64,000 nt of DNA from Desulfofustis limnaeus (GTDB lineage Bacteria; Desulfobacterota; Desulfobulbia; Desulfobulbales; Desulfocapsaceae). Shown in pieces: positions 1 through 64,000 of the stretch. The stretch is from positions 1,178,001-1,242,000 of the forward strand of contig NZ_AP025516.1 of assembly GCF_023169885.1 (NCBI RefSeq), given 5' to 3'. Each line of letters begins with the position of its first letter. The stretch's first letter is position 1. The translations under genes and the position numbers were made by a program. The notes beneath the pieces were generated by a model, which worked only from the letters and a program-made list of their open reading frames with translations, was not told the origin of the DNA and did not search any database.

Positions 1-468
1 GACATGCTCCGGTACGAGATCCCGGACGTCGCCGCCGTGCCTCGCAGCATCCTTGACGATTGATGAAGAGATGAAAATCCAACGAAAACCGGGCATCAAA
101 AAGACAGACTCCACCGATCGTTCCAACTTACGGTTCATGAGCGCCAACTGAAATTCATAATCAAAGTCGGATACCGCCCGTAATCCTCTGATAATGGCTC
201 TGGCTTGGCGCCGAGCCGCGTATTCCACCAGCAGTCCGGATACGGAATCCACCTCGATGCGATCGTTGCCCTGGAAGCAGTCGAGGATCATGGAGCACCG
301 TTCCTCCAAACTGAACAGCGGCGCCTTTCCGGGATTGATGGCAATAGCCACGATAATTCTGTCAAAGAGGTTGAGGCCGCGATTGATCAAATCCAGGTGG
401 CCGTTGGTGATGGGGTCGAAGGTGCCGGGATAGATGGCGGTGGTCGGTTGGTGGGGCGCTGGGTTCAT
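1..468 (-). CDS. coaD: Phosphopantetheine adenylyltransferase (partial, C-terminus outside window)
   Basis: Transfers AMP from ATP to 4'-phosphopantetheine, the penultimate step of coenzyme A synthesis in the cytosol. I translated the minus strand from the ATG at 468; the frame stays open for 156 codons to the window edge, so the end is missing. The N-terminal nucleotidyltransferase motif YPGTFDPITNGH contains the TxGH signature. GLRAVSDFDYEFQLALMN and the ISSSIVKD segment (the family's ISSTxVR loop) follow in the expected order. It starts 21 nt after the rsmD stop, the common rsmD-coaD pairing, so it is probably last in the ilvB-psd-pssA-asd-rsmD-coaD run. Confidence 0.95.
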   Translation of the reverse strand, partial: MNPAPHQPTTAIYPGTFDPITNGHLDLINRGLNLFDRIIVAIAINPGKAPLFSLEERCSMILDCFQGNDRIEVDSVSGLLVEYAARRQARAIIRGLRAVSDFDYEFQLALMNRKLERSVESVFLMPGFRWIFISSSIVKDAARHGGDVRDLVPEHV

Positions 469-489
469 GGAATCGTCACGTGATGGGTT

Positions 490-1065
490 TTAGCTGTCGG
501 ACCTGATACGAAAAAAGGTGAAAAGTGCAGCTCCGTAACGCCTGCGGTCCACCGGGGTCAGTCGGACCAGATCGGTCGGCGGGACGTAGCTGCTCTGCTC
601 CTCGACAATGATCAATGTCTGCTCATGGCACCGGCTGCTCGTGTCGAGGTCCTTGAGCACGGTATCGGCCAGCCTTTTGCCATAGGGGGGATCGATGAAT
701 ACGACATCAAAGGATAGCTGCTTGCAGGAGTCAAGCAGGCTCCGCCCTCCCCTGGCAAGATCGGCCTGCCGCACTGAGGAGCGTTGTGGCCCGTTGTTGA
801 TCAGCGCGATATTTTTTGCGATCAGGCGCAGTGCCGCTCGGTGGTTGTCGATGAACAGGACATGAGCGGCCCCCCGGCTCAGAGCTTCGCAGCCAAAAGC
901 CCCGGTTCCGGCGAAGAGATCGACAACGGTGCTGCCGATGATCGATGGACCGATAATGCTGAACAACGCCTCCCGCGCCCGATCGGCCGTTGGCCTGATG
1001 GTCTGCCGACCGTCGGCAGGAGCGAACAGACGCCGGCCCCGGGCCGTACCGCTGATGATTCTCAT
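490..1065 (-). CDS. rsmD: 16S rRNA (guanine966-N2)-methyltransferase
   Basis: Methylates G966 of 16S rRNA in the 30S subunit using S-adenosylmethionine. The 191-residue length fits RsmD. The SAM-binding motif VVDLFAGTGAFGCEALSRG lies at about residues 47-65 and the N-methyltransferase catalytic motif DPPY at 125-128. The N-terminus MRIISGTARGRRL is typical of the family. It lies 97 nt downstream of asd and 21 nt upstream of coaD on the same strand. Confidence 0.95.
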   Translation of the reverse strand: MRIISGTARGRRLFAPADGRQTIRPTADRAREALFSIIGPSIIGSTVVDLFAGTGAFGCEALSRGAAHVLFIDNHRAALRLIAKNIALINNGPQRSSVRQADLARGGRSLLDSCKQLSFDVVFIDPPYGKRLADTVLKDLDTSSRCHEQTLIIVEEQSSYVPPTDLVRLTPVDRRRYGAALFTFFRIRSDS

Positions 1066-1162
1066 CGTTGCTCATGTCTCGGTCTGAACCAGATCCAGCG
1101 GAGGAGCCGCCCCTTTTTGGCCAGGATCCGGCCTGCCGGCTGGTTCAGCACAGCCGGCGCAT

Positions 1163-2185
<1,023 letters not shown>

Positions 2186-2355
2186 GGGTAACCTCGTCAT
2201 AAGAAGAGTAACGTGCGATTGTTACGATGCATGACTGATCGGTCTGGAATCGTAACAAGTTTGTAGGCTTTATTCAATCGCTATGCAGTTACCGAAAAAA
2301 GGGAGACGGTGGTTCGGAACGGCAACTGGGCTAGGAGTGTCGGGGACGCAGCGGC

Positions 2356-3120
2356 TCAATACGCGGTCTCGTCGCGCTCTTTCTTGCTTCCCGCCGTAAC
2401 CAGGCCTCTTACCCGGGTAAAAACGGCGAGAAACGGACCGGAGGCCACATAGAAGAGAAAGAGGACAAAGAGCATCACGTTGGGTTCGGCAGCCACGGCA
2501 ATGAACAACAGGACCAGACCGACCAGGACCTGAAAGGTTTTGGCCAGTTTTGACGAATACTTGAAACTGTAATAGGAGTGGGTGGATACCATGAGATAGG
2601 AAAGCAGGTAGACCATGATCAGCAGGGAGATATGCCTGACGTCGGCTTCGATACCGAGAAAGCGGCCGAACAGGACGCTCGACGAGATCATTGCCGCCGC
2701 GGCCGGGCAGGGCAGACCGACAAAGTTCTTCGGGGCGTTCTCTTCGCTGGCCTGGGTGTTGAAGCGGGCCAGCCGCAACGCCGTGGTCGCCACGTAGAGG
2801 AAACCGGCCAGCCACCCGTAGCGGCCATAGGGATGAAGGGCCCAGAGGTAGGCGAGTAGCGCCGGGGCGACGCCGAAGGAGACCATGTCGCAGAGCGAAT
2901 CAAGCTCGGCGCCGAAGGAACTGGTTTGCCCGGTCATTCGCGCCACGCGACCATCGAGGCCGTCGAAGATGGCGGCGATCAGGATGGCATAGGCGGCGGT
3001 TATGTAGTCCCCTTTGAAGGCGGCCAGTATTGAATAGAAGCCACAGAACAGGCTGGCGATGGTGAATAGGCACGGTAGCGGGTGAAATTTGCTGCTGATT
3101 TCTTCGTTGGTCTCGGTCAT
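2356..3120 (-). CDS. pssA: CDP-diacylglycerol-serine O-phosphatidyltransferase
   Basis: Makes phosphatidylserine from CDP-diacylglycerol and serine at the inner membrane. The CDP-alcohol phosphotransferase signature is complete: D56-G57-x2-A60-R61-x8-G70-x3-D74-x3-D78, on the cytosolic side of a multi-spanning protein of 254 residues. The open frame extends far upstream (to 3588), but that part is antisense to psd; the ATG at 3120 begins the family-like N-terminus MTETNEEISSKFHPLP. It lies 80 nt downstream of psd, so synthesis and decarboxylation of phosphatidylserine are encoded together. Confidence 0.94.
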   Translation of the reverse strand: MTETNEEISSKFHPLPCLFTIASLFCGFYSILAAFKGDYITAAYAILIAAIFDGLDGRVARMTGQTSSFGAELDSLCDMVSFGVAPALLAYLWALHPYGRYGWLAGFLYVATTALRLARFNTQASEENAPKNFVGLPCPAAAAMISSSVLFGRFLGIEADVRHISLLIMVYLLSYLMVSTHSYYSFKYSSKLAKTFQVLVGLVLLFIAVAAEPNVMLFVLFLFYVASGPFLAVFTRVRGLVTAGSKKERDETAY

Positions 3121-3200
3121 GGTCGCGTCGGTAAGAGCTGAGGTGAACGATGTTCGGGCATTATAAGGGAAATCGATGCAAAAAGCAAAGTTTCCGTATC

Positions 3201-3848
3201 TTAGGAAGGCCAGCGAGCGATGACGGTCTCGCCGCACCTGGTCTTTTGACCAACGGCAGTCACTATATCGGCGGAAAGGGGGAGATAGATATCCAGTCTC
3301 GATCCGAACCGGATCATGCCGTAGCGTTGTCCGGTCCGCACCCGGTCCCCCGTCTCGGCCCGGCAGACGATGCGTCGGGCGATCAGGCCTGCCACTTGGA
3401 CTACCGTCAGTTCCTCTTCCCGGTCGGTACGGATGGTGGTGGCACAATACTCGTTGAGCAAATGCGCCTGGCGGTGATCGGCGGCGAGAAAACGGCCCGG
3501 TACGTAAGCGATCTGCTTGACCACACCGTCGCAGGGAATGCGGTTGACGTGGACGTTGAAGACGTTCATGAAAATGGAGATCTTCCACAGCCGATCGGCC
3601 GAAAATCGCTCGTCGTTCACCTGCTCGACGACGATGACCTTACCGTCCGCCGGGGCGATGATCGCCGCCTCCTCGACGGGGGTGACCCGCTCCGGATCGC
3701 GAAAAAAATTGAGGATGAACAGGGTGAGGAAAAAAAGCACAAGGGCGACCAACTGGTAACCGAGTACCGCGCCGACTATGGTTGCCCAGGCGGCGGCGCC
3801 GATAAACGGATAACCTTCGCGGGCAACGGGGATACGTTCTTGACGCAT
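3201..3848 (-). CDS. psd: Phosphatidylserine decarboxylase, short form
   Basis: Decarboxylates phosphatidylserine to phosphatidylethanolamine through a pyruvoyl group made by self-cleavage. At 215 residues it belongs to the short (archaeal-type) class. Two membrane segments lie at about residues 14-49. The conserved FNVHVNRIP is near residue 97, and the self-processing site is Gly182-Ser183 in FGSRLDIYLP. Cleavage before Ser183 would give a small pyruvoyl-bearing alpha chain. It sits 73 nt downstream of ilvB and 80 nt upstream of pssA. Confidence 0.94.
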   Translation of the reverse strand: MRQERIPVAREGYPFIGAAAWATIVGAVLGYQLVALVLFFLTLFILNFFRDPERVTPVEEAAIIAPADGKVIVVEQVNDERFSADRLWKISIFMNVFNVHVNRIPCDGVVKQIAYVPGRFLAADHRQAHLLNEYCATTIRTDREEELTVVQVAGLIARRIVCRAETGDRVRTGQRYGMIRFGSRLDIYLPLSADIVTAVGQKTRCGETVIARWPS

Positions 3849-3921
3849 GAAAACCTGGGTTCTCCTCAGTTCATGGGCCCCGCTGCCGCGAGACGGGTCG
3901 GCAGTGCGAGGCGCAGTCCGT

Positions 3922-5628
3922 TCAGACGAGCAGCATCTCGGTGGTGGCCTTACCTGCCGGTACCATCGGGTAGACCCCCTCCTCGCGAGAGATCTGAAAA
4001 TCCATCAATACCGTGTTGTCCACCCGGAGTGCTTCCTTGATGACGTCTTCCACCTCGCTTTTCCTGGTGGCCCGCAAGCCGACGGCGCCATAGGCCTCAG
4101 CCAGGGCGACGAAATCGGGGGCCACGTCCATTTCGGTGGAGCTGTATCGCTTTTCATAGAACAGTTCCTGCCATTGCCGCACCATGCCCAGAAAACGGTT
4201 GTTGAGGATGGCTATTTTTACCGGGCATCGGTATTGCCTGGCGGTGGCCAACTCCTGAATATTCATTTGGATAGAGGCGTCACCGGCGATATCGATGACC
4301 GTTTTGTCCGGGTGGACCATCTTGGCCCCGATGGCGGCCGGGAATCCGTACCCCATGGTACCCAAGCCGCCGGAGGTGAGAAAGTGCCGGGGCTGGTTGA
4401 ACCGGTAAAACTGGGCGGCCCACATCTGATGCTGGCCGACTTCGGTGGCGATGATGGCTTCGCCGTTGGTGAGGCGGTCGATCATTTCCACCACGTACTG
4501 CGGTTTGATGACTTCGTTCCCCTCATCGCGATAAGCCAGCGGGTGTTTTTCGTTCCATTGCCTGATCTGGTCGAACCAGGGACGATGCTTGTCCTTCTCC
4601 CTGTCCAGCGATATCTGCTGCTCGTTGTTGAACCAGGTGTTCATGGCCGCCAACGCCTTTCGGCAATCGGAGACGATTGGCACATCCACCTTGACGTTCT
4701 TGCTGATCGAGGTGGGATCGATGTCGATATGAATGATCCGGGCGCGCGGGGCGAAGGAGTCGAGCTTGCCGGTTACCCGGTCGTCGAAGCGTGCCCCCAC
4801 GGAGATGAGCAGGTCGGATTCGGCGACGGCCATGTTGGCGGTGTAGGTGCCGTGCATCCCGAGCATCCCCATGCAAAGACTATGGGTGCCGGGGAAGGCG
4901 CCAAGCGCCATGAGCGTCGTGGTAACCGGAATATCCAATTTGGTCGCCAATTCGAAGAGCTCACGGTGGGCATCGGACAATACCACGCCGCCACCCACAT
5001 AGAGCACCGGCCGATGGGCTTCCAGGATAAGTCGACAGGCAGCGGCGATGTGTTCCATCAGCGGCTCGTGGGTCGGCCTGTAATTGGCCAGTCGGATCAC
5101 CGCTGGTTCCTGAGGGGTGACCAAGGCCTTCATGATATCTTTGGGCAGATCCACCAGAACCGGTCCCGGTCGGCCGGTACGAGCCAGGTAGAACGCTTCT
5201 CTGATGGTGGGGATCAGGTCTTCCTTGTTCTTGACCAGGTAATTATGCTTGGTGCATGGTCGGGTGATACCGACGATATCCACTTCCTGAAAGGCGTCGT
5301 TGCCGATCATCGCCGTCGGCACCTGGCCGGTCAGGATAACCAGGGGGATCGAATCAAGGTAGGCGGTGGCAATGCCGGTCACGCCATTGGTAGCGCCGGG
5401 GCCGGAGGTGAGCAGGGCAACTCCCACCTGTCCCGATACCCTCGCATAACCGTCGGCTGCGTGCACCGCCGCCTGTTCGTGACGGACCAGGATATGTTTG
5501 ATGGCCGGGCTGCGGATGAGTTCATCATAGAGGTCGATGACGGCACCGCCCGGATAGCCGAAGACGGTGGTTGCATTCTCTTCTATAAGGCATTGGACGA
5601 TAGCCTGGGCACCGGTGATTTGCGTCAT
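3922..5628 (-). CDS. ilvB: Acetolactate synthase, catalytic (large) subunit
   Basis: Thiamine-diphosphate enzyme that condenses pyruvate to acetolactate (valine/leucine) or with 2-oxobutyrate to acetohydroxybutyrate (isoleucine). The product is 568 residues. It has the N-terminal GYPGGAVIDLYD motif, the catalytic Glu51 in RHEQAAVHAADGYAR, and a C-terminal ThDP/Mg motif GDASIQMN. The start at 5628 is chosen because AGAGG lies about 7 nt upstream and because the promoter at 5700-5728 makes any start at 5700 impossible. No small regulatory subunit (ilvN) or ilvC lies next to it; psd follows instead. Confidence 0.95.
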   Translation of the reverse strand: MTQITGAQAIVQCLIEENATTVFGYPGGAVIDLYDELIRSPAIKHILVRHEQAAVHAADGYARVSGQVGVALLTSGPGATNGVTGIATAYLDSIPLVILTGQVPTAMIGNDAFQEVDIVGITRPCTKHNYLVKNKEDLIPTIREAFYLARTGRPGPVLVDLPKDIMKALVTPQEPAVIRLANYRPTHEPLMEHIAAACRLILEAHRPVLYVGGGVVLSDAHRELFELATKLDIPVTTTLMALGAFPGTHSLCMGMLGMHGTYTANMAVAESDLLISVGARFDDRVTGKLDSFAPRARIIHIDIDPTSISKNVKVDVPIVSDCRKALAAMNTWFNNEQQISLDREKDKHRPWFDQIRQWNEKHPLAYRDEGNEVIKPQYVVEMIDRLTNGEAIIATEVGQHQMWAAQFYRFNQPRHFLTSGGLGTMGYGFPAAIGAKMVHPDKTVIDIAGDASIQMNIQELATARQYRCPVKIAILNNRFLGMVRQWQELFYEKRYSSTEMDVAPDFVALAEAYGAVGLRATRKSEVEDVIKEALRVDNTVLMDFQISREEGVYPMVPAGKATTEMLLV

Positions 5629-5699
5629 GGAACAACCTCTGGGAAACGTCGAAACGAGTGCAGCGCCGGGGTGGCCGGCGATGAGCGACCAAGATTGCA

Positions 5700-5728
5700 A
5701 GTATAAAAATCAGCCCGCTATATGTCAA
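5700..5728 (-). promoter_or_regulatory. Sigma70-type promoter of ilvB
   Basis: Read on the minus strand: a perfect TTGACA (5728-5723), a 17-nt spacer and TATACT (5705-5700, five of six matches). Transcription would begin near 5693 and give a leader of about 65 nt before the ilvB ATG at 5628. Confidence 0.8.
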
Positions 5729-5796
5729 CCTCCAAAGGAGCTATGCCGGTCGATGCGGAGTGGAAGACACACCAGAAGAAGTCGACCAAATTTGTC

Positions 5797-5826
5797 TTGA
5801 CAAGGGCTTGATCGGCTGATTACCAT
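5797..5826 (+). promoter_or_regulatory. Candidate promoter of the leuA leader transcript
   Basis: TTGACA at 5797-5802, an 18-nt spacer, then TACCAT at 5821-5826 (four of six matches). A start near 5833 would place the entire dispersed repeat and the leucine attenuator in the 5' untranslated RNA of leuA, about 400 nt before the leuA start. A closer promoter inside the repeat is not excluded. Confidence 0.5.
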
Positions 5827-5841
5827 GGATTCAGTGACTAA

Positions 5842-5995
5842 AGGGAACCTTGAAAAGTTGCCATTTTGCCCATTCGCAGGGTTGCGCAATCATTTTTTAT
5901 CCTGGCAACATTATGGATATTTATGGATATGCCTGCGGTAAAAGGTCGTGCGCGCCTCGATCTTGAACGAAATTGCCCATTTCTCGAGTTCCCCT
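5842..5995 (+). repeat. Dispersed repeat with imperfect inverted ends, copy 1 (leuA leader)
   Basis: Copy 1 of a two-copy repeat; copy 2 is at 55396-55538 on the minus strand. The best core is 5928-5973, 46 nt with two differences from 55463-55418; it includes TATGCCTGCGGTAAAAGGTC and CGATCTTGAACGAAAT. The left ends also match (GGAACC, TTGAAAA, TTGCCATTT, GCCC with one indel and two substitutions), as does TTTTATCCT. The right end (GAAATTGCCCATTT...GTTCCCC) is a degenerate inverted copy of the left end. A perfect 10-bp tandem repeat TTATGGATAT at 5911-5930 is specific to this copy. Family unknown to me. Confidence 0.75.
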
Positions 5996-6019
5996 AAAAA
6001 AATCGCACCCATAGAGACG

Positions 6020-6106
6020 ATGATGATTCCTACCCTGCTGCGTGATGTTCTCCTTCTCAGCCTAGCCCTATCGGGCCAGGCCGCGGCGCGGGGCAGGATC
6101 GGGTAA
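6020..6106 (+). CDS. leuL: Leucine-rich leader peptide of the leuA attenuator
   Basis: A 28-codon frame from the ATG at 6020 to the TAA at 6104-6106. The peptide begins MMIPTLLRDVLLLSLALSGQ and carries seven leucines within residues 6-17, using CTG, CTC, CTT and CTA codons. It is followed 23 nt later by a perfect terminator hairpin and then by leuA. This is the classical arrangement for ribosome-mediated transcription attenuation: shortage of charged tRNA-Leu stalls the ribosome in the Leu run. Upstream spacing is weakly ribosome-binding-site-like (AGAG). A second ATG directly follows the first. Confidence 0.82.
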   Translation: MMIPTLLRDVLLLSLALSGQAAARGRIG

Positions 6107-6129
6107 ATAATCCAGGTCCCAGGAAGCGT

Positions 6130-6164
6130 AAGGCCGCGGTTGCACCAACCGCGGCCTTTTTTTT
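6130..6164 (+). terminator. Attenuator (rho-independent terminator) before leuA
   Basis: Perfect 13-bp stem: AAGGCCGCGGTTG at 6130-6142, a 3-nt loop, and its complement at 6146-6158. Eight T follow at 6157-6164, overlapping the stem end. A competing antiterminator is visible: CCGCGGC at 6081-6087 inside the leader-peptide frame can pair with GCCGCGG at 6133-6139 of the left arm. A ribosome stalled at the Leu codons leaves 6081-6087 free; one at the stop codon covers it. Confidence 0.88.
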
Positions 6165-6179
6165 ATGTCTTTTGGGGAG

Positions 6180-6219
6180 CTTGAAAAGGTCGAAATGGTA
6201 CCTTTTCAAGGTTCCCTTC
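6180..6219. repeat. Isolated inverted end of the dispersed repeat, with local hairpin
   Basis: On the minus strand 6219-6189 matches the left end of copy 1 (5841-5871): 27 of 31 positions are identical, including AAGGGAACCTTGAAAAG and CCATTT. The right part also forms a local hairpin, an 11-bp perfect stem 6180-6190 / 6200-6210 with a 9-nt loop. It lies between the attenuator and the leuA ribosome-binding site at 6224-6228. Confidence 0.75.
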
Positions 6220-6234
6220 TATCAGGAGACGATC

Positions 6235-7947
6235 ATGAACCCCGAAGCAGTGAAAAAGTACCGTCGTTATCCCACCGTGGCCTTTAAAGAGAGGACCTGG
6301 CCGGATCGGGTCATTGAAAAGGCGCCCATCTGGTGCAGCGTCGATCTCCGTGATGGCAACCAGGCCTTGATTCAGCCCATGAATATGGCCAAGAAGCTGG
6401 AGATGTGGGAACTGCTGCTGAGCATCGGTTTCAAGGAGATCGAGGTCGGTTTTCCGTCGGCATCCCAGGTTGAGTACGATTTTGCCCGGACCCTGATCGA
6501 AGACGGCCTGATCCCCGCCGATGTCTCCATTCAGGTATTGACCCAGGCACGGGAACACCTGATCCGGCGGACCTTCGAGTCGATCAAGGGGGCGCGGGAG
6601 GTCATCGTGCATCTGTATAACTCCACCTCGACGCTGCAGCGCGATGTGGTCTTCAACATGAGCCGCCGGGAAATCATCGATCTGGCCGTTCGCGGAGCCC
6701 GGATGGTCAAGCAAGAGGCGCAAAAGTACCCGGAGACCACGTTTCGCTATCAGTACTCTCCGGAGAGCTTTTCCGGCACCGAGATGGATTTTGCCGTGGA
6801 GATCTGTGAGGCGGTTATGGATGTCTGGGAGCCCGAACGCGATCGGCGGGTTATTCTCAACTTGCCGGCAACCGTCGAGTTGAACACGCCCAACGTCTTC
6901 GCCGACCAGATCGAGTGGTTCTGCAGCCACATGAAAAACCGCGATCGCGCTATCATCAGCGTACATACCCACAACGATCGCGGCTGTGCCGTGGCGGCCA
7001 CGGAACTGGCGCTCATGGCCGGGGCCGAGCGGGTGGAAGGGACGCTGTTTGGCAACGGTGAACGTACGGGCAACGTGGATATCGTCACGCTGGCGCTCAA
7101 TATGTTTACCCACGGGGTCAACCCGGAACTAGATCTGCACGACATCACGCGCTTGACCGAGGTCTTCGAGAAGGTCAACCGGATACCGGTCCATATTCGC
7201 CATCCCTATGCCGGGGAATTGGTCTATACGGCCTTTTCCGGCTCCCACCAGGATGCCATCAACAAGGGGATGAACCGCTACGAGACCGCTCAATCGCCGT
7301 ACTGGGAAGTCCCGTATCTGCCGATCGATCCGTCCGACGTGGGCCGGACCTATGAATCGATCATCAGGATCAACAGCCAGTCCGGCAAGGGTGGCGTCGC
7401 CTATATCATGGATCATGAGTTCGGCATCAAGATGCCCAAGGAGATGCATCCCGAGTTCGGGGCGGTGGTTCAGGAGATGACCGATCGCGAGGGCCGGGAA
7501 CTCCAGGCGGATGAGATCCGTGGCGCCTTTCGCCAGACCTATCTCGAGCTGCACCAGCCCTATGACCTTGTCTCCTTTCATGTGATGAAACGGCACAGCG
7601 ACCGAAAGGAGGAGCTCTCCTTTGCCGAGGTGGAGGTGGTGCTCGTCTGCGACGGCCGGGAGATGACCCTCACCGGAACGGGCAACGGCCCGCTGGATGC
7701 CTTTTCCAGCGCCCTCAAGGAATTGATCGAGTGGGACTGGTCCCTGTGCAGTTACCATGAGCATGCGCTCAATACCGGGTCGCATGCCAAGGCGGTCGCC
7801 TATATCGAAGTGGAACGGAGCAATGGGGCCCGCTACTGGGGAGCCGGTGTCGACACCGACATCATCATCGCATCGGTCAAGGCATTGCTCAGTTCCCTCA
7901 ATCGTGCTTCCGCCAACAACGGCAAGCGGCCGGCCACCGCCTCGTGA
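6235..7947 (+). CDS. leuA: 2-isopropylmalate synthase, long form
   Basis: Condenses acetyl-CoA with 2-oxoisovalerate, the first committed step to leucine. The product is 570 residues and resembles the longer LeuA type found in actinobacteria and fungi: it starts KYRRYPTVAFKERTWP, then CSVDLRDGNQAL (metal/substrate site), GFKEIEVGFPSASQVEYDF, and the metal-ligand segment SVHTHNDRGCAVAATELAL. The C-terminal part is the leucine-sensing regulatory domain. AGGAG at 6224-6228 supports the ATG at 6235. Transcription is controlled by the leader peptide and attenuator just upstream. gmd follows 136 nt later. Confidence 0.96.
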   Translation: MNPEAVKKYRRYPTVAFKERTWPDRVIEKAPIWCSVDLRDGNQALIQPMNMAKKLEMWELLLSIGFKEIEVGFPSASQVEYDFARTLIEDGLIPADVSIQVLTQAREHLIRRTFESIKGAREVIVHLYNSTSTLQRDVVFNMSRREIIDLAVRGARMVKQEAQKYPETTFRYQYSPESFSGTEMDFAVEICEAVMDVWEPERDRRVILNLPATVELNTPNVFADQIEWFCSHMKNRDRAIISVHTHNDRGCAVAATELALMAGAERVEGTLFGNGERTGNVDIVTLALNMFTHGVNPELDLHDITRLTEVFEKVNRIPVHIRHPYAGELVYTAFSGSHQDAINKGMNRYETAQSPYWEVPYLPIDPSDVGRTYESIIRINSQSGKGGVAYIMDHEFGIKMPKEMHPEFGAVVQEMTDREGRELQADEIRGAFRQTYLELHQPYDLVSFHVMKRHSDRKEELSFAEVEVVLVCDGREMTLTGTGNGPLDAFSSALKELIEWDWSLCSYHEHALNTGSHAKAVAYIEVERSNGARYWGAGVDTDIIIASVKALLSSLNRASANNGKRPATAS

Positions 7948-8083
7948 GCCGGGCTCGGTGGCCACGCCGGCGAGAATCCGTTTGCCAAGCCCGGTCGTTT
8001 ATGGTTAGGTGACGGCGCCGCAGACGGAGGCCGTCACCAGGCCGCCGGGGAATTCAGCTGACAAGGACGTAGGGCGAGGGCTT

Positions 8084-9208
8084 ATGGAAAAGAAAAAGGC
8101 GTTGATTACCGGGGTCACCGGCCAGGATGGTTCCTACCTGGTGGAGTTCCTCCTGCAGAAAGGCTACGAGGTACATGGCATCAAGAGACGTACCTCGCTG
8201 TTCAATACCGATCGGATCGACCACATCTATCAAGGTCCGCACGAGGCCAACCGCCGGTTCATTCTGCATCATGGTGACCTGACCGATTCTTCCAGCCTGA
8301 TCCACATCATCGAAAAAGTCCGTCCCGACGAGCTTTACAACCTGGCCGCCCAGTCGCACGTGGCCGTATCCTTTGAGGAGCCCGAGTACACGGCCAACTC
8401 CGATGCGCTGGGGACCCTGCGTCTGCTCGAGGCGATCCGCATCCTCGGGTTGAACACCAAGACCAGGTTTTACCAGGCCTCCACCTCGGAGTTGTACGGT
8501 CTGGTCCAGGAGGTCCCGCAGACCGAACGAACGCCGTTTTATCCCCGCTCCCCCTATGCCGTTGCCAAACTCTACTCCTACTGGATTGTGGTCAATTATC
8601 GTGAGGCCTACGGCATGTATGCCTGTAACGGCATCCTGTTCAACCACGAGTCGCCGCGGCGCGGGGAAACCTTTGTCACCCGGAAGATAACCCGAGGCTT
8701 GGCGAGGATCGTCCTCGGTCTGCACGACTGTCTCTACCTCGGCAACCTCAACGCCTTGCGCGACTGGGGTCATGCCCGCGATTACGTGGAGATGCAGTGG
8801 CTCATGCTGCAGCAGGAGCGGCCGGAAGATTTTGTCATCGCCACCGGTGAGCAACACTCGGTGCGCCGGTTCGTCGACCGGGCCGCCGCCGAGTTGGGGG
8901 TTACCATTGCCTGGCAGGGCACTGGAAAAGACGAGGTCGGCATCGTGGCGGCGGTGGATGGCTCGGTGGCGCAGGCGAGTTGTGTCCCCGGTCAGGTCAT
9001 CGTCCGCGTCGATCCACGCTACTTTCGTCCGACCGAGGTGGAGACTCTGCTCGGTGACCCGGCCAAGGCTCAGGAAAAACTTGGTTGGCGGCCCCGGACG
9101 TCCTTTGACGAGTTGGTGGCCGAAATGGTCCACGCCGATCTGGAGGAGGCGCGGCGGGATCAATTATGCCAGGTCAAGGGCTTTCAGACCTTCAATCGCC
9201 ACGAATAA
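8084..9208 (+). CDS. gmd: GDP-mannose 4,6-dehydratase
   Basis: Converts GDP-mannose to GDP-4-keto-6-deoxymannose, the precursor of GDP-fucose and related sugars. Extended short-chain dehydrogenase fold: the Rossmann motif GVTGQDG at residues 10-16, then the catalytic STSELYG segment with the downstream YAVAK (YxxxK). The conserved [19 protein letters not shown] follows. The ATG at 8084 has GAGGG a few bases upstream; a GTG at 8009 in frame lacks one. The product is 374 residues. The stop overlaps a possible ATG of fcl by 1 nt, so the two are transcribed together. Confidence 0.95.
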
Positions 9209-9234
9209 TGAGCCGGCCAGCCGGAGGGGGTCCC

Positions 9235-10374
9235 ATGGAGCGTCTGCAACCGTCGACCGCGGCAACGACCGGTGGAGTCTCTCTCGGCCGGATTTACGTG
9301 GCCGGCCATCGCGGCATGGTCGGCTCGGCCTTGGTGCGGCTCCTGCGGGCCAAGGGCCACGATGACCTCGTTACCCGACGTTCGGCGGAACTGGACCTGA
9401 CCGATCAGGCCGCCGTGGCTGCGTTTTTCGCTGCCGAGCGGATCGATACGGTCTTTCTGGCGGCGGCCCGGGTGGGCGGTATTCATGCCAATAATACCTA
9501 TCCGGCGGAGTTCATCTACCGCAACCTGATGATTCAAGGCAACGTCATCCATCAGGCCTGGCGGGCCGGCGTCAAACGGCTGCTCTTCCTCGGCAGTTCC
9601 TGCATTTATCCCCGGCTCTGCCGACAGCCCATGCGCGAGGAGTATCTGCTGGAGGGGCCACTGGAGGCGACCAACGAGCCGTATGCGGTGGCCAAGATTG
9701 CCGGCATCAAGATGTGCGAGGCCTACAATCGGCAATACGATACCGATTATCGCTCGGTCATGCCCACCAACCTTTACGGTCCCGGCGACAACTACGATTT
9801 GGAGCAGAGTCACGTCATTCCGGCGATCATCAGGAAGTACCATCTGGCCCGCCTGGCGGCAGAGCGGCGTTGGTCCGACATCGATGCCGATGAGCAGCTC
9901 TTCGGCTCCATCCCCGAAGCGCTGAAACGGCTGCTTCACCATGCACCGGAAGCAGGCCGCGAGGCTGCTCAGGAACCTCTGGTCCAGCTCTGGGGGAGCG
10001 GCCAGGCGCGCCGGGAATTTCTCCACGTGGACGACATGGCGTCGGCCTGCTACCATGTCATGGGGCTTGAGCGCAGCGTCTGGCGGCGGGCCCTGGCGGC
10101 CCCCGGGACGGCAGATCGGCCGCCGTCTTTTATCAATATCGGGGTCGGCAAGGATTGCACCATAGGTGAGGTCGCCGAGATGATCAGGAGCATTGTCGGT
10201 TTTTCCGGGGAGACCCGCTACGATGCCGGTAAGCCTGACGGTACACCGCAAAAGCTGCTTGATGTTTCACGGCTTGCCGCCCTCGGGTGGCGGCCGTCGT
10301 TCCCGCTGGCGGCGGGTCTGCAAGATGCGTACGACTGGTATCTGGCTCGCACCAGGGAGCGAAGAGACAGCTGA
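9235..10374 (+). CDS. fcl: GDP-L-fucose synthase
   Basis: 3,5-epimerase/4-reductase that turns the Gmd product into GDP-L-fucose with NADPH. It has an N-terminal [16 protein letters not shown] Rossmann motif, [15 protein letters not shown], the catalytic SSCIYP segment and [16 protein letters not shown] (YxxxK). [14 protein letters not shown] is also family-specific. The ATG at 9235 is favoured by a strong GGAGGGGG at about 9222-9229; an ATG at 9208 overlapping the gmd stop is the alternative. The product is 379 residues, longer than typical (about 320) through inserts in the C-terminal half. It forms an operon with gmd. Confidence 0.94.
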
Positions 10375-10434
10375 CCGGCGGCACGGCGGCGTCGCCGGTT
10401 TCGCAGGCCGGTATTTCTGCATTACTGAAAAGCG

Positions 10435-12141
10435 ATGAAAAGCGAAGACTATTCCGAATCACTGGTGGTGCATTTCCGCCGGGCCGAGGTGCTTCGGCAG
10501 CAGGCGCTCGATCTGCTGGCCATCGACCTCAACGAGCGGCAGCTGTTCGATCTGGAGCTGCTGCTCAACCGCGGTTTCTATCCCCTGACCGGTTTCATGG
10601 ACCAGGCCGTTTACGAGTCGGTGGTGCAGCGGATGTGCCTCTCCGACGGCAGCGTCTGGCCGTTGCCGATCTGTCTCGATGTCACGGAAGAGACGGCCCG
10701 GCGGCTGGTCCCCGGACAGGCGGTGGCCCTCAATGACCAAGAAGGGTTCCTGCTGGCCCTGCTGACCGTCTCGGATATCTGGACGCCTGATCGGCGTGAG
10801 GAGGCGCGGCGGGTCTTCGGCACCGACGATCCGGCCGTGCACCCCGGTGTCAGGCAGTTGCTGGAGGGCACCAACCCCTGCTACGTGGGGGGGACGGTGG
10901 AAGGGGTCAGCCTGCCGATTCACTACGATTTCCTGCAGCTGCGCCTGACACCTTCGGAGACCGTGCGACGCTTCACCATGAGTGGTTGGCGCCGGGTGCT
11001 TGGTTTCCATACCGAACATTACCTGCACTGTGCCCATCGGGAGATGGTCTTTGATGCGGCCCGCCGGGTGGGGGCGGCCGTCTTCCTGCAGCCGGTGGTG
11101 GGGCTTGATCATCCCGGTGACGTGGATTTCTATACCCATATCCGGTGCTATCAGGTGTTCACCAGCAAATTTCCGCCCAACATGATCATGCTCGGGCTCT
11201 CCCCGTTCGCCTCCCGCCGGGCCGGTCCGCGGGAGGCGCTGCTGCAGGCGATCATGCGGCGCAACTTCGGCTGCACCCACTTCATGGTGGCCGAGGACCA
11301 TGCCGATCCGTTTGCCAGGAGCAACGGGGAGCCGACCCGGCTCTTCTATGAGAAGGGGGCGGCTCAGGAACTGGTGGCCCAGTATGCCGCCAGGACCGGA
11401 ATCGAGATGGTGCCGCAACAGGATTATTGCTTTGATGAAGAGAGCGGCCGCTATTACCCGGTGCAAGAGGCCCCTTCGGAGGCGGCCCGGGTCATCACCT
11501 CAACGGAGTTGCAGCAGCGGATGACCGGGGGCGAGACGATCCCCCCCTGGTTCGTCTGGCCGGACATGGTGACTGAGTTGCAGCGGGCCTTCCCGCCCCG
11601 GTCGAAACAGGGGTTCACCATCTTCTTGACCGGTCTGTCGGGGTCCGGGAAATCGACGATCGCCAAGGTGTTGCTGGTCAAGTTCATGGAGCTCAGGGAG
11701 CGGCCGGTGACGCTGCTCGATGGCGACATCGTGCGCAAGAATCTCTCGTCGGAGCTGTCGTATTCACGCGAACACCGAAACCTCAACGTGACCCGTATCG
11801 GCTTCGTGGCCAGTGAGATAACCAAGAACGGCGGCATTGCCATCTGTGCGCCGATCGCGCCCTACGAGGAATCGAGACAGGCCAACCGGGCGCTCATCTC
11901 ACGCTACGGCGGCTATGTCGAAGTGCATGTCTCCACGCCGCTCGAGGTGTGCGAGCAGCGTGATCGCAAGGGGTTGTATGCCAAGGCCCGGGCCGGCAAG
12001 ATCCAGGGCGTCACCGGCATTACCGACCCGTACATTCCGCCGTCCCAGCCCGAACTGTGCATCGACACCTCGACCATCACCCCGTTGGAGGCCGCCCAGG
12101 AGATTATCCTTCATCTGCAGCAGCAGGGGTACCTGGCGTAA
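10435..12141 (+). CDS. Two-domain APS kinase with degenerate ATP sulfurylase domain (Sat/CysC fusion)
   Basis: Residues 1 to about 385 have the ATP sulfurylase fold; residues 390-568 are an APS kinase with P-loop GLSGSGKST (400-408), LDGDIVRKNL, and ICAPIAPYEESR. The kinase makes PAPS, the sulfate donor for sulfotransferases or assimilation. The sulfurylase site looks broken. The canonical QTRNPxHRAH is HTEHYLHCAH here (192-201), keeping HxxH (198/201) but losing Gln, Arg and Asn. The canonical GRDHAG is AEDHAD (286-291). A two-domain Thiobacillus denitrificans homologue is known to lack sulfurylase activity. It follows fcl by 60 nt, suggesting PAPS for a sulfated fucose-containing glycan; no sulfotransferase is visible in the window. 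Confidence 0.85.
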   Translation: MKSEDYSESLVVHFRRAEVLRQQALDLLAIDLNERQLFDLELLLNRGFYPLTGFMDQAVYESVVQRMCLSDGSVWPLPICLDVTEETARRLVPGQAVALNDQEGFLLALLTVSDIWTPDRREEARRVFGTDDPAVHPGVRQLLEGTNPCYVGGTVEGVSLPIHYDFLQLRLTPSETVRRFTMSGWRRVLGFHTEHYLHCAHREMVFDAARRVGAAVFLQPVVGLDHPGDVDFYTHIRCYQVFTSKFPPNMIMLGLSPFASRRAGPREALLQAIMRRNFGCTHFMVAEDHADPFARSNGEPTRLFYEKGAAQELVAQYAARTGIEMVPQQDYCFDEESGRYYPVQEAPSEAARVITSTELQQRMTGGETIPPWFVWPDMVTELQRAFPPRSKQGFTIFLTGLSGSGKSTIAKVLLVKFMELRERPVTLLDGDIVRKNLSSELSYSREHRNLNVTRIGFVASEITKNGGIAICAPIAPYEESRQANRALISRYGGYVEVHVSTPLEVCEQRDRKGLYAKARAGKIQGVTGITDPYIPPSQPELCIDTSTITPLEAAQEIILHLQQQGYLA

Positions 12142-12162
12142 CGGCACAAGGCGGGACCTCGC

Positions 12163-12957
12163 CTATTCAAACTTCTTTTTGATGGAGCGGATAAAGTCCT
12201 TGGTCAAACGGGGGTGGGTGCTCAGGACGGAAAACAGCTCCGGGCTGAGCGATGCCTGAAAAAACTCGTCACTCTGCGCATAGGTCAAGCCGCGGGACAC
12301 GGCTTCCTCCGCCTTGCTGGTGACCAGTTCCCGGTCCTCGGGACGATCGATGTAGGAGAGGATGCCGGAAACCACATCGGGCAATGCCACTTTGTCGCGC
12401 AGGTCGGCGAGTTCTTCCTCAATCTCCTCCTGCGCTGCTGCCGTCTTTTCTTCCATCGCAGCCAAACGTCCTTTTACTTCGGCCAGATCCTCGATCACCT
12501 GGTTGAACCGCTCTACCACCTCCTGCTGATCCTGAACCTGTTTTTGCAGCGTCGTGACCGTCTCGGCCAGGATCGGGACTTCTTTGCCGGCACCACCCGG
12601 CGGGCTGAAGGCATCGTCCCGTCTTGGCATCGTTTGCGCTTTCACCGGACTCGGGACACTACCGCGAATCCGTTCATAGAATGAAGCGAGCGCGGAACGC
12701 AGATAACCGCCGAACTCACGGCCCTTGTCAATGGAGTAGATGGACACGGCTCCGAGAAAGAGACCGATGATGATGGCGATGGAGACAACGATGGCGACAA
12801 AGAGCCCGATCAGAAAAAGAATCCCGGAAGCGAGTCCGGCAATACTGCCCAGGAAGCCTTGTGGTTCTGAATTGGCCACGATGGCAATCAGCAGAAAGAC
12901 GACAAGCAGGATGATCCCGGATTGGATGAGCGGGTTTTTCAGATCGTTTTTGTTCAT
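12163..12957 (-). CDS. Uncharacterised membrane protein with coiled coil
   Basis: 264 residues, family not recognised. Hydrophobic segments lie at about residues 10-30 and 36-73 (one or two helices), followed by a basic/Pro-rich linker. A long charged coiled coil (about 130-195; TLQKQVQDQQEVVERF, EIEEELADLRDKV) comes next, and a C-terminal soluble part ends in basic KKKFE. The topology suggests an inner-membrane anchor with a cytosolic coiled coil. AAGGAG lies 8 nt before the ATG at 12957. It is convergent with sat/cysC (21 nt gap) and alone in its transcription unit. Confidence 0.75.
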   Translation of the reverse strand: MNKNDLKNPLIQSGIILLVVFLLIAIVANSEPQGFLGSIAGLASGILFLIGLFVAIVVSIAIIIGLFLGAVSIYSIDKGREFGGYLRSALASFYERIRGSVPSPVKAQTMPRRDDAFSPPGGAGKEVPILAETVTTLQKQVQDQQEVVERFNQVIEDLAEVKGRLAAMEEKTAAAQEEIEEELADLRDKVALPDVVSGILSYIDRPEDRELVTSKAEEAVSRGLTYAQSDEFFQASLSPELFSVLSTHPRLTKDFIRSIKKKFE

Positions 12958-13163
12958 GGTCTACTCCTTGGCAAAAATGAACCGTCACGGTTCGACCGGT
13001 TGTTCACGTCGGTTTCGGCAGCGGCTCTCGGTCATCGGTCTAGCAGCTGTTCTCTTCCTTAAAAAAACACGCAAACGGTGAGCCTGTCAAGCAATGCAGG
13101 CACCGAAGAAGCGATTTCCCGGTTGGGCCTGACGCAGGCTGACGTGTCGGAGGACGCGAGGGT

Positions 13164-13203
13164 GGTTGCCGACTGGTGCGGACCAGCATGAGCGACGGCA
13201 ACC
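13164..13203 (-). terminator. Hairpin directly after the M48 peptidase gene
   Basis: Outer stem GGTTGCCG (13164-13171) with CGGCAACC (13196-13203), and an inner stem CTGGT (13173-13177) with ACCAG (13182-13186). It begins 3 nt beyond the peptidase stop in the direction of transcription. There is no T-run, so it may be a 3'-end stabiliser rather than an intrinsic terminator. Confidence 0.45.
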
Positions 13204-13205
13204 GT

Positions 13206-14453
13206 TCACGAAGCGGATGCCGTCGTCTTGCGCAAAGCGGCGATACGTTGGAGGACCGGCGGGTGACTGTGGCTGAGGGCCACGGCGAGGGGATGCGGGG
13301 TCAGATTGCTCAGGTTTTCCCGGCTCAGCTTTTTCAGAGATCGAACCAGAGCTTCCGGGTCTCCGGTGGTCTCGGCGGCAAACCGATCGGCGGCATATTC
13401 ATGCCGGCGCGACAGCCAGTTGACCAGCACCGCCAACACGGTGCTGACCGGGGCGTAGAGGAAGGCGAAAAAAGCGAGGCTGGCGTAGACGGATACCTGT
13501 TCCACCCCAAAGGCGGCAAAGAGATACGGATTTTCCAGAATAAGGGCCAGCAGGAAGAACAACAAGCCGGTCTGCAGGATGGAGGCGGCCATCATGATCC
13601 AGATATGGCGTTTTTTGTAATGGCCCATCTCATGGGCGAGGACGGCAATAATTTCGTCTTGTTCCAGCTTTTCCACGAGGGTGTCGAAGAAGACAATCTT
13701 TCTGAAGCGGCCGAACCCGGTGAAAAAGGCATTCAATTTACGGGAGCGGCGCGAGCCGTCCATGGTGTAAATCCCGCCGCTGTTGAACTGCTGGCTGACG
13801 GTATAATCGAGAATTGCCTGGCGTAGAGCTCCTGCCGGTAAGGGAGTGAAGGTGTTGAACAGCGGCATGAGCAGAACCGGGGCGAGAAACTGGACGATAA
13901 AGCCGAAACAGGTGACTCCCAGCCAGCAATAGAGCCAGGCCAGGTCGCCGCCGTTTTCGAAAAACCAGAGAATCAGGGCGAGCACTGGACCGCCCAACAG
14001 GATGGTCAGCAGGGTTGCTTTGCCGAGATCAGCCAGAAAGGTGGCGGGGGTGGTCCGGTTGAAACCGAATCGCGCCTCAATGGCAAAGATCGAGTAGAGC
14101 GAGAAGGGCAGGCTGAGAAGGAAGGACAAGACGAGCAAGCAGCCGATGAAGAGGAGGCCGGTGGTGATCGAGGCGAAACTGAAGGAGCGGGCCAGCCGGT
14201 CGACGGCGGCAAAGCCGCCGGCCAGCAGAAAGATGACGGTCACGGCGGTGGTGACGATGCCTTGCAGCATGCCGAAACGGGTCCTGACCCGGGTGTAGTG
14301 CTGTGACTTGGCATAGTGTTGCGCATCGTAACAATCGGCGAACTCGTCGGGCAGCTCCGGGGCCAGGGCGAGAAGGTTGAAACGGGCAATCACCAGGTCG
14401 AGCAGGAGGTGACCGATCAGGACTGCCAGGATGAAAACCAGCCAGAGGTTCAT
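13206..14453 (-). CDS. M48-family (STE24-like) integral membrane metalloprotease
   Basis: Zinc protease of the inner membrane, related to eukaryotic CAAX prenyl endopeptidase Ste24, probably acting in membrane-protein or lipoprotein turnover. It has 415 residues from the ATG at 14453, which begins a hydrophobic MNLWLVFILAVLIGHLLLDL. The frame stays open further upstream without family-like sequence. The zinc motif HEMGH lies in VLAHEMGHYKKRH, and the third ligand is likely in the downstream HEYAADRFA segment. At least six hydrophobic segments flank it. It is 275 nt beyond nuoN on the same strand, probably a separate unit. Confidence 0.88.
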   Translation of the reverse strand: MNLWLVFILAVLIGHLLLDLVIARFNLLALAPELPDEFADCYDAQHYAKSQHYTRVRTRFGMLQGIVTTAVTVIFLLAGGFAAVDRLARSFSFASITTGLLFIGCLLVLSFLLSLPFSLYSIFAIEARFGFNRTTPATFLADLGKATLLTILLGGPVLALILWFFENGGDLAWLYCWLGVTCFGFIVQFLAPVLLMPLFNTFTPLPAGALRQAILDYTVSQQFNSGGIYTMDGSRRSRKLNAFFTGFGRFRKIVFFDTLVEKLEQDEIIAVLAHEMGHYKKRHIWIMMAASILQTGLLFFLLALILENPYLFAAFGVEQVSVYASLAFFAFLYAPVSTVLAVLVNWLSRRHEYAADRFAAETTGDPEALVRSLKKLSRENLSNLTPHPLAVALSHSHPPVLQRIAALRKTTASAS

Positions 14454-14728
14454 GGTGATGGATCCTTCGGTGAACCGGTTGAGTGCGGGGCAGCAGAGGC
14501 GTGAGGCATGGCGATCCTGCCGGGTTGGCAGATGGTGGCAAGCGGAACCGGGCCGCACCCGGGGACAACCGGTATGGGTGGTGGAGAACTCGCAAGATTC
14601 GAAAGGTCGCTCAAGAGTGGGGCCCGCACGACAGGGTTACCGCTGGCAGGTGGAGGATATCTCGATGACAAAATGTGCTTGTGCAACGCTGAGAGTAAGC
14701 GAAATAGTAGGGTTACACCGATTCCTCA

Positions 14729-16144
14729 TCAGAGCATGGCGCCTATGGACATGACTGCAGGCTGCACCAGCAGGCCGGGGATCACCCCCAGGGCGATGAT
14801 GGCCAGAAGCAGCACGACAGCGGTGAGTGACCTGGTCAGTCCCGGTTGCAGGCGAAGGGCGCCCGGGTGGGGGTCGGTACAATAGGCGATGCGCACGACC
14901 GACAGGTAATAGAAAAGAGCGATGGCGGTGTTGATGGCCGCCAGGATAACCGGGATGACCAAGCCCTGTTTGAAGGCGTTGACCAGCAGCATGAACTTTC
15001 CGGTAAAGCCGACGAAGGGCGGGATACCGGCCAGCGCGAAGAGACCAATGGCCAAGGTCAGAGCCAGCAACGGCGAGCGGCGGTGCAGGCCGGAAAGATC
15101 TTCGATGGCCAGGTTCTGGCCGGCGGTGGCAACCGTGCAGATAACCAGGAAGCAGGCCAAGTTCATCAGGGCGTAGCCGGCGACATAATAGGTGGCGAGG
15201 GCGTACCCCTCGTTCTGGAAGGTCAACAGGCCGAAGAGCACGAAGCCGGCGTGCGAGATGCCGGAATAGCCGAGCATCCGTTTCAGATCTTTCTGGGCGA
15301 GGGCGCAGAGGTTTCCGTAGAACATGGCGCCGATCGAGCAGATCAGCAGGACCGGCGTTACGAGTTGGCTGTCACCGCCGGCCAGCGTCACCAGCCTGAT
15401 CAGCACGGCGGTGGCGGCAATCTTGGGAACGGCGGCGATAAAGGTCGTGGTCTCGTTGGCGGCTCCCTGGTAGACGTCAGGGACCCAGAAATGAAAAGGG
15501 AAGATGGCCAACTTGTAAAAGAAGCCGGCCATTACCAGCAGGATCGCCACCAGCGCTGCCGGCTCCGCGATCAACTGGGATAACTGGTCGACGATAACGG
15601 ACAAATAGGTCGAACCGGTCAGGCCGAAGAGATAGCTCATGCCGAACAGCATCAGACCGGTGGTCATCACTCCGAACAGCAGATACTTGATGGCCGACTC
15701 CATCTGAAAGGTTTCACCGCCGCTCTGGCGGCGCAGCGGCACCATGATGTAGACGGCAAAGCTGGAGAGTTCCAGCGCAATAAACAGGGCCAGCAGCTCG
15801 ACGCTGGAGACGAGCATCATCAGCCCCAGCAGACCGATCAGCAGGAAGAGGTGGTATTCTGCCTGGACCTCGGTCTTGATGCCTGGGTTCCGGCCAGAGA
15901 GCAGCAGGACGATGAGGGCGGCAGCGGCGAGTAACAGCTTGAACAGTTGGGAAAAACGATCGATTCGATAGGCCTCGAAAAAGAGCATGCCTTCCTGGCC
16001 GAGGCAGGCAACGGTGGCCAGCAGAACGGCAGCGCCGAGGATGACGACCAGTCGATGAACCGCTGCGGTTCCGGGACTGCCGAGGCTAACCAGAAACATG
16101 ACGAGAGCGGACAGCAAAACGATCAGTTCGGGGAAAAAGAGCAT
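14729..16144 (-). CDS. nuoN: NADH-quinone oxidoreductase subunit N
   Basis: Antiporter-like proton-translocating membrane subunit of complex I; 471 residues, about 14 transmembrane helices. The conserved half-channel signatures are present: an early Glu in VSSVELLALFIALELSSFAVYI, and AGFFYKLAIFPFHFWVPDVYQGA with its Lys and Pro. The ATG at 16144 has AAGGAA 8 nt upstream; an upstream TTG at 16150 is less likely. It is the last gene of the nuo operon, 40 nt after nuoM. Confidence 0.94.
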   Translation of the reverse strand: MLFFPELIVLLSALVMFLVSLGSPGTAAVHRLVVILGAAVLLATVACLGQEGMLFFEAYRIDRFSQLFKLLLAAAALIVLLLSGRNPGIKTEVQAEYHLFLLIGLLGLMMLVSSVELLALFIALELSSFAVYIMVPLRRQSGGETFQMESAIKYLLFGVMTTGLMLFGMSYLFGLTGSTYLSVIVDQLSQLIAEPAALVAILLVMAGFFYKLAIFPFHFWVPDVYQGAANETTTFIAAVPKIAATAVLIRLVTLAGGDSQLVTPVLLICSIGAMFYGNLCALAQKDLKRMLGYSGISHAGFVLFGLLTFQNEGYALATYYVAGYALMNLACFLVICTVATAGQNLAIEDLSGLHRRSPLLALTLAIGLFALAGIPPFVGFTGKFMLLVNAFKQGLVIPVILAAINTAIALFYYLSVVRIAYCTDPHPGALRLQPGLTRSLTAVVLLLAIIALGVIPGLLVQPAVMSIGAML

Positions 16145-16184
16145 ATGCAAGTTCCTTCCTTAATCGAAATCCCGGTTAATTCCT

Positions 16185-17708
16185 CTACGGTGCCAGTACC
16201 GAAACGCTTGCCAGGGCTTGGGCTCGATAGGCCTGCAGTTGCTCGAGCAGCGCGACCACGCTGTGATCCATCACGTCAATAAACGGCGCCGGGTTGAGTC
16301 CAATCCACAAGACAAAAAGCAGAAACGGGGCCAAGGTAACCAACTCCCGGCGGTTGAGGTCATTGATCCAGGATTGGTCCGGATTGTCCGTGCCTCCCCA
16401 GACGACTTTCTGCAACATGCGTAACATGTAAGCCGCCGCCAGCACGGCCCCGGGAATGGCGGCCAGCGCCAGGGGGATATCGACTTCGAAGGCGCCGGCC
16501 AGGATCATGAACTCGCCGATAAAGCCGTTGGTCCCGGGAAAGCCGAACGAGGCCAGGGAAAAAAAAGTGAGGAAGGTGACAAAGACCGGCATGAACTTGC
16601 CCACCCCCATGGTGCTGCGTAGCTCCCGGCTGTGGGTCCGTTCGTAGAGCATCCCGACGCAGAGGAACAAAGCGCCGGTGGTCACCCCGTGGTTGATCAT
16701 CTGCAGGATGGCCCCTTCGATGCCCTGCTTGTTGAGCAGGAAGATGCCCAGGGTGACGAAGCCCATATGGCCCACCGACGAATAGGCGATGAGCTTTTTC
16801 ATGTCCTGCTGGGCCAGGGCGGTGAAACCGCCGTAGATGATGCCGGCGATCGAGAGCCAGAGCACGTAGGGCATCAGAAGAAAGGTCGCATCGGGTACGA
16901 TGGGCAGGGCGAAACGCAGAAAACCGTAGGTGCCCATCTTGAGCAGGATCGAGGCCAGAATGACGGAGCCGGCCGTCGGAGCTTCCACGTGGGCGGCCGG
17001 CAACCAGGTGTGGAACGGGAACATCGGGACCTTGATGGCGAAGGCCAGGAAAAAGGCGATGAAGACCAGGACCTGGGCGGTGCCGCTGTAGGGCTGCCAC
17101 ATCATGTCGGGGATGAAGAAGGAAAAATCGTTCTGGCGATAGAGCCAGATGATGGCCACCAACAGCAATACGGAACCGGCCAGGGTGTACAGGAAGAACT
17201 TGATGGAGGCGTAGATTTTCCGCGGTCCGCCCCAGATGCCGATGATCAGGTACATGGGGATCAGCATGGCCTCCCAGAGCACGTAAAAGAGGACGAAGTC
17301 GAGGGCGACGAAGACGCCGATCATGGCGGTTTCCATGATCAACAGACAGATCATGAAGGCCTTGACCCGAACCTTGATGTAGGTCCAAGAGGCGAGGACG
17401 CAAAAGGGCATGATCAGGGCGGTCATCAGCACCAGCAGAAGCGAGATGCCGTCGACTCCCACCGTGTAATTGATGTTCAGGGCCGGGATCCAGGGCCGGG
17501 TCTCGGCGAACTGGAACAGTGCCGTGGAACGATCGAAGCCGGGAAGCAGCAACAAGGAGAGCAGTCCAACCAGAGAGGTGACAAGGAGCGACACGACCCG
17601 GCACCCGGCCTCGCTGGTTATCGCCAACAAAAGCACGGCCCCGACCAGTGGCAGGAAAATCAGCGTGCTGAGCAGCGGGAACCCCGTGTTGAGCAGAAGT
17701 TGATCCAT
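16185..17708 (-). CDS. nuoM: NADH-quinone oxidoreductase subunit M
   Basis: Antiporter-like subunit of the complex I membrane arm; 507 residues. Hallmarks are FYVLWEAMLIPMYLIIGIWG (conserved Glu), AFAIKVPMFPFHTWLPAAHV (conserved Lys and HTWLP), and LKMGTYGFLRFALP. It lies between the NuoL/MrpD-like gene (21 nt upstream) and nuoN, all on the minus strand. Confidence 0.95.
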   Translation of the reverse strand: MDQLLLNTGFPLLSTLIFLPLVGAVLLLAITSEAGCRVVSLLVTSLVGLLSLLLLPGFDRSTALFQFAETRPWIPALNINYTVGVDGISLLLVLMTALIMPFCVLASWTYIKVRVKAFMICLLIMETAMIGVFVALDFVLFYVLWEAMLIPMYLIIGIWGGPRKIYASIKFFLYTLAGSVLLLVAIIWLYRQNDFSFFIPDMMWQPYSGTAQVLVFIAFFLAFAIKVPMFPFHTWLPAAHVEAPTAGSVILASILLKMGTYGFLRFALPIVPDATFLLMPYVLWLSIAGIIYGGFTALAQQDMKKLIAYSSVGHMGFVTLGIFLLNKQGIEGAILQMINHGVTTGALFLCVGMLYERTHSRELRSTMGVGKFMPVFVTFLTFFSLASFGFPGTNGFIGEFMILAGAFEVDIPLALAAIPGAVLAAAYMLRMLQKVVWGGTDNPDQSWINDLNRRELVTLAPFLLFVLWIGLNPAPFIDVMDHSVVALLEQLQAYRAQALASVSVLAP

Positions 17709-17729
17709 CTCGTTGCGTCCTTGGTGATA

Positions 17730-19529
17730 TTAGAGCCAGATATAGACAAACAGCAGCACGACGATACAGGATATGGCGTAGCCGATGGTCTGCTGAATAT
17801 GACCTCGTTGTACGGCGGTGGCCACCAGCCGGCCGAAGGAGCGCACCGAACGCGCCGATCCGTCAAGCAAGCCGTCGATGGCATGCCAGTCGAACCAGGA
17901 CCAGAACCGGGCGGTGGTCATCAGGGAAACGAGGCCGACAACCCGATACGCCTCTCCCCAGGCGGTGTCGAACCACTGGATCGGGTGTCTGGCCAGCCAC
18001 AGGCATACCTGGCCGCCCCGGCGGTAGAACCAGTCCAGATCGAGGTAGGTGGCGGCCCGGGCGCCGATCCGGTGGCGCAGCAGCACAAAGCCGACACCGG
18101 CAAAAGCAAGGATCTGCAGGGTCTCACTGAGATGGTAGCCGGTATAGGGATGATACGATCCGGCGATATCCTGGTGGGGTAGCAGGGCATAGAGCAGCGG
18201 GTACCAGGTGCCGATGATAAAACAGAGCAGAGCCGCGGCAAGCATGGCCAGCTGCATGTTCCACGGCGGGTCGGCAGCCGCTGCGAAGGACTGTTGATCA
18301 CCCCGGTGGTCGCCGAAAAAGATCAACCAGGGCAGGCGCAGGCCGGCCACCAGAAAGGTGCCGGCGGAGACCATGGTCAACAGGAAGCCCGCCCACAGCA
18401 GGTGCTCCTGGTAACTGGCGGCGATGATCATCGATTTGGAGACGAAACCGGAAAACAGGGGGAAGGCCGATACCGAGATGCCGCCGATAACCATGAACAG
18501 CAAGGTCAGCGGCATCTTTCGGTAGAGGCCGCCGAGCTCGGTGAAGCGTTGCCGGCCGGTCATCTGGATGACGGCGCCGGCCCCCATGAACAGCAAGCCT
18601 TTGTAGAGGATATGGGCGACGGCATGAGCGGTGGCGCCGTTGATCGCCAGGGCCGTGCCGATGCCGACGCCGGCCACCATGTAGCCGACCTGGCTGATGA
18701 TCTCCCAGCCGAGCAGACGGCGGATGTCGTTTTCCAGAAGGGCGTAGATGATGCCGTAGATGGCCATGCCGACGCCGAGGAAGATGAGGATGTCAAAACC
18801 GGCGCAGGCCCGGGCCAGCGTGTAAATGGCGGTCTTGGTGGTAAACGCGCACATGAACACCGAGCCGGTGATGCTGGCCTTGCTGTAGGCGTCCGGGAGC
18901 CAGGAGTGGAACGGGATGACCGCGGCGTTGAGCATCAGCCCGGACATGATCAGCCAGGTGGACAGCCGGGCGTTTTCATAATCGAGCAGGTCGAAGGCCA
19001 GCGAACCGCTGATCTGGTAGTGCATGACGAAACCCATCAACAGCAGCAGGCCGCCGAAGGTATGCACCAGCAGGTAGCGGAAGCCGGCGGCAGGGGCGTC
19101 TTGGTCGTCCCGATTGGTCCAGATGAGAAAGGTGGAGGCAAACGCCATCATTTCCCAAAAGAGAAACAGGCTCAGGTAATCACCGCTGTAGATGGCCCCG
19201 AGTGAACCGGCCACGTAGAACCAGGCCGCCACCTGTTGCCAGACGTTGCGCTCCTGCAGCCCGTAAACGGTGCCGATGATCGCCATCAACGCCATGATGA
19301 AGGCGAAGGCGTTGGACAGCGGGTCGATGCGACCGAAGGTCAGCTGCCAGTCGAGGAAGGCCACCTGCCCATAGACGCCCTGGTGGAAGCCGAGCCAGAC
19401 CACGTTGATGAAGGTGAGCAGCGGTATCAGCACCAGGTAGGGGCGACGGAACGGTTCCCGGATCAGCGGCAGGATCAGGGCGCCGATGATCAGCATCAGG
19501 GCCGGGTGGAAGAAACCGCTAGTTGTCAT
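17730..19529 (-). CDS. Complex I proton-pumping subunit, MrpD/NuoL-like (occupies the nuoL position)
   Basis: 599 residues from the ATG at 19529 (GGAGG about 6 nt upstream). The antiporter core shows LSLFLFWEMMAFASTFLIW (Glu), NAAVIPFHSWLPDAYSKASI and AHILYKGLLFMGAG (Lys). The sequence reads more like MrpD-type Na+/H+ antiporter subunits than classical NuoL. The C-terminal 150 residues, however, hold an amphipathic stretch and a final membrane helix (SCIVVLLFVYIWL), as in NuoL, whose lateral helix braces the pump. The gene overlaps the 82-residue membrane protein gene by 11 nt and precedes nuoM by 21 nt. I infer it replaces NuoL. Confidence 0.85.
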   Translation of the reverse strand: MTTSGFFHPALMLIIGALILPLIREPFRRPYLVLIPLLTFINVVWLGFHQGVYGQVAFLDWQLTFGRIDPLSNAFAFIMALMAIIGTVYGLQERNVWQQVAAWFYVAGSLGAIYSGDYLSLFLFWEMMAFASTFLIWTNRDDQDAPAAGFRYLLVHTFGGLLLLMGFVMHYQISGSLAFDLLDYENARLSTWLIMSGLMLNAAVIPFHSWLPDAYSKASITGSVFMCAFTTKTAIYTLARACAGFDILIFLGVGMAIYGIIYALLENDIRRLLGWEIISQVGYMVAGVGIGTALAINGATAHAVAHILYKGLLFMGAGAVIQMTGRQRFTELGGLYRKMPLTLLFMVIGGISVSAFPLFSGFVSKSMIIAASYQEHLLWAGFLLTMVSAGTFLVAGLRLPWLIFFGDHRGDQQSFAAAADPPWNMQLAMLAAALLCFIIGTWYPLLYALLPHQDIAGSYHPYTGYHLSETLQILAFAGVGFVLLRHRIGARAATYLDLDWFYRRGGQVCLWLARHPIQWFDTAWGEAYRVVGLVSLMTTARFWSWFDWHAIDGLLDGSARSVRSFGRLVATAVQRGHIQQTIGYAISCIVVLLFVYIWL

Positions 19530-19767
19530 AGTAGTCCTCCTCCTGGGCGATGCCGGCACCGGCCAGCCAGCGGGCGACAAAGATCAGGACGATGGCCGAG
19601 AGCAAGCCAAACAGGCTCCAGAAGCCGGGCAGGTAGCGCTCGGCCCAGGTGTGGGCATGCGACGTGTCCACGGTGAGGCTCCAGACGACCACTGCTGCAG
19701 CCAGCCCGTAAAAAGCTGCACGGACGCCACGTTGCCTGGTAAGCAGAAAGTCTATCAATCGTATCAT
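19519..19767 (-). CDS. Small membrane protein inserted in the complex I operon
   Basis: 82 residues, MIRLIDFLL to EEEDYYDN, family not recognised. Two hydrophobic helices lie at about residues 16-31 and 47-66, joined by a short polar loop with a Trp-containing segment, and the tail is acidic. It is locked into the operon: its ATG overlaps the upstream stop by 4 nt (ATGA) and its end overlaps the downstream start by 11 nt. Strict overlap on both sides suggests an accessory or assembly subunit of the membrane arm. A longer open frame reaching 20031 is antisense-like sequence within the upstream gene and is not used. Confidence 0.8.
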   Translation of the reverse strand: MIRLIDFLLTRQRGVRAAFYGLAAAVVVWSLTVDTSHAHTWAERYLPGFWSLFGLLSAIVLIFVARWLAGAGIAQEEDYYDN

Positions 19768-21245
19768 CCGGTTACCGCCTTGACAAAGGACATCATGAAT
19801 TGAGGAAAGATCCCGATGAGCACCGAGATGAAGCAGGCGATCAGGATCGGGATGAGCATGGTCAGCGGTGCCTCCTTGATGGGTGCGCCGGCGCTGGCGG
19901 CGGCCGGCCGGCCGAAAAACGCCTTGTAGGTCACCGGCAGGAAATAGGCGGCGTTGAGCAGTGTCGAGGTCAGCAGCAGCAGCAGGATGCCGATCTGATG
20001 GGCCTGCAGGGAGCCCACCAGCAGCTGCCATTTGGAAATGAAACCGGCCACTGGCGGGGCGCCGATCATCGATAGGGAGGCGACGAAAAAGGCGCCGAAG
20101 GTGAACGGCATGACGCGCCCCAGCCCCTCCATCTCGGAGATGTCTTTTTTATGCGCGGCCACATAAATGGCCCCGGCGCAGAAGAACAGGGTGATCTTGG
20201 CGAAGGCGTGATTGACGATGTGGATCAATCCGCCCTGCACGGCCGCCGGCGTCAGCAGCGCCACGCCCATGATGATATAGCTGAGCTGGCTGACGGTGGA
20301 ATAGGCCAGGCGGGCCTTGAGGTTGTCCTTGGACAGAGCGATGACCGAGGCGATGATGACGGTGAAGCCGACGAAATACGCGGTCGGTATGCCCAGGTTG
20401 AGGGCGGCCATGAGATCGATGCCGAAGACATAGAGCATGACCCTGGTGGTGCAGAAGACGCCGACCTTGACCACGGCGACGGCGTGCAGCAACGCCGAGA
20501 CCGGGGTCGGTGCGACCATGGCGCCGGGCAGCCAGTGGTGAAAAGGCATCACGCCGTTCTTGGCGAAGCCGAAGAGGCAGAAGACGTAGAGCATGACCAC
20601 CAGCGGCTTGCTCACCTCGGGGCTGAAGATACCGCTCTGGATATCGCCGGCGAAATCAAGCGTCCCGGTGAGCACGTAAATCAGGATCATCGCCGGCAGC
20701 AGAAAGGCCTTGGCGGTGGCGGTCAGATAGACCAGGTACTTGCGGCCCCCCTCGTAGCCCTCATCGTCCTGGTGGTGGGCCACCAGTGGGTAGGTGCAGA
20801 TGGAGACGATCTCGTAAAAGAGATACATGGTCAACAGGTTGTCGGCGAACGCCACCCCGATCGCCCCGAAGATGGCCAGGGCGAAGCAGGCGTTGAACCG
20901 GGTCTGGGCATGCTCCTTGAGCCCGCGCATGTAGCCGAGCGAGTAGTAGACGGCGATCGTCCACAGCGAGGAGGCTACCAGGGCGAAGATCATCGACATG
21001 GCGTCGGCCCGCAGGGTGATGGTCAGGTTGGGCAGCAGTTCGAAGATCTGGAAATAGAGCGTCTTGCCCTGCAGGACGGCGGGGATCATGGAGGCCACCA
21101 CCAGCAGCAGGATGATCGAGGAGATGGAGGAAATGGCCTCCCTGACGTTTTCTTCCGCGCCCTTGAGCATGACGCCGATGGCGCCGAGCAGCGGGATGAG
21201 CAGGGCGATGACCAGTTTGCTGGAGACGATGATTGAGGCGTCCAT
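19764..21245 (-). CDS. Additional antiporter-like complex I subunit, MrpD-like
   Basis: 493 residues, about 14 transmembrane helices. The antiporter signatures are LLTMYLFYEIVSICTYPLVAH (Glu), FGFAKNGVMPFHHWLPGAMVAPTP (Lys plus HHWLP) and HAVAVVKVGVFCTTRV. Two antiporter-like genes of MrpD type, together with nuoM and nuoN, give four pump-like subunits instead of the usual three. It sits 7 nt after nuoK and overlaps the small membrane gene by 4 nt, so it is an integral part of the operon. Confidence 0.88.
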   Translation of the reverse strand: MDASIIVSSKLVIALLIPLLGAIGVMLKGAEENVREAISSISSIILLLVVASMIPAVLQGKTLYFQIFELLPNLTITLRADAMSMIFALVASSLWTIAVYYSLGYMRGLKEHAQTRFNACFALAIFGAIGVAFADNLLTMYLFYEIVSICTYPLVAHHQDDEGYEGGRKYLVYLTATAKAFLLPAMILIYVLTGTLDFAGDIQSGIFSPEVSKPLVVMLYVFCLFGFAKNGVMPFHHWLPGAMVAPTPVSALLHAVAVVKVGVFCTTRVMLYVFGIDLMAALNLGIPTAYFVGFTVIIASVIALSKDNLKARLAYSTVSQLSYIIMGVALLTPAAVQGGLIHIVNHAFAKITLFFCAGAIYVAAHKKDISEMEGLGRVMPFTFGAFFVASLSMIGAPPVAGFISKWQLLVGSLQAHQIGILLLLLTSTLLNAAYFLPVTYKAFFGRPAAASAGAPIKEAPLTMLIPILIACFISVLIGIFPQFMMSFVKAVTG

Positions 21246-21252
21246 ACCAACG

Positions 21253-21579
21253 TTATCCTCTCAGGTTGATCAGGTCTTCGGTGTCGACCGTCTTATGGTG
21301 CCGATACACGGCAATGGCGATGCTCAGGCCGATGGCGGCCTCGGCAGCGGCGATGGCCATGATGAACAGGGCGAAGATCTGACCGACCGACGGGTCGGGG
21401 GCGACGAAGCGGTTGAACGCCATGAAGTTGACGGAGACCCCGGCCAGCATCAGCTCCGCGGCGATCAACATGCCGATCAGCGTACGCCGGGTGACCAGTC
21501 CGTAGACACCCAGGCCGAAGATCATGGCGCCGAAGACCAGGTAGGTGGTCAGGTACTGATGGATGGTCAGCAGACTCAT
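21253..21579 (-). CDS. nuoK: NADH-quinone oxidoreductase subunit K
   Basis: Three-helix membrane subunit of complex I homologous to MrpC. The product is 108 residues from the ATG at 21579. It contains LIGMLIAAELMLAGVSVNFM with the conserved membrane Glu, and AIAAAEAAIGLSIAIAVYR with the second conserved Glu. It overlaps the nuoJ end by 4 nt. The open frame upstream of 21579 is only nuoJ read in another frame. Confidence 0.94.
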   Translation of the reverse strand: MSLLTIHQYLTTYLVFGAMIFGLGVYGLVTRRTLIGMLIAAELMLAGVSVNFMAFNRFVAPDPSVGQIFALFIMAIAAAEAAIGLSIAIAVYRHHKTVDTEDLINLRG

Positions 21580-22124
21580 AACCGGCTCCTTCCGCCGCGG
21601 GCGATGACGATGGCCCCTATGATGGCGATCAGCAGGACGATGGAGATCAACTCGAAAACCATGGAATAGGTAGTGAGTAGGTGCATCCCGATATCTCGGA
21701 CCGAGCCGCCGGCCTCCTTGGCAAAGACCGGCCATTCGGTGCGCAGGGCCAGCGCAGTCATGGCGCCGAAGACCAGGGCGGCGATGAGAAAGCCGATGGG
21801 ACCGGAGAGCACATTGGTGGGGCCGGTCTTGCGTTTCTGCTCCGGGGCGGCCAGCATGATGGCAAAGGAGATGGTCACACAGATGGCCCCCACGTAGATG
21901 AGAATCTGCATCATCGCCATGAACGGCGAGTTGAGGAAGTAGTAGAACCCGGCCACGCCGGTGAAACAGACGATGACGCCGGCCAGGGCGCGTACCAATC
22001 GGTCGGCGGTGGCGGCAATGACGCCGCCGGCCAGGGTCAGCCCGAACATGACCAAAAACACCAGGCCGATCAGGCCGTCGGCACTGAACAGACGCGGGTC
22101 GGTGACTACGGCGGCAACATTCAT
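21576..22124 (-). CDS. nuoJ: NADH-quinone oxidoreductase subunit J
   Basis: Membrane subunit of complex I next to the quinone channel; 182 residues, five predicted helices. FYYFLNSPFMAMMQILIYVGAI is the conserved NuoJ helix-3 region, whose conformational change couples quinone reduction to pumping. Its start and stop overlap nuoI and nuoK by 4 nt each. Confidence 0.93.
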   Translation of the reverse strand: MNVAAVVTDPRLFSADGLIGLVFLVMFGLTLAGGVIAATADRLVRALAGVIVCFTGVAGFYYFLNSPFMAMMQILIYVGAICVTISFAIMLAAPEQKRKTGPTNVLSGPIGFLIAALVFGAMTALALRTEWPVFAKEAGGSVRDIGMHLLTTYSMVFELISIVLLIAIIGAIVIARGGRSRL

Positions 22125-22561
22125 GATTGCTGTTCCTTCAGTCTGGCCATGAGATCGAAGATGAAATCCTCTTTGCGGGTGCTGGCCAGATTATATTCGT
22201 TGGAGAACCTGATGGCGTTGAAATTGCACGATTCGACGCAGGAGCCGCACAGCGAACAGGTGGTAAAGTCGAGCCGGTAGCCGGTCAGCACCTTTTTCTT
22301 GCTCCCTTCCGGCTTCTCGCTGGTGATGGTGATGCAGTTCGACGGGCAGGCCCGTTCGCACATCCCACAGACCACGCAGTTGGTGCCGCCCTCGTCGCCG
22401 GGGATCAACTCGATATGGCCGCGATAGCGGCGGTACATGGGCACCGATTGGTGTGGATAGTTGAGGGTGACCGGCCGTTTAGGGAACTCTTTGAGGGTCA
22501 CCCACATCCCGTCGATCAGGCTCTTGGTACCGCTGAACAATTCGGAGAAATAACCGCCCAT
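22121..22561 (-). CDS. nuoI: NADH-quinone oxidoreductase subunit I
   Basis: Carries two [4Fe-4S] clusters (N6a/N6b) in the peripheral arm, passing electrons toward NuoB. The product is 146 residues with CVVCGMCERACP and CSLCGSCVESC, the two ferredoxin-type cysteine sets. The ATG at 22561 starts 2 nt after the nuoH stop. With NuoEFG absent from this operon, NuoI and NuoB are the only Fe-S subunits visible, so the input partner must bind here or at NuoCD. Confidence 0.94.
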   Translation of the reverse strand: MGGYFSELFSGTKSLIDGMWVTLKEFPKRPVTLNYPHQSVPMYRRYRGHIELIPGDEGGTNCVVCGMCERACPSNCITITSEKPEGSKKKVLTGYRLDFTTCSLCGSCVESCNFNAIRFSNEYNLASTRKEDFIFDLMARLKEQQS

Positions 22562-22563
22562 GA

Positions 22564-23580
22564 TCAGAACACCTTCAGTAATGCCGCAGTAAGCAGCAGG
22601 TTGAACAGGGAAATGGGGATCAGGTACTTCCACGACAGGTTGAGCAGGCCGTAGATGGTGGTACGGGGGAAGGTCCAGCGGATCCAGATGAAGACGAAGA
22701 TGATCAGGTAGATTTTCAACAGGAACCAACCGACGTTATGGGTCAGCGGGAAGAAACCCAAATCACCGAACGGACAGGACCAGCCTCCGAGAAAGAGAAT
22801 GGTGGTCAAGCAGGCGCCGATGACGATGTTGGCGTATTCGCCCATGAAGAACAGGCCGAACCCCATGCTCGAGTATTCGGTGTGGAACCCGGCCACCAGC
22901 TCGCTCTCCGCTTCGCCGAGGTCGAACGGGGCCCGGTTCGTTTCCGCCACCGAGCAGACAAAGAGGATGAGAAACGATACCGGCATCAGCAGGTTGAAGC
23001 CCACGTCGGCCTGTAGAGGCCAGATATGCCAGGCCCAGATGCCGTCGAGCTGGCGGGTGGCGATGTCGGTGAGGTTGAGCGAGCCGCTGATCATGACCAC
23101 GGTGATGGTGGTGATCATCAGGGGAATCTCGTAGGCCACCGCCTGGGAGACGGCGCGTACCGATGAGATCATCGAGTACTTGTTGCGCGAACTCCACCCG
23201 GCCACCAGCAGGGACATGCTGCCCAAGGCCGCGAAGGCGAAGATGAGCAACACCCCCACCTCGATCGGGTGGGCGACAATCGAGCTGCTGAAGGGGATGG
23301 TGACGAAGCTGACCAGGGCCGGGAACATGGCCAGCACCGGAGCGGTGATGAACACCGCCTTGTCCACCCCGCCGGGGACGAGCAGCTGCTTGGTCATCAG
23401 CTTGATGCCGTCGGGTATCGGCTGCAGCAAGCCCCACGGCCCGTTTTCCATGGGGCCGGGACGGCGTTGGAAAAAAGCGGCGCCCTTGCGTTCGGCATAG
23501 ACCAGGTAGGCGGCGTTGAGTGCGACGAAGCAGATGACGACGAATACCGCCAGGATCACGTTGAACAGGGTGAGACTCAT
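22564..23580 (-). CDS. nuoH: NADH-quinone oxidoreductase subunit H
   Basis: Membrane subunit that forms the quinone-binding chamber with NuoB and NuoD; 338 residues, eight helices. Family signatures are YAERKGAAFFQRRPGPM near the N-terminus and CSVAETNRAPFDLGEAESEL in the acidic loop. GGAGGG lies upstream of the ATG at 23580. It is 12 nt after nuoD. Confidence 0.95.
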   Translation of the reverse strand: MSLTLFNVILAVFVVICFVALNAAYLVYAERKGAAFFQRRPGPMENGPWGLLQPIPDGIKLMTKQLLVPGGVDKAVFITAPVLAMFPALVSFVTIPFSSSIVAHPIEVGVLLIFAFAALGSMSLLVAGWSSRNKYSMISSVRAVSQAVAYEIPLMITTITVVMISGSLNLTDIATRQLDGIWAWHIWPLQADVGFNLLMPVSFLILFVCSVAETNRAPFDLGEAESELVAGFHTEYSSMGFGLFFMGEYANIVIGACLTTILFLGGWSCPFGDLGFFPLTHNVGWFLLKIYLIIFVFIWIRWTFPRTTIYGLLNLSWKYLIPISLFNLLLTAALLKVF

Positions 23581-23592
23581 GCCAGGCCCTCC

Positions 23593-24714
23593 TTACCGAT
23601 CCATTTCCGGGATAACCAGGTCGAGACTGCCCATGAAGGCGAGGGCGTCGGCAATCAACATGCCGCGACAGGCCTCATCGAACAGGTGCATATTCGAATA
23701 GGTGGGCGACCGGAGTTTGAGCCGGTAGGCGTTCTTGCCGCCGTCGCTCACCAGTCGGATGCCGAAATTGCCGCGGGCCGTTTCCACCGCGGCATAATAA
23801 TCACCGGGCGGCGGCTTGATGGTCTTCGGTTTCTTCTCCGGGTTGACCGGTCCGTCGGGCAACCGGTCGAGGGCCTGTTCGATGATGCGCAGCGATTGCT
23901 CAATCTCTTCCATGCGCACCAGATAGCGGGCGTAGGAGTCCCCTTCGGTGAAGACCGGGACCTCGAAATCGAACCGGTCATAGATGGAATAGGGTTCGTT
24001 GCGCCGCACGTCGTAATTGATGCCCGAGCCCCGTGCCACCGGGCCGGTGGCGCCGTAGCGCTGACACATGTCCTGGTCCACCAGGCCATGTCCCTTGAGC
24101 CGCTTCATCAGGATGATGTTGTCGGTGACCAGCTTTTTGTACATCTTCAGCTCCCGGCGCATCCGCTTGATGAAGGCGCGGGTGCCGACGATGAAGGCGT
24201 CGTCGATGTCGTTGTACAGGCCGCCGAAACGAAAGTAGCAGTAGGTGAGCCGGGAGCCGGTGACCGACTCGAGCAGATCGAGAATCTGTTCACGATCGTC
24301 GAAACAATACATCAGCGGTGTGAAGCCGCCCAGGTCGAGGACGTAGGCGCCAAGCCAGACCAGATGCGAGGAGATACGGTTGAGTTCGACGGTGATCACC
24401 CGGATGTACTCGGCCCGTTCCGGCACCTCGATGGCGCAGGCCCGCTCGACGACGAGGGCGTAGCCGTGGTTGAAGGCCATGGCCGACAGATAATCGAGCC
24501 GGCTCAGGTTCGGCCAGTACTGAGCGTAGGTCCGGTTTTCGGCCATCTTTTCATGCATGCGGTGGATATAGCCGAGGACCGTTTCCGCTCGGTAGATGTA
24601 TTCCCCGTCCATGGTCATTTTCACCCGCAGCACCCCGTGGGTGGCAGGATGCTGGGGGCCGACGTTGAGAACGAAGGTCTCGTCCGGCTGCAGTTCGATC
24701 AGCTGCTCGCTCAT
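23593..24714 (-). CDS. nuoD: NADH-quinone oxidoreductase subunit D (49-kDa type)
   Basis: Forms the quinone-reduction site with NuoB; related to NiFe-hydrogenase large subunits. The product is 373 residues. It shows NVGPQHPATHGVLRV (quinone-site loop with His), ETVLGYIHRMHEKMAENRTY and LVIPEMDR at the C-terminus. It is not fused to NuoC; the two genes overlap by 4 nt. Confidence 0.95.
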   Translation of the reverse strand: MSEQLIELQPDETFVLNVGPQHPATHGVLRVKMTMDGEYIYRAETVLGYIHRMHEKMAENRTYAQYWPNLSRLDYLSAMAFNHGYALVVERACAIEVPERAEYIRVITVELNRISSHLVWLGAYVLDLGGFTPLMYCFDDREQILDLLESVTGSRLTYCYFRFGGLYNDIDDAFIVGTRAFIKRMRRELKMYKKLVTDNIILMKRLKGHGLVDQDMCQRYGATGPVARGSGINYDVRRNEPYSIYDRFDFEVPVFTEGDSYARYLVRMEEIEQSLRIIEQALDRLPDGPVNPEKKPKTIKPPPGDYYAAVETARGNFGIRLVSDGGKNAYRLKLRSPTYSNMHLFDEACRGMLIADALAFMGSLDLVIPEMDR

Positions 24715-25217
24715 GCGCTAAAATCCTTGAGGAGAGGATGAAAATCGGCGTCTTCCGGCAACAGCAGAGGGATCAGGTGGGGATGGCCGGTGAACACGAT
24801 GCCGAAAAAGTCGTGTGTCTCACGTTCGTGCCAGTTGGCACCGGTGTAGATCGGGGTAATGGTCGGCAGCTGCGGGTTATCGCGCGGAATCCTGACCCGA
24901 ATCGCCACCCGGCAGCAGTCGAAGTCGTAACGACTGAAATCGTAGACGGCCTCCAATTCGTTATCGGCGATCCAGTCCACACCGGTGATCGATTCCAGGT
25001 AATAGCCGAGAGTGAACATGATTCGGGCCGCTTCCGGCAGCTGCTCGGGCGCGATCTTGGCGTCGAGATGCGTACCGCATTGGCGGTAGTCCCGCTCGAT
25101 GACGCCGAGCGGTCGCGGGCCGGTCTCCTCGCCGCTTTGCTCATTTGCGGCCGATGCGGCGATGGCGCCGCCGAACAGGGTGGAGATGGCTTCTAAGGTG
25201 GTCGCTCTGCTACTCAT
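24711..25217 (-). CDS. nuoC: NADH-quinone oxidoreductase subunit C (30-kDa type)
   Basis: Structural subunit of the complex I peripheral arm; 168 residues. The conserved ending NWHERETHDFFGIVFTGHPHL and RLLLPEDADFHPL-like segment (LIPLLLPEDADFHPLLKDF) identify it. It overlaps nuoD by 4 nt and follows nuoB after 36 nt. Confidence 0.94.
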   Translation of the reverse strand: MSSRATTLEAISTLFGGAIAASAANEQSGEETGPRPLGVIERDYRQCGTHLDAKIAPEQLPEAARIMFTLGYYLESITGVDWIADNELEAVYDFSRYDFDCCRVAIRVRIPRDNPQLPTITPIYTGANWHERETHDFFGIVFTGHPHLIPLLLPEDADFHPLLKDFSA

Positions 25218-25253
25218 GGGTTTTCCGAGGTCCTCAGTGGTGAAGGCTGTGAA

Positions 25254-25784
25254 TCAAATGTCGCGCCACTGCGGCTTGACCTTGGGCCAGCGACGCCAGC
25301 CGGTGATTTTGTGCTCGAGTTCGATGATTCCTTCAATAAGAGCTTCCGGGCGGGGAGGGCAACCGGGCACATAGACGTCGACCGGCAGGAACTGATCGAC
25401 CCCTTCAATGATGCCGTATTGACCGGGGTAGACAAAAGGCCCGCCGGAAATCGCGCAGTTGCCGAGGGCGATGACCCATTTCGGCTCCGGCATCTGGTCG
25501 TACAGGGTCTTGATGCCCGGGGCCATCTTCTTGGATACGGTACCGGCCACGATCATCAGGTCGCTCTGCCGCGGCGAGGGGCGAAATACCTCGGCGCCGA
25601 ACCGCGACAGGTCGAACCGGGCCGCACCGGTCCCCATCATCTCAATGGCGCAGCAGGCGATACCAAAGGTCAACGGCCACAGTGAGTTGGCCCGGCATAG
25701 ATTGATCACCTGATCGGCGACGGCGAATTGGACAAGCGATGCCGGGACCGTGTCTAAGGACGGCGATACGTCTTGCGTTCCCAC
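25254..25784 (-). CDS. nuoB: NADH-quinone oxidoreductase subunit B
   Basis: Holds the terminal [4Fe-4S] cluster N2 that reduces quinone. The ligands are visible as the tandem Cys pair in [11 protein letters not shown], one Cys in [10 protein letters not shown] and one in VPGCPPRPE. The frame is open from an ATG at 25805, but that start has no ribosome-binding site and would overlap nuoA by 52 nt. A GTG at 25784 has GGGGG 7 nt upstream and is preferred (176 residues); the overlap with nuoA is then 31 nt. The exact start is uncertain, the identity is not. Confidence 0.93.
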
Positions 25785-26167
25785 TTGAAAACCCCCTTTA
25801 CCCATGCATAGACGACGGCGAGCGATAAGATACCGACGAACAGGACGATCTCGATCAAGTCTCGAATGACGAACATCTCGTCGTTGTAAGCGAGGACAAC
25901 CGGAAAGAGAAACAGGACATCAACGTCGAAAGCGAGGAAGATCAAGGCGTAGAGATAAAAGACGATGCCGTAGCGGATCCAGCTGTCGCCGATGGGATCC
26001 ATGCCGCACTCGATATACTGATCGCGTCTGCCGCTGACCTGCCGGGTCTTGCGAGGCATGAGCAGATAAACGAGAAGGATCGGCCCGAGGGCGAAAGAAA
26101 GGCCGCCAAGGATAAAGGCGGTGAGCCAGAGAATGTCGTCCCGGTACTGAAAAACCGAAAAGTCCAT
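25754..26167 (-). CDS. nuoA: NADH-quinone oxidoreductase subunit A
   Basis: Small membrane subunit at the junction of the two arms of complex I; 137 residues, three helices. Signatures are [16 protein letters not shown] (the conserved loop with Cys) and [15 protein letters not shown]. Start at 26167 has GGGAGAG about 6 nt upstream; an ATG at 26173 is possible. It is the first gene of the operon, 61 nt after the predicted transcription start. Confidence 0.94.
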
Positions 26168-26234
26168 GCGCATCTCTCCCTGATCGTGTATGAAACAGCC
26201 ACCACGATATTGAACCATCGCTAGAAACAAAGTA

Positions 26235-26263
26235 ATAATAAAAAAGGTTTATTGTTGTGTCAA
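26235..26263 (-). promoter_or_regulatory. Strong sigma70-type promoter of the nuo operon
   Basis: On the minus strand: perfect TTGACA (26263-26258), 17-nt spacer, TATTAT (26240-26235, five of six matches), in an AT-rich patch unlike the surrounding GC-rich DNA. The predicted start is near 26228. Confidence 0.82.
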
Positions 26264-26276
26264 ATTTATTTTAATA

Positions 26277-26393
26277 TCACGAAGTGACTGGTTTTTTTTA
26301 TGAGGTCACCGATGCAGGGGAAAATGACGTTTGTTCCGAAAACTATTTTTGAAAGAAGGTATAATGTGATATGATTGCTGACGGCATTGTCAG
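26277..26393. promoter_or_regulatory. Candidate operator sites between nuoA and the LysR gene
   Basis: Two dyads lie in the divergent intergenic region: TCAC-GAA-GTGA at 26277-26287, 14 bp upstream of the nuo -35 box, and CTGAC-N6-GTCAG at 26378-26393, before the LysR gene. A TATAAT at 26360-26365 could be the LysR -10 box, without a clear -35. Placement fits LysR-type control of both directions, but no binding motif is known to me. Confidence 0.4.
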
Positions 26394-26437
26394 TATTTGC
26401 GATACAATTAATCAATGGAATTGAACTAGGGGCAGAC

Positions 26438-27412
26438 ATGTCCATCACCCTGAGACAATTGGAGATTTTCATAGCTGTAGCTGAGACCGCGCAGGTCACG
26501 AAAGCGAGCAAGAAGCTTTTCGTCACCCAGTCGGCAGTAAGCATGGCCTTGGCGGAGTTGGAGAACCAGCTGGGCGGCTCGCTATTCGACCGGCATGGCC
26601 GCAGTCTGATCCTCAATGCCCGCGGCCGCTACCTGCTGCCTCAGGCGAAGGATATCATTGCCCAGGTTGGCAGTATCGAGAATATCATGACCGAGCACAA
26701 CGACACGCTGAGCGGCTCCATCAACATCGCCGCCAGTTCGTCGGTGGGTAACTACATCCTGCCCTACCTGGTGGGGGCCTTCAAGAAGGCCCACCCGAAG
26801 GTCATGGTCACCATGCTCGTCTACAATACCAAAATCGTCGAAGGGATGGTGCTGGACAGCACCGTCGATATCGGCTTCGTCGAAGGTACGATCAACAGCC
26901 CCACCCTCCAGATCCGACCGTGGTTCAAGGATGAGCTGGTGGTACTCACTTCTCCCTCGGACCCGCTGGCCAACAATGAGGTCTTTGATGTCAGGAAGGA
27001 CATGAAGGATTGCAAATGGGTGATGCGTGAGAAGGGTTCCGGCACCGCCGCCATCTTCCGGGAAAAGATGAAGGATTACCTGGACGAGCTCAATGTGGTG
27101 TTTGAGACCGGACATCCGGAATCGGTCAAACGGGCGGTCGAGTCAGGGGTCGGAATAGCCTGTCTGTCGGCGTTGACCATCTGCCGCGAGGTGGAAAACG
27201 GCTGGTTGAAATGCCTCAAGGTGGAGGGGGTGGACATGAAGCGCCAGTTGCACATCATCAGCCGCAAGGATCGACCGATGAACGACGCCCTGGTGGAATT
27301 TTTGGTCTTCTGCGACGTGATGTCCCTCTGCGAGGAGGAGAATGTCTGTCTCTCCTCCCCGTGGAAGCTGCAATCTCTGCTGGCCCGCCACTCGGCCGGA
27401 AAAAAACGCTGA
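26438..27412 (+). CDS. LysR-family transcriptional regulator
   Basis: 324 residues from the ATG at 26438, which has AGGGG about 7 nt upstream; the longer frame from 26375 is not supported. The N-terminal winged helix-turn-helix reads LRQLEIFIAVAETAQVTKASKKLFVTQSAVSMALAEL in two parts. Residues about 90-300 form the periplasmic-binding-protein-like effector domain (GSINIAASSSVGNYILPYLV). It resembles the CbbR/CysB-type branch rather than any ligand-defined group I can name. It diverges from the nuo operon with 270 bp between, so control of complex I expression is a reasonable inference. Confidence 0.88.
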   Translation: MSITLRQLEIFIAVAETAQVTKASKKLFVTQSAVSMALAELENQLGGSLFDRHGRSLILNARGRYLLPQAKDIIAQVGSIENIMTEHNDTLSGSINIAASSSVGNYILPYLVGAFKKAHPKVMVTMLVYNTKIVEGMVLDSTVDIGFVEGTINSPTLQIRPWFKDELVVLTSPSDPLANNEVFDVRKDMKDCKWVMREKGSGTAAIFREKMKDYLDELNVVFETGHPESVKRAVESGVGIACLSALTICREVENGWLKCLKVEGVDMKRQLHIISRKDRPMNDALVEFLVFCDVMSLCEEENVCLSSPWKLQSLLARHSAGKKR

Positions 27413-27445
27413 TCATCCGAGCCTGAGCAGCGGCTCGTCGCCCGC

Positions 27446-28213
27446 CTACCAATCGTGCGCATAATGCACGGCCAGCAACGTCAGGCCGTGCGCCGGGGCG
27501 GTGGCCCCGGCCCGATTGCGATCCCGGAGCTGCACGATATCACGGAATTCCTGAACCGTGCGCTTGCCTCTTCCAACCTCGAGCAGTGTTCCCGTGAGGT
27601 TTCTGACCATGTGGCGCAGGAAACCGTCGCCGGTGAAACAGAGGTGCAACAGTCCTGGTTCGGGTTCCCGCAACTCTGCCCGGAAAATGGTGCGCACCGC
27701 GCCGCGTCCGGTGGTGATCGTTCTGTCCCGTGAGCCGGTGGTTTCGAAACTGGAAAAATCGTGGGTGCCGGAAATGACCGCCAGGCAGGTCTGAAGGTCC
27801 CCACAGTCGAGCCGGTAGGGCAGGTGGGCGGTGTACAGCCGTTGCTGGGGCAAGAGCACCGGACCGCAAGAGACGGCATAGCGATAGGTCTTGGCCAGGG
27901 CGGAGAAACGGGCGTGGAAGGACGGGGCCTCGTCGTCCACGGTAATGACCCTGATTGCTGTCGGCAGCAGTGCGTTCATCCCCTTTTGCAGGACCGCGCC
28001 GGGCAGGGCGGTGGCGGCGCGGAAGTGGGCGGTCATGCCGATGGCATGGACCCCGGCGTCGGTGCGGCCGGCGCCGTGGATGTCGATTCGCTGATTGCAG
28101 ATGGTTGAGGCGGCCCGTTCCAGTTCCTGCTGGATGGAGATGCCGTTATGTTGCCGTTGCCAGCCGCAATAGCCGGTGCCGTCAAAGGCGATGGTCAGTT
28201 TGATGGTGCGCAT
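27446..28213 (-). CDS. truA: tRNA pseudouridine(38-40) synthase
   Basis: Isomerises uridines 38-40 in the anticodon stem-loop of many tRNAs. The product is 255 residues from the ATG at 28213. Motifs: MRTIKLTIAFDGTGYCGWQRQ-type N-terminus, catalytic Asp52 in HGAGRTDAGVHA, and FLRHMVRNLTGTLLEVG. Convergent with the LysR gene (33 nt apart) and 25 nt downstream of argC. Confidence 0.95.
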   Translation of the reverse strand: MRTIKLTIAFDGTGYCGWQRQHNGISIQQELERAASTICNQRIDIHGAGRTDAGVHAIGMTAHFRAATALPGAVLQKGMNALLPTAIRVITVDDEAPSFHARFSALAKTYRYAVSCGPVLLPQQRLYTAHLPYRLDCGDLQTCLAVISGTHDFSSFETTGSRDRTITTGRGAVRTIFRAELREPEPGLLHLCFTGDGFLRHMVRNLTGTLLEVGRGKRTVQEFRDIVQLRDRNRAGATAPAHGLTLLAVHYAHDW

Positions 28214-28238
28214 GGCGGCCGGGCGCCGGGACCGGTGG

Positions 28239-29279
28239 TTACGGGAACAGCGGCGCCTGGGTGAGACCGGCGGTCTCGTCGAAGCCACACATCAGGTTCA
28301 TATTCTGGATCGCCTGGCCGGAGGCGCCCTTGACGATGTTGTCGATGACCGAGGTGAGGATGACCCGGTTGGTGCGACGGTCCACGGTCAAGGCGATATC
28401 GCAGTAGTTGGAACCCCGCACATACTGGGTGGCCGGCTGCCGGTCGTCGTCAAGGACCCGGACGAATGGTTCGTCCCGGTATCGCTGGCGCAGCAGGTCC
28501 CGCAGGCGCTCCTCATCGGCCGCGACGGTCAGGGAGGCGTAGATGGTGCTGAGGATACCCCGGGAGAGGGGGAGTAGATGCGGGGTGAACGAAACGGTTA
28601 CCGGCCGACCGGCCAGGTGGCTCAGGTTCTGTTCGATTTCCGGTGTGTGGCGGTGGATGCCGCCGACCTTGTAGGCGCGGAACCCATCGGTCACCTCGCA
28701 AAACAGGGTGGCCACGCTGGCGCCCCGTCCGGCGCCGGAAGTCCCCGATTTGGCATCGATGATGATCGAGCCCGGGTCAATGACCCCGGCTTGCAGGAGC
28801 GGTCCCAGGGCCAGGGTGATCGAGGTCGGGTAACAGCCGGGGTTGGCCACCAGCCGGGCCTGGCGGATGGCCTCCCGGTGGATCTCCGGCAGGCCGTAGA
28901 CCGCCTCGGCGGCAATCTGGGGGGCGGTGTGCGGCTGGTACCAGTGCTCGTAGACGCGGAGGTCGCGGAAGCGAAAATCGGCGGAGAGATCGACCACCTT
29001 TTTACCGGAGACGAGCAGGCCCGGTACCAGATCCATGGCCGTTTTATGGGGCACGGCGCAAAAGAAAAAATCAGCCTGCTCGATCAGCTGCGCCACATCG
29101 GGGGCGCTGCAGACGACGGCGGTCCTGTTACGCAGATGCGGATAGATATCGGCCAGGGGGACGTTCTGCTGGGCCCGCGAGGTGGCCGCGGTGAGCTCCA
29201 CCCGGTCATGGTTGCACAGCAGACGGGCGAGTTCGCCGCCGGTATACCCTGATGCACCGATGATCGCGACACGCAACAT
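28239..29279 (-). CDS. argC: N-acetyl-gamma-glutamyl-phosphate reductase
   Basis: Reduces N-acetylglutamyl phosphate to the semialdehyde with NADPH in arginine synthesis. The product is 346 residues. It has an N-terminal VAIIGASGYTGGELARLL Rossmann motif, the catalytic Cys in VANPGCYPTSITLAL, and the His-containing GIHRHTPEIEQNL. GAGGAG lies 6 nt before the ATG at 29279. It follows the rplM-rpsI unit beyond a hairpin and precedes truA by 25 nt. Confidence 0.95.
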   Translation of the reverse strand: MLRVAIIGASGYTGGELARLLCNHDRVELTAATSRAQQNVPLADIYPHLRNRTAVVCSAPDVAQLIEQADFFFCAVPHKTAMDLVPGLLVSGKKVVDLSADFRFRDLRVYEHWYQPHTAPQIAAEAVYGLPEIHREAIRQARLVANPGCYPTSITLALGPLLQAGVIDPGSIIIDAKSGTSGAGRGASVATLFCEVTDGFRAYKVGGIHRHTPEIEQNLSHLAGRPVTVSFTPHLLPLSRGILSTIYASLTVAADEERLRDLLRQRYRDEPFVRVLDDDRQPATQYVRGSNYCDIALTVDRRTNRVILTSVIDNIVKGASGQAIQNMNLMCGFDETAGLTQAPLFP

Positions 29280-29327
29280 GGCTGTCTCCTCGTTGATTGT
29301 GCTGATGGCTGGATCTAAAAGACGGCG

Positions 29328-29360
29328 AAAGGGGATAACAGCCCTGCTGTTATCCCCTTT
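29328..29360 (-). terminator. Hairpin after rpsI
   Basis: A perfect 14-bp stem, AAAGGGGATAACAG (29328-29341) with its complement (29347-29360), and a 5-nt loop. It lies 61 nt beyond the rpsI stop in the direction of transcription. Only a weak T-tract (TCTTTT) follows, at a distance, so efficiency is uncertain. It separates the ribosomal-protein unit from argC. Confidence 0.6.
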
Positions 29361-29420
29361 CCGTCCCTGTGACCGACCATCGCGAGAATATCGCGACGGT
29401 GTGGATGTCGTGGATGCCGA

Positions 29421-29810
29421 TTAACGTTTGGAGAATTGGAATTTGGCGCGGGCGCCTTTCTGGCCGTATTTTTTCCGCTCTTTGTTCCGTGGGTCGCGGG
29501 TCAGTAATCCGGAGCGTTTCAGAGCACCGCGGTAATCGCCGCCCACTTCCAGCAGAGCTTTGGAGATGCCATGGGCCAGTGCATCGACCTGGGCTGATTT
29601 ACCGCCTCCTTTGAGGGTGGCGACCACGTCGTACTGCTCAGCGGTGTTGGTGACCTGAAACGGTCTTTCGATCCTGGAGTTCTGGAAAATGGTGCCGAAG
29701 TACTGGTCGGCATCAATCTCGTTAACCATAACTTTCCCGGTCCCCGGGGTGATCCAGACCCGAGCTACCGCTTTTTTCCTCTTTCCGGTTGCGTAAAAAC
29801 GATCGGCCAT
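29421..29810 (-). CDS. rpsI: 30S ribosomal protein S9 (uS9)
   Basis: Small-subunit ribosomal protein whose C-terminal tail contacts P-site tRNA. The product is 129 residues. It begins ADRFYATGKRKKAVARVW and ends in the universally conserved GARAKFQFSKR tail. The start is the ATG at 29810 (GGAG 9 nt upstream); an upstream TTG at 29816 is not needed. It is 17 nt after rplM, the conserved rplM-rpsI pair. Confidence 0.97.
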   Translation of the reverse strand: MADRFYATGKRKKAVARVWITPGTGKVMVNEIDADQYFGTIFQNSRIERPFQVTNTAEQYDVVATLKGGGKSAQVDALAHGISKALLEVGGDYRGALKRSGLLTRDPRNKERKKYGQKGARAKFQFSKR

Positions 29811-29827
29811 GGCCAATGACTCCGTAA

Positions 29828-30256
29828 TCAGATGGTAAGTTCTTCCGGCTGCTGAGCTTCATGAGGATGCTCGGTGCCGGTGTAGACTTTCAGTTTCTTC
29901 AATTGCGCCCGCCCCATCTTGTTTTTCGGCAGCATACCTTTCACCGCCTCCAAGATCAGGTTGGTGGGATGTTTGGTCAGCATTTCCTTGGCTGTGGTCT
30001 CCTTGAGCCCACCCATGTAACCGGTGTGCCGGTAATAGACCTTGTCGTCCCATTTGGCGCCGGTCAGACGGATGTGCTCGGCGTTGGTGACGATGATGAA
30101 ATCCCCGTTATCGATGAACGGTGAAAAAGTCGGCTTGTGCTTACCGCGCAGACGGAAGGCGATCTCTGAGGCAAGACGACCCAAAATCTTGTCCTTGGCG
30201 TCAACAACGTACCATTTCTTTTCTATCTCTCGAACAGGAGCAAGATAGGTTTTCAT
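29828..30256 (-). CDS. rplM: 50S ribosomal protein L13 (uL13)
   Basis: Early-assembling large-subunit protein; 142 residues. It starts [20 protein letters not shown], with [18 protein letters not shown] and [16 protein letters not shown] as family signatures. The ATG at 30256 is chosen; the open frame upstream runs into tRNA and terminator sequence. Confidence 0.97.
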
Positions 30257-30296
30257 GTGGTCCTCAACAATCGAATGGTAATAGAATGCTTTGAAT

Positions 30297-30326
30297 AAAA
30301 AAAGGTTCGAGCAGAGCCGAACCTTT
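30297..30326 (-). terminator. Rho-independent terminator after tRNA-Gly
   Basis: On the minus strand a 9-bp perfect stem (30326-30318 with 30309-30301; AAAGGTTCG/CGAACCTTT) and an 8-nt loop. It is followed by seven T (30303-30297). It lies 11 nt beyond the tRNA 3' end and only about 40 nt before rplM, so rplM needs either read-through or a promoter overlapping this hairpin; I could not identify one. Confidence 0.8.
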
Positions 30327-30337
30327 GATAAGCAGGC

Positions 30338-30412
<75 letters not shown>

Positions 30413-30439
30413 TCTGTTTCATAATCAAAACAGGAGAAC

Positions 30440-30467
30440 ATTTAATAAACGGCCAAGCAAAAGTCAA
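30440..30467 (-). promoter_or_regulatory. Candidate promoter of tRNA-Gly
   Basis: On the minus strand: TTGACT (30467-30462), 16-nt spacer, TTAAAT (30445-30440). Transcription would begin about 20 nt before the tRNA 5' end. Confidence 0.5.
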
Positions 30468-30540
30468 CAGAAAAAGAACCGGTCATCGGTTCCACCGGTC
30501 ATTTCTCCGCTTGGCCCTTTCTTCATGGCAAGTGGGTTTT

Positions 30541-30726
30541 CGGGAATGCTTGGCTCTGCCGAAAGCTGCATCGTGAAGGCCCGGCAGGTTTCAGAATCAG
30601 GCCCGAAGGGTTGCGGACATGACGTCCGCAACCGGCGGTCAGGCCATGGATGGCCTGTCTGCCGGCCTCTGAGACCAGCCGATCAGGCCGCAACGCAGCA
30701 GCTGAAGGCAGAGCCAAGCATTCCCG
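30541..30726. repeat. Long nested inverted repeat, possible structured RNA or mobile element
   Basis: Outer arms of 29 nt: 30541-30569 and 30698-30726 pair over 20 bp, then a 3-nt mismatch, then 6 bp. The left arm begins CGGGAATGCTTGGCTCTGCC. Three smaller dyads lie inside. GGTTTCAGA (30588-30596) pairs with TCTGAGACC (30668-30676) with one G-U. A 10-bp hairpin at 30609-30633 (GGTTGCGGAC, 5-nt loop) and a hairpin at 30640-30657 (CAGGCCAT/ATGGCCTG) are nested within that. The result is a long rod with two terminal hairpins. No transposase is nearby. Confidence 0.7.
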
Positions 30727-30891
30727 GCGGAGCGCAGCGCCTGATTCGTGGCGGGGGAAACGACCATCACCGGAGACAGAAAAAAAGGTGGTGTTCACCA
30801 CTACTTTTATGATACATAGAAACTACTTGGAAAATCTCGAGAAACGTCTTTCGGCAGGCGGTGCCGTGCCGTGTCAGCATCAGGAAACATC

Positions 30892-31494
30892 ATGACCGAT
30901 ACCTCCCTTGAGCGTCGCGGAGCCGTGACGCGAACTACGGCAGAAACCGATATCCAGATGACCTTCACCTTGGACGGGTCGGGACGTGCACAGGTGGCCA
31001 CCGGCGTCGGTTTTCTTGACCACATGCTGACCCTGTTTACGGTCCACGGTTTTTTCGATCTGCAGGTGCAGGCCAGCGGTGATATTCACGTGGACGACCA
31101 TCACAGCGTCGAGGACGTGGGGATCAGTCTTGGCCAGGCGTTCGCCCAGGCCGTCGGCGGACGGCAAGGTATCCGCCGTTACGGCATGAGTCTGGTGCCC
31201 ATGGACGAAACCCTGGCCCGGGTCGTGGTTGACGTGTCCAATCGCCCCTTTCTCCATTTTCAGGTGGAACTCCCCGATCAAAAGGTGGGGACCTTCGACA
31301 CCTGTCTGGTCAAAGAATTCATGCGGGCGTTCAGCCACCATGCCGGACTGACTCTGCATATTGACTTATTGCACGGAGACAACGCGCACCACATCATCGA
31401 GGCTATTTTCAAAGCCCTGGGGCGGGCACTTAACGAGGCGACCGAAAAAAAAGAGGGACTCCGGGGTGCGTTGTCTTCCAAAGGCTGTTTATGA
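30892..31494 (+). CDS. hisB: Imidazoleglycerol-phosphate dehydratase
   Basis: Dehydrates imidazoleglycerol phosphate in histidine synthesis; Mn-dependent. The product is 200 residues, the monofunctional form. It carries the metal-binding His/Glu repeats: GFLDHMLTLF, VDDHHSVEDVGI, FSHHAGLTLHI and HHIIEAIFKALGRAL. AGGAA lies 7 nt before the ATG at 30892. It is alone here, with no other his gene nearby. Confidence 0.96.
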   Translation: MTDTSLERRGAVTRTTAETDIQMTFTLDGSGRAQVATGVGFLDHMLTLFTVHGFFDLQVQASGDIHVDDHHSVEDVGISLGQAFAQAVGGRQGIRRYGMSLVPMDETLARVVVDVSNRPFLHFQVELPDQKVGTFDTCLVKEFMRAFSHHAGLTLHIDLLHGDNAHHIIEAIFKALGRALNEATEKKEGLRGALSSKGCL

Positions 31495-31560
31495 TTCGCT
31501 GATTATGATCCATGAAGCCCATTCAGCGTGGGCGGTACGAGAGAGGATGCGGTGAATTCC

Positions 31561-32193
31561 ATGACGTGGTCATTACGGTTCGCAGTGATGCTGTTGGTAG
31601 CGTTGTTCCTAGGGGCGTGCGCCGCACCATCGTCGCTGCCCACCGACGAACAGCGGCAAGAAGCGTTGGGGAAGGTCCCCTGCCTGGTGGTGCTTCCCGT
31701 CCGGCCCCAATTGGGAGACGATGCGGCGGCCGATTTCAACCGGGCTGCTGAATTGGAACGGGGAGCCGCTTACATGGATACCGTCCTTGCCGCGCAGCTG
31801 GCCGGACACAGCCATGTGCGCGTACTCTCCGAGCGGCAGATCACCTCGCTCATTCCCGAACAGGGGGTTCTGTCCGGTGATCTGGTCGACCGCGTGGCCG
31901 GAGAACTGAAGTGCAATGCGGTTCTGGTCACGTCGCTGGAGCGGTTTAGCCCGCGCATCGGCGGCGACTATGGGGTTGATCAGCCGGCCTCGGTGACCTT
32001 CACCATGAAACTATACGATGTGCGGCAGGGCGCCGTGTTGTGGAGCGCCATGTTCGCCGAGACCCAGCAATCGCTGCTGAGCAATCTGATGTCGCTGAAG
32101 ACCGCCACCAGGCGTGGATTGAAGTGGATCACCGCCGAGGAGATGGCGGAGCAGGGAATCATCGACAAGATTCGAGAGTGCCCATACCTGTAG
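31561..32193 (+). CDS. Predicted lipoprotein of unknown function
   Basis: 210 residues from the ATG at 31561, which opens a short signal sequence ending in the lipobox LGAC (Cys20). A GTG at 31528 is a possible longer start. The mature part has KVPCLVVLPVRPQ, a central helical region and KLYDVRQGAVLWSAMF, a beta-rich pattern seen in periplasmic accessory lipoproteins of the CsgG/LpoB-like sort, but I cannot assign a family. It lies 66 nt after hisB. A hairpin at 32215-32250 follows the stop. Confidence 0.7.
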   Translation: MTWSLRFAVMLLVALFLGACAAPSSLPTDEQRQEALGKVPCLVVLPVRPQLGDDAAADFNRAAELERGAAYMDTVLAAQLAGHSHVRVLSERQITSLIPEQGVLSGDLVDRVAGELKCNAVLVTSLERFSPRIGGDYGVDQPASVTFTMKLYDVRQGAVLWSAMFAETQQSLLSNLMSLKTATRRGLKWITAEEMAEQGIIDKIRECPYL

Positions 32194-32214
32194 ACGAGGG
32201 TCTGCGCAGGTACC

Positions 32215-32250
32215 GAACGCCCGACGGCCCGGCAGGGTAGTCGGGCGTTC
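32215..32250 (+). terminator. Hairpin after the lipoprotein gene
   Basis: Perfect 11-bp stem GAACGCCCGAC (32215-32225) with its complement (32240-32250), 14-nt loop, 22 nt after the stop. No T-run follows, so it may need Rho or only stabilise the 3' end. Confidence 0.45.
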
Positions 32251-32308
32251 ATGTTAGATGGGGCGGTGCCATCCCGCCGACCGTGAACCGTTGACGCTCA
32301 GCAGCATC

Positions 32309-33103
32309 ATGAAGACAGCCAGGATACCCGCCGTCATCAATCGCAAGATCGGCCGGGCGATGCACGATTGGCAGATGCTCAGCCAGGGCGACCGGGTGCT
32401 GGTGGCCGTGTCCGGCGGCGTGGATAGCCTCGTCACCGCCTGGGTGCTGCACCTCTGGCGGGACAAAGCCCCGATCGACTATGACCTGGAAACGGTACAC
32501 GTGCTCACCGCCGTTGCCGGCCAGGAAGAAGCGGGCCGGAGGCGGGCCGAGGCCGTCGGTCGGTGTCTGCGGCGTTGGGGGCTATCCTATTCCGTTATCC
32601 CGGGGCTGCCGTTGCCCCCGGATCAGCCGCCCAGTTGTTTTCTCTGCGCCCGCAACCGGCGGACCCAGCTGTTTGACGAGGCCCGGCGCCGGGGCTGTGG
32701 AAAAATTGCCTTCGGACACCATAAAGACGACTTGATCGAAACGTTTTTTCTCAATATCCTCTACAGCGGCAATATCTCGACGATGTTGCCGCGCCAAGAC
32801 CTGTTTGGCGGCCGACTCGGATTGATCAGGATCTTGTCCTACCTGGACAAACACGACGTGTCGATGCTCGCCGCCCGGGCCGGAATCCAGCCGGTGGCTA
32901 GCGGTTGTCCCCTGGCCGGCGATACCAGGCGCAGTATGGTTCGGGGGGTGATGGAGCATATCGAGTCGCTTATCCCCGGGGCCAAGAACTCGGTTTTTGC
33001 GGCGTTGGACAACGTGCGTCATGACTATCTGTTGACCGCCGGCAGAGACTCAGCGTGGGGCGTCGGGGTCGATTCCGCCCGCCACCGCGGCGAAGGAAAG
33101 TAA
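32309..33103 (+). CDS. TtcA-like tRNA 2-thiocytidine synthase / PP-loop ATPase
   Basis: Adenylates and thiolates a tRNA base, most likely cytidine 32. The product is 264 residues from the ATG at 32309. The PP-loop SGGVDS is at 35-40 and FGHHKDD follows the family pattern. Cys110 and Cys113 (CFLCARNRR) and Cys200 (SGCPLAGD) match the three-cysteine [4Fe-4S] set of TtcA. It is somewhat shorter than E. coli TtcA (about 310). asnS follows 26 nt later, so both translation-related genes may be co-transcribed. Confidence 0.82.
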   Translation: MKTARIPAVINRKIGRAMHDWQMLSQGDRVLVAVSGGVDSLVTAWVLHLWRDKAPIDYDLETVHVLTAVAGQEEAGRRRAEAVGRCLRRWGLSYSVIPGLPLPPDQPPSCFLCARNRRTQLFDEARRRGCGKIAFGHHKDDLIETFFLNILYSGNISTMLPRQDLFGGRLGLIRILSYLDKHDVSMLAARAGIQPVASGCPLAGDTRRSMVRGVMEHIESLIPGAKNSVFAALDNVRHDYLLTAGRDSAWGVGVDSARHRGEGK

Positions 33104-33129
33104 TGACGATCTTTTAGACAGGAGCAGCC

Positions 33130-34512
33130 ATGAGCAACGATCGAATCGCGACACTTTTCGCCAACCTGCCCATCGGCCGGCAGGTCAGCGTGGCCGGCTG
33201 GGTCAGAACCAGGCGCGATGCCGGGAGCTTTTCCTTCATCGAGGTGAACGATGGCTCGACCTGCAGCAATCTGCAGGTGATCGCCGACCGTGGACTGGAC
33301 AACTACGATACCGAGGTCAAACGGGTGAACACCGGATGCAGCGTCCTCATCAGCGGCGAGCTGAAACAATCGCCGGCTCAAGGACAGGCCGTGGAGTTAC
33401 TGGCGGAGACCTTCACGGTCCTTGGCTGGGCCGATCCGGAAACCTATCCGCTGCAAAAGAAACGGCACTCGTTCGAATACCTGCGCGAGATCGCTCACCT
33501 GCGTCCGCGGACCAATGCCCTCAGCGCCGTGGCCCGGGTCCGGTCGCGGCTCAGTCAGGCGATCCATCGTTTTTTTGACGAACGGGGCTTTTTCCTCGTT
33601 CATACGCCGGTGATCACCACCAGCGATTGCGAGGGTGCCGGAGAAATGTTCCAGGTGCTCACCGGTGCCGAGGCTGATCAGCGGGGCGGCCGGGGGGAGG
33701 CGGACAAGGGATTTTTCGGCAAGCGGGCCGGCTTGACGGTGAGCGGCCAACTGCAGGCGGAGGTCTATGCCCAGGCGCTGGGCAGCGTCTATACCTTCGG
33801 GCCGACCTTTCGCGCCGAGAACTCCAATACCAGCCGGCACCTGGCCGAATTCTGGATGGTCGAGCCGGAGATGGCCTTCTGCGATCTGTCGGGCAATATG
33901 GATCTGGCCGAAGCCCTCCTCAAATATCTGTTGGCCGACGTCCTGGCCCATTGCCCTGAGGAAATGGACCTGTTCAATCGTTTCATCAGCAAAGGGCTGA
34001 TTGAGCGGCTGCAGCACATCGTCGATCGACAATTTATTCGCATCACCTATACCGAGGCCGTCGACAAGCTGCTGTCTTCGGGTAAATCATTTGCCTTTCC
34101 GGTCAGTTGGGGAGTCGATCTGCAATCGGAGCACGAGCGCTTTCTCACCGAGGAGGTGTATGGATTGCCGCTGATCGTGAGCGACTACCCGGCAGCCATC
34201 AAACCGTTTTATATGCGGGTGGGGGATGACGGCACCACGGTGGCCGCCATGGATATTCTGGTGGCCGGCATCGGCGAGATCGTCGGTGGCAGCCAACGGG
34301 AGGAGCGTTACGACATACTGCTTTCCCGGATGCAGAAGTTGGGCATCGATGTGGACGAATACCAGTGGTATCTGGATCTGCGCCGGTATGGGACGGTGCC
34401 GCATTCCGGCTTTGGCCTCGGCTTTGAACGTCTGGTGCAGTTGGTCACCGGCATGCACAATATCCGGGAAGTCATCCCGTTCCCCCGGACGCCCGGATAC
34501 GCGCCGTGCTGA
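33130..34512 (+). CDS. asnS: Asparaginyl-tRNA synthetase
   Basis: Class IIb synthetase that charges tRNA-Asn. The product is 460 residues, close to E. coli AsnRS (466). The OB-fold anticodon domain spans about residues 15-100 (VSVAGWVRTRRDAGSFSFIE). The catalytic core has motif 2 FRAENSNTSRHLAEFWMVEPE and motif 3 GFGLGFERLVQLVTGM. GGAG lies 5 nt before the ATG at 33130. Confidence 0.96.
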   Translation: MSNDRIATLFANLPIGRQVSVAGWVRTRRDAGSFSFIEVNDGSTCSNLQVIADRGLDNYDTEVKRVNTGCSVLISGELKQSPAQGQAVELLAETFTVLGWADPETYPLQKKRHSFEYLREIAHLRPRTNALSAVARVRSRLSQAIHRFFDERGFFLVHTPVITTSDCEGAGEMFQVLTGAEADQRGGRGEADKGFFGKRAGLTVSGQLQAEVYAQALGSVYTFGPTFRAENSNTSRHLAEFWMVEPEMAFCDLSGNMDLAEALLKYLLADVLAHCPEEMDLFNRFISKGLIERLQHIVDRQFIRITYTEAVDKLLSSGKSFAFPVSWGVDLQSEHERFLTEEVYGLPLIVSDYPAAIKPFYMRVGDDGTTVAAMDILVAGIGEIVGGSQREERYDILLSRMQKLGIDVDEYQWYLDLRRYGTVPHSGFGLGFERLVQLVTGMHNIREVIPFPRTPGYAPC

Positions 34513-34614
34513 TCCCCAGGCTCAGTTCCACCATCATGACCAGCTCCACCGCCTTCGACCGGGCCCCGACCAGGGAGCAAAAAGCAATTGTTCGTTACCC
34601 GGAGGGAGCCTGAG

Positions 34615-35301
34615 ATGACGGGAAAGGGACCCGGGGTCCAGCACATGTTTGACGCCATCGCCGGGCGCTACGATGTCATGAATCGGCTCATGACCCTCGG
34701 CCAGGACCAGCGCTGGCGGCGGTTCGTGGTCGAGCAGGCCGGCGACCCGGGGGATGGCCGGGTGCTCGACCTGGCTTGCGGGACCGGCGATATTGCCGCT
34801 CTTCTGCACCGGACCCGGCCGCGGGCCCGGATCGTTGCCGGTGATTTCTCCCTCAATATGCTGGCCGAGGCCAAACGGCGCTTTGCCGGCCTGCCGATCG
34901 GCTGGCACGCCGGCGACGCCACCTGCTTGCCTTTTGCCGACCGGACGTTTCGGGCGGTGACGTTTGGCTACCTGTTACGCAACGTCGATGATTCTCTCGC
35001 GGTTCTCCAGGAGGTTCGGCGGGTCCTGGTCGAGGGCGGCCGGGTGGTCTGTCTCGACACCACCCCGCCGCCCAGGAACCTGCTCTACCCCTTTGTCCGC
35101 TGGTACCTGCACCGGGTCATTCCGGCACTTGGCCGGCTGGTCGCCCGGGACCAGGCGGCCTATGCGTACCTGAGCGGTTCGACCATGGCCTTCCATGGCG
35201 CTGAAGAGTTGGCCGACCTGTTTCGCCGCGCCGGGTTCAGGAAGGTGGACTATCGACGTTTCATATTTGATACCATCGGCGTCCATTGGGGGACACGATG
35301 A
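34615..35301 (+). CDS. menG: Demethylmenaquinone methyltransferase
   Basis: SAM-dependent C-methyltransferase that finishes menaquinone (UbiE/MenG family). The product is 228 residues. Motifs: MFDAIAGRYDVMNRLMTLG, the SAM loop VLDLACGTGDIAALL, and FGYLLRNVDDSLAVLQE. GGAGGG lies about 8 nt before the ATG at 34615. It is called menG rather than ubiE because the context (NADH-module-free complex I, anaerobic traits) suggests a menaquinone-only organism; that is inference. Confidence 0.9.
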   Translation: MTGKGPGVQHMFDAIAGRYDVMNRLMTLGQDQRWRRFVVEQAGDPGDGRVLDLACGTGDIAALLHRTRPRARIVAGDFSLNMLAEAKRRFAGLPIGWHAGDATCLPFADRTFRAVTFGYLLRNVDDSLAVLQEVRRVLVEGGRVVCLDTTPPPRNLLYPFVRWYLHRVIPALGRLVARDQAAYAYLSGSTMAFHGAEELADLFRRAGFRKVDYRRFIFDTIGVHWGTR

Positions 35302-35404
35302 TGATTGCCCCTTGCAATGGGGGGCATCGATATGAGAACATAGAGAAAAAGCATCCCGACCATGGCGGTCGGTAATCATTTTTACTCAGCAAACGAGGAG
35401 AACC

Positions 35405-35893
35405 ATGAAACAGATCAGATCCGTTGAACGAATTGTGACGCCCATCGATTTTTCCGACAACTCCCGGCTGATTGCCGATTCCGCCGCGTTCATGGCCGGC
35501 AAATTCGGGGCCGCCCTCTATCTGGTCTTCATCGTCCAGAATTTTGAAGACTATTCGGGGTTCTTTGTGCCGCAGATGCATGTGCCGAACCTGGAGGACG
35601 AGCTGATGACCGGCGCCAAGGAACGGATGGCCACCTTTGTTGAAGAGATCCGTCCCAACGCCGAACAACTCGGCGTCAAGGAACTGCACCACGAGGTGTT
35701 GCTCGGCGACGTGGCTGAGCAGATCGTCGACTATGCAACCGAGATCAAGGCGGACCTGATCATCATGGGGACCCACGGTTACAAGGGGCTGGAGAAGATC
35801 ATGTTCGGCAGTGTTGCCGACAAGGTGGTCCGTGCCGCTTTCTGTCCGGTAACCACGATCAATCCGTATACCTGCTGTAACGTCGAAAAGTAG
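35405..35893 (+). CDS. Universal stress protein
   Basis: Single UspA-fold domain of 162 residues. It begins VERIVTPIDFSDNSRLIADS and has the ATP-binding-type glycine motif GTHGYKGLEKIMFGSVADKVV (GxHG-x9-G-S), with S/T after. Many such proteins are induced by starvation or oxidative stress. A near-ideal GAGGAG precedes the ATG. A 14-bp hairpin follows the stop at 35903. Confidence 0.9.
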   Translation: MKQIRSVERIVTPIDFSDNSRLIADSAAFMAGKFGAALYLVFIVQNFEDYSGFFVPQMHVPNLEDELMTGAKERMATFVEEIRPNAEQLGVKELHHEVLLGDVAEQIVDYATEIKADLIIMGTHGYKGLEKIMFGSVADKVVRAAFCPVTTINPYTCCNVEK

Positions 35894-35902
35894 ACGAAGC
35901 GT

Positions 35903-35934
35903 CGGGGAGCAAGGCGTCAACGCCTCGCTCCCCG
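35903..35934 (+). terminator. Hairpin after the universal stress protein gene
   Basis: Arms 35903-35916 and 35921-35934, 13 of 14 bp paired with a 4-nt loop (CGGGGAGCAAGGCG / CGCCTCGCTCCCCG). It begins 10 nt after the stop codon. No T-run follows. Confidence 0.45.
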
Positions 35935-36134
35935 GCCGATCCGCTACGCTTGGCCTGATCCCCGCTCTTCTCTCCCTCGATCTGCCGGCTTCGGCCCGGC
36001 GCTCCTCCCGCCTTGACTTTCCCCGGTGAAATCGTATCTTCTGCAGTGGAATCCTGGCGATTTTGAGACGAATCCGTCATGGAGAAGGGGCCACGTCAGT
36101 GTGCCCTCAAAACGGCAAGCAAAGGAGACATGCT

Positions 36135-36683
36135 ATGTTGCATAAGAAAATGACCCAGGCGCTCAACGAGCAGATCAATAAGGAGATGTATTCGGCCTAC
36201 CTGTATATGGCCATGTCCGCCCATTCGGCCAAGATCGGGCTGAAGGGATTTGCCAACTGGTTCATGGTGCAGTATCACGAGGAGATGTTCCACGCCATGA
36301 AACTCTACGAGTATGTTCAGCGCCAGGGGGAAGAGGTGGTGCTCGAGGCGGTGGCCAAACCGCCGACCCAGTTCGAGTCGCCGCTGGATATGTTCACCAA
36401 GACCCTGGCCCATGAGCAGTACATCACCAAATCAATTAACGAATTGATGGAGCTGGCCATCAGCAAGAAGGATCACGCCACCCAGATCTTTCTCGAGTGG
36501 TATGTGCTGGAGCAGGTCGAGGAAGAGGAAAACGACAACGATATCATTGCCCAATTGAAGTTGATCGGCGATAACCCGCATGCGCTGCTGATGCTCGACC
36601 GGGAACTCGGGGGTCGGGCGACCACGGTGCTTACCGATTTCAGCAAGGGTATCGAGGGTGCTGCGGAGGCTGCCGGTGGCTGA
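36135..36683 (+). CDS. ftnA: Bacterial non-heme ferritin
   Basis: Iron-storage protein forming a 24-mer shell with ferroxidase centres. The product is 182 residues. Ligand-bearing helices are visible: LNEQINKEMYSAYLYMAMSA, QYHEEMFHAMKLYEY (ExxH), TLAHEQYITKSINELMELA and LEWYVLEQVEEEEND. GGAG lies about 9 nt before the ATG at 36135. The stop overlaps the start of the following tandem stress protein by 8 nt, so the two are translationally coupled. Confidence 0.93.
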   Translation: MLHKKMTQALNEQINKEMYSAYLYMAMSAHSAKIGLKGFANWFMVQYHEEMFHAMKLYEYVQRQGEEVVLEAVAKPPTQFESPLDMFTKTLAHEQYITKSINELMELAISKKDHATQIFLEWYVLEQVEEEENDNDIIAQLKLIGDNPHALLMLDRELGGRATTVLTDFSKGIEGAAEAAGG

Positions 36684-37590
36684 GCGCGAGTCGCCGCCGA
36701 CCGGCCTCAGTAAGCATCTGCTGGTAACCGTCAGCAACGATGTGGAGCATCTCTACGGGGTGCAGTTCATCTGCTCTTTTTTCCGCGCGATGTCCGCGTT
36801 TCAGGTGACCCTGTTTCATATCTGCCGGCTGGATGCCCCTGACATGAAGGCGGAGCTCCTGAAGATGTGGGAGGGGCCAAGCGACGGAGTCCACGGGCGG
36901 TTGAGTGTGGGCGCCCGGCGTTCGCTGGATTGTGCCGTCCGCATGCTCGGTGATCGGCAGATGCGGGTGGGGCAGATGATCACCAAGACGGTGGATGAAC
37001 GGTGCGGCAAGGTCCGGGACATTCTGGCCGAAGGGAGCCGCGGCCTCTATGATGCCGTGGTTCTCGGCCGTCGCGCCTCGTACACGCTGCAGTGGCTGGT
37101 GGAGCGGCCGGCTGAAGAGACACCGCTGGCTCTGATCCGTGATCACCGGTTCACCGTACCGTTGTGGATCTGCCCCAAGGTTGAATCGAATCGTCGTGGG
37201 GTGCTGCTCGGTCTCGACGATTCGCCGGACGCACTGCGCACCGCCGACCATGTGGGATACATCCTGGCCGATCAAGCGCACCAGCCGATCACGCTGCTGC
37301 AGGTGACGTCGGTGCCGGGTAACGGTGGCGTCGCAGAGATCTTCGAGCGGGCGGCCGGGGTGTTGCACCGGCATGGGATCGGCGACGAGCGGATCCAGCG
37401 GCGCACCGTCTGGGGCTTGAGCGTGGCTGGAACCATCCTCGGCGAGGCCGATAAGAGCGGCGCTGCGGTGGTGGCCGTCGGGTTGGGCGGCAGCGGGTCG
37501 ACGGCCGGGGCTGGGTTTCGTTTCAGTGGCGGGACAACGGCCCGGTTGATCGCCAAGAACGAAACCGTGTCGCTCTGGTGCACCCCCTGA
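36676..37590 (+). CDS. Tandem universal-stress-like protein coupled to ferritin
   Basis: 304 residues from a GTG at 36676, supported by GGAGG 7 nt upstream inside the ferritin gene; it overlaps ferritin by 8 nt. The layout suggests two Usp-like alpha/beta halves: residues about 12-160 (HLLVTVSNDVEHLYGVQFI, DAVVLGRRA) and about 175-300 (RRGVLLGLDDSPDALRTADH). The ATP-binding glycine loop is not well conserved in the first half. The function is probably stress- or iron-linked by association, not by motif. Confidence 0.75.
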   Translation: MAERESPPTGLSKHLLVTVSNDVEHLYGVQFICSFFRAMSAFQVTLFHICRLDAPDMKAELLKMWEGPSDGVHGRLSVGARRSLDCAVRMLGDRQMRVGQMITKTVDERCGKVRDILAEGSRGLYDAVVLGRRASYTLQWLVERPAEETPLALIRDHRFTVPLWICPKVESNRRGVLLGLDDSPDALRTADHVGYILADQAHQPITLLQVTSVPGNGGVAEIFERAAGVLHRHGIGDERIQRRTVWGLSVAGTILGEADKSGAAVVAVGLGGSGSTAGAGFRFSGGTTARLIAKNETVSLWCTP

Positions 37591-37613
37591 GCGTACCGCC
37601 GGCAGTCGCCGGT

Positions 37614-38729
37614 TCAGGACTGCAGCACGGCCAGTAGTCCATGGCGGCGGTCGGCATCGACGGGCGGAGCGATATGCAAGAGGGCTGGGACGGCCTGTCC
37701 CGGCAGCAGGTAGAAGACCAACGCCGACCGGCCGTGGCTGGAGGCCGGGAAGTGGCGGTCGACCAGCGTCTGCCACTCGTCGCTGGGGAGATTCCTGCCG
37801 GGCAGCAGGTCGTCTATCGCGGCCTGTTGTGGATAATCGCCGGTGCGGAACCGCTCCAGTTCGGCGCACATCGCAGCCAGTACCGGGTCGGCCTGTTCCC
37901 GGAAGCGGGCGACCTGGTCCACCAGATAGCTGGGACTGGCGGCAATCTCCCGGGGAAGCGGCAGCGATAGTAGCGGTAGAGCAACGCCAGGATGGCGATC
38001 GGCAAACGGTTCGAACACCTGATCGGCGGCTTCCCGGGACGAGGCCAGCCAGAGATCGACAGGCGGTAGGGCGCCGGCCCTCATCAAACGCTGCCAGGCC
38101 TTGAAGCGGACCCGGAAATCGCCGGTCCGGGGAACGCTCAGGCGGGTGCGCAGAGCCGTCAATTCGGCCAGCGGACCCTCCTCTTCCAGGCCGTCCTCGC
38201 CCTGCAGCGAGCGGAGCATCTCCAACTCCTGATCGGTGAGCAATTCCAATTCGTTTCTCAGCGCTTCCTCTTCTTTTTCCAACAACTCGGCGATGCACAG
38301 AACCAGGCGTGCCTGCCACAGTTCCAGGGCGATCGTCTGCTGATCGCCGGGTTCGACGACCCGGTGTTGCTGAAGCAACGACGAGACGATCTGGTGGCCG
38401 GCCTCGCCGATGTGTTCGGATTTATGCGCTGACAGAGACGCCATGGTCAAGGCCGAAAGCTGGGCCGCATAGTCGTCGCGCCGGGATCTGATATCCTCGA
38501 TCAGACGCTGGAACCGGCCCCGATCAGCGCCGAGCGGCGCCGGAGTATGTGCTTGACACAGCCCCCGTTCCATGAAAAGATCAGGCTCGCTTGGGGCGGT
38601 TCGTTGCGGATCCGGTTCCACCGGTTGCAGATAAAAAAGCGGCGCGCCCACCAGCAGCAGCGGATAGCGTGTTTCGCGACAGATATCGGTGTCCGGGAAG
38701 AGAAACGTCTTGAACAGGTCGTTATGCAT
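37614..38729 (-). CDS. Uncharacterised conserved-looking protein
   Basis: 371 residues, family not recognised. Soluble, rich in Leu, Glu and Arg. A helical middle part (about 70-200; LIEDIRSRRDDYAAQLSAL, ELLEKEEEALRNELELL) may form coiled coils. N-terminal residues 1-50 are hydrophobic but not a signal peptide. Its ATG at 38729-38727 and the ATG of the plus-strand neighbour at 38724-38726 abut as ATGCAT. It is convergent with the tandem stress gene. Codon and GC use match neighbouring genes, supporting a real gene. Confidence 0.7.
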   Translation of the reverse strand: MHNDLFKTFLFPDTDICRETRYPLLLVGAPLFYLQPVEPDPQRTAPSEPDLFMERGLCQAHTPAPLGADRGRFQRLIEDIRSRRDDYAAQLSALTMASLSAHKSEHIGEAGHQIVSSLLQQHRVVEPGDQQTIALELWQARLVLCIAELLEKEEEALRNELELLTDQELEMLRSLQGEDGLEEEGPLAELTALRTRLSVPRTGDFRVRFKAWQRLMRAGALPPVDLWLASSREAADQVFEPFADRHPGVALPLLSLPLPREIAASPSYLVDQVARFREQADPVLAAMCAELERFRTGDYPQQAAIDDLLPGRNLPSDEWQTLVDRHFPASSHGRSALVFYLLPGQAVPALLHIAPPVDADRRHGLLAVLQS

Positions 38730-39020
38730 AATCTCAAAGAAAAAATTCGGTTTACCCTGTCAGCCGCGCTGTACCTGCTGTTCAACCTGCGTATCGGTGC
38801 TGATCTCGCCGCCACGCTACAGGCAACCGGCTGGCAGATCTTACAGACCGCCCCGTTCGTCGCCGGGCTGACCTATCTGATCGTGTCGGTTCTCCAGTAC
38901 ATGGGAGATGGCGGTAAGGTACCATGGGATCGCAAATTGCGCCTCTTTTTTGCGATCGGCATCATCGCCGGATTGATCCTTGCCATCTGGGAGTACGCCG
39001 GGGTCGACCTGCAGCAGTAG
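38724..39020 (+). CDS. Small two-helix membrane protein
   Basis: 98 residues from the ATG at 38724 (AGG about 7 nt upstream). Hydrophobic segments lie near residues 9-40 and 41-56, and again at 70-90 (LFFAIGIIAGLILAIWEYAG), separated by a basic loop. Family not recognised. It is 24 nt upstream of recC on the same strand, so it may be transcribed with recCBD. The upstream extension of the frame is antisense to the divergent gene and is not used. Confidence 0.7.
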   Translation: MHNLKEKIRFTLSAALYLLFNLRIGADLAATLQATGWQILQTAPFVAGLTYLIVSVLQYMGDGGKVPWDRKLRLFFAIGIIAGLILAIWEYAGVDLQQ

Positions 39021-39044
39021 TCCTGCAGCGGAGCGCCGAGACTG

Positions 39045-42000
39045 ATGTTTTATCTCTACTCCTCCAACCGCACCGAGCGACTGACCGAGCAGATGGCCGC
39101 GATTCTCGACCAGTCGGGTGCGGCGTCGCTGTTCGAGCCGGCCCTGATCCTGGTGCAGAGCCGGGGCATGGAGCGGATGCTGGCGCATCGGTTGGCCGAT
39201 CGTTTCGGCGTGTGGTGCAGCGGCCGGTTCCTGCTCCCGGCCCGGTTCGTCGACCAGCTGGGCGAGCGTCTCGGGGTGGTCGCCGCCGGCGATTCGTTTG
39301 CCCGCGATCTGCTCGTCTGGCGTCTGGAGCGGCTGTTGCGGAACAGCGATGCGCCGGTTCGACAGCCGTTGCGCAGCTATCTGACCGGTACCCGGGCAGA
39401 GCTGAAGCGCTACCAGCTGGCCTTTCGGCTGGCCAATGTCTTCGATCAGTATCAGATCATGCGACCTGATCTGCTGCGGGACTGGGAGCAGGGCGGACTG
39501 GTTGGCCTCGACGAGTCCGAGGCCTGGCAACGTGATCTCTGGCTCGCCCTGCGTCGCGAGCAGCCGGCAGTCCCGCATCGCGGTGAGGTGATCGAGCACC
39601 TGATTGGCGCCCTGCGCAGCGGTGTCGGGACAGAAAACCTGCCCCAACAGGTGTTCGTTTTCGGCATCCATACCATGCCGCCGCTTTTTCTGGGGATACT
39701 CGAGGCGCTGGCGCACTGGTCCGAGGTCCATTTCTTTTTACCGGCGCCGTGTCGTCAGTATTGGGGCGACATGGAGTCACCGCGCCGCCGGTCTCGGCGT
39801 GGTATCGGCAGCTCGGCTGTGGACGACCATTACGCGGTCCCGGCCGGCGCCTATCACCCGTTGCTTGCCGGCTTGGGCCGTCAGGGAGCGCATTTCCAGG
39901 AGCTGCTGCTGGAGATGATCGAGGAAGTCGCGGACGGTCCCGACCTGTTCGAGGAGCCGCTGGTCTCCGGCGCGCCGTCGCTGCTGCGCCGCCTCCAGGC
40001 GGATCTGCTCGATGCGCGGCCGCTACCGCAGACCCCTTGTCCCACTCCGGCGGCGGCCGATGATTCCCTGGTGATTGTCTCCTGTCATTCCCGGTTCCGG
40101 GAAGTCATGGTGCTCAAAGATCATCTGCTCGCCCGGCTGGATGCCGATCCGGGCTTGCAGTTGCATGATGTGGTGGTCATGGCGCCCGACATGGAGGTCT
40201 ATGCGCCGTATATCCCGGCAGTGTTTCAGCAGATCCCCCATGATATCTGCGATTCTCGGCTGCATCGGGAAAATCGGCTGGTGGACGGGTTTCTCCAGTT
40301 TCTTCAGCTGTTCAGCGGCCGCTACGGCTGGCGCGAGCTGTTCGGGTTGCTGGAGCGGCCGGAGATCTCTTCCCGCTTCGGGCTAGGCCCCGGAGATCTG
40401 GAGGCGATCCGCCGCTGGATCGTCGACTCCGGGATCCGCTGGGGTTTGTCGGCCGAGCAGCGCCGGCAGGACGGTTTTCACCCCTTTGCCCCGGCCACTT
40501 GGCGGTATGGCCTGGAGCGGTTGCTGATGGGCGTGGCGGTGGACAGCGATCAACCGGTGCTCGGCGTCCTGCCGTGTGCGGCGGTCGAAGGCGGGCAGGG
40601 AGAGTTGCTCGGCGGTCTCTGCCGCTTTGTGGAACTGGTCGAACAGGCTGCTGAATTGTTCCGGGTTCCAACCTCCTTGGAAGAGTGGGGGAAACGGTTG
40701 CGACTCTGGGGAGAAGCGCTGTTTGCCGGAGACCTCGAGGCCGAGTTGCTGGCGCTGTTTACCCTGTTCACCGGCCTGGAACAGCGTTTTTCAGCCCACC
40801 ACCGGGAGCCGGTGAGCGGGGAGGTGATCCGCGCCTGGTTGGCGAGTGAAGCGCAAACCCGGTCTTCGGCGAATTTTCTGAGCGGCCGTCTGATGTTCTG
40901 CTCGCTGTTGCCGATGCGTTCGGTTCCCTTCAAACAGATCTGCCTGCTTGGCCTCAATGACAACGAATTCCCCCGTCCCGACCGTTTTGCCTCGTTTGAT
41001 CTACTGGGTCTGTCCTACCGCCCGGGAGACCGGTCGCGACGCAGCGACGACCGCTATCAATTCCTGGAGGCCGTCACGGCGGCCCGGGACGGGTTGTATC
41101 TGAGTTACGTGGGCCAGTCGATCCGGACCAACAAGGAGATCCCGCCATCGGTGGTGGTCACCGAGTTGATGGAGGTGCTACGCCACGGGTACGGAGTAGC
41201 CGATGTGGTCCGCCGGCAACCGCTGCAGCCCTATGACCGCAACTATTTCAGCGGGGGTGACGACCGGTTGTTCAGTTACGACGAGGAGCAGTTCCGCCTG
41301 GCGGTGGCTCTGGAAAAAAACAGGCCGGCGACATCGTTGCCCTGGCTTGTCGGGGTGGTGCCGGCACCGCTGCCGGAGTCGATACGTCTCGATGATCTGC
41401 TGCGCTTTGTCAAGTCCCCGCAGCGCTATCTAGTCGAGGTGGTGTTCGGCCTCCGTCTGGGGCAAGCGGATGAACAGGTGGCCGAACATGAGCCGTTCGC
41501 ACTGGCGGGGTTGGAGCGCTATCGGGGACATCAGGCCCTGGTCGAAGCGATGGTGCGCCGGCAGGCCGATGAGTCCCTGCTGCCCGCGTTGCAGGATCGC
41601 CAGTTGTGGCCGCTGGGTGCGCTGGGCCGCCAGCAGTTCGCCGAGCGCACCGCGGAGATCCACTCGTTCGTCGCGGGTCTGCGGCAGGCCGGCATCGAGC
41701 AGCCGCAGGAGCCGCTACCGTTTTCCCTGGACCTGGAGCGGCTGCGTCTGGAAGGGGTCCTGCGCCATCGATACGGTGACGGTATTCTGCTCTATCGGTA
41801 CGGCCGGTTGCGCGGCAGCGATATCCTGGTCGCCTGGGCACTGCACCTGGTGGCCGGACAGGTGCTGGCCGGGCCGGTCACCACCCGACTCGTCACTCAG
41901 GACCAGGAGCTGGTTGTCGGAGCGTCGCGCGGCAGCCGGCATGATCTCGAGATACTGATCGATCTGTTTCTCGACGGACACGGTTCTCCGAGCCGCCTGT

Positions 42001-42251
42001 TGGTGGAGCCGGCCTGGGCCTATGCCCGCCAGGTGATCAGCAACCGCGGCCGGGGCCGCAAGGACCCGCTGGCAGCAGCCCGGGACGCCCTGATGGAGCA
42101 ACTGAACCGCGGGTTCGATCCGGCCCTTGCTTTTCTCTATCGGGACCGGCCGCTGGATGAGGTCCTTGATGAGCGGTTCGTTCAGCTCTGCGAGCAGCTG
42201 CTGGTGCCGCTGGCCATCCTGGTCGACAACGGCGGAGGGGAGTATGACTGA
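39045..42251 (+). CDS. recC: Exodeoxyribonuclease V subunit gamma (RecC)
   Basis: Chi-scanning, strand-splitting subunit of the RecBCD double-strand-break repair nuclease. The product is 1068 residues (E. coli RecC 1122). It begins MFYLYSSNRTERL and contains LILVQSRGMERML, the helicase-like remnants typical of RecC, and IKQ-type motif VPFKQICLLGLNDNEFPR. Catalytic Walker residues are degenerate, as expected. It overlaps recB by 8 nt. Confidence 0.93.
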   Translation: MFYLYSSNRTERLTEQMAAILDQSGAASLFEPALILVQSRGMERMLAHRLADRFGVWCSGRFLLPARFVDQLGERLGVVAAGDSFARDLLVWRLERLLRNSDAPVRQPLRSYLTGTRAELKRYQLAFRLANVFDQYQIMRPDLLRDWEQGGLVGLDESEAWQRDLWLALRREQPAVPHRGEVIEHLIGALRSGVGTENLPQQVFVFGIHTMPPLFLGILEALAHWSEVHFFLPAPCRQYWGDMESPRRRSRRGIGSSAVDDHYAVPAGAYHPLLAGLGRQGAHFQELLLEMIEEVADGPDLFEEPLVSGAPSLLRRLQADLLDARPLPQTPCPTPAAADDSLVIVSCHSRFREVMVLKDHLLARLDADPGLQLHDVVVMAPDMEVYAPYIPAVFQQIPHDICDSRLHRENRLVDGFLQFLQLFSGRYGWRELFGLLERPEISSRFGLGPGDLEAIRRWIVDSGIRWGLSAEQRRQDGFHPFAPATWRYGLERLLMGVAVDSDQPVLGVLPCAAVEGGQGELLGGLCRFVELVEQAAELFRVPTSLEEWGKRLRLWGEALFAGDLEAELLALFTLFTGLEQRFSAHHREPVSGEVIRAWLASEAQTRSSANFLSGRLMFCSLLPMRSVPFKQICLLGLNDNEFPRPDRFASFDLLGLSYRPGDRSRRSDDRYQFLEAVTAARDGLYLSYVGQSIRTNKEIPPSVVVTELMEVLRHGYGVADVVRRQPLQPYDRNYFSGGDDRLFSYDEEQFRLAVALEKNRPATSLPWLVGVVPAPLPESIRLDDLLRFVKSPQRYLVEVVFGLRLGQADEQVAEHEPFALAGLERYRGHQALVEAMVRRQADESLLPALQDRQLWPLGALGRQQFAERTAEIHSFVAGLRQAGIEQPQEPLPFSLDLERLRLEGVLRHRYGDGILLYRYGRLRGSDILVAWALHLVAGQVLAGPVTTRLVTQDQELVVGASRGSRHDLEILIDLFLDGHGSPSRLLVEPAWAYARQVISNRGRGRKDPLAAARDALMEQLNRGFDPALAFLYRDRPLDEVLDERFVQLCEQLLVPLAILVDNGGGEYD

Positions 42252-45200
42252 TCGCGCCGTTTTCAACCCCTTTGCCACCCGGATCGACCGCGGCATCAAC
42301 CTGATCGAGGCCAGTGCCGGGACCGGCAAGACCTTTTCCATCGCCATGCTCGTCCTGCGCGGCATCGTTGAACTCGGCCTGGCCATCGACCGAATCCTGG
42401 TGGTGACCTATACCAAGGCGGCCACCGAGGAGCTCCGGGAACGAGTCCGGCTCCGGCTCGCCGCTGCCGCACAGATGCTCGAGACCGACGGTGGCGGCCG
42501 GGACAGCGATGCGGATCTGTACCGCTGGCTCAACCAAGCCGGCGACCAGGGGCAGCTGCGCCGACGGATCGAGCTGGCTCTGCTGGACATTGACCGGGCC
42601 CCGATTCAGACCATTCATTCCTTCTGCCAGACCATACTCCAGGAACAGGCCCTGGCCGGAGGCCAACCGTTCGACTTGGAGGTAGTTGCCGATATCGCGC
42701 CGATTCGAGAGCAACTGGTGGAGGATTTCTGGCGCACCACCATGTACCCGCTGAGCGGTCGGTATGCCCGCCTGCTCTGCGCCTCCTTTGCCGACCCCGC
42801 TTCCCTTTACCAAAGCATCGCCGGGGCCGATCATGTCCTGTGCACCCTGCTGCCGGAGGATCTGACGGTGGCGGCGGCCTATGCCCAGGTGGATCGGCAG
42901 CTGCTACGGTTATGCGAGTGGTGGCAGACGTTTGGGGAACCGCTGGCGGAGCGGATTGCCGAGGCGGAGACGGCCGGCCACCTGAAAAAAGCGGCGGCTG
43001 CCTCCCTGCCGAAACTGGTGGTGGATGTGACTCGGATCCTGACTGCCGATCAGGCGCCGGCCCAGACGGACGTTGCCGGTCTGCAAACAGAAGAACTGCT
43101 TCGTGGGCTCAACGGCAAGGTTTTGCGAACAGCGGAGAAAAAGCAACAGGTCCTGGACAGCTGGCCGTTGCCCGGGCCTCTTGTGGATGATTATCTGGCT
43201 GCGGTCAGGCAGCTGCTCTGTGCCATGCGTCTGGAGCTGGCCCGCTTTCTGCGGGCCGGATTGACCGAGCGACTTCTGCAGCGTGGGATGGTCGGTTTCG
43301 ATCACCTGGTGACCTCCCTGGCCGACGCAGTATCCGGTGCTGCCGGCGGTCGGCTCTGTCGCCAGGTGGGGAAACGCTACGATATGGCCCTGATCGATGA
43401 GTTTCAGGACACCGATAGCGCCCAGTGGCTTATTTTTTCACGCCTGTTCGGCGGCTCGGCTCACTATCTCTACCTGATCGGCGACCCGAAGCAGGCCATT
43501 TATCGGTTTCGCGGCGCCGACATTCATTCCTACTACCAGGCTCGCCAGCAGGCTGATCGGCTGTTGACGCTGCAGTACAATTACCGGACGCAACCCGGGC
43601 TGATGGCGGCGATCAATCGGCTGCTGGCGGGCGTATCCATCGACGGCCTCGACTACCATCCGGTCCATCCGGCCCGGACGGAGCAGGACGGCCGACTACT
43701 GGAGGACGGTCGGGACGGGGCCGGGCTCGTCTATTGCCTGCTCGATGGGGCTCCGTCACCGTCCGGGTGGCCGCGGGAGGCGGCCGGCGAGGCGATCAGG
43801 GCCTGGGTGGTCGACGAGGCGGCACGGCTGCTCGATCAAGGGGATCATTTGCCGGCCGTGCAGATCGACTCGGCGTCCGGCGTCCGGGCGCTCCGTCCCG
43901 AGGACATCGCCGTGCTGGTCAGGTCCAACCGGGAAGCGATCGCCTACCAGGACCGTTTTCGCCGGTTCGGCATCCCGGCGGTGATCACCAGTCGACGCTC
44001 GGTCTTTCAATCGGAAGAGTGCCGGGAGATGCTACTGGTGGCCGAGGCGGTGGCCCGTCCCACCGACTTGGCCGCCCTGCGGACCGCCCTGAGCTGTGAC
44101 TGGTTCGGTCTCGATGGTCAGCAGCACTATCGCCTCTGTCGCCAGCAGGAGCAGGTGGCCGTCATCCAGCAGCGCTTTCATGGCTATCTGCAACGATGGC
44201 GGGAGCACGGCTTCCTGCCCATGTTCTCCGAACTGGTGCGTGTTGAACAGGTATTGCTGCATCTGGCCGACCGGCCCGGGGCCCACCGTCGGCTGGCCAA
44301 CATCCAACATCTCGCCGAGTTGGTCCAGGAGCAACACCGCCTCCATCTGAGCGTCGAGCAGACGGTGGCCTGGCTCAGTCAGGCGTCAACCGGAACGGAG
44401 CCGGTCGAGGAGGCGGAGTTGCGTTTGGAAAGCGACGCCCGGGCGCTGCAGATCGTCACCATGCACAGCGCCAAAGGCCTGGAATTTCCCATCGTGTTCT
44501 GCCCATCCCTGTTGACTCCAGCCCACCTCGATACGAATCTGCCGCTGGTCTTTACCCACGATGAACAGGGCCGCAGGATCTGCGATCTCGGCTCGGAGCG
44601 GTTCATCCAGCATGCGCTGCAGGCCCTGGAGGAAGAGGAGCAGGAGGCCATGCGGCTGGCCTATGTGGCCATCACCCGCGCGGTGTTTCGGTGTTACCTG
44701 GTCTGGGCCGAGATCCAACCGCACGGGCCGCGACCGTCTTCCTTTGCCGCACCGCTCGGGCGCCTGCTCTTCGCCGCCGGTCCGGTGGACGCCGCCGCCC
44801 AGCTGGAGCGCCTCGCCAAACTTGGTCGTGGCCCGGCCTGTGCGTTTCATCGCATCGGTGAGCTGCGCGAGACCGTTGTCCCACGGTTGGCACCGGCAGC
44901 GACGACACCGCTGGTCGGTCCACGTCGGATGCAGCGACGCTCATGGCAACCGGTACGGGCCCGGACCAGCTTTTCGGCCTTGACCCTGCTGGCCGAGAAC
45001 CAGCCCGGTGAAACCCGACCCGGGGGGGGCGATGAGCTGCGCGGCGGCGGGCAGCAATCGGAGGGACCCGGCCTGCCGGCCGGGGTACGCTTCGGGTCGC
45101 TGGTCCACGAAATTTTTGAACGGTTCGCCTTTGCCGATCTGGCGACGGGAGCGGTGCATCGAGAAACCCTGGAAACGCTCTGTCGGGCCTACGGTCTCAC

Positions 45201-45774
45201 CCTTGACCCGGCGACGCTCCTGGGCTTTCTCCACCAGTGGGTACGGACGCCGCTGCTGGCTCCGGTCGATACTGCGGAGACGTTCGCCCTGGCCGATCTC
45301 GATCCTCGCCGTCTGATCCGCGAGCTGCCGTTTACCCTTTCCGTCGACTCATCCTCCACGCGCAAGATCAGCGAGCTGTTGGCCGGCGATCCAGCCTGCG
45401 TCAGTCTGTCGGCCAGGGAACTGGGCGGTTACCTGACCGGCTTCATCGACCTGGTGGTTTGGCACGGCGGCAAATATTATGTGATTGATTACAAGACCAA
45501 CCACCTTGGCGAAGACCTACCCTATGACGCCGAGACGGTAATGGCGGCGATGCGGGCCCACAATTACGGCCTGCAGTACTGGCTCTATACGGTGGTCGTC
45601 CATCGTTTCCTGCGCCGCTGGCTTTCCGGCTACTCCTATCGGAGCCATTTCGGCGGCGTGCTCTATCCGTTTGTCCGCGGCATGCGGATCGAGCACCCGG
45701 GTGGCTCCGTCTATCATAGTGTCCCCGATCCGGCTGTGGTGGAACAGCTGGATCGGGAATTGGCGGCACGGTAA
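42244..45774 (+). CDS. recB: Exodeoxyribonuclease V subunit beta (RecB)
   Basis: 3'-5' helicase and nuclease of RecBCD; 1176 residues (E. coli 1180). Walker A is EASAGTGKTFSIAML near residue 20, the Walker B box is ALIDEFQDTDSAQW near 385, followed by IGDPKQAIYRFRGADIHSY and TMHSAKGLEFPIVF. The C-terminal nuclease domain has GFIDLVV and YVIDYKTNHLG (D-x-K catalytic motif). The ATG at 42244 overlaps the recC stop. Confidence 0.95.
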   Translation: MTDRAVFNPFATRIDRGINLIEASAGTGKTFSIAMLVLRGIVELGLAIDRILVVTYTKAATEELRERVRLRLAAAAQMLETDGGGRDSDADLYRWLNQAGDQGQLRRRIELALLDIDRAPIQTIHSFCQTILQEQALAGGQPFDLEVVADIAPIREQLVEDFWRTTMYPLSGRYARLLCASFADPASLYQSIAGADHVLCTLLPEDLTVAAAYAQVDRQLLRLCEWWQTFGEPLAERIAEAETAGHLKKAAAASLPKLVVDVTRILTADQAPAQTDVAGLQTEELLRGLNGKVLRTAEKKQQVLDSWPLPGPLVDDYLAAVRQLLCAMRLELARFLRAGLTERLLQRGMVGFDHLVTSLADAVSGAAGGRLCRQVGKRYDMALIDEFQDTDSAQWLIFSRLFGGSAHYLYLIGDPKQAIYRFRGADIHSYYQARQQADRLLTLQYNYRTQPGLMAAINRLLAGVSIDGLDYHPVHPARTEQDGRLLEDGRDGAGLVYCLLDGAPSPSGWPREAAGEAIRAWVVDEAARLLDQGDHLPAVQIDSASGVRALRPEDIAVLVRSNREAIAYQDRFRRFGIPAVITSRRSVFQSEECREMLLVAEAVARPTDLAALRTALSCDWFGLDGQQHYRLCRQQEQVAVIQQRFHGYLQRWREHGFLPMFSELVRVEQVLLHLADRPGAHRRLANIQHLAELVQEQHRLHLSVEQTVAWLSQASTGTEPVEEAELRLESDARALQIVTMHSAKGLEFPIVFCPSLLTPAHLDTNLPLVFTHDEQGRRICDLGSERFIQHALQALEEEEQEAMRLAYVAITRAVFRCYLVWAEIQPHGPRPSSFAAPLGRLLFAAGPVDAAAQLERLAKLGRGPACAFHRIGELRETVVPRLAPAATTPLVGPRRMQRRSWQPVRARTSFSALTLLAENQPGETRPGGGDELRGGGQQSEGPGLPAGVRFGSLVHEIFERFAFADLATGAVHRETLETLCRAYGLTLDPATLLGFLHQWVRTPLLAPVDTAETFALADLDPRRLIRELPFTLSVDSSSTRKISELLAGDPACVSLSARELGGYLTGFIDLVVWHGGKYYVIDYKTNHLGEDLPYDAETVMAAMRAHNYGLQYWLYTVVVHRFLRRWLSGYSYRSHFGGVLYPFVRGMRIEHPGGSVYHSVPDPAVVEQLDRELAAR

Positions 45775-45783
45775 GGCAGCGCC

Positions 45784-47424
45784 ATGGAAACCCCGTCTCT
45801 CGAACATTACCTGGCCGGCTTTCTTACCGACCGCTGCGGTCTGCACGGCGAGGCGCGCCGGATATGTGGCGAAACCATCCGGCGCCTGCTCGAGGCCCTG
45901 CGTGACGGACACAGCTGTCTCCAGGTGAGCGGCCAAGAGCGTTCGGTGGTGGTGACCTCGCCGTTGGTGTCCGATGGCGAGCCGGCACCGCTGGTCCTCT
46001 GCGGTACTCGTCTCTATCTCCATCGCGTCTACCAACAGGAGGTGCGGTTGGCCGACCGGCTGCGGGAGCTGGCGGCGGCGCCGCTGGAAGAGCCGGGAGG
46101 TGTCGAGCTGCTCGACCGATTTTTTCCCGCCTGTGACGACGGGCCGGACTGGCAGCGGGAGGCCGCCCGTACCGCCATCTCCGGGCGGTTGACCATCATC
46201 GCCGGCGGGCCGGGTACCGGCAAGACGACGACGGTGGCGCGGATCGTCGGCCTGCTGCTGGCCGGTTCGGGACCTCGGTTTTCCGTCGTGCTCGCCGCGC
46301 CTACCGGCAAGGCGGCGATCAGGCTCATCGAGGCGCTCAGACGGCAGATGGTCCACCTGCCGTTGAGCGCTGAGGAGCTGCGCCGGTTTCCCGAGACGGC
46401 GCACACCGTGCACCGCTTGTTGGGCCTCCACCGTTTTGCCGGTACGGCTCGTTACTCCCGGGACAACCCGCTGCCGGCCGATGCGGTGGTGGTCGACGAA
46501 GCGTCCATGGTCGACTTGGCCCTGATGAGCAGGCTGGCGGAGGCGCTTGCTCCCGGTTCCCGGCTGATCCTGCTCGGCGACAAGGACCAATTGGCCTCGG
46601 TGGAATCGGGGGCGGTGCTGAGCGATTGTATCGCCGGGTTGCCGCAACGGGTGGTGGAGTTGCGGCGCAGCTGGCGCTTCAATCGGGCCATTGCCCGGTT
46701 TGCGGCGGCGGTCAACGACGGTGAGGCGGAGCAGGCCTGGCGGCTGCTCAACGACTCCGACGGCGGGGTGGTTGGCGCACCAGCGGACTGGCGGGAGCGG
46801 GTCGGCGCGCGCTATCGGCGTTTCATGGACGCGGCAGTCGACGCTGCCGCGCCCTCGGATTACGCCGGCCTGTTCGCCGCTTTCAACCGGTTCCGGGTGT
46901 TGACGGCACTGCGCCACGGACCGTGGGGGGCGGCCGGAATCAATGACTGGGTGGAGTGGTATCTGGCCCGCCAGGGGTATCCCCTGGTTGGCCGGCGGTG
47001 GTATCCCGGCCGGCCGGTGCTGATCACCCGCAATGATTATTCGTTGGGACTGGCCAACGGCGATATCGGTCTCTGCCTGCCGGACCCGCACCATCAGGGG
47101 GAACTGGCCGTATGGTTCGAGCAGCCCGGGGACGTGGTGCGCCGCTTGGCCCCCACCCAGCTGCCCGCCTGTGAGACCGCCTGGGCGATGACCATCCATA
47201 AGAGCCAGGGTTCCGAGTTCGACGAGGTGACCGTGGTCCTGCCCGATTCGACCAACCAGATACTGTGTCGGGAATTGCTCTACACCGCCGTTACCAGGGC
47301 GAGAGAACGGGTGCAACTGGTGGCTGACCGGGAAGCGCTGCGGGCGGCGGTACTGAAGCGGACGAGGCGGTGCAGCGGCTTGGTAGCGCGGTTACAGAAT
47401 AGGGAGAAAGAGGAGACGCCATGA
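45784..47424 (+). CDS. recD: Exodeoxyribonuclease V subunit alpha (RecD)
   Basis: 5'-3' helicase subunit of RecBCD; 546 residues. Walker A IAGGPGTGKTTTVARIV lies near residue 140, VVVDEASMVDLALMSRLAEAL carries Walker B, and TIHKSQGSEFDEVTVVLP is motif V. It starts 9 nt after recB and overlaps the next gene by 4 nt. Complete RecC-RecB-RecD in that order makes a functional enzyme likely. Confidence 0.94.
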   Translation: METPSLEHYLAGFLTDRCGLHGEARRICGETIRRLLEALRDGHSCLQVSGQERSVVVTSPLVSDGEPAPLVLCGTRLYLHRVYQQEVRLADRLRELAAAPLEEPGGVELLDRFFPACDDGPDWQREAARTAISGRLTIIAGGPGTGKTTTVARIVGLLLAGSGPRFSVVLAAPTGKAAIRLIEALRRQMVHLPLSAEELRRFPETAHTVHRLLGLHRFAGTARYSRDNPLPADAVVVDEASMVDLALMSRLAEALAPGSRLILLGDKDQLASVESGAVLSDCIAGLPQRVVELRRSWRFNRAIARFAAAVNDGEAEQAWRLLNDSDGGVVGAPADWRERVGARYRRFMDAAVDAAAPSDYAGLFAAFNRFRVLTALRHGPWGAAGINDWVEWYLARQGYPLVGRRWYPGRPVLITRNDYSLGLANGDIGLCLPDPHHQGELAVWFEQPGDVVRRLAPTQLPACETAWAMTIHKSQGSEFDEVTVVLPDSTNQILCRELLYTAVTRARERVQLVADREALRAAVLKRTRRCSGLVARLQNREKEETP

Positions 47425-48188
47425 TCGAATTTATTCGCCAACACCTCCTGCACGCCGGTGCCCTGTGCCGGCAGGGCCAGCAAACGCTGGCCGCCGCAGA
47501 TATCGAACGGAAAGGACCGAAAGATCTGGTGACTGCCGTCGACCGCGGCGTTGAGCGGTATCTGGTGGAGCGGATTGTCGAGCGGTTCCCGGGGCACGAC
47601 ATCATCGGCGAGGAGGAGGGGGAACGACTATCCGGCGCCGACTGGTGCTGGATTATCGACCCCATCGACGGGACCACCTCGTTTTGCCGCGGGCAGGCCT
47701 ATTATGCGGTCAGCATCGGTCTGCGCCGGGGCGGCGACCTGGTGGCGGCCGGCATCTATGCCCCGGCGCTCGACCAGCTGTTTCTCGCCGAGCGCGGCAG
47801 TGGCGCCTTCCTCGACGGCAAACGGATCGAGGTGTCGGCCTGCAAGCGACTTGACGAGGCCGTTCTGGCCACCGGGTTTGCCTGCCTGCGGGCCGGCCTG
47901 TCCCATAACAATCTGTACTACCTCAATCTCATCCTGCCCCACATCCTCGATCTGCGCCGCTGCGGTTCCGCCGCCCTGGACCTGGCCTATGTGGCGGCCG
48001 GCAAGGTTGATGGTTTCTGGGAACTCAATCTCAACCTCTACGATATCGCCGCCGGCGTGCTGCTGGTCCGCGAGGCCGGCGGGGTGGTGACGGATTTCTT
48101 CGGCGGCGCGGATTTTCCCGGCCGCGGCATCGTCGCCGGCAACGGCAGAATCACCGCTGAACTGCTCGCCTTTACCGGGCGGGCGTGA
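47421..48188 (+). CDS. Inositol-monophosphatase family phosphatase
   Basis: Mg-dependent, Li-sensitive sugar/nucleotide phosphatase fold (SuhB/CysQ/HisN relatives); 255 residues. Metal-binding motifs are IIGEEEGERL and WIIDPIDGTTSFCRG. The C-terminal motif is NLYDIAAGVLLVREAGG; the usual WDxAAG has Tyr in place of Trp. The substrate cannot be read from sequence. PAP phosphatase activity would fit the PAPS-producing gene elsewhere in the window but is speculation. It overlaps recD by 4 nt. Confidence 0.85.
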   Translation: MIEFIRQHLLHAGALCRQGQQTLAAADIERKGPKDLVTAVDRGVERYLVERIVERFPGHDIIGEEEGERLSGADWCWIIDPIDGTTSFCRGQAYYAVSIGLRRGGDLVAAGIYAPALDQLFLAERGSGAFLDGKRIEVSACKRLDEAVLATGFACLRAGLSHNNLYYLNLILPHILDLRRCGSAALDLAYVAAGKVDGFWELNLNLYDIAAGVLLVREAGGVVTDFFGGADFPGRGIVAGNGRITAELLAFTGRA

Positions 48189-48215
48189 GTGTCGCCGGGC
48201 CGGCGACGACCCCCT

Positions 48216-49532
48216 TTACAGCCACCCGTCCTCGATCTGGCGGCGGCAGAGCCGGATCATCTTGTCGCGTACCTCGAGATGATTGAGATAATAGATTGAC
48301 GGGGGGAAGAGCAGTTCGGCGACGCCGGAATCGAAAATCCTCTTGACCTCGTATTCATCGTGCGCCACATCCCGCTGGTAGAGATAATTGACCCAGGAAC
48401 GGTTGGTGTGGATGATGAATTCCACCCGCATCCCGCCGAGACGGGCAAAGAACTTGAGCATGGCGGTCTTGCTGCTGGAACCGGCGGTGGTCGCCTTGTG
48501 CCGGCTGCCGGTAAGCGAATCGGAAATATCCTCCAGGATCATGAAGGAATTGGCCCGGGTGGCGCTCTGGGTCAGGTGCTTCTGGAAGATCTTGACGTCG
48601 GCGGCGGAGTTGAGTACGGCCATCAGGCCGAGTTCGTCGTCCACTGCCACTGCCGGATTCTTTTCGTTCTTGCGCAGCAGCTTGAGCACCTTGGCTTCGG
48701 GCGGTTTCTTCCGGATCGACACGTAAATCGGGATGTCGCAGCCGTTGACGGTGAAGCGGCGCCGCTTCAGCAAGGTCAGTTTTACCCCCGGCGCCGGGGC
48801 GAGATGCTCGGCGTCTTGTCGGCGAATCACCCGTACCTGGTCACAACCGAAATCCGATTCGCGATGATGCGACAACAGGTAGACGATATCGTGCTCGCCG
48901 ATCTTCAGCGACGGGCTCCACACCTGCTCGTTGAGAAAATCGAGGAACCGGGAAAATTTTTCTTCGATCTCGGTCTCCCGCTCGCGCTGGTCGATACTGC
49001 CGGCCAGACTCATCAGCGACAGCTTTCTCTGGGCCTCGAAACGGGCCTTTTTGTGGTAGCGGTCGTCGAAGATCATCAGCAGCAGATCGACCGGGTCGGT
49101 GGTGATCTCCACCTCGTTGGTGATCGCGATATGCGACGCGAAGGGGGCGAAGATTTTGGTTTTCAAGGAATTGATGACGGCGTCGGCGGTGCGGGCATAT
49201 TCGCCAACCCGGGCCTTGATCTCGGCCTCCGTGCCGTGGATGCCGAACATGTTGCCGAGCAGCAGACAAGCGCGCCTGCTGCATGCGCTTCTGGCCTCCT
49301 TGTTGTCCAGCAGCGCGGCGGTCTGGCGAAACGAGGTGATGCCGAGAAACTCGAAAATCTGGCTGCGCAGGGCCCGATACTTGGTGACCGTCAGTTCCTG
49401 GCGGCCGATGGCTTCAATCCATTGTCGATGGCGGGTAGTAAACAATCTGCCCAGGTCAACGGTTTCTAGGACGGCCAACGGTCCTCGCTGGTTGAGTGAG
49501 GTGAAAACGGAATATTCGTCGAGCAGCGGCAT
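48216..49532 (-). CDS. Uncharacterised protein, possible divergent RelA/SpoT-fold domain
   Basis: 438 residues from the ATG at 49532 (GGAGA 8 nt upstream). I do not recognise it with confidence. The C-terminal half (about 270-430) follows the layout of alarmone synthetase domains. KPPEAKVLKLLRKN is followed by VDDELGLMAVLNS (synthetases: D..G.R), then a Gly/Ser/His loop DSLTGSRHKATT, then MRVEFIIHTN (synthetases: E-x-Q-x-R-T), then AHDEYEVKRIFDS. Asp and Glu are kept but the Arg positions are not, so activity is doubtful. The N-terminal half is helical. Convergent with the phosphatase gene. Confidence 0.65.
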   Translation of the reverse strand: MPLLDEYSVFTSLNQRGPLAVLETVDLGRLFTTRHRQWIEAIGRQELTVTKYRALRSQIFEFLGITSFRQTAALLDNKEARSACSRRACLLLGNMFGIHGTEAEIKARVGEYARTADAVINSLKTKIFAPFASHIAITNEVEITTDPVDLLLMIFDDRYHKKARFEAQRKLSLMSLAGSIDQRERETEIEEKFSRFLDFLNEQVWSPSLKIGEHDIVYLLSHHRESDFGCDQVRVIRRQDAEHLAPAPGVKLTLLKRRRFTVNGCDIPIYVSIRKKPPEAKVLKLLRKNEKNPAVAVDDELGLMAVLNSAADVKIFQKHLTQSATRANSFMILEDISDSLTGSRHKATTAGSSSKTAMLKFFARLGGMRVEFIIHTNRSWVNYLYQRDVAHDEYEVKRIFDSGVAELLFPPSIYYLNHLEVRDKMIRLCRRQIEDGWL

Positions 49533-49723
49533 GAAGGGGTTCTCCGGTACAGGGGGATCGCGGCGCATTATACGGTATCTCCGATGCTCCTGCACGGCAA
49601 AGCGTCATCGTTACCGGTGCCGGTAAATGTCTTGAGATTTCAGCGGCCATTTGCTAGAGAGTCTCAGAGGGAGCGTCTCCGGTCGGCAGACCGGCGCTGG
49701 CCCTTGCCACACTCTTTCAATAA

Positions 49724-50806
<1,083 letters not shown>

Positions 50807-50811
50807 CCACC

Positions 50812-50853
50812 GGGCGGCGCTCCCGTTGCTGCCGGGAGCGCCGCCCTCTTTTT
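50812..50853 (+). terminator. Rho-independent terminator after kdnB
   Basis: Perfect 14-bp stem GGGCGGCGCTCCCG (50812-50825) with its complement (50833-50846), 7-nt loop, then TCTTTTT (50847-50853). It lies between the convergent kdnB and lysA genes and touches the lysA stop codon, so it may also serve the other strand. Confidence 0.9.
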
Positions 50854-52111
50854 ACGGGCGGAACGCGTTGGGGGCGAACTGCAAGGTGGCGAAATAGTCG
50901 TCAATAGTTTCGGCCCGTCGGATCAAGCGCACCGTACCGTCGCTTGCCAGCAACAACTCCTGCGGCCGCAGCTTGCCGTTGTAATTGAAGCCCATGGCAT
51001 GGCCGTGGGCGCCGGTATCGTGGATGACCAGCAGGTCGCCGTCGACAATCGCCGGCAGGTCGCGCTGGATGGCGAACTTGTCGTTATTTTCGCACAGTGA
51101 CCCGACCACGTCCACGATCTCTCGCGTATCTCCCTCCCCTTTGCCCAGCACCTCGATATGGTGGTAGGCCCCGTACATGCCCGGCCGCATCAATGCCGAC
51201 ATGCAGGCGTCGACGCCGATGTAGGTGCGATAGATATCCTTGCGGTTGATGGCCCGGGTCACCAGCACGCCGTGCGGGCCGGTGACGAAGCGGCCGCTTT
51301 CCATGTACAAGGCCGGCATGGTCCCGACTCGGTCGCCGAAAGCGCGCACCCGGGTGGTGATTTCCCGGCCCATGGCGGCCAGGTCCAGCGGTGTCTGCTC
51401 GGGGCGATAGGGGATGCCGAGGCCGCCGCCGATGTTGATGAAATCGAAGCTGATCCCCACTTGCTGCTGGATCGATTCGGCCACGTGCAGCAGCATCTCG
51501 GCGGTGGTCACCATGTAGCGGTAGTCCAGTTCGTTGGAGGCCAGCATGGTGTGCAGGCCAAAGCGCCGGGCCCCTCGTTCCCGGGCCTGCCGGTAGGCCG
51601 CGACGATCTGGTCGCGGCTGACTCCGTATTTTGCCTCGGTGGGAGTGCCGATGATCTCGTTACCGTCCCGCTCCGCGCCCGGATTGTAACGAAAGCAGAC
51701 CGTCTCCGGCATTTCCGGGACCTTGGCCAGCAGACTGATATCGTCGAGATTGAGGATAGAGCCGCCGTCGGCGGCGGCAACCGCGAACTCCTCACGGCTG
51801 GTGTTGTTGGAGGTGAACATCAGATCGTCGCCGCGCCCGCCTACTTGGCGGGCGAGCAGCAGTTCCGGGATGGAGCTGCAGTCGAACCCGCAGCCCGAGC
51901 GGGCGGTGATCTCCAGGATGGTCGGGTTGGGCAGAGCCTTGACGGCATAATATTCGCGAAAACGTTCGACCCCGCTGAAGGCCTCGATCAGTTGCCGGCA
52001 GGTGTCGGTGATACCGGCCTCGTCATAAATGTGGAACGGTGTCCCGAAGTGTTCGGCGATCGCCGGCAGGATCGGCAACAGTCGTTTCCGGTAGCTTTCG
52101 GTCATGGGCAT
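50852..52111 (-). CDS. lysA: Diaminopimelate decarboxylase
   Basis: PLP enzyme making lysine from meso-diaminopimelate. The product is 419 residues. The PLP lysine is Lys58 in YYAVKALPNP; GCGFDCSSIPELLLA, INIGGGLGIPY (phosphate-binding) and MESGRFVTGPHGVLV follow. The second-subunit motif, often CESGD, reads CENND here; Cys and Glu are kept. Lysine or ornithine decarboxylation is the alternative. Its start overlaps the end of the Lrp-family gene by 10 nt, so the two form an operon. Confidence 0.88.
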   Translation of the reverse strand: MPMTESYRKRLLPILPAIAEHFGTPFHIYDEAGITDTCRQLIEAFSGVERFREYYAVKALPNPTILEITARSGCGFDCSSIPELLLARQVGGRGDDLMFTSNNTSREEFAVAAADGGSILNLDDISLLAKVPEMPETVCFRYNPGAERDGNEIIGTPTEAKYGVSRDQIVAAYRQARERGARRFGLHTMLASNELDYRYMVTTAEMLLHVAESIQQQVGISFDFINIGGGLGIPYRPEQTPLDLAAMGREITTRVRAFGDRVGTMPALYMESGRFVTGPHGVLVTRAINRKDIYRTYIGVDACMSALMRPGMYGAYHHIEVLGKGEGDTREIVDVVGSLCENNDKFAIQRDLPAIVDGDLLVIHDTGAHGHAMGFNYNGKLRPQELLLASDGTVRLIRRAETIDDYFATLQFAPNAFRP

Positions 52112-52590
52112 GGTGCTGGTCTCTCAGAAAAAGTGATGGGTATCCGGGCCGTCTCCTTGGGGGTGGACAGTACCGGTAGGGTCCGGGTCGAACGTACTCC
52201 GGGGATGGTCATTATATCGTGGCGCAGCACCTGATCCAGAGCCGGTAGATCGGCTGTCCGCACTTTTATCAGGTAGCCGTCCGCGCCGGCAATTCGATGC
52301 ACTTCCTGGATCAACTCGTTGCTGCTCAGCCTCGATTCCACCGTGGGCAGATCGGCGGAGCCATCCAGGGACACCAGGACAAAGGCGATGGTCCGGCAAT
52401 TGAATTGTTCCGGGTTGAGCCGCACCTCATAACCGTCGATAATCCCCTGGCTCTCCATTTTGCGAATGCGCTCGAGAACCGCCGACGGTGCAAGGTTGAT
52501 CAGACGAGAGACCTCGATGTTCGGGATTCTCGCCTTTTCCTGGAGGATCGTGAGGATTTCGATATTGGTCTGGTCCAGTGGTTGCGCCAT
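52102..52590 (-). CDS. Lrp/AsnC-family transcriptional regulator
   Basis: 162 residues from the ATG at 52590 (GGAGA about 6 nt upstream). The predicted transcription start near 52613 excludes the longer start at 52617. The N-terminal helix-turn-helix (LDQTNIEILTILQEKARIPN, APSAVLERIRKMESQGII) is followed by the ligand-binding RAM/AsnC domain (about 70-150). It overlaps lysA, suggesting lysine- or diaminopimelate-responsive control and autoregulation. Confidence 0.92.
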   Translation of the reverse strand: MAQPLDQTNIEILTILQEKARIPNIEVSRLINLAPSAVLERIRKMESQGIIDGYEVRLNPEQFNCRTIAFVLVSLDGSADLPTVESRLSSNELIQEVHRIAGADGYLIKVRTADLPALDQVLRHDIMTIPGVRSTRTLPVLSTPKETARIPITFSERPAPCP

Positions 52591-52616
52591 TTCGTTCTCC
52601 ATATGTGAGAATTTCA

Positions 52617-52648
52617 AGAATATTATTCTCTGTATAAAAGAATGTCAA
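52617..52648 (-). promoter_or_regulatory. Promoter of lrp-lysA with overlapping Lrp-like operator
   Basis: On the minus strand: perfect TTGACA (52648-52643), 17-nt spacer, TAATAT (52625-52620). The palindrome AGAATAATATTCT (52629-52617) covers the -10 box and matches the E. coli Lrp consensus core at 12 of 13 positions by my count. This placement predicts repression by its own product. Confidence 0.72.
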
Positions 52649-52817
52649 GAATGCAACAGTCGTCTGCCACTTTTTTTGATGGCCGCTGGCGGCGAACCGG
52701 TTCCGCTGGTTTGTCCCTGGTGAAGATCGTGACTATACAATCAAGAAGAGATCACCACAGGGAGGAAGCGACGACCATGACGAGGGGGACCGTATCCGTA
52801 TCGACGAGGAGACATCC

Positions 52818-53939
52818 ATGTACCGCACGATCTTGACTATGGCAATGGTGTTGCTTGCAGCAGCAAACGCAGCCGCGGAAGAACCGTATCGTCTACCGGA
52901 CGGCCGGGAATTGCGTCTGGAGGGGGTGGCTTCGGGGCTTGGGGTGGTTTGGGGGATGACTTTTATCGACGAACATCGGCTGGTGATAACCGAACGGCAG
53001 GGACGCATCGGCATCGTCGATGTGCGCGACGGTTCCTACCGCGATGTTGCCGGCATTCCCCAGGTCCTGGCGTCGGGACAGGGCGGGTTGCTCGATGTGG
53101 CTGCCGAGCCCGGTTACGCGCCGGGGGGCTATCTCTACTTCACCTATGTCAAGGATGTCGGCGATGGGCGCGGGGCCACGACGCTGGCCCGTGGCCGTCT
53201 GATCGAGAACCGCCTCACGGATTGGCAGGATCTGCTGGTAACCCGGTCCGCCACCGGCACCACGCGTCATTTCGGCAGCCGGATCGCCTTTGACGGTGCG
53301 GGGCATGTCTTTTTTTCCATCGGCGATCGCGGCCAGCGTGAACTGGCTCAAGATCTTACCTCCCACGCCGGCACCGTGCTACGTCTGCAACTCGACGGCA
53401 GCCTGCCGCCCGACAATCCGCTGGTCGGCATCCAAGGAGCGTTGCCGGAGATCTGGAGTTGGGGGCACCGCAACATTCAGGGACTCGCCTACGATGCCGC
53501 AACCGATCGGTTGTGGGCCATCGAGCACGGGCCGCGGGGCGGCGACGAGTTGAACCTGGTTCGACCCGGCCGCAATTACGGCTGGCCGGAAGTTTCGCAC
53601 GGCATGGAGTACTGGGGACCGATCCCGGTGGGTGAGGCCCGGGAGCGGCAGGGTATGGAATCGCCGGTCAAGGTCTACATCCCGTCCATCGCCCCGTCCA
53701 GCCTGCTTGTCTACGACGGTGAGGCGCTGCCCGCCTGGCGCGGTTCTCTGTTGGCCGGTGCCCTGGTGCTGCGTCATCTGAACCGGATTACGGTGGACGG
53801 CGAGGGCCGGGCGGTCGCTGAAGAGCGGTTGCTGGAAGATCGTGGCGAACGGATCCGTTCATTGGCCGTTGACCATCAGGGCGTGCTCTATCTGGGTACC
53901 GACTCCGGTCTCATCCTCAGGCTGGCTCCGGCCGGCTAA
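52818..53939 (+). CDS. Secreted PQQ-type sugar dehydrogenase (Asd/YliI-like)
   Basis: Soluble-type quinoprotein aldose dehydrogenase fold (six-bladed beta-propeller); 373 residues. A cleavable signal peptide covers about residues 1-21, so it is periplasmic. SGQGGLLDVAAEPGY and GTTRHFGSRIAFDGAGHVFFSIGDR carry the probable catalytic His, and SWGHRNIQGLAYD and IEHGPRGGDELNLVRPGRNYGWPEVSHG are family hallmarks. GAGGAG precedes the ATG. It diverges from lrp. PQQ would have to come from genes elsewhere or from the environment. Confidence 0.9.
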   Translation: MYRTILTMAMVLLAAANAAAEEPYRLPDGRELRLEGVASGLGVVWGMTFIDEHRLVITERQGRIGIVDVRDGSYRDVAGIPQVLASGQGGLLDVAAEPGYAPGGYLYFTYVKDVGDGRGATTLARGRLIENRLTDWQDLLVTRSATGTTRHFGSRIAFDGAGHVFFSIGDRGQRELAQDLTSHAGTVLRLQLDGSLPPDNPLVGIQGALPEIWSWGHRNIQGLAYDAATDRLWAIEHGPRGGDELNLVRPGRNYGWPEVSHGMEYWGPIPVGEARERQGMESPVKVYIPSIAPSSLLVYDGEALPAWRGSLLAGALVLRHLNRITVDGEGRAVAEERLLEDRGERIRSLAVDHQGVLYLGTDSGLILRLAPAG

Positions 53940-53958
53940 CCGGCTCGACCCTCGCTGT

Positions 53959-55377
53959 TCAACGTTTCTTCTTGGGCGGCATGGCATCGGTGATGGAGCC
54001 GTCGACCATCTCCGCGGCGAAGGCGAAGGTCTCTGCCAGGGTCGGGTGGGCGTGTACGGTCTTGCTGATGTCCTCCGCATCCGCACCCATCTCCAAGGCC
54101 AGTACCGCTTCGTGGATCAATTCCCCGGCATTGGCGCCACAGATCCCGGCGCCGATGATCCGGCCGCTGGTCCGGTCGAACAAGGCCTTGCTCGCCCCGA
54201 TCGCGGCGCCGGCACTCAGGGCCCGGCCGCTGGCACCCCAGGAGAATTTGCCTTTCTCGTAATCGATCCCCTGCTCTTTGGCCTGCTTTTCGGTGCAGCC
54301 CATCCAGGCGATCTCCGGGTTGGTATAGGCCACCGATGGGATGGTCAGCGGGGTGAACGCGGCCGGCCGGCCGCTGATCGCCTCGGCGGCCACTTTGGCC
54401 TGATGGGTCGCCTTGTGGGCGAGCATCGGTTCTCCCACCACGTCGCCGATGGCATAGATGGTGGCGACGCTGGTCTGCTGTCGTTGATTGACCGTGATGA
54501 AGCCCTTTTTGTCGATATCGACCCCGATCTTTTCCAGGCCCAGGTCCCGACTGTTGGGCCGTCGGCCGACGGCCACCAGGACGGCGGCGAAGAGTTCCTG
54601 CTGGTTCGTGCCGTCGCCGGTGGTATAGCTGACCCGGATGCCTTCATCTGCGGCTTCCATCCCGGTCACCGTGGTCTCGGTGAAGATCCGGTAGCGCTTT
54701 TTCAGTTTCAGGAACAGGGGCTGAACCAGGTCCTTGTCGGCCGGGGGGATCAACTGATCGAGCATCTCGACGATGGTGATCTCGGCGCCGAGGGCGTGAT
54801 AGACCTGGGCCATTTCCAGACCGATGATGCCGCCGCCGATGATCAATAACCGTTCGGGCACCAGTTCCAGAGCCAGGGCGGCGGTGGAGTCCCAGATGCG
54901 CGGGTCGTCGGGGGCGAAGGGGAGGTGAAAGGGGTGCGAGCCGGTGGCGATGACGGCATGAGCGAAACGCACCGTCGTGGTTTTGCCCTGCTGCTCCACC
55001 AGCAGCGTCCCGCCCTCGGAGAAGCGGCCGGTTCCCTGGAGGCGCGTGATCTTGCGAGTCTTGCACAGGCCGTCGAGACCGCCGGTCAGCTGGGTGATGA
55101 CCCTTTCCTTCTTGTCCCGCAGCGCCGCCAGATCGATCTGCGGTGCCCCGAAAGAGACCCCGAAGTCTTTGATTTCCTGCGCCTCCTCAATGACGGCGGC
55201 GGCGTGCAGCAGGGTCTTGGAGGGGATACAGCCGACGTTGAGGCAGACGCCGCCGAGCCGTTCCTCCCGATCGACGAGGCAGACCGTCAGCCCCAGGTCG
55301 GCAGCGCGGAAGGCGGCAGTGTAGCCGCCCGGCCCGCCGCCGAGTACGGCCAGATCAACTGAGATGGTTTCGGTCAT
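53959..55377 (-). CDS. lpdA: Dihydrolipoyl dehydrogenase (E3)
   Basis: FAD flavoprotein reoxidising dihydrolipoamide of the pyruvate dehydrogenase complex with NAD+. The product is 472 residues from the ATG at 55377 (AAGGAGA upstream). FAD motif LGGGPGGYTAAFRAADLG (12-29), redox-active Cys45/Cys50 in GGVCLNVGCIPSK, second Rossmann GGGIIGLEMAQ, and the C-terminal HAHPTLAE base. The gene follows aceF after 162 nt that contain copy 2 of the dispersed repeat. Confidence 0.96.
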   Translation of the reverse strand: MTETISVDLAVLGGGPGGYTAAFRAADLGLTVCLVDREERLGGVCLNVGCIPSKTLLHAAAVIEEAQEIKDFGVSFGAPQIDLAALRDKKERVITQLTGGLDGLCKTRKITRLQGTGRFSEGGTLLVEQQGKTTTVRFAHAVIATGSHPFHLPFAPDDPRIWDSTAALALELVPERLLIIGGGIIGLEMAQVYHALGAEITIVEMLDQLIPPADKDLVQPLFLKLKKRYRIFTETTVTGMEAADEGIRVSYTTGDGTNQQELFAAVLVAVGRRPNSRDLGLEKIGVDIDKKGFITVNQRQQTSVATIYAIGDVVGEPMLAHKATHQAKVAAEAISGRPAAFTPLTIPSVAYTNPEIAWMGCTEKQAKEQGIDYEKGKFSWGASGRALSAGAAIGASKALFDRTSGRIIGAGICGANAGELIHEAVLALEMGADAEDISKTVHAHPTLAETFAFAAEMVDGSITDAMPPKKKR

Positions 55378-55395
55378 GGTGTCTCCTTGGTCATG

Positions 55396-55538
55396 AGGGG
55401 AGCATGAAAAATGAGATATTTCGTTCAAGATCGAGGCGTACACGACCTTTTACCGCAGGCATATACATGATATTGCGAGGATAAAATGTGATGACGCACC
55501 GTTGGGATGGGGCGAAATGGCAATTTTTCAAGGGTTCC
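55396..55538 (-). repeat. Dispersed repeat with imperfect inverted ends, copy 2 (aceF-lpdA gap)
   Basis: Starts 1 nt after the aceF stop codon and ends about 20 nt before the lpdA start, so it fills nearly the whole gap. It has 44 of 46 core identities with 5928-5973 (here 55463-55418). The left end on the minus strand contains TTGAAAAATTGCCATTTCGCCC. The right end (CGAAAT, ATTTTTCA, TCCCC) is an imperfect inverted copy of it. It lies in the same orientation relative to the downstream gene as copy 1. Confidence 0.75.
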
Positions 55539-55539
55539 A

Positions 55540-56808
55540 TTAGAGCAGTGCCCGGCGTAGATCTTCCATGGTGGTGGCCAGGGAGCGGCAGAACCGGGCC
55601 GCTTCCGCTCCGTCGATGACGCGGTGGTCGTAGGACAGGGAAAAGGGCAGCGTCAACCGCGGCACGAAGGTCTGACCGTCCCAGACAGGTTTGTGGTAGC
55701 TGCGCGACAGGCCGAGAATGGCCACCTGGGGGGCGTTGACGATCGGCGTGAAACCGGTGCCGCCGATGCCGCCGAGGCTGGAGATGGTAAACGAAGCCCC
55801 CTGGATGTCGGGTATGGCCAGTTTGCCGCTGCGGGCGGCTCCGCTCAGACGTGCCAGTTCGGTGGCGATGTCGCGAATGCCGAGCCGGTCGGCGTTCTTG
55901 ACCACCGGCACCACCAGACCGTCCGGGGTATCGACGGCGATGCCCAGGTGGTAATACTGTTTAACGATGATCGTGCTCCCATCAGCCCCCAGCGAGGCGT
56001 TGAAGCGCGGGTAGCTGCGCAGCGTGGCCACCACCGCCTTGATGACGAAGACCAGCGGGCTGAGCTTCGCTCCCGGTTCGGCGTCCTGGTTGAGCTGTTT
56101 TCTGAATTGTTCCAGATCGGTGATGTCGGCCTCGTCGAAGTGCGTGACGTGCGGGATGGTCTGCCAACTGCGCTGCAGGTGCGGCCCGGAAATTCGGGGG
56201 ATACGGCCGAGGGGCAGCTCCTCGACCGGGCCGTGCTTGCTGAAATCCTCGACCGGCTGGCTTGGCCCGCCGGCGGCAACGGCCGGGGAAGGCGGCGCTG
56301 CCTGGGTGGCAACCGAGTCGATATCCTCCTTGAGGATCCGCCCTTTGGGCCCGCTGCCGCTTACCGCGGCGAGATCGACCCCGGCTTCCCGGGCGTAGGC
56401 GCGGACCGATGGGGTGGCATGGCGCGGTACCTCCGGTTGTTGGCGGTCGGCCTGTTCCGTCTCGCGCTTGGCCGTTTCTTTTCGGTCCGGTTGGGCCGAC
56501 GGTCGGTCGGCCGGGGCAGCGGCCTCGGCCTCCGGTGCCGGTGGCTGCTCCTGTTTCGCCCCGTCCTCGGCGGCGGTTTCCACGACGGCGATCAGATCGC
56601 CGCTGGCCACGGTCGTGCCGGAACTTACCGCAACCTCTTTGACCACCCCGGCCACCGGACTGGGGATGTCCATCACCGCTTTCTCGCTCTCCAGCGCCAC
56701 CAGCGGCGCCTCCACCTCGATCCGGTCGCCGGCGGTAATGTAGACTTCAATCACGGTGATTTCCTGGACGTCGCCGAAATCCGGCACGGTGACTTTTTCA
56801 AGCGCCAT
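55540..56808 (-). CDS. aceF: Pyruvate dehydrogenase E2, dihydrolipoyl acetyltransferase
   Basis: Core of the pyruvate dehydrogenase complex; 422 residues. One lipoyl domain (lipoylated Lys43 in [13 protein letters not shown]) is followed by an Ala/Pro/Glu-rich linker and a peripheral-subunit-binding domain (about 140-180; [18 protein letters not shown]). The catalytic acetyltransferase domain ends with the active-site motif [15 protein letters not shown]. It is 13 nt after aceE. Only one lipoyl domain, versus three in E. coli, is common outside enterobacteria. Confidence 0.95.
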
Positions 56809-56821
56809 GGGGTTCTCCTGT

Positions 56822-59479
56822 CTAGCGGGTGAGTGGGTGAGCGGCATCCGGGTCGATACCGTACGTGGAGATGGCCTTCTCGACCATTGCCTGGTCCAGA
56901 TCGCCGTGGCGGGCCAGTTCGGCTAGTGCCGCAACGACGATATGATGGCGGTCCACCTTGAAGAAGCTGCGCAACCGCTCCCGGGTGTCGCTGCGGCCGT
57001 AGCCGTCGGTGCCGAGGATGGCCACCGGGGCCGGCAGCAGTCTCCGGATCTGTTCCACATAGGCGACCACGTAATCGGTGGCGATGACTACCGGGCCCGG
57101 CTGGCCGGCCAGCAGTTGTGCCACGTAGCTCTGTCGGCGCGGCTCGCTCGGGTGGGTGCGATTCCAGTCCTCGGCCAGCAGGCCGTCGCGATGCAGCTGG
57201 TTGATACCCAGCACGCTCCACACGTTGCTGTCCAGGCCGAAATCGTCGCGCAGCAGGTCGGCGGCCGCGATCACTTCCCGCATGATGGCGCCGCTGCCCA
57301 TCAGCTGCAGGGTCGGTTGGCCCGAGGCGGCGGGCCGATAGAGGTACATGCCCCGCTCGATGCCTTCTTCGGCGCCGTCCGGCATCGCCGGTTGATGATA
57401 GTTTTCGTTGAGCAGGGTGAGGTAGTAGAAGATATCTTCCCCATCCCGATACATGCGCTGCATGCCGCGCTGGACGAGTACCGCAACTTCGTAGGCAAAG
57501 CTCGGGTCGTAGGCGCGGCAGGACGGGTAGGCGGAGGCGAAGAGCAGGGCATGGCCGTCCTGGTGTTGCAGTCCTTCACCGTTGAGGGTGGTTCGGCCCG
57601 AGGTGGCTCCCAGCAGGAATCCGCGCGTTCGGGCATCGCCCGCTGCCCAGAGCTGATCGCCGATGCGCTGGAAACCGAAGATGGAATAGAAGATATAGAA
57701 GGGGATCATGGCCACGCCGTGGTGTACATGGGCGGTGCCGGCGGCGGTCCAGGAGGAGATGGCGCCCGCCTCGGTGATCCCTTCCTCGAGGATCTGCCCG
57801 GCGGGGTCCTCCCGGTACCAGGCGATGGTCTCCGAGTCCTGGGGTTCGTAGAGCTGGCCGCTGGGTGCGTAGATGCCGAGCTGGCGGAACAAGCCCTCCA
57901 TGCCGAAGGTCCGCGCCTCGTCGGGGATGATCGGTACGATCCGTTGACCGATCTCCTTGTCCTTGACCAGGATGCCGAGCAGCCGCACAAAGGCCATGGT
58001 GGTGGAAATTTCCCGCTGTTGCGAGGATTCGAGCAGACTCTGAAAGGCGCTCAGTTCCGGGGTGTTCAGCGTCTCGTGGTCGGTGGCCCGAAACGGCACC
58101 GGGCCGCCCAGGGCCTGCCGCCGCTCTTTGATGAAGGCCGCCTCCGGGCTGTCCTCGGGGGGGCGAATGAACGGCAGCTCGGCCAGCTGATCGTCCTCCA
58201 GCGGCACGTGAAAGCGGTCGCGGAAGATCTGCAGCGAGGTCCGGTCCATCTTCTTGACGTTGTGCGCCACCATCACCGATTCGCCCGCCTGCCCCATGCC
58301 GAAACCCTTGATGGTCTTGACCAGCAGGACCGTCGGTTGGCCGCGGTGGCTGGTGGCGGCTTTGAAGGCGTTGTAGATCTTGCGCGGGTCGTGGCCGCCC
58401 CGGGTCATCTGCCACAGTTCCTGGTCGCTGATGTCCTCCACCAGGCTGCGCAGGTAGGGATCGTCACTGAACAGCTTTTCGCGCAGGTATTCGGGTCCCC
58501 GGGCCCGGATGGTCTGGAAATCGCCATCGACCATCTCACCGAAGCGGGCCAGCAGACGACCCTCCCGGTCGCGCATCAGGATCTTGTCCCATTCGCTGCC
58601 CCAGATGACCTTGATCACGTTCCAGCCGGCGCCTCGGAAGCGGGCTTCCAGTTCCTGGATGATCTTGCCGTTGCCGCGAACCGGGCCATCCAACCGTTGC
58701 AGGTTGCAGTTGACCACGAAAATCAGGTTGTCCAGTCCCTCCCGCACCGCCACCGGCAGGGCGCCGAGGGCCTCCGGCTCGTCCGATTCGCCGTCACCCA
58801 TGAAGAACCAGACTTTCCGGTCGCCTGCCGGTCTCAGGCCGCGCCGGTCCAGATAGCGCATGAAGCGGGCCTGATAGATGGCCAGCATCGGGCCGAGGCC
58901 CATCGATACCGTGGGGTATTCCCAGAAATCGGGCATCAGCCAGGGGTGGGGGTAGGAGGAGATGCCGCGGCCGTCCACTTCCCGGCGGAAGTGGTCAAGC
59001 TGCTCCTCGCTGAGCCGCCCCTCGACGAAGGCCCGGGCGTAGACGCCGGGGGAGCTGTGGCCCTGAAAATAGACGAGGTCGGCGCCATCCGGGGCCTGCG
59101 GCCCGCGGAAAAACCAGTTGAAACCCACTTCGTAGATGGCCGATACGGACGAGTAGGTGGCGATATGGCCGCCCAGGCTCTTGCCGCCCTTGTTGGCCCG
59201 AGCCACCATGGCCATGGCGTTCCAGCGCACGTAGGCGGCAACGTTGCGCGCCACCAGCGAATCGCCGGGCAACGGCTCTTCCGCTTCCGGGGGGATGGTA
59301 TTGCCGTACGGCGTAACGATCCCCGGCGAGGTTGCGACGCCGCGGCGCCGGGCGTGCTCGGTCAGGGCACGCAGCAGGTAGTCGGCTTTTTCCTTGCCTT
59401 CAAACTTGATGACACCGTCGAGAGATGCGAGCCAGTCGTTTGTTTCCTGGGGGTCCGGGTCTTTGTAATAGGAACTCAT
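56822..59479 (-). CDS. aceE: Pyruvate dehydrogenase E1, homodimeric type
   Basis: ThDP-dependent decarboxylase that loads acetyl groups on E2; 885 residues, the single-chain form. It has [23 protein letters not shown], the ThDP motif [15 protein letters not shown] with the downstream [12 protein letters not shown], and the C-terminal [14 protein letters not shown]. It is the first gene of aceE-aceF-lpdA. The promoter lies about 100 nt upstream. Confidence 0.96.
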
Positions 59480-59580
59480 GCGGGCCTCGGGAATAAGGGT
59501 AAACCACCCCGTTTAAGATCATGCAAACGGCGGTGGCCGCGAAAATGACGCTGAGCAAAGGCTGTGGTGGTACTGTTGTG

Positions 59581-59609
59581 ATTGTAGAGCAGATCGATCC
59601 GTTTGTAAA
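59581..59609 (-). promoter_or_regulatory. Candidate sigma70-type promoter of aceE
   Basis: On the minus strand: TTTACA (59609-59604), 17-nt spacer, TACAAT (59586-59581). Each box matches consensus at five of six positions. A start near 59574 gives a leader of about 95 nt. Confidence 0.65.
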
Positions 59610-59685
59610 TACGGACCGGATTGCCGATGGCGCAAGCGGTGTACGCAACGGTCATGCCGCTGCGCACACCGTCAGGGGGGCGGTT

Positions 59686-61011
59686 TCAGTTTTGCACCGT
59701 CTCGAAGAACCGGCGATAGATCTGCTGCAGCTTGCCGCTGCGAATCCCGCTCTTGATTTCCTCGGTATTGGAGCTGAGCCAGGCATGCATCGGATCGTCG
59801 GCGAGCAGCGCCTCGATATAGTTGTTCACCTCCGGATCGTCGTAGCTCCTGGCCTGGGGCAAAAATTCGAAATAAAAGGTGTGGGCGACCTCGTACATGC
59901 CGTGCCACCACGCATAGTCGGGCGCCATCATGGCGGCCCCCATCCGGGCCCGACGTCCCTGATGGTGCCACAGCTCGTAGTAGGTCCATTCGATGTCGTT
60001 GGCAAACGACGCCTCTTGCTCCAGCAGACCGTTGTTCTTGATGATGACCATGATATCGGTGGCCGGCTGGGCGAACTTTTCGTTGTACAGCCGAACCACG
60101 GCATCGTATTGGTAATAATGGCCGCTGACGAACGGTTGCTGATGGCAGGCGAGACACACCTGCTGCATGGCCGTCCGTTTCTTTTGGGCATCGTTTTTCG
60201 CCTTGGCCAGGGGGGGACGCAGGGTCCAGGAGATGCGGTCGCCCACATCGTGGGTGATGGCCAGGTCGGGGGTTGCCGACAGGTGGCAGGTGGCACAGGT
60301 CGGAGCGTTGTAGTAATCAACGCCGACCACCCAACTATCCCGCTCCATGTTCAAGGTCTCGCGAAAGCCACGATAGCCGATGCCGTGTTTCGATGCCTCG
60401 TAGATCTCCTTCTGGGGGTGGTCCGGGCCGAGATGGCACTTGCCGCAATTCTCGGGTTGACGGGCCTGATAGGTGGAGAAGGAATGGCGGGAATGACAGG
60501 CGTTGCACGAGCCTTTGGAACCGTCCGGATTGATTCGTCCGATACCGCTGTTCGGCCAGGTCTGTGACGACAATTTGTTGGGTGCCTGCGGGTCTATCTT
60601 GACGCGGGCACCATGACAGGCCTCACAACCGACGATGACCACCGGATGTCCGGCCACGGCGTGGGCCAGGTAGGCATCACCAGATTCGAGAATCTCTCCG
60701 GCGTGGGCGTGATAGGAGTCCATGGTCTCCTGGGCTTCCTTCTCGTGACAGACCCCGCAATCTTGTGGAGTTACCAGCGTGGCGACCAAAGAGCCGTGGT
60801 GCTCGAAACCATCCGGGTCGTCCGGCGAGGCCCCGTGGCAGTCGATACAGCCGACGTCGTTTTGTCCGTGTGCCGAATTCAACCACTGTTGGTAGAGGCC
60901 GCTGTTCTCCTGTTGATGACAGGACAGACAGTCCGCTTCTTCGGCTGCTGCCGAGTGGCAGCAAAGGATCAGACCGAAAAACAAGAAGCCACAGCTCACG
61001 AGTCTGTTCAT
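59686..61011 (-). CDS. Octaheme c-type cytochrome, hydroxylamine oxidoreductase family
   Basis: Periplasmic multiheme enzyme; 441 residues with a signal peptide (about 1-23). Eight CxxCH motifs are present: CLSCH, CIDCH, CGVCH, CEACH, CNACH, CGKCH, CATCH and CLACH, the octaheme count. The C-terminal half (YNEKFAQPATDIM; WHHQGRRARMGAAMMAPDYAWWHG) is typical of HAO relatives. In organisms without ammonia oxidation such proteins may reduce nitrite or hydroxylamine. Whether the cross-linking Tyr of true HAO is present needs alignment. No quinol-oxidising partner is adjacent. CAGGAGG precedes the ATG. Confidence 0.9.
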   Translation of the reverse strand: MNRLVSCGFLFFGLILCCHSAAAEEADCLSCHQQENSGLYQQWLNSAHGQNDVGCIDCHGASPDDPDGFEHHGSLVATLVTPQDCGVCHEKEAQETMDSYHAHAGEILESGDAYLAHAVAGHPVVIVGCEACHGARVKIDPQAPNKLSSQTWPNSGIGRINPDGSKGSCNACHSRHSFSTYQARQPENCGKCHLGPDHPQKEIYEASKHGIGYRGFRETLNMERDSWVVGVDYYNAPTCATCHLSATPDLAITHDVGDRISWTLRPPLAKAKNDAQKKRTAMQQVCLACHQQPFVSGHYYQYDAVVRLYNEKFAQPATDIMVIIKNNGLLEQEASFANDIEWTYYELWHHQGRRARMGAAMMAPDYAWWHGMYEVAHTFYFEFLPQARSYDDPEVNNYIEALLADDPMHAWLSSNTEEIKSGIRSGKLQQIYRRFFETVQN

Positions 61012-61122
61012 GGAATCCTCCTGGATCGTTAACTTCTCCTGACTCTTTCCGCTGGGCGGCGGCCTCATTTTCCCCAGACAAAGACGGGGTCGGCCGGCTG
61101 CGAATGTCAGCGAGACCTGCGG

Positions 61123-61151
61123 ATTGTAGCGACTTGGTGGGGAAAAAGCAA
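61123..61151 (-). promoter_or_regulatory. Candidate promoter of the octaheme cytochrome gene
   Basis: On the minus strand: TTGCTT (61151-61146), 17-nt spacer, TACAAT (61128-61123, five of six). It would give a leader of about 105 nt. The -35 box is weak, so an activator may be involved. Confidence 0.45.
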
Positions 61152-61279
61152 GCGCACCATGGACCGGTGCGGGCCGATTGAACGTGATTCCCTAGCGATC
61201 CCATGGTAGTATTGCCACCGTTCCGCTGCCGTTGGGCGCCGGAGCCAGGTATCTTTTCCAGTTTTGCCTGCGAGAGATT

Positions 61280-63928
61280 ATGGTCGGCTTTTCCGTTATC
61301 ATCCCCACCAGGAACGAAGAGGAGAACATCGATCCCCTGCTACGGCGGCTGCTGCCGGCAGCCAAGGCCGTCGGTGTCGACTGGGAGATCGTCTTTGTCG
61401 ATGACAGCTCCAGCGACAGGACCCGGGAGCAGATTGCGCCCTGGACCAGTTCCCATCCGGTCCGCCTGCTCTGCCGGGATCAAAACGGCAGTCTGGCCGG
61501 GGCGGTGGTGGCCGGGGCCATGGCTGCCCACCATGAACTGGTGGTGGTCCTTGACGCCGATCTGAGCCACCCGCCGGAGAAAATCGCCGAGCTGCTGCAG
61601 CCGCTGCTTGACTCCACCCATGACCTGGTGATCGGCAGCCGTTACGTGGAGGGGGCCAGTATCCCGCATTGGCCGTTGTCACGGAAAATCGCCTCGCGTT
61701 TGGCCGGGCTGCCGGCTCGTCTGTTCAGCGCCGTCCAGGACCCGATGGCCGGGTTTTTTGCCACCGGCCGTCACCGCTTGGCAGCCGTCCGTCCGGATGT
61801 GCCGGGCTTCAAGATCTGCCTGGAGTTGCTGGCGGCAGCCGAACAGGGGATCCGGGTCAAAGAAATCCCAATCGTGTTCAACGATCGGTTCGCCGGTTTT
61901 TCCAAGATGAACCTGTCGGTGGTCATCGACTATCTGCGCCAACTTCGGCAGTTATCCGGGGCCGATAGCCTGACCCTCCTGTTTTTGCTGCTGATCTCCT
62001 GTTTTCTGGCTGACTGGCTTTCTTTTCTGGTGTTGGTGGGCGACGGTTGGTCGCCGTCGGCGGCGCATCTGGCTGCAGGTGCAGTGGCCGGTGGGATGGG
62101 AAGCGTTGCCCTGTTCGTTTACGGCTTGGGCAGAAAAAGGGGGGCGAAAACCATCACCAGGGTCACGCAGCTTTGCTGCCTGCCACTCTTCTGGGGTGGT
62201 GCGGTGGCGGTGCAAGGGGCTGTCTTGGCGATCGCCCGGGAGGTCGTGTCGCTGCCTCCCGGCCTGGCTTTTGGGCCGGCGGCCCTGTGCGGATCGTTGT
62301 TCTTCCTGCTGCCCCTGTTTATTCTTCAGTCGGGTGGCTTTCAACGTCTGGCGGAGCGGGTACAGCTCCGTTTTGCCGCCGTCGGTCTGGTGGTTCTGGC
62401 ATTGGCGCTCCGCAGTCTTTATCTCGGGCTTCCTGAGTTGGTGGAGCGGGAGGCCTATTACTGGAATTTTGCTCAGCATCCGGCCCTGGCCTACCTGGAG
62501 CATCCGCCCCTGGTGGCCTGGCTGGTCTGGTTGAGCACGGCGATTTTCGGCACTTCGGAAGCGGCGGTTCGTTTGCCGGCTTTTTGCTGCTGGTTCGTCG
62601 TGGCATTTTTCAGCTATCGACTGAGCAGCAGAGCATGTGGCCGCTCGGCGGCCCTCGGCGTGGTCATGTTGGTGGCCGGCTTGCCGTATTTTTTCGGTAT
62701 CGGCCTGATTATGACCCCGGACGCACCGCTCCACGCAGCCTGGGCGGCGCTTCTTTACTATCTCTATCGGGCCTTGGTGGAAAACCGTTCAGGGAGTTGG
62801 CTCGGGGTCGGACTGAGCCTGGGTGTCGGCCTCCTGGCCGGATTTTCCATCGGTCTCCTGGTGCCGGCGCTGCTCTGTTTCGTGTTGTTTGACCGTCAGG
62901 CGCGCCAGTGGTTGTGCCGGGTCGAACCCCTGGGGGCATTGCTCGTGGCTCTGTTGCTGTTCCTGCCGGTCCTCTGGTGGAACTTCCTGCACGATTGGGC
63001 CTCGTTCGCTTCCCGGGAGGAACTGCGACTCGACGGCACAACGGTCTTCAGTACCCACTACCTGCTAGCCTATCTGGGCATCAATCTGACGCCGGTGGGG
63101 ATAGTGGCCGTGCTGTTGTTTTTCGTGGGCGGGCGGTCGTACCTGACGCGCTTTGGCAGTGCGGAGATGGAGACCGATGCGCCGGAGACGAGAAGACGCT
63201 TTTTATTTCTGCTGGTAATGACCGCGGTACCGCTGCTCTTTTTTGTCGGCATCAGTGCAACGCACGAGGTGCGACTTAACTGGACGAGTCCCCTGTGGCT
63301 GTCCACCCTCCCTTTTTTCGGGGCGATCATCACCGGTTTGCCGGGACAGGGGCAGCTGCAACTGATGCGCGTTTTTCAGCGAGCCTGGTTCTGGACCGTG
63401 GCCATCCTTCTGGTCACTTACGGAAGTCTCCTGCATTATGCAGTGCTCGGGTTGCCCGGCCTGGACTACCCGAAACGGCCCTTTCTGGTCGGCTGGCAGG
63501 GGTTGGCCGGGGAGGTGGAGAAACTGGTGGAAGCCGCCGCCGCAGAGACCGGCAGCAGGCCGCTGGTGGTCGGTATGGATCCCTATCAAATCAGCAGCGG
63601 TCTGGCCTTTTACCGCAGCAAGATCGCTGCCGACCGCCCGGACCAAGCCAAGAGACTGGCAGTCGAGGAGACGGTCGGCTGGCATCTCTTTTCCTGGGAC
63701 GCCCAGATGTACGAACAATGGGCGGACCCGGCGGAGATGGCGGGCAGGGACATCTTGGCCGTGGCATCCAGCCGGATTCGCGTGGAATTCCCCTATTTCC
63801 GGAACCGGATAACCGGTATGGGACCGATCCTCGACCTGGTCGTCAGCAAAGACGGGCAACCGATCCGCACCATGTATTGCCGCCTGCTCTACGGGTATCG
63901 TCCCGATCCCGCTGGCGGGGGGCGCTAG
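61280..63928 (+). CDS. Three-part membrane glycosyltransferase: GT2 (DPM1-like), GtrA-like, GT39-like
   Basis: 882 residues from the ATG at 61280. Residues 1 to about 220 form a cytosolic polyprenyl-phosphate mannosyltransferase-type GT2 domain (FSVIIPTRNEEENIDPLL; DDSSSDRT; LDADLSHPPEK). About 230-360 is a four-helix GtrA-like flippase segment. About 365-882 is a GT-C domain like ArnT/PMT (EREAYYWNFAQHP, EHPPLVAWLVWL, VRLPAF) with about ten helices and a soluble tail. One chain could therefore charge an undecaprenyl-phosphate sugar, flip it and transfer it in the periplasm. Acceptor and sugar unknown. Divergent from the cytochrome gene. Confidence 0.85.
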   Translation: MVGFSVIIPTRNEEENIDPLLRRLLPAAKAVGVDWEIVFVDDSSSDRTREQIAPWTSSHPVRLLCRDQNGSLAGAVVAGAMAAHHELVVVLDADLSHPPEKIAELLQPLLDSTHDLVIGSRYVEGASIPHWPLSRKIASRLAGLPARLFSAVQDPMAGFFATGRHRLAAVRPDVPGFKICLELLAAAEQGIRVKEIPIVFNDRFAGFSKMNLSVVIDYLRQLRQLSGADSLTLLFLLLISCFLADWLSFLVLVGDGWSPSAAHLAAGAVAGGMGSVALFVYGLGRKRGAKTITRVTQLCCLPLFWGGAVAVQGAVLAIAREVVSLPPGLAFGPAALCGSLFFLLPLFILQSGGFQRLAERVQLRFAAVGLVVLALALRSLYLGLPELVEREAYYWNFAQHPALAYLEHPPLVAWLVWLSTAIFGTSEAAVRLPAFCCWFVVAFFSYRLSSRACGRSAALGVVMLVAGLPYFFGIGLIMTPDAPLHAAWAALLYYLYRALVENRSGSWLGVGLSLGVGLLAGFSIGLLVPALLCFVLFDRQARQWLCRVEPLGALLVALLLFLPVLWWNFLHDWASFASREELRLDGTTVFSTHYLLAYLGINLTPVGIVAVLLFFVGGRSYLTRFGSAEMETDAPETRRRFLFLLVMTAVPLLFFVGISATHEVRLNWTSPLWLSTLPFFGAIITGLPGQGQLQLMRVFQRAWFWTVAILLVTYGSLLHYAVLGLPGLDYPKRPFLVGWQGLAGEVEKLVEAAAAETGSRPLVVGMDPYQISSGLAFYRSKIAADRPDQAKRLAVEETVGWHLFSWDAQMYEQWADPAEMAGRDILAVASSRIRVEFPYFRNRITGMGPILDLVVSKDGQPIRTMYCRLLYGYRPDPAGGGR

Positions 63929-64000
63929 CCCCGACCCCGCAGGGTTACGCTATACCTTGAATGTGCTGGTCATGTCGCTCAGTCGAGCCGATAACTCGCT

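Follow-up and report, generated by a model that had tools for sequence, protein, structure and literature searches.

A nested inverted repeat upstream of hisB in Desulfofustis limnaeus belongs to a dispersed repeat family resembling TwoAYGGAY RNA

The 186-nt nested inverted repeat that precedes hisB in the window, the 64,000-nt stretch of the Desulfofustis limnaeus genome analyzed here, is one of approximately 60 genomic copies, which rules out a single-copy oddity. On balance, we favor the interpretation that it belongs to a dispersed repeat encoding a structured RNA akin to TwoAYGGAY (Rfam RF01731), whose paired GGA hairpins would be bound by CsrA.

The hisB-proximal element and its copies in Desulfofustis

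The element comprises a 20-bp outer stem, a 3 × 3 GAA/GAA internal loop, a 6-bp stem, an inner stem with bulges and a pair of hairpins at the tip, arranged as follows (MFE, minimum free energy; A2, an alignment of 5 own and 24 of the 52 D. glycolicus copies, all from the better-scoring end).

30541–30726, + strand: whole element, sub-family A copy L001 (+ denotes the strand on which the GGA loop appears when folded)
30541–30560, + strand: 5′ outer arm, 20 nt, pairing with 30707–30726 (MFE structure); helix 1 in A2, with two-sided changes in 16/18 pairs
30561–30563, + strand: 5′ half of the 3 × 3 purine internal loop, GAA here and GGA in most copies (MFE structure)
30564–30608, + strand: 5′ side of the inner bulged stem, GCTGCATCGTGAAGGCC (sequence and MFE structure)
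30609–30633, + strand: hairpin 1, 10 bp; the family loop GGA is TGA at 30620–30622 in the window copy (MFE structure, alignment)
30634–30663, + strand: hairpin 2, loop AUGGAU intact, GGA at 30648–30650 (MFE structure, alignment)
30664–30703, + strand: 3′ side of the inner bulged stem, AGGCCGCAACGCAGCAGC (sequence and MFE structure)
30704–30706, + strand: 3′ half of the 3 × 3 purine internal loop (MFE structure)
30707–30726, + strand: 3′ outer arm (MFE structure and A2 covariation)

A sequence-only reading of this DNA had described a nested inverted repeat with a long rod-like fold, two internal hairpins and outer arms interrupted by a 3-nt bulge. The rod was confirmed: the + strand folds with an MFE of −135.4 kcal/mol, whereas shuffled sequences average −72.3 (sd 4.2; z −15.1), and none of 200 shuffles folded as low. 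Both hairpins and the arms are present, but the bulge proved to be the symmetric internal loop at 30561–30563 / 30704–30706. The minus strand is likewise stable (−122.4 kcal/mol, z −11.0), and folding as single-stranded DNA gave a z of −12.7. The inverted-repeat arms (30541–30581 and 30686–30726) span 41 nt each, are 80% complementary and are separated by a 104-nt spacer; no other inverted repeat of at least 12 nt was reported within 30341–30926. In A2, the first and third bases of the internal loop are invariant in 29/29 copies on the 5′ side, with G in the middle in 26/29, and also in 29/29 on the 3′ side, with a middle G in 25/29. Close forms of the inner bulged-stem motif (GCTGCATCGTGAAGGCC) occur in elements of D. 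glycolicus (G001), G003 and G011.

The element is flanked on one side by tRNA-Gly (30338–30412, minus strand), where the ribosomal protein L13/S9 genes also lie, and on the other by hisB (plus strand, ATG at 30892); neighboring genes were named by eye from their translations. As the sequence-only reading had stated, no transposase ORF was seen among the translations of these neighbors. Within 30200–31000 no sigma-70-like promoter was detected, and neither a T-run 3′ of the rod nor a target-site duplication around the window copy was found. A protein-coding interpretation was rejected, as the ORFs crossing 30541–30726 are short overlaps only, and so was a known Rfam riboregulator before hisB, since nothing in the window except tRNA scored above cut-off. 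A separate second hairpin lies just 5′ of the element at 30450–30515 (GGCCAAGC...GCTTGGCC); judged by eye, D. glycolicus does not have it in that form.

Covariance model R1, built from 39 copies, produced one strong match in the window, in agreement with the earlier view that the element is single-copy there; this match scored 148.7 bits at 30559–30713, the copy itself being part of the model's building set. The genome-wide search proposed in that reading recovered about 60 copies in the own genome and more in D. glycolicus. A BLAST search of the 4.23-Mb own genome with the 186-nt sequence yielded 46 matches and 38 places at E ≤ 1.1e-7, including the query itself; R1 yielded 60 matches at E < 1e-3 among a total of 79 at E ≤ 1. 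Across 58 genomes (D. limnaeus and relatives), R1 matched 10 at E ≤ 0.01, with at least 52 copies in the own genome, at least 52 in D. glycolicus (same genus), 22 in G011, 8 in G055 (another family), 7 in G003 and 3 in G036; G019, G025, G045 and G047 had one match each, those in G045 and G047 being weak (0.004–0.006) and apparently unrelated. Alignment A1 contains 39 of the 40 own loci then in hand (all but L040), with the weaker model matches excluded.

The copies fall into two sub-families that have a core in common. Sub-family A, represented by the window copy and its nearest copies L002–L005 (79–90% identical), consists of bare rods without terminal repeats. Sub-family B, which includes most of L006–L040, is typically 264 bp long and has the ends GGTTCATCCG.../...CGGATGAACC. 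An end pair could be defined at 34/40 loci, and at least 7 of 8 flanking bases matched in 14/34 of these compared to 20/1122 swapped pairs; the rule is lenient and also admitted the A copies L001, L002 and L005 (0–2 flank matches). With inverted ends and 8-bp flank duplications in excess of the swapped control, sub-family B evidently moved as a miniature inverted-repeat transposable element (MITE). The window copy and L002–L005 do not have these MITE traits, and no convincing target duplications were found in the D. glycolicus, Marinobacter, Lachnospiraceae, Solimonas and Syntrophomonadaceae groups. A pattern scan for the B end gave 32 matches, with none for the reversed control. A search for an autonomous partner through the terminal inverted repeats, covering the end at L215 and, with partial annotation, the other lone ends, revealed no transposase; a candidate at L215 was discarded as a truncated end beside dinB with no transposase. 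Relative to the outer arms, the core of the 40 loci points one way in 17, the other way in 5 and is ambiguous in 18, the A copies among them. The five loci with the reversed core are the B copies L017, L018, L026, L029 and L032.

D. glycolicus shows the same gene order, from L13 through tRNA-Gly to hisB (whose protein is 71% identical), and R1 at E ≤ 0.1 detected no element between tRNA-Gly and hisB (locus L302). This difference may represent either a gain in D. limnaeus or a loss in D. glycolicus.

Compensatory change, strand asymmetry and GGA loops

The compensatory changes between copies that the sequence-only reading had suggested looking for are abundant. With the L002 structure imposed on A2, 93.5% of cells paired and 33/70 pairs changed on both sides, compared to 14.5 (sd 2.0) in shuffles, none of 500 of which reached 33. 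Two-sided cells numbered 120 versus 30.9 in the shuffles, which are uncorrected for kinship of the copies. Sliding the partners by 1–3 columns left just 7–13 two-sided pairs. Helix 5 is the weakest, with 73% of its cells paired. In the A1 consensus fold, 17/36 pairs showed two-sided changes.

We then compared G-U with A-C mismatches on the GGA strand (GU/AC), which are expected at equal frequency if only double-stranded DNA matters. The A2 counts were 64/7 cells (27/7 distinct) for pairs of the plus fold, 36/8 (19/8 distinct) for pairs of the minus fold, and 35/6 cells (18/6 distinct, p = 0.02) for pairs called from both strands. D. glycolicus alone gave 47/5 for the plus fold, 28/5 for the minus fold and 26/3 for both-strand pairs (15/3 distinct, p = 0.008). 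Full-length B copies gave 50/13, 20/40 and 6/4, respectively, and the B core, tested without nine rows (L001–L005 and L036–L039), gave 29/16, 7/13 and 6/9; because the test leans towards the strand used for calling pairs, sub-family B has no real G-U excess. Counts in both-strand pairs were 17/5 for Marinobacter, 12/8 for Solimonas, 10/2 for Syntrophomonadaceae and 7/9 for Lachnospiraceae, for which a count of 12/10 cells likewise showed no excess. An arms-only comparison that used no fold, carried out on copies over a score limit (19/19, 24/32 and 28/29), gave 44/15 for D. glycolicus, and 23/34 and 45/39 for the long outer arms of Lachnospiraceae. Strand-specific selection is thus seen in the sub-family of the window copy and is absent from sub-family B and from Lachnospiraceae. 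An excess of G-U over A-C shows which strand folds, without telling RNA from single-stranded DNA; given that G-T is tolerated in single-stranded DNA too, RNA is the likely folded strand, short of proof. The earlier proposal of a non-autonomous mobile element or a structured RNA therefore finds support in both its halves, the former from the MITE anatomy of sub-family B and the latter from the compensation and strand-specific G-U excess of sub-family A.

The GGA of the tip loops was changed in 4/234 cells of the 39 own copies, compared to 323/2816 other unpaired cells (p = 7e-8) and 232/2798 paired cells (p = 6e-5), while in hairpin 2 of the same copies the base before GGA was changed in 18/39 and the base after it in 9/39. 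The corresponding counts were 2/204 versus 242/2458 other unpaired and 103/2438 paired cells for B copies alone, and 4/174 versus 142/1156 for A2 (p = 1e-5); the copies were recovered by searches that take in the hairpins, which biases the sample towards kept loops. Both GGA loops are intact in 35/39 own copies and 25/29 A2 copies. The window copy is an exception, with UGA in hairpin 1; this damaged copy, in which a single GGA loop is left, is probably a family member that is weak or dying. In G055, the stems differ (GUGAC..GUCAC and CCCGC..GCGGG) and the loops are the same: GGA is kept in 6/7 resolved hairpin-1 loops and 6/6 hairpin-2 loops of its 8 copies, as found with a search model that holds GGA loops. 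No GGA hairpins were present in the tips at the three G011 loci examined (L066, L072 and L078). These loci, together with L247 of G011 and L058 of G036, carry the bulged-stem motif of the family (GCTGCATCGCGGAGGCC...GGCCGAAGAGCAGCAGC in L066). As the G011/G036 elements keep this stem while the examined tips have no GGA hairpins, the bulged-stem motif may have a separate role.

Related elements and csrA in other bacteria

The closest described RNA is TwoAYGGAY, with which the repeat family shares a long stem and two GGA-loop tip hairpins closed by GGACA../..GUCC and GCC../..GGC. Of the two AYGGAY-type loops of this RNA, the window copy has the AUGGAU of hairpin 2, whereas hairpin 1 has UGA. The window copy scored 40.8 bits against RF01731, below the gathering cut-off of 43, and matched model positions 46–112 only; its sister copy L005 scored 44.5 bits over the full length (model 1–168) and was the only one of 20 loci from D. 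limnaeus, D. glycolicus, G003, G055 and G011 to exceed the cut-off. TwoAYGGAY was first reported from human gut, gamma-Proteobacteria and Clostridiales, according to the available text of PMC2864571; PMC4333381 lists its function as unknown, predicts CsrA binding from motif matches and describes tandem G-A internal loops in its stem. The outer G and A of the Desulfofustis 3 × 3 loop are invariant on both strands in all 29 A2 copies. The available parts of PMC2864571, PMC4333381, PMC11701678 and PMC11661157 contain no description of TwoAYGGAY as a dispersed repeat, and a literature search that lay mostly outside subscription journals turned up no paper on dispersed repeats of the TwoAYGGAY type or with CsrA binding.

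A two-hairpin pattern scanned across genome contigs identified at least 120 stretches containing 130 matches, including stretches from Marinobacter, Solimonas, Lachnospiraceae, Syntrophomonadaceae, Desulfosporosinus and Nitrospirae. For 100/130 matches the enclosing pairs number 15 or more, a measure without a shuffled control that 3/5 Streptomyces matches reach too; all five Streptomyces matches are inside predicted ORFs and look like chance. Among 18 pattern-found loci from other genomes, six exceeded the RF01731 cut-off (L084, L089, L091, L100, L107 and L110), with eight matches of 50–135 bits, the Lachnospiraceae loci reaching 86–135 bits. Similar many-copy hairpins are present in distant bacterial groups. 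A phage or plasmid element was rejected for the copies tested: the window copy had no match in phages, and plasmids gave none for the two copies searched there, an A copy from D. glycolicus and a B copy. The pattern also had 0 matches in viral contigs, a result that says little because an altered control pattern likewise gave 0. Two or three two-hairpin units per locus were observed at L083, L095, L102, L167, L168 and L172, in metagenome-assembled genomes (MAGs) of Desulfobulbales and gammaproteobacterial type; their spacing is mostly approximately 51 bp (1.3 kb at L102), and several lie within predicted ORFs.

The own genome contains one csrA gene. csrA was also found in 43/50 tested genomes with the two-hairpin pattern, out of 68 such genomes, with 2 of the 5 Streptomyces included. 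The seven without it are two Streptomyces, Paraprevotella (L137), a Bacteroidales MAG (L143), L182 and the MAGs of L098 and L144; L137 and L182 are inside a predicted ORF, L143 has few enclosing pairs, and L098 and L144 look real. RF01731 occurs in 21/150 genomes of the family of G073 (a Lachnospiraceae MAG containing L100), with at least 17 copies in the richest genome. Within this family, csrA exceeded the cut-off in 21/21 genomes with RF01731 compared to 59/129 without (p = 5e-7, uncorrected for kinship), and flagellin was present in 21/21 compared to 61/129 (likewise uncorrected). Because csrA and flagellin mark almost the same set of genomes, the co-occurrence does not single out CsrA. 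Twelve CsrA-family matches, ten over cut-off and several partial, were observed in the Acidiferrobacterales MAG CAMYII010000070.1 (L168, G098), which also has tandem GGA hairpins.

The Lachnospiraceae copies carry further arms. In 19/19 RF01731 copies examined from six genomes, arms of 22–93 nt extend outside the model and are 79–100% self-complementary, and their best match to other loci scores 15–25, equal to the shuffle level (20–27). An origin of these arms by flanking duplication appeared likely at first, from L110, and was then doubted: in G193 the variable arms sit between conserved outer ends and are thus part of the element. That the Lachnospiraceae arms vary in sequence yet remain paired, and show no surplus of G-U, suggests that one arm is copied from the other in DNA. 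Many copies at L303–L312, L107 and L110 are paired in inverted orientation, at distances of a few hundred bases.

Alternative explanations and significance

CsrA recognizes the motif A-N-GGA-N within hairpin loops. Under the favored reading, the + strand would be transcribed, and an intact copy would hold one CsrA dimer on its pair of GGA hairpins, approximately 30 nt apart; paired GGA hairpins for a CsrA dimer are described in the available text of PMC4333381. The long rod would hold both hairpins in place and shield the RNA. The copies together might then act as a scattered CsrA decoy or bring nearby transcripts under CsrA. In sub-family B, this module appears to be moved by a transposase in trans. 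The CsrA-sponge sRNAs CsrB, CsrC, RsmY and RsmZ likewise present GGA in paired hairpin loops, as the accessible part of PMC4333381 describes, but a genome has two to four such genes, every one with many GGA (PMC11882849), in contrast to the present elements, which are scattered in dozens of copies, carry two tip GGA apiece and, for the window copy, show no promoter-like site. ERIC and Correia/NEMIS elements, as presented in the accessible part of PMC2229807, resemble our elements in being short, non-coding, dispersed MITEs with inverted ends and a rod-like RNA, and sub-family B adds the target duplications; the Desulfofustis elements differ in their tip module with kept GGA, in arms that diverge yet pair, and in related modules in several phyla.

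The strongest points against the favored reading are the lack of orientation bias in the own genome, the flagellin confounding, and the examined G011 tips, which have no GGA hairpins although the elements keep the bulged stem. The first of these, together with the terminal inverted repeats and 8-bp duplications of sub-family B, fits a pure DNA parasite, that is, a MITE palindrome that serves transposition or arose by template switching, with functionless loops inherited from recent common copies. Such a parasite would also account for the missing GU/AC asymmetry in the both-strand pairs of sub-family B (6/9 core, 6/4 full length) and for the Lachnospiraceae arms, which are locus-specific, self-complementary in 19/19 copies and free of G-U excess, as palindrome making at the DNA level predicts. 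We nevertheless regard this explanation as rather unlikely, since it does not fit the D. glycolicus asymmetry (GU 47 vs AC 5, and 26 vs 3 in both-strand pairs), the GGA kept while neighboring N positions vary freely, in sub-family B as well, the recurrence of these loops on other stems in G055, or copies in several phyla with csrA in 43/50 tested genomes.

A role in RNA without CsrA is a further, doubtful candidate, in which the rods would act at 3′ ends or in spacers, in mRNA processing, stability or transcription ending, along the lines suggested for ERIC and Correia elements. Gene context was determined with a home-made codon-usage gene finder. In Marinobacter, 13/14 copies follow a same-strand gene, and the 29 stronger D. 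glycolicus A copies (neighbor strands ++9, −−2, +−10 and −+8) have 0/29 in ORFs and lie 9 times sense and 2 times antisense between co-directional genes; MITE RNAs that act on neighboring mRNAs are described in the available text of PMC2229807. This preference recedes to 9 vs 6 when the 11 weaker D. glycolicus copies (−−4, −+4, +−2 and +?1) are added to make 40, and the own copies show no bias in orientation to neighboring genes (++7, −−9, +−11 and −+15 at 46/53 loci, with 2 in predicted ORFs and 2 with a neighbor missing; the other 7 had no anchor and were dropped). Also at odds with this role are the absence of a T-run past the window rod and the kept GGA loops, which it leaves unexplained.

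REPINs are dispersed intergenic hairpins, sometimes in inverted pairs, and in both respects our elements are similar. A third alternative is that an HUH (Y1) transposase of the REP/RAYT type recognizes the hairpins and that the copies spread as REPIN-like units. The own genome indeed carries 11 Y1 genes (G000:C1, L042–L051) in sets of 5 (151 aa) and 6 (178 aa), one of them approximately 300 bp from a B copy (L024/L048), and inverted element pairs a few hundred bases apart occur in Lachnospiraceae and G011. Y1 genes are, however, no more common in genomes with RF01731 (10/21 vs 77/129, p = 0.34), a result that largely refutes the link, and none was found in 11/21 RF01731 Lachnospiraceae genomes, some with at least 14 copies. 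The B copies carry 8-bp duplications, and to our knowledge Y1 enzymes make no 8-bp target duplications; the Desulfofustis elements are also much longer than REPINs. We consider this explanation very improbable and rejected it.

Returning to the CsrA reading, its broadest form is conceivable and offered tentatively. A mobile family of CsrA decoys, built on a module with the TwoAYGGAY fold, would be present in dozens of copies per genome in several phyla, carried on varied DNA rods that in Desulfofustis include a MITE, and would load the genome with CsrA sites. The pool of free CsrA would then be set by repeats and not by one or two sRNA genes, and the arms would change fast yet stay paired, through a DNA-level process in Lachnospiraceae and with selection on the folded strand in Desulfofustis. 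As a dispersed repeat that is MITE-borne in one lineage, has kept GGA loops and co-occurs with csrA, TwoAYGGAY acquires a candidate function that is directly testable. Should CsrA not be involved, there would still be palindromic repeats in many phyla, with arms free in sequence but paired, to be explained. The family suggests that a global RNA-binding regulator can have its level set by repeats, or its control extended by them to new genes.
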